Origin: a virus
Strand: one strand, 5' to 3'
Length of the DNA: 31,301 bases
IMG/VR virus record: IMGVR_UViG_3300030102_001928
Coordinates: 1,702 to 33,002 of that record
Shown: positions 1-31,301 of the stretch, one piece after another
Position numbering within the stretch: position 1 is the stretch's first letter
Layout of the letters: every line of letters starts with the position of its first letter
Notes under the pieces: generated by a model
What the model was told of the DNA's origin: nothing
Seen by the model: only the letters and a program-made list of their open reading frames with translations
The model's database searches: none
Made by a program: the position numbers and the translations under genes

Positions 1-1
1 C

Positions 2-898
2 AACAACAGCACTAATGCTTTATCTATTGATTGTAATAACGCTGAAAGAATGACCATCAACTCATCAGGCAACGTAGGGATAGGAACGAGTTCGCCAGAA
101 GATAAACTTCATGTTTCAGGCACAGTTAAAATAACTGCTAATGGTTTATCAGATAAACATATTTTATTAGATGATAGTGGTGGAGATGCTGCGGGAGTAA
201 TAGGTGTTGACAATGGACTACTAACTATATCTTCTTCAAATGGCACAAGCACAGGGTCTATTGTATTTTCTAAGTCTAATCCAAATGGTTCTTTTGAAAG
301 TGCCAGAATCGACAGTTCTGGTAACTTGTTGGTTGGTAAGACTACAAGTGCAAGTTCTACAGCAGGACTGACTTTAGAACCAGCTGGTGCATTGGTAGCA
401 ACAAGAAGTGGTGGTGAAGGGTTAATTTGTAATAGATTAACGTCTACAGGAGCATTAGTTAAATTTAGATATGCAAACTCAGAGGTTGGTAGCATTAGCA
501 CAGATGGTTCAGCCACAACTTACAACACTTCATCTGATGCTAGATTAAAAGACATCACAGGTGAAGCTAGAGGTTTAGAAGTTATCAACGAACTCAACCC
601 AGTTGCTTACGACTGGAAAGCAGATGGCAAGTCTGATGAAGGTTTGATAGCTCAAGAGGTCATGGAGCTAGTACCTAACGCAGTCTCAGAAACCGAAGAT
701 GGTTATTACCAAATGGATTATTCTAAGTTGGTAGTACATTTAGTTGCTGGTATGAAAGAACAACAAAAAGAAATTAAAGAACTTAAGAAACATTCTCATA
801 GCCCGAAAGGTCTTGAGGACATGGAAGGCTACAAGAGCTTAATAGAAACTATTGAGACTCTTAAGGCTGAATTAAAGCTATTGAAAGGAGGAAACTAA
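2..898 (+). CDS. Tail fibre / tail spike C-terminal part with S74 intramolecular chaperone (5' end outside window)
   Basis: The frame is open to the left edge, so this is the C-terminal part of a longer fibre; the first ATG at position 50 is internal. The N-terminal visible part carries the fibre repeat style 'SSGNVGIGTSSP' common in marine phage fibres. The C-terminal about 120 residues match the peptidase S74 intramolecular chaperone, which trimerises the fibre and cuts itself off. The Ser-Asp-Ala-Arg-Leu-Lys motif at nt 533-550 has the Ser and Lys five residues apart, as expected for the self-cleavage dyad, followed by 'YDWKADG' and 'GLIAQEV' typical of the family. The last about 50 residues are a Lys/Glu/Leu-rich coiled coil. 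It probably contacts the host receptor. The next gene follows after one base with a strong AAGGAGG site located inside this gene's end. Confidence 0.92.
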   Translation, partial: NNSTNALSIDCNNAERMTINSSGNVGIGTSSPEDKLHVSGTVKITANGLSDKHILLDDSGGDAAGVIGVDNGLLTISSSNGTSTGSIVFSKSNPNGSFESARIDSSGNLLVGKTTSASSTAGLTLEPAGALVATRSGGEGLICNRLTSTGALVKFRYANSEVGSISTDGSATTYNTSSDARLKDITGEARGLEVINELNPVAYDWKADGKSDEGLIAQEVMELVPNAVSETEDGYYQMDYSKLVVHLVAGMKEQQKEIKELKKHSHSPKGLEDMEGYKSLIETIETLKAELKLLKGGN

Positions 899-899
899 A

Positions 900-1259
900 A
901 TGGCTATATCATATACTTGGGATGTATCAAACGTTGATACTTACCCTTCACATACAGATAGCAGTTCAAACACTGAGTCTGATGTAATTTATAACGTGCA
1001 TTGGAGACTAAAAGGGTCTGACGATGCTAACAAGGATGCTGATGGTAACCCACAAACTGGAGAAGTTTATGGTAGTCAATCATTAGATGTTTCAGATTTA
1101 TCAAGCTTCACAGCTTTTGCGAGTGTAAAGTTATCAGATGTCCAAGGCTGGGTCGAAGCAGCTATTGGGTCCGATGAAGTTACAGCTCTTAAAGCTGGGA
1201 TTGATGCTCAAATAGCTGAGAAAGTTACCCCAACATCCGTTAATAAAACTATAAGCTAG
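900..1259 (+). CDS. Conserved-looking phage protein of unknown function next to the tail fibre
   Basis: 119 residues, acidic, no signal peptide or membrane segment. The N-terminus 'MAISYTWDVSNVDTYPSH' and the central 'NVHWRLKGSDD' resemble a small protein I recall next to fibre genes in marine and cyanophage genomes, but I cannot assign a function. Start ATG is preceded by AAGGAGG with 8-nt spacing (nt 885-891), so translation should be strong. It lies one base after the fibre gene and before a small membrane protein; the position suggests a virion accessory or fibre assembly role, which is inference only. Confidence 0.8.
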   Translation: MAISYTWDVSNVDTYPSHTDSSSNTESDVIYNVHWRLKGSDDANKDADGNPQTGEVYGSQSLDVSDLSSFTAFASVKLSDVQGWVEAAIGSDEVTALKAGIDAQIAEKVTPTSVNKTIS

Positions 1260-1261
1260 GT

Positions 1262-1501
1262 ATGGAAATATCCAGCTTAATGTTTTGGAATATCTTTATA
1301 ACTCTGGTCTTAGCTCCAGTGCTGTATAGCATTAGACAGAATGGGTCAGAGTTAAAAAGATTGGATATATTATTAAATAAAACCAGAGAAGAAGTAGCAA
1401 CTAATTATGTTTTAAAATCTGATAACAAAGATATTATGAAATCAGTAATGGAAAGGTTTGACAAATTAGAAGAAAAGATTGACAAATTGATGGAAAAATA
1501 G
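1262..1501 (+). CDS. Small one-helix membrane protein with coiled-coil tail
   Basis: 79 residues. Residues 7-23 (around 'FWNIFITLVLAPVLYSI') form one hydrophobic membrane segment; the rest is charged with heptad-like Leu/Lys/Glu spacing ending in 'KLEEKIDKLMEK', a coiled coil. This layout (short N-terminal anchor, coiled-coil body) is seen in many phage holin-like and spanin-like accessory proteins, but no family-defining motif is visible. It starts two bases after the preceding stop without a strong ribosome site, suggesting coupling. It could belong to lysis or to the virion; I cannot decide. Confidence 0.7.
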   Translation: MEISSLMFWNIFITLVLAPVLYSIRQNGSELKRLDILLNKTREEVATNYVLKSDNKDIMKSVMERFDKLEEKIDKLMEK

Positions 1502-1511
1502 TAAAATATAG

Positions 1512-1640
1512 ATGAAAAGTAAGAAAACTAAAAAGACTAAGAAACTTCCTGTTTCAACCTTAGTCGTTTCTATAGCTACTATACCTTCAAAGATTTTAAC
1601 AACTCTAAAAAGTAGGAAAAAGAACAATGGCAAAAAATAA
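1512..1640 (+). CDS. Possible very small basic protein (42 aa)
   Basis: A short frame with ATG at 1512 fills the gap between the membrane protein and the next large gene and overlaps that gene's start by 14 nt. The product begins MKSKKTKKTKKLPV and ends SRKKNNGKK: very Lys-rich termini around a mildly hydrophobic middle. The upstream ribosome site is weak. Support is only that it tiles the gap in the compact plus-strand operon; it may be a chance frame in AT-rich sequence. Confidence 0.35.
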   Translation: MKSKKTKKTKKLPVSTLVVSIATIPSKILTTLKSRKKNNGKK

Positions 1641-3945
1641 AAACAAAAGAGCAAGAACAGTATCTGTACGACAAGATTACAGAAAAGGTGGTAAAGTCGA
1701 AAGAGCTAAAAAGTTTACAGGTGGTTTTAACACTGTAGCTTTAGGAGCTATGAATCGTCTTAATAAAGAAAGCCAAGCACAAATAGATGAGCTTAATCAA
1801 CCAGCTCAACCAGAACCTACTTTTGGTGCAGTGCCGAAAGGAGCTAAAACAGGTAGACCTGATATTGGTATGGAACCTGCACCTAGTCAGCCAGTAGAAG
1901 TTCCGACAGATAAAGCAGCTCCTATTGCTAGTCCTACTCCAGCAGCTCAGCCTGTTGTGCCTACTCAACCTGTTGTTCCAATAGCCCAACCAGATTTATC
2001 AGGCACTTCAAGATTTGGAGACTTCGGAGCCTTTGGCGATTATGACAGAGACCAGCCACCTAGAGATGGTGAGCCTGAGCCTGACCCGGGAGGAGGAACT
2101 CCAACACCAGCACCAACTCCTGAACCAACTCCATCTCCAACACCTGAGCCTACTCCAGCTCCTACTCCTTCTCCAGAAGAAGATGCTTTAAGAAGCCAAG
2201 TAGAAGCTCAAGCTCGTGGTGAGATGCCAGAGACTATAACTATTCCTGATGCCTTACAAATAGATGATAGTATAGCTCAAAATGTTACAGTTATGCCAGA
2301 GCCTACTTCAGTAAGCTTTGAAGAAGCTGAAGGAGTACCAGCAGAAACTGTTAGTATTATTAATCAAATAGCACAGGCTCAAGGTCCAGAAGAAGCTAAA
2401 GTTTCTACTATACAAGAAATTTTAAAAGTGCCTGAGGATGTTGCAGTTAAGATAGCTCAAGGACAAATTAGACCAGAAAACTTAGCAGAGGCTATTAAAG
2501 TTGCTAGAGTTGAAGCTATCCCAGCAGCTACTGTAGAAATAGAAGAAGGTGCTTTAATGGCAGCAGCTCAAGGAGAACTAAGTGCTGAGGCTGTAGCTCC
2601 AATAGTAGAAAATGCTGGACTAACTTTAGCTAGAGTTACTAGAGCTAAAAAACAATTAAGAAATGCTGGTTTATCTGAAGAAGATATTACAGAGCTTGGT
2701 AATGACCCTGAAGCTCTTGAAGATAGATTGACAGACTTTACTGAAGAACAAAGAGGTATTATTGAAGGTTTACCTGAAGATGCTTTAGTCTCTAATCAAA
2801 TTGATAGTTTGTTAGCTGGACTAGAATCAGGAGAAATACCAATGTGGGCTAGACCGGCTGTAACTAGTGTTGAAAAAATGTTAGCTGCCAGAGGTATGTC
2901 AGCTTCAACAGTTGGTCGAGATACTTTAATTAATACTATTATTCAATCAGCTTTACCAATAGCTCAGTCTAATGCTCAAGCTATTCAACAATCTGTAGCT
3001 CAACAAAGAGGTATAGAAGCTCAAGCTTTTGAAGCAGATGCTCAAAGAAGACAACAAACAGCTTTATTTAATGCTGGTAATGTTTTCCAAATGGACATGG
3101 CAAACTTAAATAATGAGCAACAAGCTAGATTAAGTAATAGTAAGTTTTTACAAACTGTTAGTTTAACAGAAGCTAATAATAGACAACAAGTAGCAATACA
3201 AAATGCAGTGCTAACTTCACAAGCTAATTTAGCAGAAGCTAATTTTGCTCAGCAATCACAAATTCAAAATGCTAAAAACTTTTTAAGTATGGATTTAGCT
3301 AATTTAAATGCTGAACAACAAAGTTACATGATAGAAGCTCAACAAGAACAACAAAGAATATTATCTAATCAATCAGCTGAGAATGCTAGAAGACAATTTA
3401 ATGCTACTTCAGAAATGCAAGTAGAACAATTTAATAATAGTTTAGCAGTTCAAGTTGACCAGTTTAATACTCAACAAACAAATGCAGTTAAGCAATTTAA
3501 TGCTACACAACAAAACGCAGCCGCTGCTCGAGATGCTCAAAGACAAGCAGATGTAAATAAATTTAATACACAATTAAAAACTCAAGTAGCTGAGTTTAAT
3601 GCTAATCAAGACTTTGCTAGAAATCAATGGAATTCACAGAACAGAGCAGCTGTCGAGGCCTCTAATGTTCAATGGCGAAGACAAGCTAATACTGCTAACA
3701 CAGCAGCACAAAATGCTATCAATATGCAAAATGCTATGAATGCCTTTAACATGTCACAAACTGCTTTATCTTTTATGTGGCAAGAGTTACGAGATAATGC
3801 TGATTATGATTTTAGAGCTGGAGAAAATGAAAAGAGTAGAATAGCTCAATTAGTTAGTACAGCACTAGCTTCTGACCCTGAAAGGTATGGTAGTGGTTTA
3901 GCAGCAATAGAAAACTTAATAGGAATAATAACAGAGGATATATAA
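1627..3945 (+). CDS. Large virion-associated protein with Pro-rich linker and 11-residue coiled-coil repeats
   Basis: 772 residues. Three parts are visible: a basic N-terminus with 'VSVRQDYRKGGKV' (a motif I associate with marine podovirus structural genes), a Pro/Thr-rich linker of repeating PTP-type units at about residues 155-187, and an Ala/Gln/Asn-rich helical C-terminal half. From Gln590 to Gln667 the triplet QFN, KFN, EFN or QWN recurs with exact 11-residue spacing (one double interval), the hallmark of hendecad coiled coils. The segments MDMANLN and MDLANLN also recur upstream. No enzyme motif is seen. With the next four genes it forms an overlapping block, in the position of internal core or ejection proteins. 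Function as an ejection or core protein is inferred from context. Confidence 0.8.
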   Translation: MAKNKNKRARTVSVRQDYRKGGKVERAKKFTGGFNTVALGAMNRLNKESQAQIDELNQPAQPEPTFGAVPKGAKTGRPDIGMEPAPSQPVEVPTDKAAPIASPTPAAQPVVPTQPVVPIAQPDLSGTSRFGDFGAFGDYDRDQPPRDGEPEPDPGGGTPTPAPTPEPTPSPTPEPTPAPTPSPEEDALRSQVEAQARGEMPETITIPDALQIDDSIAQNVTVMPEPTSVSFEEAEGVPAETVSIINQIAQAQGPEEAKVSTIQEILKVPEDVAVKIAQGQIRPENLAEAIKVARVEAIPAATVEIEEGALMAAAQGELSAEAVAPIVENAGLTLARVTRAKKQLRNAGLSEEDITELGNDPEALEDRLTDFTEEQRGIIEGLPEDALVSNQIDSLLAGLESGEIPMWARPAVTSVEKMLAARGMSASTVGRDTLINTIIQSALPIAQSNAQAIQQSVAQQRGIEAQAFEADAQRRQQTALFNAGNVFQMDMANLNNEQQARLSNSKFLQTVSLTEANNRQQVAIQNAVLTSQANLAEANFAQQSQIQNAKNFLSMDLANLNAEQQSYMIEAQQEQQRILSNQSAENARRQFNATSEMQVEQFNNSLAVQVDQFNTQQTNAVKQFNATQQNAAAARDAQRQADVNKFNTQLKTQVAEFNANQDFARNQWNSQNRAAVEASNVQWRRQANTANTAAQNAINMQNAMNAFNMSQTALSFMWQELRDNADYDFRAGENEKSRIAQLVSTALASDPERYGSGLAAIENLIGIITEDI

Positions 3946-3946
3946 A

Positions 3947-4756
3947 ATGGGATTTTTAAGAAAAGCCTTTAAAAAAGTAAAAAAAGGCATTAAAAAAGTA
4001 GTAAGAGGAGTTAAGAAAGTTGTTAAGAAAATTAGCAAAAGTAAAATCCTTAAAACTATAGCACTTGTAGGAGCAGCTTTAGTCACGGGAGGAGCAGCGG
4101 TAGGAGCTTTTGGGGGAACACTCAAAGCATCTCAAATTGGACAAGCATTATTAAAGGCTAAAAACTTTATTACTGGTCTGCCTGTAGTAGGCACAGTGGC
4201 TAAACCATTTGAGTTTTTAGGAGCTGCTGTGGGTACAGGAGCTGGTAAAGTTACAGACTTTTTAGGAGTTACTACTGAAGCTGGGAGATTAAATTTAGAT
4301 AAAATAGCTTTTGACCCTGTTAATAATTCATATTTAAATATTGAAACAGGACAACCTTTAACTCAAGCTGAAATATCTAATTTACCTGCTTCTTTTAAAG
4401 ATACAGCACAAGTATCTGGTTCTTATTTAGATGCTAGTGGTAAAATTGTAAGAGCAGGGGATAAAGTTGAAACAGTAAAACAAACAGGATTCTTTGGTAC
4501 TACTGCAGGTCAATTTGTTAGAGATGTAGGTATGAGTTATGTTGAATCAGAGCTACAACCAGACCCAGAAATACCGGGTCAATATGTAGGCTACGGAGGC
4601 GATGAACAAGGTATGCTAGACCCCTTACAAGTATCTTTTGCTCAACCAGCGGTTAATTTAAATGATGCTTATAATAATTTACAATTTGGTACAGCAGATG
4701 TTGGTTATTTAGCTAGTGATTTATATAGACAAGAAACTGTAGGAGGGATGGCATAA
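3947..4756 (+). CDS. Putative internal virion protein with Lys-rich N-terminus
   Basis: 269 residues. Residues 1-40 are an extremely basic amphipathic stretch (repeats of Lys-Lys-Val), followed by a small-residue hydrophobic segment 'IALVGAALVTGGAAVGAFGG' at about 43-62 and a second glycine/alanine-rich patch near 95. A cationic amphipathic helix next to a hydrophobic helix fits a membrane-active ejection protein, but this is inference. Residues 238-246 read LNDAYNNLQ, repeated in the protein two genes on. Ribosome site AGAGGA precedes ATG by 8 nt; the stop overlaps the next start (TAATG). Confidence 0.75.
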   Translation: MGFLRKAFKKVKKGIKKVVRGVKKVVKKISKSKILKTIALVGAALVTGGAAVGAFGGTLKASQIGQALLKAKNFITGLPVVGTVAKPFEFLGAAVGTGAGKVTDFLGVTTEAGRLNLDKIAFDPVNNSYLNIETGQPLTQAEISNLPASFKDTAQVSGSYLDASGKIVRAGDKVETVKQTGFFGTTAGQFVRDVGMSYVESELQPDPEIPGQYVGYGGDEQGMLDPLQVSFAQPAVNLNDAYNNLQFGTADVGYLASDLYRQETVGGMA

Positions 4757-5472
4757 TGGCACAACAAAGAGAATTAAAACCTGTAGTATCTAATAATTTA
4801 ACAGATGCTGTTGAGCAAGTTATTTTAGATGCTCAAGCGGCTGGTGTTGACTTAGATGATATTGAAGATAAACCAAAAGTTAGAGGTCAGTTTAAAGATA
4901 GTCAAGAAGGTTTAGATAAACTAGTAGCTTTAAAATCTCAAGGCTCTGCTATACCGGGACAATCTTTAACAAATAGTCCTGACCAACCTTATCCTTGGGA
5001 ACAACCAGCAGAGTTTGCTAATCCTAGAGATGCTATTGATGCTATCCTAACTCAATTATTACAACCAGAAGCGGTGAAAGAAATTATTACTGGTTTATCA
5101 AACGGAGCTAGTGTAGGTGATTTAGCTATGGCAATTACTTATGCTAAATTTACTGAAGGTAAAATTAATCCAGATACTATGCTTCTAGTCATGGAGCCTA
5201 TTATGTATTTAATTATGAGCATAGGTGAGGAAGCAAACATACAGTACAACATTGACAATGATGATATTGATGAAGAAGATGAAGATGAAATAGCAGAAAA
5301 GTTACAAGAGTTTGAAAATGTTTTTGAACAAATACAAGCAGGTGCTATGGATAAAGAAATTAAACCAGAAAATTTAGCTGAAGGAGTAGTAGATAAATCA
5401 TTACTCGACAGAGTTAAAGAGGCTGGTCCAGAAATTAGACAAAGTTTATTAGCGAGGGAAGAAGATGAGTGA
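4756..5472 (+). CDS. Unknown acidic protein of the virion/ejection block
   Basis: 238 residues, acidic, with a run of Asp/Glu around residues 168-182 (DNDDIDEEDEDEIAEKL). No membrane segment or known motif. Start ATG shares a base with the preceding stop and has AGGAGG 8 nt upstream, inside the previous gene. The stop overlaps the next gene by 8 nt. The position between putative internal virion proteins suggests a structural, scaffold or chaperone-like partner; the acidic patch could pair with the highly basic neighbour upstream (inference). Confidence 0.72.
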   Translation: MAQQRELKPVVSNNLTDAVEQVILDAQAAGVDLDDIEDKPKVRGQFKDSQEGLDKLVALKSQGSAIPGQSLTNSPDQPYPWEQPAEFANPRDAIDAILTQLLQPEAVKEIITGLSNGASVGDLAMAITYAKFTEGKINPDTMLLVMEPIMYLIMSIGEEANIQYNIDNDDIDEEDEDEIAEKLQEFENVFEQIQAGAMDKEIKPENLAEGVVDKSLLDRVKEAGPEIRQSLLAREEDE

Positions 5473-7159
5473 TTATTTAAAAGATTCTAAATTTGGTCAA
5501 GTAGCCACTAGTTTATTAGGTCAAGGAAAAAAAACAAAACGTAGAGACTTTGTTTACAGTTTACTCGGTGGGTTCTTGAAAGGCCAACAGAGAAGATTAA
5601 AACAAGGTTTGAATGATGCTTACAATAATTTACAAATGGAGTACGATAGTATTTTTAGAAATAATCAAGCTAAGTATGAATTATCAAAAGATGATAGAGC
5701 TGACTATCAAAGTTACCTTAAAGACCCTGAAGAGTTTAAAAGACTAAAAGGTATTGAACTATTTAATAAAGACCCTTCAATTTTAGCTTCAGGTAAAAAC
5801 TACTCACAAATAAGCGAGTTAGACCCTGAAAGTAAAAAGTATGCTTTAGAACTCTACAATAAATATCAAGATGAAGCAGAAAAAGACATTCAAAGACTAG
5901 GTAAAGCTCCAGAAGTTTCTATGGCTACTTATGAAATGTATAACAAACCATTTCAAGATTCTTATAAAGCTAAATATGCTGCTTTAAGTAATGACCCAGC
6001 TAAACAAAACTTACTTAATTATTATGCTGAAAAATTATTTCCTAATATGTTTGTAGCTGAAAGAGGTAAATACGAAGTAGCTGTTGAGAATGCCGAGGCT
6101 AATAAGAAAGCTCAAAATAGAATGAGTTTAAATTATGTCAAGCCTCTTGAACAGCAAGAACAAGAAGATAACCAAGCAAGTGTAGATAATATTAATAAAG
6201 CAGCTCAAGAAGTTGAGATGCCTATGCTTTATACTTCAGCTGAAAGGTTAAAGCTAGATAAAAATAGTTTTTTAAATAAAATAAATCAATCTGGTTATAA
6301 ATTAACTTTAGAAGATTTAGATAAAGCTGCTGTTTTAGGAGTAGAGCTACCGGGCTTACCGGGCTTTAATGACCTTATTGCTGATGATAGACCTATCTTA
6401 CAGTCAGCTTTTGTTAAAGCTCAAAAAATAAAGTCAGAGGGGCAAAACCCACTTGATGTTTTAATGGGTAGAGAAAAAGATGTTTATGCGATAGCTTTAG
6501 GTACAACTGCTATGGATTATGATAAGAGAAATATGGATTTTGAATCTTCTGAACTAAGATTAGAAAGCATGAAGCAACCTGACCCTGCTAAAGCACAAAG
6601 AACTACTAGCCAATATGAAGCTGAAGTAAGAAATGCAGATACTAGAGCAGCTGTCCGTAATACTATCCTTGATGTAGTTGCTCAACAACCAGAATTACCT
6701 GAAAGTTTTGCAAACTTTAACGATTTATTACAGAGTGATTTAAAAACTTCAGCTGGTAAACCTGCAGAAGAAAGTTTTATTACTCAAGTTATTAGAACAG
6801 CTCAACAGCTACAAGAAGATTATCCACAGTTTCAAACTAGAGAAGGGGTAGGAAGGTCTTATCGAGAAGCTGTTAAAATTCAATTATCTGGCATACAACA
6901 AACTCAAGCCGGTAGTTTATTTCAAGGCCGAGAATTTATTTATGAACCTGTTGATTCAAAATGGATGGCTTTGTTAGATAAAGACTCTTTAAATCAAAAA
7001 GATGCTGATTACTTTATTTATGGTTTAAATAACTATGGTTATACAAAAAATATTGACCCTACTTTAGAGAATAAAGCCGGTAATCAACTTATTCAAGGCC
7101 CTTATAGGTTTTATGTTAGAAACGATGGTTTCTGGGACTATGAAATTATAGAGGAGTAA
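5465..7159 (+). CDS. Putative internal virion protein (ejection-type)
   Basis: 564 residues, largely helical and Gln/Lys/Asp-rich, no signal peptide. Residues 49-57 repeat LNDAYNNLQ found at the C-terminus of the gene two upstream. The size and position directly before a 1203-residue protein mirror the medium and large core protein arrangement of T7-like phages (gp15, gp16), although I see no sequence motif that proves homology. GAGG-type ribosome site lies inside the preceding gene. The gene ends two bases before a TTG start. Confidence 0.75.
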   Translation: MSDYLKDSKFGQVATSLLGQGKKTKRRDFVYSLLGGFLKGQQRRLKQGLNDAYNNLQMEYDSIFRNNQAKYELSKDDRADYQSYLKDPEEFKRLKGIELFNKDPSILASGKNYSQISELDPESKKYALELYNKYQDEAEKDIQRLGKAPEVSMATYEMYNKPFQDSYKAKYAALSNDPAKQNLLNYYAEKLFPNMFVAERGKYEVAVENAEANKKAQNRMSLNYVKPLEQQEQEDNQASVDNINKAAQEVEMPMLYTSAERLKLDKNSFLNKINQSGYKLTLEDLDKAAVLGVELPGLPGFNDLIADDRPILQSAFVKAQKIKSEGQNPLDVLMGREKDVYAIALGTTAMDYDKRNMDFESSELRLESMKQPDPAKAQRTTSQYEAEVRNADTRAAVRNTILDVVAQQPELPESFANFNDLLQSDLKTSAGKPAEESFITQVIRTAQQLQEDYPQFQTREGVGRSYREAVKIQLSGIQQTQAGSLFQGREFIYEPVDSKWMALLDKDSLNQKDADYFIYGLNNYGYTKNIDPTLENKAGNQLIQGPYRFYVRNDGFWDYEIIEE

Positions 7160-7161
7160 TC

Positions 7162-10100
7162 TTGTCACTTAGAGATAACTTTAAAACCAAACAAGAGGTT
7201 TTTATTCAAAGACCAATAGAAACCTATACCCTTAATGACTTAAGAAACGATGATGAGTTCAATGAAAGAACTACCAGATTCTTACAGTCTATTGGTGAAG
7301 GTAAAACAGCTGATGATTTATTCGGTTACTTTAGAGGTATGGAATATAATCTTGGCGATGCTACTCAAGCTATGTTCCAAACTAAAAAGTTTGATGACCA
7401 ACAAAAAGATGATTATCTATATCTAAAAAATAAATTTGATAATGCTAATGTTGGTGACTGGGTAGAGTGGGCTAGAACTTCTGCTGATATTGGTCAAGAA
7501 ATCCTAACAGACCCAACAATGATAGCCAGTGCTTTGTTTATTCCTTGGACTGGCGGCACTTCATTAGCAGCTCGTTTATCAGCTGGTAAAGCTGTGCAAA
7601 CTGGTTTAAAAGTAGCAGCTAATAAAACTGTACAAGAAGGAACTAAAAAGGGCTTTGCAGCTATGCCGGGTCAAGTTCTTAAAAAACCTTTAACACCTAT
7701 ACAAACTCATGCTCTTGTTGGAACTGAGGGTATGCTTTATGGTTCTTCCTATGACTTCTTAAGACAAAACAGAGAAATTAATGTTGGTCAACGAGAAGAT
7801 TATAACTTAGGAGAAACTTTAACTACTGGAGCTTTAGGTGGTGTCTTAGGCTATGGAGCATCATTTGGTATTAGACATATAGCAAATACTCCAAGTTATC
7901 TCAGGTCTATTGAAGAAAGAAGATTAGCAAAAATAGACCATAACGAAAGCTACAAAGATAATGTTTTAGAAAAAATAAATCAAGCTGCTTTATATGGCAT
8001 GACTTTATTTACTAAACCAACTTCTTCCTTTTTACTCAAAGCTAAAAAATCTAAAACTCTTAGTGAGTTAATAAAAGTATTTAGATATGATGCTGAAAAA
8101 CCTATCTTAGCTGAAGCAGCTGGGACTACTCCACGAATGAAAGAAAGTTATAACGAGACTTTAAATGAGTTTATAGGTACTAGGTTAGAAGGTTTAAAAG
8201 GTATTCTTAACAAGTATAATTTATATGAATTAGGACAAAGAGATATTGTTGGAAGCTTTCGTAAAAAAACATTATTAAAATCGTATCGTCTTTCTGAAAA
8301 GACAAATAATGATTTAACAAAATATTTAAGAACAGGAAATAAAGTAGGGTTAGATGATAACATAGTAAAAGCTGGAGATGAGGTTAGAGGACTCCTTAAT
8401 GAAATATTAGAACAAGCTCGAAAAGAAGGCTTGAATGTTGGAGAGGTTGAAAACTTTTTCCCTAGAGTTTGGTTGCTTGATTCTATGAAAAATAATAAAG
8501 CAGCTTTTATTAATCAAATAAGACAAGATGAAAAATTAAGTGTAGCTGAAGCAACTGAGCTTTGGAAGCGAATGACAAATTTAAATCAAGTTGATGGGAC
8601 AAGTGCAGCTAACTTAGCTTCTATAAGAGCAAAAAGAAAATTATTAAATATAGACGATAGTAAATATTCTCAGTTCTTAGATAATAATGTTGAAAATGTT
8701 TTACAAGATTACATCTTTCAGGCTGGAAAATTAATTACCAGAAAAAAATTATTCGGAGAAAACTTAGAAGAATTTAGAAATAGATTTGTTAATAAAATAG
8801 ATGACGAATTAGGTGGTACAGGATTAGGTAAAGTAGAAAGAGATAAATTAGAAAATTTATATTTATTTACTACTGGTCAAAGAGGTTATATAAATAATCC
8901 AGTAGGTAGATTCTTATCAGATACTATAGCAGTTACTACACAGACTTCATTGCTTCCTTTTGCTGCTATTACATCTTTATCAGAAATAGGTGTTCCTTTA
9001 TTAAAAGGAGCAAATACTAAACAATATGCTAAAGCTGTATGGAAAGGATTAGCAGACTCAGCTGATGAATGGTGGAATGGAGTACAGACTGCTTTTGGTC
9101 GAGAAGGAGCTAAACCAGAAGGTAGAAGCTTAAACAGAAGAGAATTAAATGCTTTTAATCGTTCTATTGATATGGCTAGAGAAGATAGAGCAACAGCTAT
9201 TTATGGTCAAGCCATGGGCAGAACAGCAACTAAAATACAAAATGTATTCTTTAAAAGTATTTTCTTACATGACTGGACAAGATTTGTACAGTTAGTTTCT
9301 TACGATACAGGTAAGGGTATTATTTATAGAAACTTAGATGAACTAGCTAATAAACAATTAAATAAAAAAACTACTGCTCGTTTAGCCGATGAATTAAATG
9401 AGTTAGGAGTAGATGTCAATAAAGGTATTCAGTGGATTAAAAACGGAGCTAATCATACTGATGACTTTTATATGCAAGACGTTAGAAGAGGAGCAGCTCG
9501 TTACACTGATGAAGTAATTATGAACCCAACAGTTGCTTCTAATCAAAAACCTTTAATACATTCACATCCGGCAACTAAATGGTCTTTTGGTTTATTAGGA
9601 TTTCCAACAGCATTTTCAAATACTGTTCTTAAAAATGCAGTTAGAGAAATATCCAAAGATTTAAGTAATACTAATAGATTAGCAACTCCAAAGGTCTTAT
9701 CAGGTATTTTAGTTATGACAGCAGCTGGTTTAGTTGGTAACACTTTAAGAACAGGTGGTAGAAATTTACAAGAATATAGAGAGGGTGAAAAGCCTTTAGT
9801 GTCTAGTTTAACAGCACGAGCAGAAGAAAAAGAAACTGGTTTAATAAATGATGCTTTAATTAGGACTGGTCTATACGGTCCGTTTGAATATTATGTTAGA
9901 ACTCAAGAAGCTCAAAGATATCAGAACAATGTTACTTCTCTTTTAACAAGTTTAACAGGACCAGCAGTAGGAGATATATTAGATTATGTTAGAGCTTCAC
10001 AATATAGAGGAGCCACTTTAGAGGCTGTTTTTAAAAAAGCACCTTTTATCACAGTTTTAAGAAGTCAGTTTCCAGAAACTTATCAAGAAACTTTAAAAGC

Positions 10101-10773
10101 AATTAGAGAAGCAGATAAAAAAGCTGGTCCTCAAAGACCTGATAAAGAAGTAGTTCCTTTTGCAACAGGTGGTTTAGTCTCAGGACCAGAAGTACCTTTT
10201 ACCCAAGAGAACCCAGCAGACCGTATCAACCCTTTGACTGGTGAACCTTATCAAGAACAGATGAGTCGGCTAGGTTTTTCCGGAGGTGGACATAATAGAC
10301 TTGAAGGTCAGATAATTTTAGATGAAGATGTAATTGAAACAACTATTCCTTCTTTTTACTTAAAAAAAGATGGCACACCTGCTCCGGTTAAGTTAAAACC
10401 TACTGTAGCTAATATGGTATATGAAGCCTTAAAAAATACTACTACTCCTTTAAAAATAGTAGATAGTTATGTTAGAAGTGATGTAAAAGAACAAACTTAT
10501 AAGACCTACTTGAAAGAGTTACAAGAATACCAAGAAGGTAAAAGAAAAAATAAACCACCAAAACAAGCAGGAATTAAATCTTTTCATATTCAAGGACAAG
10601 CTTTTGATTTAAATCAACCTTTCTATGAAGGTTTAGGTTTAAGGTCTAAAGATGGAGTGGCAATAAAAGAACCTAAAGAATTTACAGAATTAAAAAATGC
10701 GTTACTTGAGCAAGGCTTTAAGCAACATCCTAATGAATGGTGGCATTTTAGTTATGGAGAATTTATAAACTAA
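7162..10773 (+). CDS. Giant internal virion / ejection protein with C-terminal M15 peptidoglycan peptidase
   Basis: 1203 residues starting at TTG with GAGGAG at 7151-7156, five bases upstream; no better ATG is nearby. The N-terminal about 1000 residues are helical with hydrophobic patches near residues 119-135, 220-240 and 850-865, as in large ejection proteins that enter the host envelope. The last about 140 residues carry the zinc peptidase M15 (VanY/VanX, D-Ala-D-Ala cleaving) signature: His1142-x-x-Gly-x-Ala-x-Asp1149 and Glu1192-Trp-Trp-His1195-Phe, which supply zinc ligands and the catalytic Glu. T7 gp16 instead has an N-terminal transglycosylase, so the enzyme type and end differ. It likely opens the cell wall during DNA entry, and could also be the lysis enzyme since no separate endolysin is in the window. 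Confidence 0.88.
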   Translation: MSLRDNFKTKQEVFIQRPIETYTLNDLRNDDEFNERTTRFLQSIGEGKTADDLFGYFRGMEYNLGDATQAMFQTKKFDDQQKDDYLYLKNKFDNANVGDWVEWARTSADIGQEILTDPTMIASALFIPWTGGTSLAARLSAGKAVQTGLKVAANKTVQEGTKKGFAAMPGQVLKKPLTPIQTHALVGTEGMLYGSSYDFLRQNREINVGQREDYNLGETLTTGALGGVLGYGASFGIRHIANTPSYLRSIEERRLAKIDHNESYKDNVLEKINQAALYGMTLFTKPTSSFLLKAKKSKTLSELIKVFRYDAEKPILAEAAGTTPRMKESYNETLNEFIGTRLEGLKGILNKYNLYELGQRDIVGSFRKKTLLKSYRLSEKTNNDLTKYLRTGNKVGLDDNIVKAGDEVRGLLNEILEQARKEGLNVGEVENFFPRVWLLDSMKNNKAAFINQIRQDEKLSVAEATELWKRMTNLNQVDGTSAANLASIRAKRKLLNIDDSKYSQFLDNNVENVLQDYIFQAGKLITRKKLFGENLEEFRNRFVNKIDDELGGTGLGKVERDKLENLYLFTTGQRGYINNPVGRFLSDTIAVTTQTSLLPFAAITSLSEIGVPLLKGANTKQYAKAVWKGLADSADEWWNGVQTAFGREGAKPEGRSLNRRELNAFNRSIDMAREDRATAIYGQAMGRTATKIQNVFFKSIFLHDWTRFVQLVSYDTGKGIIYRNLDELANKQLNKKTTARLADELNELGVDVNKGIQWIKNGANHTDDFYMQDVRRGAARYTDEVIMNPTVASNQKPLIHSHPATKWSFGLLGFPTAFSNTVLKNAVREISKDLSNTNRLATPKVLSGILVMTAAGLVGNTLRTGGRNLQEYREGEKPLVSSLTARAEEKETGLINDALIRTGLYGPFEYYVRTQEAQRYQNNVTSLLTSLTGPAVGDILDYVRASQYRGATLEAVFKKAPFITVLRSQFPETYQETLKAIREADKKAGPQRPDKEVVPFATGGLVSGPEVPFTQENPADRINPLTGEPYQEQMSRLGFSGGGHNRLEGQIILDEDVIETTIPSFYLKKDGTPAPVKLKPTVANMVYEALKNTTTPLKIVDSYVRSDVKEQTYKTYLKELQEYQEGKRKNKPPKQAGIKSFHIQGQAFDLNQPFYEGLGLRSKDGVAIKEPKEFTELKNALLEQGFKQHPNEWWHFSYGEFIN

Positions 10774-10922
10774 TGATACTCTACACAGAACAACAACTAG
10801 AAGAAGCTTGGCAGGAGAACTGTAAGGTTAGAGCAGGTCTTGGTTTACCTTGGTTTACTATTGAAGACTACCGACCTTTATTTGAAGAAGAGATGGAAAA
10901 GTTTATGTTAGGAGAATTTTAA
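10773..10922 (+). CDS. Small conserved-looking phage protein (49 aa)
   Basis: 49 residues beginning MILYTEQQLEEAWQENC and ending EKFMLGEF. It shares one base with the stop before it (TAATG) and one base with the start after it (TAATG), so it fits exactly between two genes, which is strong evidence that it is real. Mostly helical, acidic, with one Cys; no known motif. It precedes holin-like membrane genes. I recall similar short proteins in cyanophages and pelagiphages but know no function. Confidence 0.75.
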   Translation: MILYTEQQLEEAWQENCKVRAGLGLPWFTIEDYRPLFEEEMEKFMLGEF

Positions 10923-11365
10923 TGGGTTTCCCTTTTGAGATAATAACTATGTTGGCCTCGACAATCCTTGGTGGTTTGATGAGTGTCTGGGCTGAAAGTA
11001 GAAAAGCTAAAGCAGAACAACAAAAGCTCTTAATAACTCGTGGTGAGTTTGGTATGAAAGAAAGACAACAGTCCTTAGACCACGGTTTAAAAGACAAAGG
11101 TTTTGCTTGGACTAGAAGAATAATAGCTTTGACTTCAGTCTTTGCTATTGTGTTACTGCCTAAACTAGTAGCAGTCTACTATCCAGATGTCTCTGTAACT
11201 GTTGGTTACACTAACTGGAACCCGGGCTTCTGGTTCTTTAAAGAAGGTAGAGAAATATTTGAATGGGTTACTTTTCAGGGCTTGGTAATAACACAACTAG
11301 ACACTAACTTAGTCTCAGCAATTATAGGTATGTACTTTGGTGGTAGCTTGGTTAAGGGTAGATAA
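10922..11365 (+). CDS. Three-helix membrane protein, candidate holin
   Basis: 147 residues. Hydrophobic segments at about 6-22, 65-85 and 122-143 with a charged stretch rich in Lys/Arg/Glu between the first two (WAESRKAKAEQQK). This resembles the three-segment holin-like proteins of marine phages and gene transfer agents (GTA_holin_3TM type), a family match I make from layout, not from motifs. AGGAG with 7-nt spacing supports the ATG. It sits after the peptidase-bearing virion gene and before another membrane protein. Alternative: a virion membrane protein without lysis role. Confidence 0.6.
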   Translation: MGFPFEIITMLASTILGGLMSVWAESRKAKAEQQKLLITRGEFGMKERQQSLDHGLKDKGFAWTRRIIALTSVFAIVLLPKLVAVYYPDVSVTVGYTNWNPGFWFFKEGREIFEWVTFQGLVITQLDTNLVSAIIGMYFGGSLVKGR

Positions 11366-11652
11366 TGAATACACGAACGTGGATGGACATTTTAGAAACT
11401 GTTGGAATTCCAGCAGCTTTTGCTGTAGCTGCAGGTTGGATGGTTTGGAAACTATTTAATCATTTAATAGCAGATGTTCATAAAAAATTAGATACCCAAC
11501 ATGGCATGATAGTAGCTTTAATAGATAGGATAAGACAAATAGACAACGATATAATAAGAATAGACACAATGTGTCGCACAGCTATGGGTATACCTGTAGA
11601 TGTAGATAGGTTAGCAAGGGCAGATGGAAAGAAAGACCAACGAAAAGATTGA
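11365..11652 (+). CDS. Small one-helix membrane protein (holin- or spanin-like)
   Basis: 95 residues. One hydrophobic segment at about 14-32 (VGIPAAFAVAAGWMVWKLF), then a helical region with heptad-like Ile/Leu spacing and a basic C-terminus DGKKDQRKD. Start overlaps the preceding stop (TAATG). Such short anchor-plus-coil proteins occur beside holins in marine phages. The 3' end contains the ribosome site of the csgF-like gene, so translation of the lysis-like and curli-like genes is linked. Confidence 0.65.
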   Translation: MNTRTWMDILETVGIPAAFAVAAGWMVWKLFNHLIADVHKKLDTQHGMIVALIDRIRQIDNDIIRIDTMCRTAMGIPVDVDRLARADGKKDQRKD

Positions 11653-11659
11653 GGAGATT

Positions 11660-12133
11660 ATGTTAAAAACTATAGAACTAACCCTATTGATTGCAGGGTT
11701 TTTAGTTATGACGTTAAGTGTTAGCGGTAATATCTTTGCCGATGAGTTAGTACATAAATTTAAGTCGCCATCATTTAGTGGCATCAATAGCTCAGCTCAT
11801 TACCTAACCATAGAGAATCAAGAGTTTAATAGAAAGGCAGCTATTGAAGCTGAAATCAGAGCTTATCGAGAAGAGCTAGAAAGAGAAGCAGACAATACAA
11901 CTCTAGCAAGATTTATCAGAAACTTAGAATCAAGAATATATGCTCAACTATCCAGACAACTAGTAGATGCTTTGTTTGGTGAAAACCCAAGTACTTTCGG
12001 GACTTTAGAGCTAATGGGTAACACCATAGAATACAGTGTTAGTGCTGATGGCACTATGATTACATTAAAGATTACAGATGCAGAAGGGAATGTTACAGAG
12101 ATTACTGTTCCTATCGGTTCTTTTACTTTCTAG
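11660..12133 (+). CDS. csgF: CsgF-like curli assembly protein
   Basis: 157 residues from ATG 11660, which follows GAGGAG (11651-11656); an in-frame ATG at 11624 would add 12 charged residues and spoil the signal peptide. Residues 1-29 form a Sec signal peptide ending near IFA-DEL. The mature N-terminus 'ELVHKFKSPSFSG' aligns with the conserved CsgF start (F-x-N-P-x-F-G-G in E. coli), the part that inserts into the CsgG pore. The C-terminus has the family's beta-rich 'TLKITDAEGNVTEITVPIG' against E. coli's 'LNVTDRKTGQTSTIQV'. CsgF couples secreted subunits to nucleation at the outer membrane. Its last 56 nt encode, in the +1 frame, the signal peptide of the csgG-like gene. Confidence 0.92.
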   Translation: MLKTIELTLLIAGFLVMTLSVSGNIFADELVHKFKSPSFSGINSSAHYLTIENQEFNRKAAIEAEIRAYREELEREADNTTLARFIRNLESRIYAQLSRQLVDALFGENPSTFGTLELMGNTIEYSVSADGTMITLKITDAEGNVTEITVPIGSFTF

Positions 12134-12896
12134 TTGTTCAAGTCTTAGACATAGTTCTCTCCTAGATGAGAATGTTATAGGAGCTTATTCAAAGAAAAGA
12201 CCAAGTACCGTATTAGAGTTACAGTCAGAGGAGTTAAAAAACTTAAGACCGGCTAAGCTTAAGCCGACTATTGCTATTTATCCTAATAGCTTCACAGACC
12301 TAACAGGGCAAAGAAAGAGTAACAGTACCTTTGCTTTATTCAGTTCTGCTATTACACAGTCACCTGATGCTTTACTTATCAGAGCTTTTAAACATGCTGC
12401 AGATGGTCAGTTTTTTACAGTTGTCGAGAGAGTAGGCTTAGATAACCTAACCAAAGAACGACAAATAATTAGAACAACCCGTAAGGACTTTGAAGATAAT
12501 ACAGAGTTAAACCCTCTTATCTTTGCAGGTCTACTGGTTCAGGGTGGGGTCATTTCGTATGACACGAACCTAAAAAGTGGTGGTAATGGTGCTAGATATC
12601 TAGGTATTGGCATGAGCCGTCAGTATCGTGAGGACACTGTCACAGTATCTTTACGATTAGTTTCTGTTAATACCGGAGAGATATTAATAGAAGTACTAAC
12701 ATCAAAGACTATCCTATCTGTAGGAGTCTCTAACGATGTCTTTAGATTCATTGAAGCTGGGACAGAGTTAGTAGAAATAGAATCTGGTGTTACACAAAAT
12801 GAAAGTGTATCTATTGCTCTCCAGAAAGCGATAGAGACAAGTGTACTAGAAATAGTACAACAAGGAATAGAGAGGAGATTTTGGAGTTATGAATAG
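12078..12896 (+). CDS. csgG: CsgG-like curli secretion pore lipoprotein
   Basis: 272 residues (E. coli CsgG is 277). Lipobox Leu-Ser-Ser-Cys20 gives an outer-membrane lipoprotein. Strong family blocks: 'KSGGNGARYLGIG' and 'VNTGEILIEVLTSKTILS' nearly match E. coli 'KSGGVGARYFGIG' and 'VSTGEILSSVNTSKTILS'; also FRFIE, SVSIALQKAIETSV and IERRFW near the end. CsgG forms a nonameric 36-strand pore. In the constriction loop Phe88 seems to align with E. coli Phe56, while Asn55 looks replaced by Leu (by eye). Start could be ATG 12078 or 12090; both keep the signal peptide. The whole signal peptide is encoded inside csgF in the +1 frame: the lipid-modified Cys codon begins two bases after the csgF stop. 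Confidence 0.95.
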   Translation: MQKGMLQRLLFLSVLLLSSCSSLRHSSLLDENVIGAYSKKRPSTVLELQSEELKNLRPAKLKPTIAIYPNSFTDLTGQRKSNSTFALFSSAITQSPDALLIRAFKHAADGQFFTVVERVGLDNLTKERQIIRTTRKDFEDNTELNPLIFAGLLVQGGVISYDTNLKSGGNGARYLGIGMSRQYREDTVTVSLRLVSVNTGEILIEVLTSKTILSVGVSNDVFRFIEAGTELVEIESGVTQNESVSIALQKAIETSVLEIVQQGIERRFWSYE

Positions 12897-13593
12897 AATA
12901 ATTATATTGTTAGCTTTCTTAGGCTTTATGGTTAAAGCCGATAATGAAATATACATCAATCAAGTTGGTGCAACTTTAAACTTAGATGTTGAACAGCTAG
13001 GTGGTTCCAACCTTATTGGTGGTCTTGATGCTGCTTCAGGTCAGATGACTGCTCTAGAATTAGCTGGTAGTTCTATGACCTTAGACATCAATCAATTAGG
13101 GGATTCCAACAAATTTATTGGAGACATTGTCCTAGATTCACTAGTAGGTTTTTTTGAATTTGACGGTGATAGTAATATATTTGAAATTCAAGTAGACCCA
13201 ACAGATACTTATAGTGCCGATGGCGGTAACTATAATGTTGACGTTACAGGGTCAAGCAATGAATTTGAATTAAATATTGCTACCAATGCTTTAGCAGAAT
13301 ACTTAGACCTCGACTGGGTTATCAATGGTGATTCAAATACCATAGACTACACAATAGATGTCGATGGAGCTACATCCTATCTAGATATAGATGGTGACTC
13401 AAACAGTTTAGTCTACAATGGTAGTGGCTATGCTGATGGTTACTTTTATCTAGACCAAACAGGGGATAGCCGAGCATTTAATATTACACAGAGTTCAACC
13501 TTAGCAAGTGATTGGCTTAAGATTATTTCTACTGGCAATAGTGGTACTGTCTGCATCATACAAAATGATGGCGGCACCAGCACAAGTTGCTAG
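12889..13593 (+). CDS. Curlin-repeat fibre subunit (CsgA/CsgB-like)
   Basis: 234 residues with a signal peptide (about 1-17, ending VKA). The mature part has about eight repeats, each with alternating hydrophobic residues, a Q-x-G or D-x-G turn and Gly-x-Ser-Asn: GGSN 38-41, GDSN 71-74, GDSN 93-96, GSSN 121-124, GDSN 147-150, GDSN 169-172, GDSR 192-195, GNSG 216-219. Spacing is mostly 22-28, close to the 22-23 of curlin repeats (x-I-x-Q-x-G-x-x-N-x-x-x-I-x-Q). Gln is often replaced by Asp, so it is a diverged, acidic curlin, expected to form a beta-solenoid amyloid strand. Two Cys (222, 234) close the C-terminus. It lies 8 nt inside the csgG end, so it is the natural substrate of that pore (inference). 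Confidence 0.82.
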   Translation: MNRIIILLAFLGFMVKADNEIYINQVGATLNLDVEQLGGSNLIGGLDAASGQMTALELAGSSMTLDINQLGDSNKFIGDIVLDSLVGFFEFDGDSNIFEIQVDPTDTYSADGGNYNVDVTGSSNEFELNIATNALAEYLDLDWVINGDSNTIDYTIDVDGATSYLDIDGDSNSLVYNGSGYADGYFYLDQTGDSRAFNITQSSTLASDWLKIISTGNSGTVCIIQNDGGTSTSC

Positions 13594-14623
13594 TATAGGA
13601 AGCATAACAGAACTAAAAGGCTTAGGGAGAGTAGTAAGGGAACAAGACCCCTTTGCTGCTGCTCTCTCCTTTGCTATTAATAGTTTTGATAATGTTGAGA
13701 CTTCTAATGGTCGGATAGGCATTACCTTTCTTGACGAATCTCAAGTCCGTCTCACAGAACATTCACAATTAGTTATAGATGAGTTTATCTATGACCCTGA
13801 CCCATCTAAATCTAAGATGGCTCTACAGTTTGCTAGTGGCACAGCTAGGTTTATTAGTGGCAAACTAGCTACTATCAATAAAGAAAACATATCTATCGAG
13901 ACTCCTAGTGCTACCATTGGTATTAGAGGCACAGACTTTACTGTTACTGTTGATGAACTCGGTAGGTCTTTGATAATACTACTACCAGATGAGAACGGTA
14001 TTGCTTCCGGTGAGATAGTTGTTTCTACTCTAGTAGGACAAGTAGTTCTCAACAAGCCCTATCAAGCTACTACAGTTGAGTTGTTTGAGTCGGCACCTAG
14101 TAGTCCTGTTATCCTAGACTTGACTCTAGATATTATTGACAACATGTTGATTGTCAATCCACCAAAGGAAGACCCAAACTTTGTTAGCGAAGAAGAACAA
14201 ACAGATGGCTCTGATAATATCCTAGACATAGACTACTTAGAGTTTGATGAACTAGAACAAGACTACTTAGCAGAAGATAACCTAGAGTTTACCGAACTTG
14301 ACATCAATTACTTAGATGTAAATTTCTTAGAAGACCTCTTGAGCATCATAGAGGAAGTAGATGAGTTAGAACAAAATGTTTTGAACACTGGTGATATTAA
14401 TGTTCAAGGCACAGCTTTTGGTTTTGACTCTAACACACAGGTAAATACTTTTGTTACTGACACAGTGCTAACTTTCTTAAGACAGGTAGAAGACACAGTA
14501 AGATTAGATTTAGATACGAACAACAGTTACAAGGTTTTAATTATACAAGATGGCAAAGCAATTACTATTACTCTTAATGGCGGTAGTGACTCTTCCATTA
14601 CTATCAAGCAGTCTTCCGGCTAA
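13508..14623 (+). CDS. Exported FecR-domain protein with acidic repeat region and curlin-like C-terminus
   Basis: 371 residues from GTG 13508, the first possible start after an in-frame stop and the only one giving a signal peptide (Arg5 then LFLLAIVVLSA); no clear ribosome site, so the start is uncertain, and ATG 13565 is the alternative. FecR domain at about residues 65-185: 'GRIGITFLDESQVRLTEHS', 'LQFASGTARF', and the hallmark IRGTDF at 139-144. Residues about 235-290 are acidic with repeating Tyr-Leu and Phe-Leu pairs. The end 'VLIIQDGKAITITLNGG' then 'SSITIKQSSG' looks like one to two curlin-type strands. FecR proteins relay envelope signals; FecR genes often neighbour CHASE2-cyclases in bacteria. 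The first 86 nt overlap the curlin gene in the +1 frame. Confidence 0.85.
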   Translation: MIGLRLFLLAIVVLSASYKMMAAPAQVASIGSITELKGLGRVVREQDPFAAALSFAINSFDNVETSNGRIGITFLDESQVRLTEHSQLVIDEFIYDPDPSKSKMALQFASGTARFISGKLATINKENISIETPSATIGIRGTDFTVTVDELGRSLIILLPDENGIASGEIVVSTLVGQVVLNKPYQATTVELFESAPSSPVILDLTLDIIDNMLIVNPPKEDPNFVSEEEQTDGSDNILDIDYLEFDELEQDYLAEDNLEFTELDINYLDVNFLEDLLSIIEEVDELEQNVLNTGDINVQGTAFGFDSNTQVNTFVTDTVLTFLRQVEDTVRLDLDTNNSYKVLIIQDGKAITITLNGGSDSSITIKQSSG

Positions 14624-14993
14624 GCCTGATATCTATTGGCGGATTACTAAAGCACCTTACCTCAACAAACCAGAGGCTTATGTAGATTACAGTCTACCCA
14701 AAGCTCAGCTACATTTTAAACTACAAGAAAAACCTTACCAAGAATTTATAGCCTTACAGCTTTTGGATATCTATACCACACACAGAGCTGTCAATATTAA
14801 AGGCTATGCTTTAGAAGCTAATCCTCTACTACCCAAACAACCTTCCTTAGAGTTGTTACTAGTTCTTAAAGGTGCTAGTAGTTATTTGATTATTAGAGAT
14901 GCTTCTCCTCAACAGATAACAAATATCAATACTCTGTATCGCTTAGTACTGCTCAATAATCTTTACGTCATGCATAAAGCAGGTGACTTATGA
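14550..14993 (+). CDS. Small membrane protein between FecR and cyclase (DUF5658-like)
   Basis: 147 residues. Residues 3-20 are a very hydrophobic signal or anchor (QLLLLLMAVVTLPLLSSS), encoded in the +1 frame of the FecR gene end over 74 nt. After a soluble stretch, 'LLDIYTTHRAV', 'EANPLL' and a later Lys in a hydrophobic segment 'LLLVLKGASSYLII' recall the D-x-x-T and E-x-N-P pattern of DUF5658 membrane proteins; a last segment lies at about 126-141. The match is by eye and moderate. Its stop overlaps the cyclase start by 4 nt (ATGA), so it is translated together with the cyclase and may be its membrane partner (inference). Confidence 0.7.
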   Translation: MAKQLLLLLMAVVTLPLLSSSLPAKPDIYWRITKAPYLNKPEAYVDYSLPKAQLHFKLQEKPYQEFIALQLLDIYTTHRAVNIKGYALEANPLLPKQPSLELLLVLKGASSYLIIRDASPQQITNINTLYRLVLLNNLYVMHKAGDL

Positions 14994-16720
14994 AGTGGGC
15001 GAGTTTACTTTTATTTCTACTAACACTACCTCTAGTCTTTAATGCTCCGCCTCTTGAGATACTAAGACTCAAAACCTTTGATGCCCTTGTCAAGACTCCA
15101 GAGCCTACTGGTTACTTTACTATCCTTAACATTGATGAAGAGTTTATAGACCAGCAAGGCGGTTACCCTTTACCTCGGCAGACCTTAGCAGATATTCATC
15201 TTAAATTACTACAACAAGGAGCATTAGGAGTTGGCTGGACGATACTCTTTCCTCATCCTGATAGACTAGGAGGCGATGAAGCCTTTGCTGAGATGCTTGG
15301 TTTAGCTCCTAGTGTCATAGCAATGCCCGAAGTAAATAATAATAAATATCCACAGACACACGGGACAGTTATCTTAGGACCCGATGTTAGTTTAGTACAT
15401 GCTTCAGGATTTTTAGAAAACATCCAAGTCTTAAAAGACTCTGCAGCTCAAGGAGCTGTGTCAGTGCCGGTTGATATAGATAACCTAGTTAGACAGATAC
15501 CTCTTATCCAACAAACTCCAGATGGTTGGGTAGCTTCTTTCGGTACAGAAGTTCTCAAGATACTAGGAGGTGGTAATACTTATCAAATCAAAACTAATGA
15601 GAATGGTATAGAGATGATAAGAGTAAAAGGTATACCACCTATCTCAACAGATTCGACAGGTAAGAAATGGATTAGTTGGGTCGAAACACCAGAGACTAAC
15701 CTAACTGAAATGGATGTGCAGGGTAAGTTTGTCTTTGTTGGTTTTACTGCAGCAGGAATACAAAGACAACTAGCAACTCCTGTGGGTTTGTTAGAGCCAC
15801 ATAAAATTCAAGCAGCTCTAGCTGAGTCTATTTTATTAGAGACACCCAACATACCGGACTATCGTTTGTTTGCCGAACTAAGTATCTTAGTAGTAGCTGG
15901 TTTACTAGTGGCTATCTTAACTGGTTTCTTAGGTATTACTACAGGCTTAGTCTCAGCCTTAACTATCTTTGGTGGAGTAGCTTATCTTGGTTGGTCTTTT
16001 ATACAGCAGAATCTTTTAATAGATGTTACATGGACTCTAATAAGTTTGTTTCTGATTGCTGCTCAACAGTTCTATCTAAACTTTAGAACTCAGTTTAAAC
16101 TTAGACAACAAATCAAGAAGCAGTTTTCTACTTATCTTGACCCTCGACAAGTAGCTAGGCTACAAAAGAATCCAGAGTTATTAAGATTAGGTGGTGAACG
16201 AAGAAACTGTACGATAATGTTTACCGATGTCAGAGGTTTTACTTCTATGTCAGAGAAACTAGAACCAGAAGAAGTTATTGAGATAATGAACAAAGCTTTA
16301 ACTATTCAAGCAGATGCGGTCAAAGCTAACGAAGGGATGGTAGATAAATATATTGGCGATGCTATGATGGCAGTTTGGAATGCTCCAGTAGATGTTGAGA
16401 ACCATGAACAGAAAGCTATTGAGACAGCCCTTCAAATACGACACGCAATGCAAGAAGCACAGTTAGATATTGAAATTGGTATTGGAATAAATTCTGGAGA
16501 AGTTGTTGCAGGAAATATGGGTAGTGCATCTCGTTTTGAATATAGTGTATTAGGCGATGCTTGTAATCTAGCAGCTCGATTAGAGTCTTCATGTAAAACA
16601 GTAGGTAAAAATTTAGTTATAGGTGAGGCAACCATCAGCAAATATGAGGGTGAAGTAACAGAGTTAGAGTCTATTCTTGTCAAAGGTAAGGAAAAACCAG
16701 TAAAAATCTACACAATATAG
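14990..16720 (+). CDS. CHASE2-sensor, transmembrane, class III adenylate/guanylate cyclase
   Basis: 576 residues. Order: N-terminal membrane helix (about 3-18), CHASE2 extracytoplasmic sensor (about 25-290, with 'FDALVKTPEPTGYFTILNID' and 'GWTILFPHPDRLGGDEAFA'-type blocks), three membrane helices (about 293-365), short helical linker, and class III cyclase domain (about 400-576). Catalytic residues are all visible: metal-binding Asp413 (FTDVRGF) and Asp457 (KYIGDAMMA), base-selecting Lys453 and Asp523 (LGDACNLAARLES), transition-state Asn526 and Arg530. Lys plus Asp favours ATP, hence cAMP. The cytoplasmic product would reprogram host CRP-type regulation. Last gene of the plus-strand cassette, ATGA-coupled to the gene before it. 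An intact sensor cyclase in a phage is very unusual. Confidence 0.95.
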   Translation: MKWASLLLFLLTLPLVFNAPPLEILRLKTFDALVKTPEPTGYFTILNIDEEFIDQQGGYPLPRQTLADIHLKLLQQGALGVGWTILFPHPDRLGGDEAFAEMLGLAPSVIAMPEVNNNKYPQTHGTVILGPDVSLVHASGFLENIQVLKDSAAQGAVSVPVDIDNLVRQIPLIQQTPDGWVASFGTEVLKILGGGNTYQIKTNENGIEMIRVKGIPPISTDSTGKKWISWVETPETNLTEMDVQGKFVFVGFTAAGIQRQLATPVGLLEPHKIQAALAESILLETPNIPDYRLFAELSILVVAGLLVAILTGFLGITTGLVSALTIFGGVAYLGWSFIQQNLLIDVTWTLISLFLIAAQQFYLNFRTQFKLRQQIKKQFSTYLDPRQVARLQKNPELLRLGGERRNCTIMFTDVRGFTSMSEKLEPEEVIEIMNKALTIQADAVKANEGMVDKYIGDAMMAVWNAPVDVENHEQKAIETALQIRHAMQEAQLDIEIGIGINSGEVVAGNMGSASRFEYSVLGDACNLAARLESSCKTVGKNLVIGEATISKYEGEVTELESILVKGKEKPVKIYTI

Positions 16721-16739
16721 GCTAAATGCTGTGAGAGCT

Positions 16740-16824
16740 ACAGATATCGCTTCTAAGCAATTTTGTTAGATTTTGGACGTATAGTATTACTTGAATATCT
16801 TACGTTCGATACAAGCGATTCTGT
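16740..16824. repeat. Long-range inverted repeat in the convergent junction
   Basis: ACAGATATCGCTT (16740-16752) and AAGCGATTCTGT (16813-16824) are reverse complements except for one bulged base, enclosing about 60 nt. The 5' part of the right arm is shared with the adjacent terminator-like hairpin, so the two structures compete. It lies between the convergent cyclase and minus-strand genes; a role in transcript end formation or RNA stability is possible but unproven. Confidence 0.4.
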
Positions 16825-16853
16825 GAGGTCATTTTTTCACAGATTTAGTTTTT
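16820..16853 (+). terminator. Likely terminator after the cyclase operon
   Basis: TCTGTGA and TCACAGA form a perfect 7-bp stem with a 10-nt loop (GGTCATTTTT), followed on the plus strand by TTTAGTTTTT. It sits about 100 nt after the cyclase stop and ends the long plus-strand block. The T-rich tail overlaps the stop of the minus-strand gene ending at 16845. On the minus strand no T-run follows, so it is probably one-directional. GC content of the stem is low, so strength is uncertain. Confidence 0.55.
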
Positions 16854-17063
16854 CAGAGCATTAACTTCTTTTTCTAGAAATTTATGTAGTGGTTCGAGTT
16901 TAACTCTACCATTCCTAACAATACTCTTAATAATTTCTCTTTCATGTAGAGGAAAAATAATATCAATCTTGTTTTCTGGCAACATACTAAACTCTGTTAC
17001 AATTTTGTTTTCTCTAGTTAATAAAACTTTAAAGCTAATTAAGTTTGCTTCTTTATTATTCAT
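16845..17063 (-). CDS. Unknown small protein downstream of nrdB
   Basis: 72 residues, last gene of the minus-strand block. Its start overlaps the nrdB stop by 8 nt, which supports it being real. Composition is mixed and charged, with 'FPLHEREIIKSIVRNGRVK' in the middle suggesting a helix with basic patch. No known motif; I cannot assign a function. Its stop abuts the terminator-like hairpin of the opposite operon. Confidence 0.7.
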   Translation of the reverse strand: MNNKEANLISFKVLLTRENKIVTEFSMLPENKIDIIFPLHEREIIKSIVRNGRVKLEPLHKFLEKEVNALKN

Positions 17064-18039
17064 TTATATTTTCTAAGTTACTAAAGGTAACTTTATCTTG
17101 TCTACCTCTTAAACCAGCTTTCATGTAAGAAGTGGCTCGGCCTTCAAAGAAGTTTTGATGTTCAACACCCATAACTTCATCTAACCAAGTAAGAGGATTT
17201 TCTTTTTGATTGTAATTAGTTTTAAGACCTAATTGTAAAAGTCTTCTATCTGCAATATAACGATTGTACTTGTACATATCTTCTTTAGTTAGCCCTTGAA
17301 TGTTACCCATCTCAAAAACTAAGTCTAAGAATTTATCTTCTAACTCAACCATCTGTCTGCAGATATCATATATTTCTTTTTTAAATTCATCAGTCCAGAT
17401 ATCTATGTTCTCTTGAATGAATTGTCTAAACAGTTTAGTCATAGCTTCAACATGCATAGATTCATCACGAATAGAATAAGTTACTATCTGTCCCATGCCT
17501 TTCATCTTACCGAACCTTGGAAAGTTTAATAAGATTGCAAAGCTACTAAATAATTGTAGCCCTTCGGTAAAGGCTGAGTAGACTGCTAAAGTTTTAGCTA
17601 TACTTCTTTTATCTTGTCTAGTAGTTTTAATATCATTGATGTATTCATGTTTGTCGGACATCTCTTCATACTCAGCAAAAGCTTTGTATTCATTGTCAGG
17701 CATACCAACAGTATCAAGTAATAAACTATAGGCATGTTGATGGATAGACTCCATGTTTGCAAATGAACCCATCATCATACGAGCTTCTGGCTTTCTAAAT
17801 ATTCTCATGTATCTATCAATATAACCTGCACCAACATCAACATCTGATTGAGTAAACAATCTAAAGATTTGTGTTAGTAAATTCTTTTCCACATCTGAAA
17901 GGTCTTGCCAGTCTTTAACATCTGTATGTAGTGGCACGGACTCCGGCATCCAATGCATTTGATTCTGTAGGACGTAGTAATCAAACATCCATGCATCGTC
18001 AAACGGTTTATAGTATTCTCTATTATTTAGTAAACTCAT
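17056..18039 (-). CDS. nrdB: Class I ribonucleotide reductase small (beta) subunit
   Basis: 327 residues (E. coli NrdB is 376). The di-iron and radical residues are in place: Asp66, Glu97, His100 and radical Tyr104 in 'ESIHQHAY', 31-, 3- and 7-residue spacings as in E. coli; then Glu in 'TEGLQLFSSF', and Glu/His in 'RDESMHVEAM'. The 'FTQSDVDVGAGYIDRYM' block is typical of phage and bacterial forms. It makes the tyrosyl radical that NrdA uses to reduce ribonucleotides, supplying dNTPs for phage DNA. The 5' end overlaps the small gene before it by 17 nt; four small genes separate it from nrdA or follow it, an arrangement common in phages. Confidence 0.96.
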   Translation of the reverse strand: MSLLNNREYYKPFDDAWMFDYYVLQNQMHWMPESVPLHTDVKDWQDLSDVEKNLLTQIFRLFTQSDVDVGAGYIDRYMRIFRKPEARMMMGSFANMESIHQHAYSLLLDTVGMPDNEYKAFAEYEEMSDKHEYINDIKTTRQDKRSIAKTLAVYSAFTEGLQLFSSFAILLNFPRFGKMKGMGQIVTYSIRDESMHVEAMTKLFRQFIQENIDIWTDEFKKEIYDICRQMVELEDKFLDLVFEMGNIQGLTKEDMYKYNRYIADRRLLQLGLKTNYNQKENPLTWLDEVMGVEHQNFFEGRATSYMKAGLRGRQDKVTFSNLENINE

Positions 18040-18235
18040 AATCTAACTCCCTTAATATTTTAATGTACTCTTGTGCTTCCGCATATTCTTTAAATAACTT
18101 ATCAATAGTCTCAACCATATCAGGATGGTCAGCTACTGCTACTGGATTGCTAAGATATAAACTTAAGTTAGTCTTAGCTATCTTTTGTTGTGCTGAGTAT
18201 TTTTCATACAAAGCTTCAAATAATTTATTATTCAT
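18023..18235 (-). CDS. Unknown small helical protein between nrdA and nrdB
   Basis: 70 residues, rich in Glu/Lys/Leu/Tyr and predicted helical ('KLFEALYEKYSAQQKIAK' and 'IDKLFKEYAEAQEYIKIL'). Overlaps nrdB start by 17 nt and the previous gene by 8 nt. I recall similar small proteins in marine phage nrd regions, but know no function. Possibly affects the reductase or is a bystander of compact packing. Confidence 0.7.
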   Translation of the reverse strand: MNNKLFEALYEKYSAQQKIAKTNLSLYLSNPVAVADHPDMVETIDKLFKEYAEAQEYIKILRELDYEFTK

Positions 18236-18443
18236 TTTCTAATTTCTTAGCTCCTTTTTTCATTTGTTCCCAAACTGTCATGGGTAATTTGATGTTCTTA
18301 TTAAATAACCTAAGATAAGCATACTTAGTTTTTTCTGCTACCTCTACTACTTTATAACCAGACTTGACATGAGGATGTTCATAACCAGTAAAATAAACTT
18401 GATATTTATTATCACTGATTCTTCTTTTATCAAACATAGTCAT
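18228..18443 (-). CDS. Unknown small basic protein between nrdA and nrdB
   Basis: 71 residues, basic, starting MTMFDKRRISDNKY. Central part has alternating hydrophobic residues ('YQVYFTGY', 'GYKVVEVAEKTKYAYLRLF'), suggesting a small beta fold. Its start overlaps the preceding 50-codon gene by ATGA and its end overlaps the next by 8 nt. No known motif. Confidence 0.68.
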   Translation of the reverse strand: MTMFDKRRISDNKYQVYFTGYEHPHVKSGYKVVEVAEKTKYAYLRLFNKNIKLPMTVWEQMKKGAKKLENE

Positions 18444-18592
18444 CTGCCTTGGCCTTTATATTTTTTAAAACTTCTTCGTTTGTGTTTGTTCATCGTAGCT
18501 GTTGCTAAATTACCTAAGCCTTGTGAAGTCTTCTTACCTCTAACTCCAGTAACAGGGACATGGTTTTTAGTTGAACTCCACTTAGCTGCCAT
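18440..18592 (-). CDS. Very small basic protein (50 aa) directly after nrdA
   Basis: 50 residues: starts MAAKWSSTKNHVPVTG and ends MNKHKRRSFKKYKGQGR. The start shares a base with the nrdA stop (TAATG) and the stop overlaps the next start (ATGA), a perfect fit between two genes. Strongly basic with many Lys/Arg/Ser/Thr and Gly, consistent with nucleic-acid or ribosome contact. I recall alike short proteins in marine phages; function unknown. Confidence 0.75.
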   Translation of the reverse strand: MAAKWSSTKNHVPVTGVRGKKTSQGLGNLATATMNKHKRRSFKKYKGQGR

Positions 18593-20481
18593 TAACCCTC
18601 ACAAGCTATACAACCCTCATCAAGTTTGATACGAGGTATTTTAACATTTACATTCTCTGCATTTCTGGCAGCATTAGACCTAAAGTAATATAAAGACTTA
18701 AGCTTACAAGCTCCATACCAATGCACATCGTTGACATACTGCATGTAATCATCATGGACTTCTTGAGGCTCAGTAGCTTTAGGTAAAATAAAAAATAAGT
18801 TTACTGACTGCGACTGACAAATAAAGTCTTGTCTTTTATAAGCATGTTCTACTATCCAAATCTGATTTATCTCATTGGCGGTTTTAAATAGTTCTTTCTC
18901 TTCAGCTGTCAGAATATCTAAGTGTTGTACTGAGCCATCATAACCAGCTATCTCTTTCCACAGCTCAGTTAGTTTCTTACCTTTCAAGCCTTTAGCTTTT
19001 AAAAGCTTTTCTAAGTATTTGTTTTTTACTTGGTAACTACCCGAAAGAGTTTTGTGTGTATAAACATTAGCCCTGTATGGCTCAATCGAAGGAGATGTTC
19101 CACCACAAATAATACTAGAAGAGGCATTAGGAGCAACAGCGAGAAGATGAGCATTACGAAGCCCACTACCAGAGATATCAGGAGCTTCTCCCCGTGACTC
19201 AGCAAGTCCTTGAGAAGCCTCCAAAGCTTTTGTCTTGATATGTTTAAATGCTTTGTGATTGAAGCTAGTAGCATACATACTTTCAAAAGGTATTTCTTTA
19301 GATTGAAGGTAAGCATGGAACCCCATTGCTCCCAAACCAATCGACCTTTCTCTGTAAGCTGAGTAAACTGCTTTAGTAAAGCCTTCTTTCCCTTCTTTAA
19401 TGTGTTTAATAAATCTTTTGAAGTTGGCATTGTATTCTCCTAATTGTGTAGTATCAACAGCATTATCAATAAAGTGCTGAAGTACATTATCTAGCATAGT
19501 CACTAAATCATTAATAAAGTTTTTATCCTTAGACCATTTATCAAAGTGTTCTAAATTAACTGAGGACAAACAACAAACTGCTGTTCTTTCCTCGTTAGTT
19601 GGTAAAGTAATTTCAGAACATAAATTGCTTTGTTTAATTTCTAAACCTAAGTCTTTTTGTTTTTGTGGTAAAGCTTTATTGCAAGTATCTATATTAACAA
19701 TATAAGGCTCTCCAGTTTCTGCTCTAGCATTTAATAGTTGCCACCATAAATCTCTAGCATTAATAGTCTTAATAGCCTCGTTAGATTTAGGGTCAATTAA
19801 TCGCCACTCTTCATCATTTTCCACAGCCTGTAAGAATTCATTGTTGAGGTTGACTCCGTTGTGTAAGTTTAAACATTTTCTATTTATATCACCACCGGAT
19901 TCTTTCCTCATGTTAATGAACTCTTCAATCTCTGGATGCCAAATGTTCATGTAAGCAGCATAGCTACCTCGTCTTGTGACACCTTGATTAAAGGCTAACA
20001 TCTGAGAGTCTACGACATGCATAAAGGGTATTGAACCAGTAGACTTACTACCGTGAGCAGTAGATACCCCGTTACTACGCACATCTCCCCAATATCCACC
20101 AATGCCTCCACCCGAACTAGCCAACCATATATTTTCATCATAATGAGATGAGAGACCAGTTCTACTGTCAGGAACATAATTAAGGAAACAACTAATAGGT
20201 AACCCACGACTTGTTCCCCCGTTACTAAGTATAGGAGTGCTAAACATGAACCAGCATAAGGAACTGTAGTTGTACAGTCTCTGAGCCAGTTCAAAATCTG
20301 TAACTCCTTTGAATGTTGCTCCGAAAACGGAGGCTCTTGCGAAGGCTTCTTGGGCATGTGTTTCTTCTCCTGTAAAATATCTATCTTTTAAAGTATCTAA
20401 ACTAAATTTATCTAAAAGCTTTTCATTATCATAATTAATCTTGATGCCTAAATATTCTTTTGCTCCTACTTTATCTTCCAT
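18592..20481 (-). CDS. nrdA: Class I ribonucleotide reductase large (alpha) subunit
   Basis: 629 residues (E. coli NrdA is 761). The catalytic site is present: 'SNLCSEI' with thiyl-radical Cys288 and Asn286/Glu290, the redox Cys pair in 'PISCFLNY' and 'VCCLSSVN', paired Tyr in 'KSLYYFRS' for radical transfer, and C-terminal Cys624-x-x-Cys627 for re-reduction by thioredoxin or glutaredoxin. The N-terminal ATP-cone is missing, so dATP feedback at the activity site is expected to be absent, a common phage trait. It reduces NDPs with NrdB. Start overlaps the DUF3310-like gene by 11 nt; no intein or intron is seen. Confidence 0.97.
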   Translation of the reverse strand: MEDKVGAKEYLGIKINYDNEKLLDKFSLDTLKDRYFTGEETHAQEAFARASVFGATFKGVTDFELAQRLYNYSSLCWFMFSTPILSNGGTSRGLPISCFLNYVPDSRTGLSSHYDENIWLASSGGGIGGYWGDVRSNGVSTAHGSKSTGSIPFMHVVDSQMLAFNQGVTRRGSYAAYMNIWHPEIEEFINMRKESGGDINRKCLNLHNGVNLNNEFLQAVENDEEWRLIDPKSNEAIKTINARDLWWQLLNARAETGEPYIVNIDTCNKALPQKQKDLGLEIKQSNLCSEITLPTNEERTAVCCLSSVNLEHFDKWSKDKNFINDLVTMLDNVLQHFIDNAVDTTQLGEYNANFKRFIKHIKEGKEGFTKAVYSAYRERSIGLGAMGFHAYLQSKEIPFESMYATSFNHKAFKHIKTKALEASQGLAESRGEAPDISGSGLRNAHLLAVAPNASSSIICGGTSPSIEPYRANVYTHKTLSGSYQVKNKYLEKLLKAKGLKGKKLTELWKEIAGYDGSVQHLDILTAEEKELFKTANEINQIWIVEHAYKRQDFICQSQSVNLFFILPKATEPQEVHDDYMQYVNDVHWYGACKLKSLYYFRSNAARNAENVNVKIPRIKLDEGCIACEG

Positions 20482-20740
20482 TGTTTTCCTCTACATATAA
20501 ACCGATAATCCCATAATGTATTATCTTAAGTAGTTCTTTTTTCTTTTCATCTTTCTTACCACATCTCATAGCATACTTCATAATATTACCAATGCTAAAA
20601 CCTTCACCGTGTCCGGCATCTATAATCATATCAGTAGCTTGATACTTACCTTGTGAGTAATGTTGGTCGTAAGTAGAATCAATATAAGCTTTTATGTCCT
20701 GTAAGATTTTATCTTCATTAAACTTATATTTTATAGTCAT
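20471..20740 (-). CDS. DUF3310-like small protein (T7 gp1.7-related type)
   Basis: 89 residues. The core 'MIIDAGHGEGFSIGNIMKYAMRCGKK' followed by 'KELLKIIHYGI' fits the DUF3310 pattern (I-D ... G-N-x-x-K-Y-x-x-R-x-x-x-K ... D/E-L-x-K-x-x-x-Y). T7 gp1.7, which carries this type of core, phosphorylates nucleotides, and the place directly upstream of nrdA fits nucleotide metabolism. The activity is inference; the family match is by eye. Overlaps nrdA by 11 nt and the gene before it by 4 nt. Confidence 0.7.
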   Translation of the reverse strand: MTIKYKFNEDKILQDIKAYIDSTYDQHYSQGKYQATDMIIDAGHGEGFSIGNIMKYAMRCGKKDEKKKELLKIIHYGIIGLYVEENNGR

Positions 20741-20985
20741 GTTGTTATATCTTTTAAGGTTATGTTTGGGTTTCTCTTTACTTTTTTATAAAACCATCTT
20801 AAAGAATAAGCACTCAACATCATTTTATTATTAGCATAAATATGAGTTTGTTCAGGTAAAAACTTATCTAAGTTCTTGGTTGTTATTTTAGTTAAATCTT
20901 CTCCTTCAGGCACCATGGTCTGTAACCATTCTACTAGAAGTAACTTACTTTTTTTTCTTAATTGTTTAGCTCTCTTGCCTCTCAT
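20737..20985 (-). CDS. Unknown small basic protein
   Basis: 82 residues, very basic N-terminus (MRGKRAKQLRKKSKLL), mixed helix afterwards, and 'SAYSLRWFYKKVKRNP' near the end. Linked to both neighbours by 4-nt overlaps (ATGA type). Charge suggests nucleic-acid binding, and its neighbours are a nuclease and a nucleotide-metabolism gene, but there is no known motif. Confidence 0.68.
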   Translation of the reverse strand: MRGKRAKQLRKKSKLLLVEWLQTMVPEGEDLTKITTKNLDKFLPEQTHIYANNKMMLSAYSLRWFYKKVKRNPNITLKDITT

Positions 20986-21860
20986 AATATCTCTTCTACA
21001 TTAGGTTCTTTAACTACTTTTGTCAAATAGATTGGACCTTTAGCATAAGTAAAAACACGAAGCCCTGCTCCATCATTGGAGTCAGACCTACATTTAAATT
21101 TATAAGGACAAAAAGTACACTCTTTAGGTAACTTCATATTACCAGACTTGCCTTCAGGTACTTCGTTAAAACAATAATCAGGTGGAGAATCTGATTTAAT
21201 AATTTGTTTTACCTTATCTATTTTATCTTTTATATTAGGTTTGTCAAGGTCTTGAGGCCTAAAAAGAGCTAATTCTCCTGTCTCTTTATTAAAAGCGAGA
21301 AAACCACCATTAGATGTTTTCTCTGCTTCCTCGTACCCAGCAAGTTGAGCTAAGTAACCAAAGCTATCTTGCTCAGCTAAAGTACCTTCTTTAAATTTAC
21401 GGAAAGCATAACCAGAAGCAGTCTTAATATCTATGACTTCACCATCAATCTTACAATCCATGTGACCTTTAATACCCTTGACTGAGACTTCTTTCTGTTC
21501 CCCAGTAACTTTATGTCCAGCTAATTTAACAAAGAAGATTAGCAAGGCTTCTAAGATATGGCCATACAAAAACTTTATAAAAGTAACTGGCTCCATAGTA
21601 CTAGAACCATCTTTATCTTCATGCATGTCATACCAAAGTTGTCTCTGTGGCTTACCAATGTTAGACATTCGTAAAGTTTGTGTTGTAGCTTTATTCCTTT
21701 TAACCGGAGTTGCCCACTCTTTAACAGCAGATACAATATCAATACCCAATTCTTCCAGAAGTTTATTTGATATTTTTATTTTTTCACCATCAGCCAGAAC
21801 TCCGATAGTATTGTAGATATCTTCTACTAAAGTATCTAATGATTTATTTTTCTTGCTCAT
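20982..21860 (-). CDS. Cas4/RecB-like PD-(D/E)XK exonuclease
   Basis: 292 residues. Nuclease motifs in order: His101 (GHILEAL), Asp135 (GHMDCKIDG), Asp144-Ile-Lys146 (VIDIKTAS), and Gln172-x-x-x-Tyr176 (QLAGY), the RecB-family pattern. Four cysteines, Cys230, Cys248, Cys251 and Cys257 (CTFCPYKFKC), could hold an iron-sulfur cluster as in Cas4. The family degrades DNA ends. Beside polymerase and primase-helicase it takes the place of the T7 gp6-type exonuclease, for host DNA recycling, primer removal or recombination. No CRISPR genes or arrays are present. Overlaps the upstream nuclease gene by 17 nt. Confidence 0.85.
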   Translation of the reverse strand: MSKKNKSLDTLVEDIYNTIGVLADGEKIKISNKLLEELGIDIVSAVKEWATPVKRNKATTQTLRMSNIGKPQRQLWYDMHEDKDGSSTMEPVTFIKFLYGHILEALLIFFVKLAGHKVTGEQKEVSVKGIKGHMDCKIDGEVIDIKTASGYAFRKFKEGTLAEQDSFGYLAQLAGYEEAEKTSNGGFLAFNKETGELALFRPQDLDKPNIKDKIDKVKQIIKSDSPPDYCFNEVPEGKSGNMKLPKECTFCPYKFKCRSDSNDGAGLRVFTYAKGPIYLTKVVKEPNVEEIL

Positions 21861-22296
21861 CTTCTAGTTCCTTAAAAGCTTTAATAACATCAGATGAAAA
21901 AAGTTTTTGTAAGTTTATTAAGTACATTCTACTGGCATTATGGTCACCACCAGAAACAGTTTTGAAAGTGTCTAGTTCTTTGACAATAGTTTTAAGAACA
22001 TCGGTATGAAAAACTAAAGTGCAATACTCTTTATCGCCCACACAAAGATGATGAAACCAATAATCTGATTCAGTGGCCTCAATACCGGAGGGTTTGCCAT
22101 AGCTTTGATACTCAATAGCTATGTTACCAGTCTTCATCCACATACCTCTTTCAGATTTAACTTCAATCTTTTTGTTGAAGAGCATCTCTGCGACTTTCTC
22201 TTCTCTGATACTGCCATATTCTAGGTCAATATCAAACTTCTTTCGGTCTTTTTTAGTGGGTTTCACTCCAGTTGTCTCCGACTTTAAATTCGCCAT
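21844..22296 (-). CDS. PD-(D/E)XK endonuclease-like phage protein
   Basis: 150 residues from ATG 22296; a longer frame from GTG 22335 would overlap the polymerase gene by 83 nt and its extra residues look unrelated. 'FDIDLEYGSIREEKVAEML' followed by 'KIEVKSERGMWMKTGNIAIE' is the small phage nuclease pattern: Asp24, Glu32/33, then Glu45-Val-Lys47 as the catalytic E-x-K. 'GKPSGI' and 'ESDYW' follow, as in proteins annotated as Holliday-junction or recombination endonucleases in marine phages. Position between exonuclease and polymerase matches a role in junction resolution like T7 gp3, by analogy only. Confidence 0.75.
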   Translation of the reverse strand: MANLKSETTGVKPTKKDRKKFDIDLEYGSIREEKVAEMLFNKKIEVKSERGMWMKTGNIAIEYQSYGKPSGIEATESDYWFHHLCVGDKEYCTLVFHTDVLKTIVKELDTFKTVSGGDHNASRMYLINLQKLFSSDVIKAFKELEDEQEK

Positions 22297-24037
22297 CAAG
22301 GGGACAACGCATGTTAAAATACTCTCCGGCATCACGAATACTTTGCACAGCTAACTGTCCCGCCTGATTTGCTTGGTTTGCTTTTACTTCTATTTGCCAT
22401 TCATCATGGATATTAGCAACAAACTTAAAATCAATGTTACAAGTTTTAAGATTATCATGCAATAGATTTAAAGCTTTCTTCATTACGATAGCTCCACCGC
22501 CTTGTAGTAAAGTGTTTAAGGCTGCATGTTTATGCCTTAAAAATATTTTCCTACCGTCTAATCCTTTGAGGAATCCTTTTTGAGCTGCTGTGTCAACTCT
22601 TGTCTTAAGAGCCTTAAGTGTTGGTAAACTAGTAAGAAACTGTTCTCGCAGTTGTTTACCATCTGCTCGATTTCCTTCAACGATGCTTCCAATTTTTTCA
22701 TCTCCGGCTCCGTATATAAGTGCATAGATGAAAGTTTTAGCCTCATCTCTTGATTTAAGTCCAGCAAACTGCTGATTAGTTGTGTGAATGTCTCCATTGA
22801 TAATTTCATTTATGTATTCCTCATCTGACATGTAGTGGGCTAACATTCTTAACTCCAACCCTGAAGCATCTATACCCACTAATTTATATCCTTCAGGTAC
22901 AGTCCAACAAGCTCGACATTCCTTACCATAAGGACTGTATACTGCTGGAACCTGAGCCATGTTAGGATTTCTATGTGTCATCCTACCAGTAATAGCTCCA
23001 GTAGAAATAACAGCACCATGAACTCTATTATCTGTTTTGATATTATCAATCCATGATTCAATTTGACCAACTCTTTTTTGTATTAATAAATATTCAGCAA
23101 TGAGTTGAGCCTCTTTGATGTGTGCTATTTTACTAAGAGTACCTTCATCAACAATAGGTTGTCCAGTTGGAGTAAACCTTTTGGGTTGCCAACCAAAGTC
23201 TATTAGATACTCACCAATCTGTTGACGAGAGCCGAGATTAAATTCTCTAAGTTCTTTTCGGGTAAAAGGAGTAGTGTCATTAGTTGCAACTCTTTCCTGA
23301 TACTCAACGGAGGTAAGTCCAGACTTAGATAAGGTGCCGTCTTTTTTTAACTTAGGTGTGACTTCTTTAACAGGAATCCACTTAGGTTTAAAGGTAGCAT
23401 GAACTTCATCCTCTACTTCTTTCTTTCGTTTATTTAAAGAACTTAATAAATCTATTGCTCTTCTCTCATCAAACAGAAAACCATTTAGTTCTTGTTCGAT
23501 TAATATTTGTGTGGTCTTGTGTTCTATCTCTACTGATTCTTTAGAGAAACCCACACTATCTTTCCTTAGTTTATCTAAAACTTTCTTGTTTAACCTGACA
23601 TCTTGAATACAATAATCAAGCATGTCTTTACTATACTCAGTAAACATTGGAGCAGTTGACTTAGGGCAGTTGAGTCTCCATCCCCACTTCTCTAGGCTAT
23701 GTCCTCCTTCCCTAGTAGGATGTAGTAATCTTGATAAGGTCAAAGTATCAAGAATATTAGCATGGTTAGATAAATCTATCTGCTTAATCCTGTGTATAGC
23801 TGGAATATCAAAGCCTAAGATATTATGCCCAACTAAGCTGTCAGCGGATTTTAAAAACTCAATGCCCTCGTCAATGCTTTCTGGAGTAAAGGTATACACT
23901 TTATCAGTATCATCAACAGCAACAATACACCAAATTTTAGAAGCCGGTGGTAAGTTTGTGACCTCACCAGTCTCGTGGTCTTTTAATGTAGATTCCCAAA
24001 GCAATCCATTTGTTTCTATATCAAATACTAATTCCAT
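22253..24037 (-). CDS. polA: Family A DNA polymerase with 3'-5' exonuclease domain
   Basis: 594 residues. N-terminal exonuclease: Asp6 and Glu8 (DIETNGL), 'GHNILGFDIPAI', and 'DYCIQDVRLNKKV'. Polymerase motif A 'GIDASGLELRMLAHYM', motif B 'RDEAKTFIYALIYGAG', motif C 'ANIHDEWQIE' with the catalytic Asp. The residue matching E. coli Phe762 is Tyr438, as in T7 polymerase. It is shorter than T7 gp5 (704), so a thioredoxin-binding insert of T7 type may be reduced or absent. It replicates the phage genome together with the primase-helicase encoded immediately upstream (one-base overlap). Confidence 0.97.
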   Translation of the reverse strand: MELVFDIETNGLLWESTLKDHETGEVTNLPPASKIWCIVAVDDTDKVYTFTPESIDEGIEFLKSADSLVGHNILGFDIPAIHRIKQIDLSNHANILDTLTLSRLLHPTREGGHSLEKWGWRLNCPKSTAPMFTEYSKDMLDYCIQDVRLNKKVLDKLRKDSVGFSKESVEIEHKTTQILIEQELNGFLFDERRAIDLLSSLNKRKKEVEDEVHATFKPKWIPVKEVTPKLKKDGTLSKSGLTSVEYQERVATNDTTPFTRKELREFNLGSRQQIGEYLIDFGWQPKRFTPTGQPIVDEGTLSKIAHIKEAQLIAEYLLIQKRVGQIESWIDNIKTDNRVHGAVISTGAITGRMTHRNPNMAQVPAVYSPYGKECRACWTVPEGYKLVGIDASGLELRMLAHYMSDEEYINEIINGDIHTTNQQFAGLKSRDEAKTFIYALIYGAGDEKIGSIVEGNRADGKQLREQFLTSLPTLKALKTRVDTAAQKGFLKGLDGRKIFLRHKHAALNTLLQGGGAIVMKKALNLLHDNLKTCNIDFKFVANIHDEWQIEVKANQANQAGQLAVQSIRDAGEYFNMRCPLDGEFKVGDNWSETH

Positions 24038-25707
24038 TAAAATGCAATAGATGTCTGATTCTCTGCCATACTAAATTCAGTATCAAGGTGTTCAGACAAT
24101 CTTCCTGTTTCTTTATCGTAAATTAGAGCAGTTGCCATACCGACATCTCCAGTATATCTAGACTTTAAGATTCTAAGCCTAGTTGTCCGAGCCTCTTCAG
24201 GGTCATCGGACTGTTGATTCCTCTCTAATGCTATCACACAATCACTTAATTGTCCAATACTATTAGACCCTCTTAAATGCGATAGAGAAACTTCAATACC
24301 ATTCTCATGGCCTCTGTTGCCATCTACTCTTCTCAAGTGGGAAACAAGAATTAAACCAGCTCCAGTTTCCTCTACTAAACTTCTAAGTCTAGTCATAATA
24401 TTGTCTATGGCTCGTCTTTCATCACCTTCTTCTAAAGCACTAACAAGCATGTGGAGGTGGTCAACCACTACCCACTTACAATCACAACCAACAATCAAGT
24501 ATCTAAGCTTAGCAAAGATATCATCTATCTGATTAGTCCCAAAATGAGCATGAATAAAAACCTTGTCATCTTTAAAAACTTTATCAAACATATCGACCAA
24601 AGTAGACTCATCAAACTTCTCTCGTTCTTGGTCAACATATAATCGAGCATTAGCTTCGATAGATAAAATACCATCTACTGTTCTTCGCCAGTCTTCTTCG
24701 AGTGCTATGATGCCGACATTGTCGTCTGTCTGTTTGACTAACCAATGCTCTAGTTCTCTCGTGATACTAGACTTACCAAGCCCTGTACCACCCGTTAAAG
24801 TTACTAACTCACCTTGTCTCAGTCCATATAGTTTTTCATTTAGTCCTGCCCAAGGATAAGGCACAGACTCTTTCTTCTCTCTATCTAAAAAAGAATCTTT
24901 CTTCTCTGATACTCTAATGATACCACTAGGAGTATACAGTTTAGCATCCCACCAAGCACTAACAAATTCTTTGTATTTGCCTTTGAGAAGCATATCATTA
25001 GCATCTTTGTAACCATTAGGTAAGGTGACTATCTTAGCCTTGCCGGGCTTAAGAATACTAGCAACCTTCTTAGCTGACTCAATGCCTTGTCTATCTTTAT
25101 CAAAACAAATGACAATATTATCAAAGCTTTCTATGTATTCTAAGTTCTCTTTAATATCTTTGACTGCTCCGGAAGCTCCTCTAATGATAGAAGTGACTGC
25201 CCACTTACTGCCTAGTAATTCGTAAGCGGCCATCGCATCACACTCACCCTCAGTTATGGTTAAATACTTACCACCTTCTTTGAAAAGTTGTTGACCAAAC
25301 AAACCAACTCCTTGAGGGCTAACGTCATAGCTAAACTTTTTGTCTCGAACATATCTAATCTTGTTTGATGTTAGTTCATTGTTGATATACAAAGGATAAA
25401 TATGTTGAGCTATTTGACCAGCACTATCATAAACAGTCTTGACTCCATACTTCTCAGCAGTCTCCCTTGAGATATTTCTATCCGCTAGTTTGGCGAAGAC
25501 TCCGCCATGAGCATTTAGTTCTCTAACTGTTTCTGTCATATTAGTTTTATTAGATACGATATTATCTTGATTGTCTACCCCTTTCGGAAAGAATTCATCA
25601 CAACTAAAACATTTAGCTGAACCATTCTCATTAACCGAAAGAGCATCGCTACTACCACAAGCCGGACAAGGCAAGTGATACTTCTTAAATTTTAAATCTT
25701 GTTCCAT
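24037..25707 (-). CDS. Primase-helicase (T7 gp4-like)
   Basis: 556 residues from ATG 25707, chosen because GAGG lies 6 nt upstream; an upstream TTG at 25719 is inside the terminator-ribosome-site stretch. Zinc ribbon Cys14-x-x-Cys17 and Cys33-x-x-Cys36; TOPRIM with Glu153 (ITEGECDA) and Asp203/Asp205 (CFDKDRQG); DnaB-type helicase with Walker A 'GGTGLGKSS' (Lys312), Walker B 'WVVVDHLHML' and sensor block 'LRGSNSIGQL'. The C-terminus is mildly acidic and ends in Phe, as in T7 gp4, where that tail docks on the polymerase. It unwinds DNA and makes primers at the fork. Confidence 0.97.
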   Translation of the reverse strand: MEQDLKFKKYHLPCPACGSSDALSVNENGSAKCFSCDEFFPKGVDNQDNIVSNKTNMTETVRELNAHGGVFAKLADRNISRETAEKYGVKTVYDSAGQIAQHIYPLYINNELTSNKIRYVRDKKFSYDVSPQGVGLFGQQLFKEGGKYLTITEGECDAMAAYELLGSKWAVTSIIRGASGAVKDIKENLEYIESFDNIVICFDKDRQGIESAKKVASILKPGKAKIVTLPNGYKDANDMLLKGKYKEFVSAWWDAKLYTPSGIIRVSEKKDSFLDREKKESVPYPWAGLNEKLYGLRQGELVTLTGGTGLGKSSITRELEHWLVKQTDDNVGIIALEEDWRRTVDGILSIEANARLYVDQEREKFDESTLVDMFDKVFKDDKVFIHAHFGTNQIDDIFAKLRYLIVGCDCKWVVVDHLHMLVSALEEGDERRAIDNIMTRLRSLVEETGAGLILVSHLRRVDGNRGHENGIEVSLSHLRGSNSIGQLSDCVIALERNQQSDDPEEARTTRLRILKSRYTGDVGMATALIYDKETGRLSEHLDTEFSMAENQTSIAF

Positions 25708-25717
25708 CTTTGACCTC

Positions 25718-25747
25718 AAAAAAATAGGGCATCCGAAGACACCCTAT
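25718..25747 (-). terminator. UUCG-loop terminator/attenuator upstream of primase-helicase
   Basis: On the minus strand ATAGGGTGTC, loop TTCG, GATGCCCTAT form a 10-bp stem (two G-T pairs near the loop) capped by a UUCG tetraloop and followed by a T-run of at least six. It lies 22 nt after the stop of the small acidic gene. The T-run ends directly at the GAGG ribosome site of the primase-helicase gene. This is a textbook intrinsic terminator inside the replication operon. Confidence 0.88.
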
Positions 25748-25769
25748 CAGAATATATGAAAAATTGTGG

Positions 25770-26021
25770 TTAGGTTTCCTCAGAATCTTCAGTAGATTCG
25801 TCAGTACTTTCTTCCACTTGCGACTCAGGACAGCCTTTTAATAGCTCTTCTAAGTTTGCTCTATGTGTGCGACTAGCAAAGTCTAAAGCTTCGATAACAA
25901 CAGATAGATTACCTACCTTGTTGACCATCACAGTAGCATCATTCTTTTTCTGTTCATCTGCAATAGCAGTAACATCAAAGTTATTTACTTCACCTTCATC
26001 GTTTTTAATACTAATAATCAT
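25770..26021 (-). CDS. Small acidic protein after SSB
   Basis: 83 residues, with a globular N-terminal part ('MIISIKNDEGEVNNFDV', then 'VVIEALDFASRTHRANLEELL') and a C-terminal 18-residue tail dominated by Glu, Ser, Thr and Asp. The start shares its first base with the SSB stop (TAATG), so the two are co-translated. The tail resembles acidic protein-docking tails but lacks a terminal aromatic residue. Function unknown; the context suggests an accessory to SSB or the fork. Confidence 0.72.
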   Translation of the reverse strand: MIISIKNDEGEVNNFDVTAIADEQKKNDATVMVNKVGNLSVVIEALDFASRTHRANLEELLKGCPESQVEESTDESTEDSEET

Positions 26022-26458
26022 TAGAATTCTTCTCCTCCTTCGATGGCATCGAATTCTGAACCATCACTAGATTTATATTGAACTAAGTCAATAACTTGCA
26101 TAGCTTGAAAGTCCAAGCCTTTGAAGTCCCCATACTTATTAGATGTTTCCCACTCGTTATACTGCACTCTAACTTTAGAGCCGTTACCGACCAGTTCATC
26201 TATTGGAACTTTGTTTGCATCTAAAAGCTTAGGCGACTGTCTAACCATTCCGTTAGGGCCATTCACCTTTCTTTTAAAAGTTATTGCTTTTCCAACGACT
26301 TCATCATTTATTGTGATTTCTTTTGTTTTAAAACCACGAGCTTCAAAGTCTTTGGCGACATCATCACTCACTACTAAGTCCACAGTATAAACAGGTTCAT
26401 ACTTGGTATTAGGAGTAGTTACACTAGCCCAGTAGGCTATTCCTTCTTGTATTGCCAT
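26021..26458 (-). CDS. Putative single-stranded DNA-binding protein (T7 gp2.5-type role)
   Basis: 145 residues from ATG 26458, with GGAG 7 nt upstream; a longer frame from 26488 would start at the transcription start region and lacks such a site. The body 'GIAYWASVTTPNTKYEPVYTVDLVV' is rich in strands and aromatics, like the OB-fold phage proteins annotated as ssDNA-binding in marine phages. The C-terminus is acidic and ends in Phe (EGGEEF), as in T7 gp2.5 where this tail contacts polymerase and helicase. First gene after a consensus promoter, in line with the need for much SSB. Confidence 0.75.
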   Translation of the reverse strand: MAIQEGIAYWASVTTPNTKYEPVYTVDLVVSDDVAKDFEARGFKTKEITINDEVVGKAITFKRKVNGPNGMVRQSPKLLDANKVPIDELVGNGSKVRVQYNEWETSNKYGDFKGLDFQAMQVIDLVQYKSSDGSEFDAIEGGEEF

Positions 26459-26493
26459 AAATTTACTCCGTTTTTGGCATAATTGCATAAACT

Positions 26494-26521
26494 ATTATAG
26501 CTCTGTACAAAAGTCTGTCAA
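26494..26521 (-). promoter_or_regulatory. Consensus sigma70 promoter before the SSB/replication genes
   Basis: Minus strand TTGACA (26521-26516), 16-nt spacer, TATAAT (26499-26494): both hexamers are perfect. The expected transcript starts near 26487, about 29 nt before the SSB ATG. The -35 box follows the stop of the preceding small gene directly. Host sigma70 RNA polymerase should read it strongly; no phage RNA polymerase is needed. Confidence 0.85.
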
Positions 26522-26528
26522 GAGCTAT
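26497..26528. promoter_or_regulatory. Inverted repeat over the promoter, possible operator
   Basis: ATAGCTCT (26497-26504) and AGAGCTAT (26521-26528) are perfect 8-bp reverse complements 16 nt apart. One arm overlaps the -10 box, the other touches the -35 box. The centre-to-centre distance of 24 nt would suit a dimeric regulator spanning the promoter; alternatively it is a weak hairpin ending the upstream transcript. Confidence 0.5.
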
Positions 26529-26731
26529 GAGTTAATCTCCTCAACTATTTTAGCTAAGGAGATGGTTTCGTTATTATGAAGAGTAATCTTAAAGTTATCG
26601 TCTGTTAAACATTCAACTTCATAGACTACTCCACCTTTACTAAAGATATTTTCATAATTAATAATTACAAAATTATCAAATTTTCTAAATAATTCTTTAT
26701 TTAATATAATGCTTTCTGTCATTTTAGACAT
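26525..26731 (-). CDS. Unknown small protein
   Basis: 68 residues, 'MSKMTESIILNKELFRKF' then a strand-rich region with 'GGVVYEVECL' and 'NFKITLHNNETISL'. Overlaps the TonB-like gene before it by 8 nt. The stop lies against the -35 box of the SSB promoter. No known motif. Confidence 0.68.
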   Translation of the reverse strand: MSKMTESIILNKELFRKFDNFVIINYENIFSKGGVVYEVECLTDDNFKITLHNNETISLAKIVEEINS

Positions 26732-27440
26732 TTATTTTAAAAGGTATTGAACAGTTTTCAGCTGTTGCCGTACCAAAGTCTAAGCTACTTAGGTATCTCA
26801 TACTAGCTCGTCTAAGACTGTTGGGTGGGTTAGACTCAAATTCAACATTAACAGGCTTACCTTCTGCTAAATCATACACAATTCTAAAAGCTACTGAGTT
26901 CTTTAGAGTTACATTCCTAATATAGTAAGAGAAACTTCTGTTCTTTACCGGCTTAGGACAAGCCACAGGCTCTGCCACAACTTTTTCTACTGCATTAGAG
27001 ACAACATAAGGAGTCTCAATTTCCGGCTCTTGTGTGGCCTCTGAGGGCTTCGTTTGTAACAGCTCTAATTGTGTTGCTAAGTTCATCACACTAGCAGTTG
27101 TAGTGTTTTCTAGCTGAGTTAGTTGAGTTTGTAGCTCAGCTAAGCTTAAAGCTAAACTCTCTTGCTCAGCTTCACTAAGTTCTGCGAAGTTTACTAAAGT
27201 TTTAATAGCTCTTTCGGTTTGTAAAACAGTTTGAAAGATACCATCATTTTCTAGTCTTAGTTCTTCATTCTCCACTTCCAAAGCATTTATTCTAGCTAAT
27301 AAATTTTGCTTAGTCTTTTTAAATTCTACGACATACTCTTGTGTGTTACCAATGTTTTGTTTGACATGATAGCCAAGTAAAAGATAAGTAGCACTTACAA
27401 GCACTAAAGTTATTAAAGTTGATATTACTATATTCTTCAT
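26724..27440 (-). CDS. Membrane-anchored coiled-coil protein with TonB-C-like domain
   Basis: 238 residues. Residues 4-23 form one membrane anchor with N-in topology, residues about 35-125 a long Leu/Glu/Gln coiled coil ('NALEVENEELRLENDG'), then a Pro/Glu-rich linker, and a C-terminal domain of about 70 residues. That domain ('FRIVYDLAEGKPVNVEFES', 'NSLRRASMRYLSSLDFG', 'IPFKINV') follows the TonB C-terminal pattern: strand with x-Y-x-L-x-x-G-x-x-x-N, helix with A-x-x-x-L, last strand I-P-F-x-I. Anchor, spacer and periplasmic domain match TonB architecture. A role in the envelope, such as hindering TonB-dependent receptors or excluding other phages, is inference. GGAG 7 nt before ATG. Confidence 0.72.
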   Translation of the reverse strand: MKNIVISTLITLVLVSATYLLLGYHVKQNIGNTQEYVVEFKKTKQNLLARINALEVENEELRLENDGIFQTVLQTERAIKTLVNFAELSEAEQESLALSLAELQTQLTQLENTTTASVMNLATQLELLQTKPSEATQEPEIETPYVVSNAVEKVVAEPVACPKPVKNRSFSYYIRNVTLKNSVAFRIVYDLAEGKPVNVEFESNPPNSLRRASMRYLSSLDFGTATAENCSIPFKINV

Positions 27441-27463
27441 TTTATTTCTCCGTTAGTTATTAG

Positions 27464-27661
27464 TTAGTCTCTCCAAGTTCTACCCCCATGCCATCTCGCC
27501 CATCTTCTCTGTTTCACATAAAGTTTAATAAGAAAACTTTTATTAGCCTCGACATAGTCTTCAAAGCTTTTTTGTTCGGTTATGGTATTGTAATATAATT
27601 GTTCGTTACAATACTCGTCAAACTTGTGCATAAGAAAAATATCTATCTGTCTAGTTTTCAT
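27464..27661 (-). CDS. Unknown small basic protein
   Basis: 65 residues from ATG 27661, which overlaps the preceding small gene's TGA (ATGA); a GTG at 27673 would add four residues. The C-terminal part is rich in Trp/Arg ('QRRWARWHGGRTWRD'), suggesting nucleic-acid or membrane-surface contact. No known motif. Confidence 0.65.
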   Translation of the reverse strand: MKTRQIDIFLMHKFDEYCNEQLYYNTITEQKSFEDYVEANKSFLIKLYVKQRRWARWHGGRTWRD

Positions 27662-27798
27662 CTTATCCAACACTTATAACCAGAACACTTATCAACAGGG
27701 TCACCGCAATCTTCACAGTATTCTACTTCTTTCTTAGTAGGTAAGTCTTCTGTTAGTTCTTTGGCAATGTCATTACACACTTGTAAAAATAAATCCAT
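27658..27798 (-). CDS. Very small putative zinc-binding protein (46 aa)
   Basis: 46 residues, MDLFLQVCNDIAKE at the start. The C-terminal half has Cys-x-x-Cys-x6-Cys-x4-Cys ('YCEDCGDPVDKCSGYKC'), a likely zinc knuckle. GGAG 6 nt before the ATG; ATGA overlap with the next gene and TAATG overlap with the previous one. The tight fit and ribosome site support a real gene. Confidence 0.7.
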   Translation of the reverse strand: MDLFLQVCNDIAKELTEDLPTKKEVEYCEDCGDPVDKCSGYKCWIR

Positions 27799-27905
27799 TA
27801 CTTTCTCCTATTCTTGTCGTCAACCAGCTTAGTTGACTCCCATGCAAAAAAGGCTAACACAGAAAAGAAGATAAGAGCAAGTAGTAATTCTATTAAATTA
27901 CTCAT
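27798..27905 (-). CDS. Very small one-helix membrane protein (35 aa)
   Basis: 35 residues: a single hydrophobic helix (LIELLLALIFFSVLAFFAW) followed by a charged tail ending DDKNRRK. The start overlaps the previous gene by 8 nt and the stop shares a base with the next ATG. Size and layout resemble phage membrane peptides that modify the host envelope; function unknown. Confidence 0.6.
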   Translation of the reverse strand: MSNLIELLLALIFFSVLAFFAWESTKLVDDKNRRK

Positions 27906-28071
27906 CAAACACCTCGCTAATGTGATAGTTCTGCCAAGCTCCGTGCTTGACCAGTTCCCACTTACTTCCACCGGTTTGGTCAGCTAGTTTTAAAGCTTCG
28001 TCCACAGAATTAGCTTTTACTCTAACTTTATAGTGGGTTGGTTGTTTAGCATAGACTTCATAAGTTTTCAT
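27898..28071 (-). CDS. Small unknown protein (57 aa)
   Basis: 57 residues: MKTYEVYAKQPTHYKVRV, then 'KANSVDEALKLADQ', then 'WELVKHGAWQNYHISEVFDE'. The pattern strand, 'V-x-A-x-S-x-x-E-A-L-x-x-A' helix, strand is common in small phage proteins of unknown role. AGGTGAG lies just before the ATG; overlaps the next tiny gene by 8 nt. Confidence 0.68.
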   Translation of the reverse strand: MKTYEVYAKQPTHYKVRVKANSVDEALKLADQTGGSKWELVKHGAWQNYHISEVFDE

Positions 28072-28079
28072 AACTCACC

Positions 28080-28271
28080 TCAGTTTAAAATTCTTTGTAC
28101 CCAATTCTCTGCCACATCTTCAGCATAGCTTTGGGAGTGGTCAAAGCATTCGACCACCCTAACTAGCATAGTGTCACGATAAAGCTCGACAAAAAAGCCC
28201 TGTCGATTTTTAAAGATAAAGGCCTCACGACTTTGAGGTCTACCGTATTGCGAAATAAGTTCACCTATCAT
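28080..28271 (-). CDS. Unknown small protein
   Basis: 63 residues, alternating strands ('AFIFKNRQGFFVELYRDTM') and a C-terminal helix ('SQSYAEDVAENWVQRIL'). The start overlaps the preceding gene by 11 nt. The fold looks like a small beta-alpha protein; no motif known to me. Confidence 0.68.
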   Translation of the reverse strand: MIGELISQYGRPQSREAFIFKNRQGFFVELYRDTMLVRVVECFDHSQSYAEDVAENWVQRILN

Positions 28272-28506
28272 AAAGCTTTTGCCTCTCCAAGTCCTCTAAG
28301 ATATCTAATACTTCATTATTGATAGTTTCTAGATAATCTAAGTCAATAGCACAACTAGCGATATAAGAATAATCTTCATCGCCTTCAGGTCTCTCTAGCT
28401 CTCTATCAATACAATGTCTATTAAAACTTCTAAGCTTCTCAGTTAGTAGTCCTAATGCCCCTTCTCTCAGTTCAGAAAGTCTTTCATATATTTCAGTCTT
28501 AGTCAT
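28261..28506 (-). CDS. Unknown small acidic helical protein
   Basis: 81 residues, nearly all helical, acidic; 'EIYERLSELREGALGLLTEKL' at the N-terminus and 'YLETINNEVLDILEDLERQ' at the C-terminus suggest a two-helix coiled coil. GGAG 7 nt before the ATG. First gene after a 184-nt non-coding gap. Confidence 0.68.
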   Translation of the reverse strand: MTKTEIYERLSELREGALGLLTEKLRSFNRHCIDRELERPEGDEDYSYIASCAIDLDYLETINNEVLDILEDLERQKLYDR

Positions 28507-28690
28507 AATTTTCTCCGTTTAGTTAAGTGCTAGTTCTGTTTTGTGTGTCTAAACTAGCAAGAGACACGCACATCTTGGCTTTGTTGTTTATCGTCTGTTC
28601 AAACCCCTCGCTAAATGAGAAAAATCAGACTAGTTGTTTACACTTTTAAAGTCGTCCAACAGTCAACAACATACTGTTGGGGAGACATGG
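28507..28690. other. Non-coding gap with a perfect hairpin
   Basis: 184 nt without a gene. Next to the gene ending at 28691 lies CCAACAGT (28656-28663), 9-nt loop, ACTGTTGG (28673-28680), a perfect 8-bp stem with no T-run on either strand. It may be a processing site, protein-binding site or weak terminator. TTGTTTAC at 28634-28641 recurs in other gaps. No convincing promoter was found for the following minus-strand genes. Confidence 0.55.
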
Positions 28691-29002
28691 TTAGTGAACT
28701 CCTTCCATTCTCTGAACAGAACCAGTAACTTCAGCTAATTTGCTTTCCATCCAATTTATATTTTCTTGATAGAACGGCACATTCTCCTGAACGGCTATTT
28801 GTCTAGCTAGTTCTTGAGTTGCTGACCAAAGATTATGATCCAATTCTTCTAAGTCTTCGCACATATGACTTAATATGTTCTCTAACTTAGCTTCATTCTT
28901 TTTGGTATCAGGACAAGTCATAAGGAGAAAGAAGCACACGGCTACTCTCTCCTTAGCATTCTTAGGATTTTCGATTAATTGATCTACATTTACTTTCTTC
29001 AT
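28691..29002 (-). CDS. Unknown small helical protein
   Basis: 103 residues from ATG 29002, one base after the preceding stop; a longer frame to 29038 would overlap that gene and adds unrelated residues. Begins MKKVNVDQLIENPKN; acidic, helical, with 'MTCPDTKKNEAKLENIL' and 'NLWSATQELARQIA'. No motif recognised. Second gene of the leftward early block. Confidence 0.68.
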   Translation of the reverse strand: MKKVNVDQLIENPKNAKERVAVCFFLLMTCPDTKKNEAKLENILSHMCEDLEELDHNLWSATQELARQIAVQENVPFYQENINWMESKLAEVTGSVQRMEGVH

Positions 29003-29003
29003 G

Positions 29004-29402
29004 TTAAGCCCCAAATTTATTTTTAAGTGAGTCAACAAGCTTATCGAAGTCTACTGAGTCACCTAGATTTGCTAAGACTACCTCAGTCTCAATTTTACTT
29101 CTAAGACCCTTGTCGTCCCATTTGAAGTTACCATTGAAATGATAGTTATACTCATTAGCGTATTCAAAGTTAGGATTACTCATTTCTTTGTTGAAAGCTT
29201 TGTGAAGTTTCTTTAGCTTCTTTTCGCAATCGTCAATCTCTGATTTCTTATCTTTGATGGCTTGTTTACAAGCTTGGATATCAAGCCACTTTTGGTTACT
29301 CTGCATTTCGGTTTCAAGCTTAGATATGCTCTCAGTCCTGATCTCGTTGTATGCTCTATCAACGAGTATATTTCTTTCGTTAATGGTTAGTTTTCTAGCC
29401 AT
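29004..29402 (-). CDS. Unknown coiled-coil protein, first leftward gene
   Basis: 132 residues. Basic N-terminus (MARKLTINERN), then helices with 'KQAIKDKKSEIDDCEKKLKKL' as a coiled coil, an aromatic-rich patch 'NPNFEYANEYNYHFNG', and a C-terminal helical part. AAGGAG lies 8 nt before the ATG. It is the first gene leftward from the divergent control region, so likely expressed early; function unknown. Confidence 0.72.
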   Translation of the reverse strand: MARKLTINERNILVDRAYNEIRTESISKLETEMQSNQKWLDIQACKQAIKDKKSEIDDCEKKLKKLHKAFNKEMSNPNFEYANEYNYHFNGNFKWDDKGLRSKIETEVVLANLGDSVDFDKLVDSLKNKFGA

Positions 29403-29443
29403 ATTAATTCTCCTTATAGTTAATGTGAGTATGTATGGCTTTG

Positions 29444-29471
29444 TTTATTCTTACTAAAGAGCTGGTATCAA
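29444..29471 (-). promoter_or_regulatory. Possible leftward early promoter
   Basis: Minus strand TTGATA (29471-29466), 16-nt spacer, AATAAA (29449-29444). The -35 has 5 of 6 and the -10 has 4 of 6 consensus bases. Transcription would start near 29437 and reach the first leftward gene after about 35 nt. The 16-nt spacer equals that of the strong SSB promoter. Confidence 0.4.
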
Positions 29472-29609
29472 TTTAAATGCTTACCACTTTGTGTGCATAC
29501 CATACATAAACACAAGTATTAGTTAATCATATGTTAGACATGTTGTAAACAGTTTATACATAATAAATAGAGTTATTTGGGGGTAGAGTAGGGGTTAAAC
29601 TGCATACCC

Positions 29610-29632
29610 TCGCTCTCTCAGTCGCTCTCTCA
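29610..29632. repeat. Tandem 11-nt direct repeat
   Basis: TCGCTCTCTCA occurs at 29610-29620 and again at 29622-29632, separated by one G. It lies just before the GTCGGG cluster in the control region. Possible iteron-like or protein-binding site. Confidence 0.7.
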
Positions 29633-29642
29633 AACAAAATCC

Positions 29643-29669
29643 GTCGGGTCGTCGGGTCGGGTCGTCGGG
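29643..29669. repeat. GTCGGG cluster (four copies)
   Basis: GTCGGG starts at 29643, 29651, 29656 and 29664 (spacing 8, 5, 8). Further copies lie at 30084, 30095 and 30919, all in or at the edge of non-coding DNA in this right part. This GC-rich word stands out in AT-rich sequence. It may be a binding site in the control region. Confidence 0.65.
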
Positions 29670-29726
29670 TTAGACAATAAAATGTCTGTATGGACAGTAT
29701 AACACACATAACACAACACAACACAA

Positions 29727-29747
29727 CCAGGAGCTAAGATCTCCTGG
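29727..29747. repeat. Hairpin in the leader of the first rightward gene
   Basis: CCAGGAG (29727-29733), loop CTAAGAT, CTCCTGG (29741-29747): perfect 7-bp stem. No T-run follows, so it is not a standard terminator. It lies about 115 nt before ATG 29862. TATAAC at 29698-29703 could be a -10 box just upstream, though no good -35 box is spaced with it. Confidence 0.55.
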
Positions 29748-29861
29748 AAGCCAGAGTCACTTATGGAAAAGGTTGTGGATAAAAAAAGATCTTCACATTA
29801 CTTGACTTCATGTCTACTTCATGTAACTATAAGCACATACATTATTAAAAGGAGAAATGAT

Positions 29862-30083
29862 ATGTCTTTATACAAATACTTAGGAATTTACGGCCAATAC
29901 TTAGTTGGCAACAATATGGCTGACACAAGAGCTCATGCTATTGAGAAAGGTCTGCGAGAATTATTGAGTGCAGTTAACGGTTGTGATGATCGTAACTTGG
30001 CTCTGTTCAAGAAACACGAGCCTGATCTGTATAACGGCTTGGTTAGATATGCCAAGATACAGATGGAGCGAGTGCCCGAGTAA
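29862..30083 (+). CDS. Unknown small protein, first rightward gene
   Basis: 73 residues from ATG 29862, with GGAG 7 nt upstream; a longer frame from 29763 lacks a ribosome site. Begins MSLYKYLGIYGQYLVG, then helical 'AIEKGLRELLSAVNGCDD' and 'DLYNGLVRYAKIQMERV'. No motif known. Stop lies in the loop of a CCCGA/TCGGG pairing, next to a longer hairpin. Confidence 0.68.
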   Translation: MSLYKYLGIYGQYLVGNNMADTRAHAIEKGLRELLSAVNGCDDRNLALFKKHEPDLYNGLVRYAKIQMERVPE

Positions 30084-30093
30084 GTCGGGGACA

Positions 30094-30122
30094 AGTCGGG
30101 AACGCTACTAGCGTTTTCGGCT
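30094..30122. repeat. Strong hairpin after the first rightward gene
   Basis: AGTCGGGAACGCT, loop ACT, AGCGTTTTCGGCT: a 13-bp stem with three G-T pairs, core AACGCT/AGCGTT perfect. It starts 10 nt after the stop of the gene ending at 30083. No T-run follows, so it may protect the mRNA end or bind a protein. Confidence 0.55.
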
Positions 30123-30163
30123 GACTCTACGAGGTAAGTACTACACAATAGTTAACACATCCC

Positions 30164-30200
30164 CCTGGAGCTTGAGCTTCAATAGAAGCCAGGTTTTCTT
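30164..30200 (+). terminator. Weak terminator-like hairpin
   Basis: GCTTC-AATA-GAAGC (30176-30189) is a 5-bp stem with a tetraloop; CCTG (30164-30167) and CAGG (30190-30193) extend it across an 8-nt bulge on one side. TTTTCTT follows. It would end transcripts from the first rightward gene before the next promoter. Confidence 0.35.
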
Positions 30201-30222
30201 AAAGGATCTATTTAATTAATAC

Positions 30223-30250
30223 TTGACTTATTGTTTACCTGTGGTAGACT
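30223..30250 (+). promoter_or_regulatory. Likely rightward sigma70 promoter
   Basis: TTGACT (30223-30228), 16-nt spacer, TAGACT (30245-30250); TATAGA directly after is another -10 candidate. The leader to ATG 30348 is about 90 nt. The spacer contains TTGTTTACC, also found in the promoter region near 31066. Confidence 0.5.
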
Positions 30251-30347
30251 TATAGATAAGTTGCTTTTGGTGAGGTTGATTTGCATTTCTCCTGGGAAGT
30301 AAAGCAGACGGTCATTCAGAAGCAGCTTTTATATAGGAGAATGGAAA

Positions 30348-30545
30348 ATGAGTAATTGTGAAGTATGCAATGATAAAGGTTGGTTAAAAGTATATGGAAG
30401 ACTTGGAGATGAAATCCAAGTTTGCCAAACTTGTTATAAACTTAATTCTGATAAGGAAGCATATCAAAAAGCTAGTTTAGAAATAGATGTGTCAAACTTT
30501 AAATATGATAATTTTGTTTTTAATCTTAAGGAGAATGGAAAATGA
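30348..30545 (+). CDS. Small zinc-ribbon protein
   Basis: 65 residues. Cys4-x-x-Cys7 and Cys26-x-x-Cys29 ('CEVCNDKGWLKVYG', 'IQVCQTCYK') form a likely zinc ribbon of the DnaJ or rubredoxin-knuckle type. The rest is acidic, helix then strand. AGGAGAATGGAAA precedes the ATG. The stop overlaps the next ATG by 4 nt. Early small zinc proteins in phages often bind host proteins or nucleic acids; no specific role can be named. Confidence 0.72.
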   Translation: MSNCEVCNDKGWLKVYGRLGDEIQVCQTCYKLNSDKEAYQKASLEIDVSNFKYDNFVFNLKENGK

Positions 30546-30862
30546 AAGAAGATCAAAGAGATCAAGCACACGCTGAGTATTATTTAAAGCAGGTGATACC
30601 TAAAGGGTCAGCAATATTTACTACTGTTATGCAGGTCGCCCCTTCGGGCATGTCCAGGCACATTAAAGTAATGAGGCCACATGTAGATGAAGTTGAGAAT
30701 ATATCCTATTTTGTCGCCGAAGCCCTGGGCCTACCCTACAGAGAGAAAACAGGATCTGTATTCGTGAGTGGGTGCGGTATGAATATGTGTTTTTGGTTAG
30801 CGTATGAATTAGGCGAACTCTTATATGGGGACGGTTACTCAGTCAAGTATCGTAATGTTTGA
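30542..30862 (+). CDS. Conserved-looking phage protein of unknown function
   Basis: 106 residues. The pattern 'KGSAIFTTVMQVAPSGMSRHI' then 'SYFVAEALG' and 'VSGCGMNMCFWLAYELGELL' matches a small phage family I recall from many tailed phages (G-M-S-R and G-C-G-M-x-M motifs), with no known function. Starts in an ATGA overlap with the zinc-ribbon gene; GGAGAATGGAAA ribosome site lies in that gene's end. Confidence 0.75.
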   Translation: MKEDQRDQAHAEYYLKQVIPKGSAIFTTVMQVAPSGMSRHIKVMRPHVDEVENISYFVAEALGLPYREKTGSVFVSGCGMNMCFWLAYELGELLYGDGYSVKYRNV

Positions 30863-30929
30863 ACTTGTTTTTATATTAGTTATTGTCCTGGCCTGGTTGG
30901 CTGATAATTCGGGATCGGGTCGGGACTAA
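30855..30929 (+). CDS. Possible 24-residue membrane peptide
   Basis: ATG 30855 overlaps the preceding gene end by 8 nt and opens a 24-codon frame: MFELVFILVIVLAWLADNSG and a short polar end. One hydrophobic helix with a charged tail. There is no separate ribosome site, so it would rely on coupling. It may be chance, since short hydrophobic frames arise easily in T-rich DNA. Confidence 0.3.
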   Translation: MFELVFILVIVLAWLADNSGSGRD

Positions 30930-31029
30930 GTAAGAGGAATCAGTCGGAACGATCGGTATGCCATAACACAATAAGAACACACGAAGCCCAGGCGCAAAAT
31001 GTATGTATCATGTTCGTTATTCCTTAGTC
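30924..31029. other. Possibly structured non-coding RNA region
   Basis: GACTAAG (30924-30930) plus GGAAT (30936-30940) can pair with ATTCC (31019-31023) and CTTAGTC (31023-31029) across about 80 nt, with a 5-nt bulge. Inside, ACGAA (30981-30985) can pair with TTCGT (31013-31017). The two pairings nest. The stretch holds no convincing gene. Confidence 0.3.
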
Positions 31030-31065
31030 TGGGTGGAGTGTCTTAAAAAATAATTGAATTAATTG

Positions 31066-31098
31066 TTGTTTACCCCTTGTAAGTGTTACTACTATATG
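31066..31098 (+). promoter_or_regulatory. Possible rightward promoter for the last gene
   Basis: TTGTTT (31066-31071), 18-nt spacer, TACTAT (31090-31095), or TTTACC (31069-31074) with 18 nt to TATATG (31093-31098). Transcription would start about 20 nt before ATG 31127. It shares TTGTTTACC with the promoter region near 30231. Confidence 0.42.
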
Positions 31099-31126
31099 TA
31101 TACTTATTAATAAGGAGTTAATGAAT

Positions 31127-31301
31127 ATGAAAATTAAATTCATAATTGAAAACGAAAACGGTGTCCAGCTACTAGCTGGTGCTGAGACTGAGTTGAGAGA
31201 CTTAGTTGTTAACGGTATACAAGTTGTTAGAGATAGTAACTTGCATGTAGAAGATACTAGACAAGTTCTAGGTAATACTGACATCAATAATGTCATGCAC
31301 T
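31127..31301 (+). CDS. Unknown protein, 3' end outside window
   Basis: At least 58 residues, open at the right edge. ATG 31127 has AAGGAG (31112-31117) at 9 nt; ATG 31121 in the same frame is only 3 nt from it. Begins MKIKFIIENENGVQLLAG and continues 'LRDLVVNGIQVVRDSN'. Strand-rich, acidic; no motif seen. Likely an early rightward gene with its own promoter. Confidence 0.68.
   Translation, partial: MKIKFIIENENGVQLLAGAETELRDLVVNGIQVVRDSNLHVEDTRQVLGNTDINNVMH

Follow-up and report, generated by a model that had tools for sequence, protein, structure and literature searches.

Strand-specific TCGGG repeats at the early-gene boundaries of a viral genome and its relatives

An important question raised by the divergent region of this virus is what a short, clustered G-rich word does where the two gene directions part. 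We analysed a stretch of 31,301 nucleotides ('the window'; bases 1702–33002 of the 33,002-base virus record IMGVR_UViG_3300030102_001928), in which the leftward genes end at 29402 and the rightward genes start at 29862, so that 29403–29861 is a divergent region. A sequence-only reading had noted seven copies of GTCGGG here, next to a tandem pair and several hairpins, and had suggested either a replication origin or a regulator-binding array. Overall, our data show that the TCGGG array is real and conserved and that it marks early-gene boundaries in a strand-specific way, with evidence for a role in RNA at one site. Since related phages keep its layout, some of them in another spelling, it seems to be a control element and not an origin of replication.

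The repeat and its setting in the window

GTCGGG occurs seven times on the + strand of the window (starts at 29643, 29651, 29656, 29664, 30084, 30095 and 30919) and not once on the − strand, against a mean of 1.12 and a maximum of 4 in 100 dinucleotide shuffles of the window, none of which reached seven. The proposed count over the full genome gave the same result: the whole record holds these seven and none outside 29643–30924, i.e. the even spread that would have spoken against clustering is not found, and the same word read backwards occurs once per strand. Since two of the GTCGGG copies share one G, the core is TCGGG, which is present ten times on the + strand and once on the − strand of 29403–31120; none of 2000 shuffles of this stretch reached ten copies, or four within 26 nt. 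When all pentamers with three or more G/C are compared, four-fold clustering in 26 nt is confined in the window to TCGGG and its two frame-shifted forms, and no pentamer of this kind is so clustered in any of 60 shuffled windows. The feature extends beyond 30122 to site C (table 1). A genome-wide role of the Chi or KOPS type was rejected, because all seven GTCGGG copies of the record are confined to the control region; it is also disfavoured by a 47 kb array-bearing record, G012, with only 24 and 7 TCGGG on its two strands.

Table 1. Features of the control region and the first rightward genes (promoters and hairpins are predictions; positions in the window).
Feature	Position	Strand	Basis and remarks
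Promoter P0, first rightward early, TAGACA-18-CATAAT	29535–29564	+	consensus scan; upstream of array A; stretch conserved in relatives
Leader hairpin GGGGGTA...TACCCTC	29579–29611	+	window fold; 2 of 200 shuffles equally stable
Tandem TCGCTCTCTCA pair	29610–29632	+	boxA-like by eye
Array A, four TCGGG, spacing 8-5-8	29643–29669	+	word counts, shuffles, relatives
AACACA-rich stretch	29700–29729	+	sequence; recurrent after clusters
Hairpin CCAGGAG/CTCCTGG before P1	29727–29747	+	3 of 200 shuffles equally stable
Promoter P1 (TTGACT...)	29802–29830	+	permissive scan, not in stricter scan; 133 nt after array A
Early gene 1, 73 aa	29862–30083	+	without family match; swapped between relatives
Site B, two GTCGGG in conserved RNA element	30082–30160	+	inner stem 30094–30106 with 30110–30122
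Promoter P2, TTGACT-16-TAGACT with GTTTAC-N5-GTAGAC	30223–30250	+	scans; 123 nt after site B
PHROG 12365 homologue, unknown function	30542–30862	+	E 6.5e-16; anchor for finding relatives
24-aa hydrophobic ORF MFELVFILVIVLAWLADNSGSGRD	30855–30929	+	last codons contain site C
Site C, three TCGGG	30909–30924	+	word counts, relatives
Hairpin GCCCAGGC...GTCTGGGT after site C	30979–31041	+	fold z −1.4, weak alone
Promoter P3, TTGTAA-16-TATACT	31077–31104	+	scans; 153 nt after site C

P0 is a weak prediction by itself, since a consensus scan of 29000–31301 found 6 promoter-like sites compared with 7.5 in shuffles. The leader hairpin has the same predicted fold in several relatives, and RNAalifold on the nine-sequence alignment favours another pairing. 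The tandem pair described earlier is present, with starts at 29610 and 29622; a pair of the type [GA]CT[CT]T[CT]TC is found in all nine aligned relatives, and we take TCGCTCTCTCA to be boxA-like on the strength of a partial match to the boxA consensus. The four copies with 8-5-8 spacing are there as well, and neither alignment nor folding revealed a conserved pairing partner or a convincing fold for the words of array A. For the AACACA stretch, Rho binding was considered. Two further candidates were discarded: a boxA-like GCTCTTTAGTA on the − strand near 29455–29470 (seen by eye in the window, L089 and L092) is missing in L111, L166 and L095, and GTTTAC-N5-GTARAC as a promoter dyad of the group has its exact form in only 3 of 11 loci (window, L092, L094), so that this dyad is at best degenerate.

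Ten proteins of the window were scanned, and those recognised were a T7-like primase-helicase, a family A DNA polymerase, both ribonucleotide reductase subunits, a Cas4-type nuclease and a virion protein. The DNA polymerase is nearest to those of the Pelagibacter phages HTVC115P (53%) and HTVC103P (51%), and by its sequence the window appears to come from a tailed phage related to pelagiphages, resembling phages of ocean bacteria. The record contains no terminase genes. A blastn search of a phage isolate collection with 28600–31301 gave zero matches; the PHROG 12365 gene matched 19 records in the phage collection, all of them Gordonia phages with less than 60% identity. Of the isolates closest by terminase, the first 45,000 bases of the nearest four contain no TCGGG array, and a host search, in which genome contigs were scanned with the terminase of the array-bearing records G012 and G009, yielded 177 pattern matches and no relatives.

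Two side observations concern the rest of the window. At 11624–16720 Pfam recognises CsgF, CsgG, FecR and CHASE2-cyclase genes in a phage, and an earlier paper describes a curli/FecR/adenylate cyclase cassette in pelagiphages (PMC9599517). Between 17056 and 29402, the replication module is near-identical to that of record G001 (most proteins 97–100%), the divergent region of which differs from that of the window and is free of TCGGG arrays; this combination points to a recent exchange of the module.

Layout, strand and spelling in relatives

Relatives were reached mainly through the PHROG 12365 gene, hereafter the anchor gene. The exact 27-base array A is found in two further viral contigs and a looser form in four, and the anchor gene as sole query gave one close relative; a four-sequence alignment of it then provided the best 80 of 461 relatives among 600 matches listed. 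In the resulting comparison of 161 sequences (the window, 80 primase loci and the anchor-gene loci, with duplicates removed), 35 show three or more same-strand TCGGG within 40 nt, and all 35 carry the anchor gene, which partly reflects the search route. Among 19 records searched over their whole length, 13 contain close TCGGG pairs and six do not. All 100 close pairs in these 13 records lie on the strand of the anchor gene, and the backwards control pattern matched once in total over the 19 records.

The group of the window comprises ten loci (L112 and L113 being nearly identical), with L186 added later. Its common order is a predicted promoter, a hairpin, two CGCTCTCTCA-like copies, array A with four TCGGG, AACACA-rich DNA, a hairpin region, a predicted promoter and a gene; L094 begins only 40 bases upstream of the array, and whatever precedes this point is outside its sequence. 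Array A has four copies in all ten loci, with spacings of 8-5-8, 7-7-8, 7-7-7, 7-5-8 or 7-8-8, and three TCGGG plus one TAGGG in L186. A sister group of 13 loci has different flanks with the same order and five to seven TCGGG, and L097 has four in yet another setting. In 23 loci we found 106 clusters of at least two TCGGG, of which seven at locus ends were dropped. A promoter-like site follows 20–220 nt downstream of 71 of the remaining 99 (median 110 nt; 40% at random positions), and an ACACA-type word lies within 130 nt of 83 (27% at random); the promoter pattern is permissive, the 99 include clusters upstream of array A, some of them inside terS, and the counts are not independent, since many loci are near-copies.

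Downstream of array A the sister group has 43 clusters, of which 21 coincide with a CCCG..CGGG hairpin followed by a T-run (88 of 3000 random segments do); among the other 22 are ORF-internal clusters and one case in which the T-run of the hairpin is interrupted. The consensus scan of the window gave no intrinsic terminator of this type on the + strand at sites A–C. At site C, relatives have similar short ORFs by reading, and the middle copy is gone while the outer two are kept in L089 and L166. L093, as a single contrast, has a similar peptide without the TCGGG words and without the promoter unit that follows it in the others. In the hairpin after site C, one stem pair is changed on both sides in two of eight sequences and another in one of eight. 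What is shared between genomes is also discontinuous: homology between the window and L089 breaks inside genes and resumes at site B (30073–30160) and at site C (30854 onward), and in L186 another gene, by reading, replaces the anchor gene. Separately, L089 (4478–4770), L094 (640–962) and L092 (10810–11140) have a conserved non-coding leader of about 300 nt before this gene, with a mean column identity of 77%, which by reading is missing in the window; it has no Rfam match, and the one sequence folded was no more stable than its own shuffles.

The spelling of the word is largely uniform within a genome and differs between related phages. We compared 81 anchor-gene loci, many of them near-copies. 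Three or more tandem TCGGG pairs are present in 34, and TCGGA or TCGGT pairs are absent from these except in L097 (two) and L140, L100, L101, L105 and L153 (one each); another 14 loci use TCGGA and/or TCGGT pairs, and of these only L128 (two) and L134 (one) also contain TCGGG pairs, while 33 have no pair of any of the three. In one terS clade of 17 loci, spelling needs at least three changes on the terS tree, where most forks are unsupported, so that few independent switches are seen. A residue next to the terS helix-turn-helix (position by eye) tracks spelling in 17 of 17 loci, i.e. K with TCGGA, S with mixed TCGGA/TCGGT, and R, A or N with TCGGG. With this residue masked, however, the tree shows only three label changes and keeps the K group as one branch (98/99), so that shared descent explains the match; the small terminase was rejected as the reader of the word, the match being limited to this clade and explained by descent. 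As a separate observation, CGAAYNATTGTTCG dyads occur around terS and the anchor gene in L136 (seven copies), L154 (six), L153 and L124 (five each) and L121 and L140 (one each), with none in L105 or the window.

RNA structure at site B and competing explanations

The hairpins noted by the earlier reading are real, and the one at 30094–30122 has comparative support. In an alignment of nine sequences, with L113 left out, the second GTCGGG of site B forms the 5' arm of a 13-bp stem in which 115 of 117 cells are paired, as compared with 26.5–50.4% in slid versions. Covariation is 0.464 against 0.306 ± 0.030 (0 of 500 shuffles); four pairs are changed on both sides, a count that alone is matched by 35 of 500 shuffles, and the structure was drawn from the sequences on which it was tested, which favours it. 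The GTCGGG arm is invariant and its partner arm variable. By hand count from the pairing table, 30 of 117 cells are G-U, and since these would be C-A mismatches on the other strand, they point to a + strand RNA. RNAalifold joins the first GTCGGG to CTCTACGA in its consensus structure, whereas the window folded alone prefers CCCGA/TCGGG at 30075–30089. A covariance model of site B scored at least 79.6 bits in 9 of 22 sources, one of which, L186 (100.7 bits), was held out of model building, and other matches were at 20 bits or less; sister-group sources gave no matches, and an Rfam search with the window, L089, L090 and L091 gave only one sub-threshold match, elsewhere, at 10329–10391.

This pairing bears directly on whether the word is read in DNA. 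A protein could bind duplex TCGGG about 110 bp upstream of early promoters and activate, repress or insulate them, which would suit the similar distances between clusters and promoter-like sites, the mostly uniform spelling per genome and the 11-nt word spacing at site B and between the outer words of site C. Arrays of an unrelated word, GCTTG, also stand directly beside TTGACA boxes ahead of gp33 and gp34 in the cultured phage HTVC027P. We nevertheless consider such an operator array rather unlikely: orientation is strict while spacings vary from 5 to 8 nt, site B covaries as RNA with G-U pairs, clusters lie behind terminators or in transcribed 3' regions, and the predicted first promoter P0 is without an upstream array. 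As to the regulator-binding array proposed earlier, its one-stranded arrangement ahead of early promoter-like sites, its conservation and its lineage spellings stand; the site B words, however, lie in an RNA hairpin and the binder is putative. A G-quadruplex or R-loop at array A, in RNA or non-template DNA, would account for the four GGG runs with loops of 2–5 nt, which are kept in all ten group-1 loci and in L186, where TCGGG has become TAGGG; four such runs are found at array A and not at sites B (two copies, paired in a hairpin) and C (three), TC before GGG is conserved without need and TCGGA lineages lack GGG, all of which makes this explanation very improbable. Equally hard to credit are mere recombination linkers, i.e. 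repeats promoting the exchange of small early genes with no regulatory role: genes in the same place do differ between relatives while boundaries match, but strict orientation, the covarying hairpin and uniform spelling would go unexplained.

Two further explanations place the array in DNA replication or packaging. P1 pac has short direct repeats near the small terminase gene, as do the arrays described here, which in G012 and G009, where both genes were seen, lie between the small and large terminase genes. The terS residue that follows spelling in 17 of 17 loci would fit a packaging site read by the small terminase, and so would SPP1 pac, of which sets of direct repeats close to this gene are described in PMC4737164. 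Packaging is improbable all the same: shared descent accounts for the residue match, other TCGGG phages have quite different helix-turn-helix sequences, and the repeats recur, unlike those of SPP1/SF6 and P1, at several early boundaries over 1–2 kb, with RNA covariation at one; the same source reports little sequence specificity in binding by the SF6 small terminase (PMC4737164).

The origin half of the earlier proposal, whether as iterons or as lagging-strand primase sites, fares worst and is highly improbable. Cumulative GC skew is indeed lowest at about 28.5–29.5 kb in the window, a perfect TGTGGATAA 9-mer, which we take to be DnaA-box-like, lies at 29774–29782, the window encodes a T7-like primase-helicase, and GGGTC resembles T7 primase sites. 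However, the skew turns at the point where gene direction switches, and in two longer array-bearing records, in the orientation used, the minimum is 6.6 and 23.5 kb from the array (4548 versus 11106 in G012; 252 versus 23771 in G009). TGTGGATAA recurs at 6820–6828 (two found, 0.32 expected; 3 of 100 shuffles reach two) and is present in only 3 of 11 loci of the group. The array neither travels with replication genes nor keeps to a single locus: G001 is without any close TCGGG pair despite a primase 100% and a DNA polymerase 99.3% identical to those of the window, G012 combines arrays with an unrelated set of Prim-Pol primase, Sak4, SSB and exonuclease VIII (G009 has similar gene lengths, compared by length alone), and there are several array sites per genome. 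Against primase sites in particular, GTC is not kept in other lineages, e.g. in the TTCGGG and ATCGGG runs of L140.

A possible boundary element of early transcription

We tentatively favour, at a probability of roughly 40%, a modular boundary element between successive rightward early transcription units that would act at least partly in nascent RNA. Its computed basis is the restriction to one strand, the recurrence ahead of promoter-like sites, the covarying site B hairpin, the sister-group terminators and the lineage spellings. At each boundary, same-strand TCGGG copies would usually be followed by AACACA-rich DNA, then a hairpin, then a promoter-like site that serves the next small gene, and the boundary would stay while genes differ between relatives. 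A phage or host factor, or the transcription machinery itself, might recognise the copies, as UCGG[G/A/U], in the nascent RNA, and those at a boundary may decide the fate of RNA polymerase or mRNA before the next promoter, i.e. by termination, antitermination or processing. Array A would be the boundary site of the first rightward transcript, placed in its leader behind a hairpin and a boxA-like tract. Several observations speak against this explanation: neither a conserved partner nor a convincing fold emerged for the words of array A, clusters also lie inside ORFs (terS in L100 and L105; the tiny ORF at site C; some of the 22 sister-group clusters that lack a terminator), 28 of 99 have no promoter-like site, and the site B model does not reach the sister group.

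Several known systems share parts of this organization. T4-type early gene cassettes have a mobile linker of promoter, terminator and initiation region (PeTPI), and here, too, small early genes are separated by a linker with hairpin or terminator, promoter and ribosome-binding site and are exchanged between relatives; predicted promoters after 71 of 99 clusters, hairpins, terminators at 21 of 43 sister-group clusters, the homology blocks of the window and L089 and the gene replacement in L186 all fit this pattern. Unlike PeTPI, the linker carries same-strand TCGGG spelled according to lineage, and its hairpin at site B covaries without being a terminator. In the antitermination sites of lambda nut and rrn leaders, boxB is followed by boxA; array A similarly follows a hairpin and a CGCTCTCTC tract, the tandem CGCTCTCTCA after this hairpin being conserved in the aligned relatives. 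In contrast to lambda nut, the match to boxA is partial, an N-like protein was not identified, and TCGGG repeats are not part of known nut sites. T7 has RNase III sites between its early genes, to which the intercistronic early-region hairpins and the predicted stem of about 20 bp at site B are similar, whereas the TCGGG arm is fixed in sequence and site B is known from its covarying stem alone.

In HTVC027P (L180), GCTTGNN heptamer arrays lie at 16506–17733, and two of them abut, by eye, TTGACA boxes about 50 bases upstream of gp33 and gp34, which form a separate temporal cluster according to PMC12753301. Like the TCGGG phages, HTVC027P has lineage-specific pentamer arrays between terS and terL, beside small-gene promoters. 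Our searches brought up no isolate that carries the TCGGG array, and HTVC027P is the closest analogue in culture. The likeness is one of analogy, as GCTTG abuts the −35 box whereas TCGGG lies about 110 nt upstream, and since the two words are unrelated, HTVC027P is only a pointer.

A search of the open-access literature found no description of such repeats. They might amount to an undescribed cis-code, in which each lineage would have its own factor that reads a strand-fixed UCGG[G/A/U] at early-gene boundaries in RNA; reader and spelling would change in step between lineages, and early genes would move as insulated cassettes only within one spelling group, a prospect we consider unlikely. A reader molecule is suggested by a short one-strand word that is largely uniform in a genome and differs from one sister lineage to another. 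Little is known about the ordering of early genes in such phages by means of the host RNA polymerase; HTVC027P, according to its authors, encodes no RNA polymerase, and none of its early genes has a known function (PMC12753301). If confirmed, the TCGGG element would mark early-gene boundaries in uncultivated marine phages.
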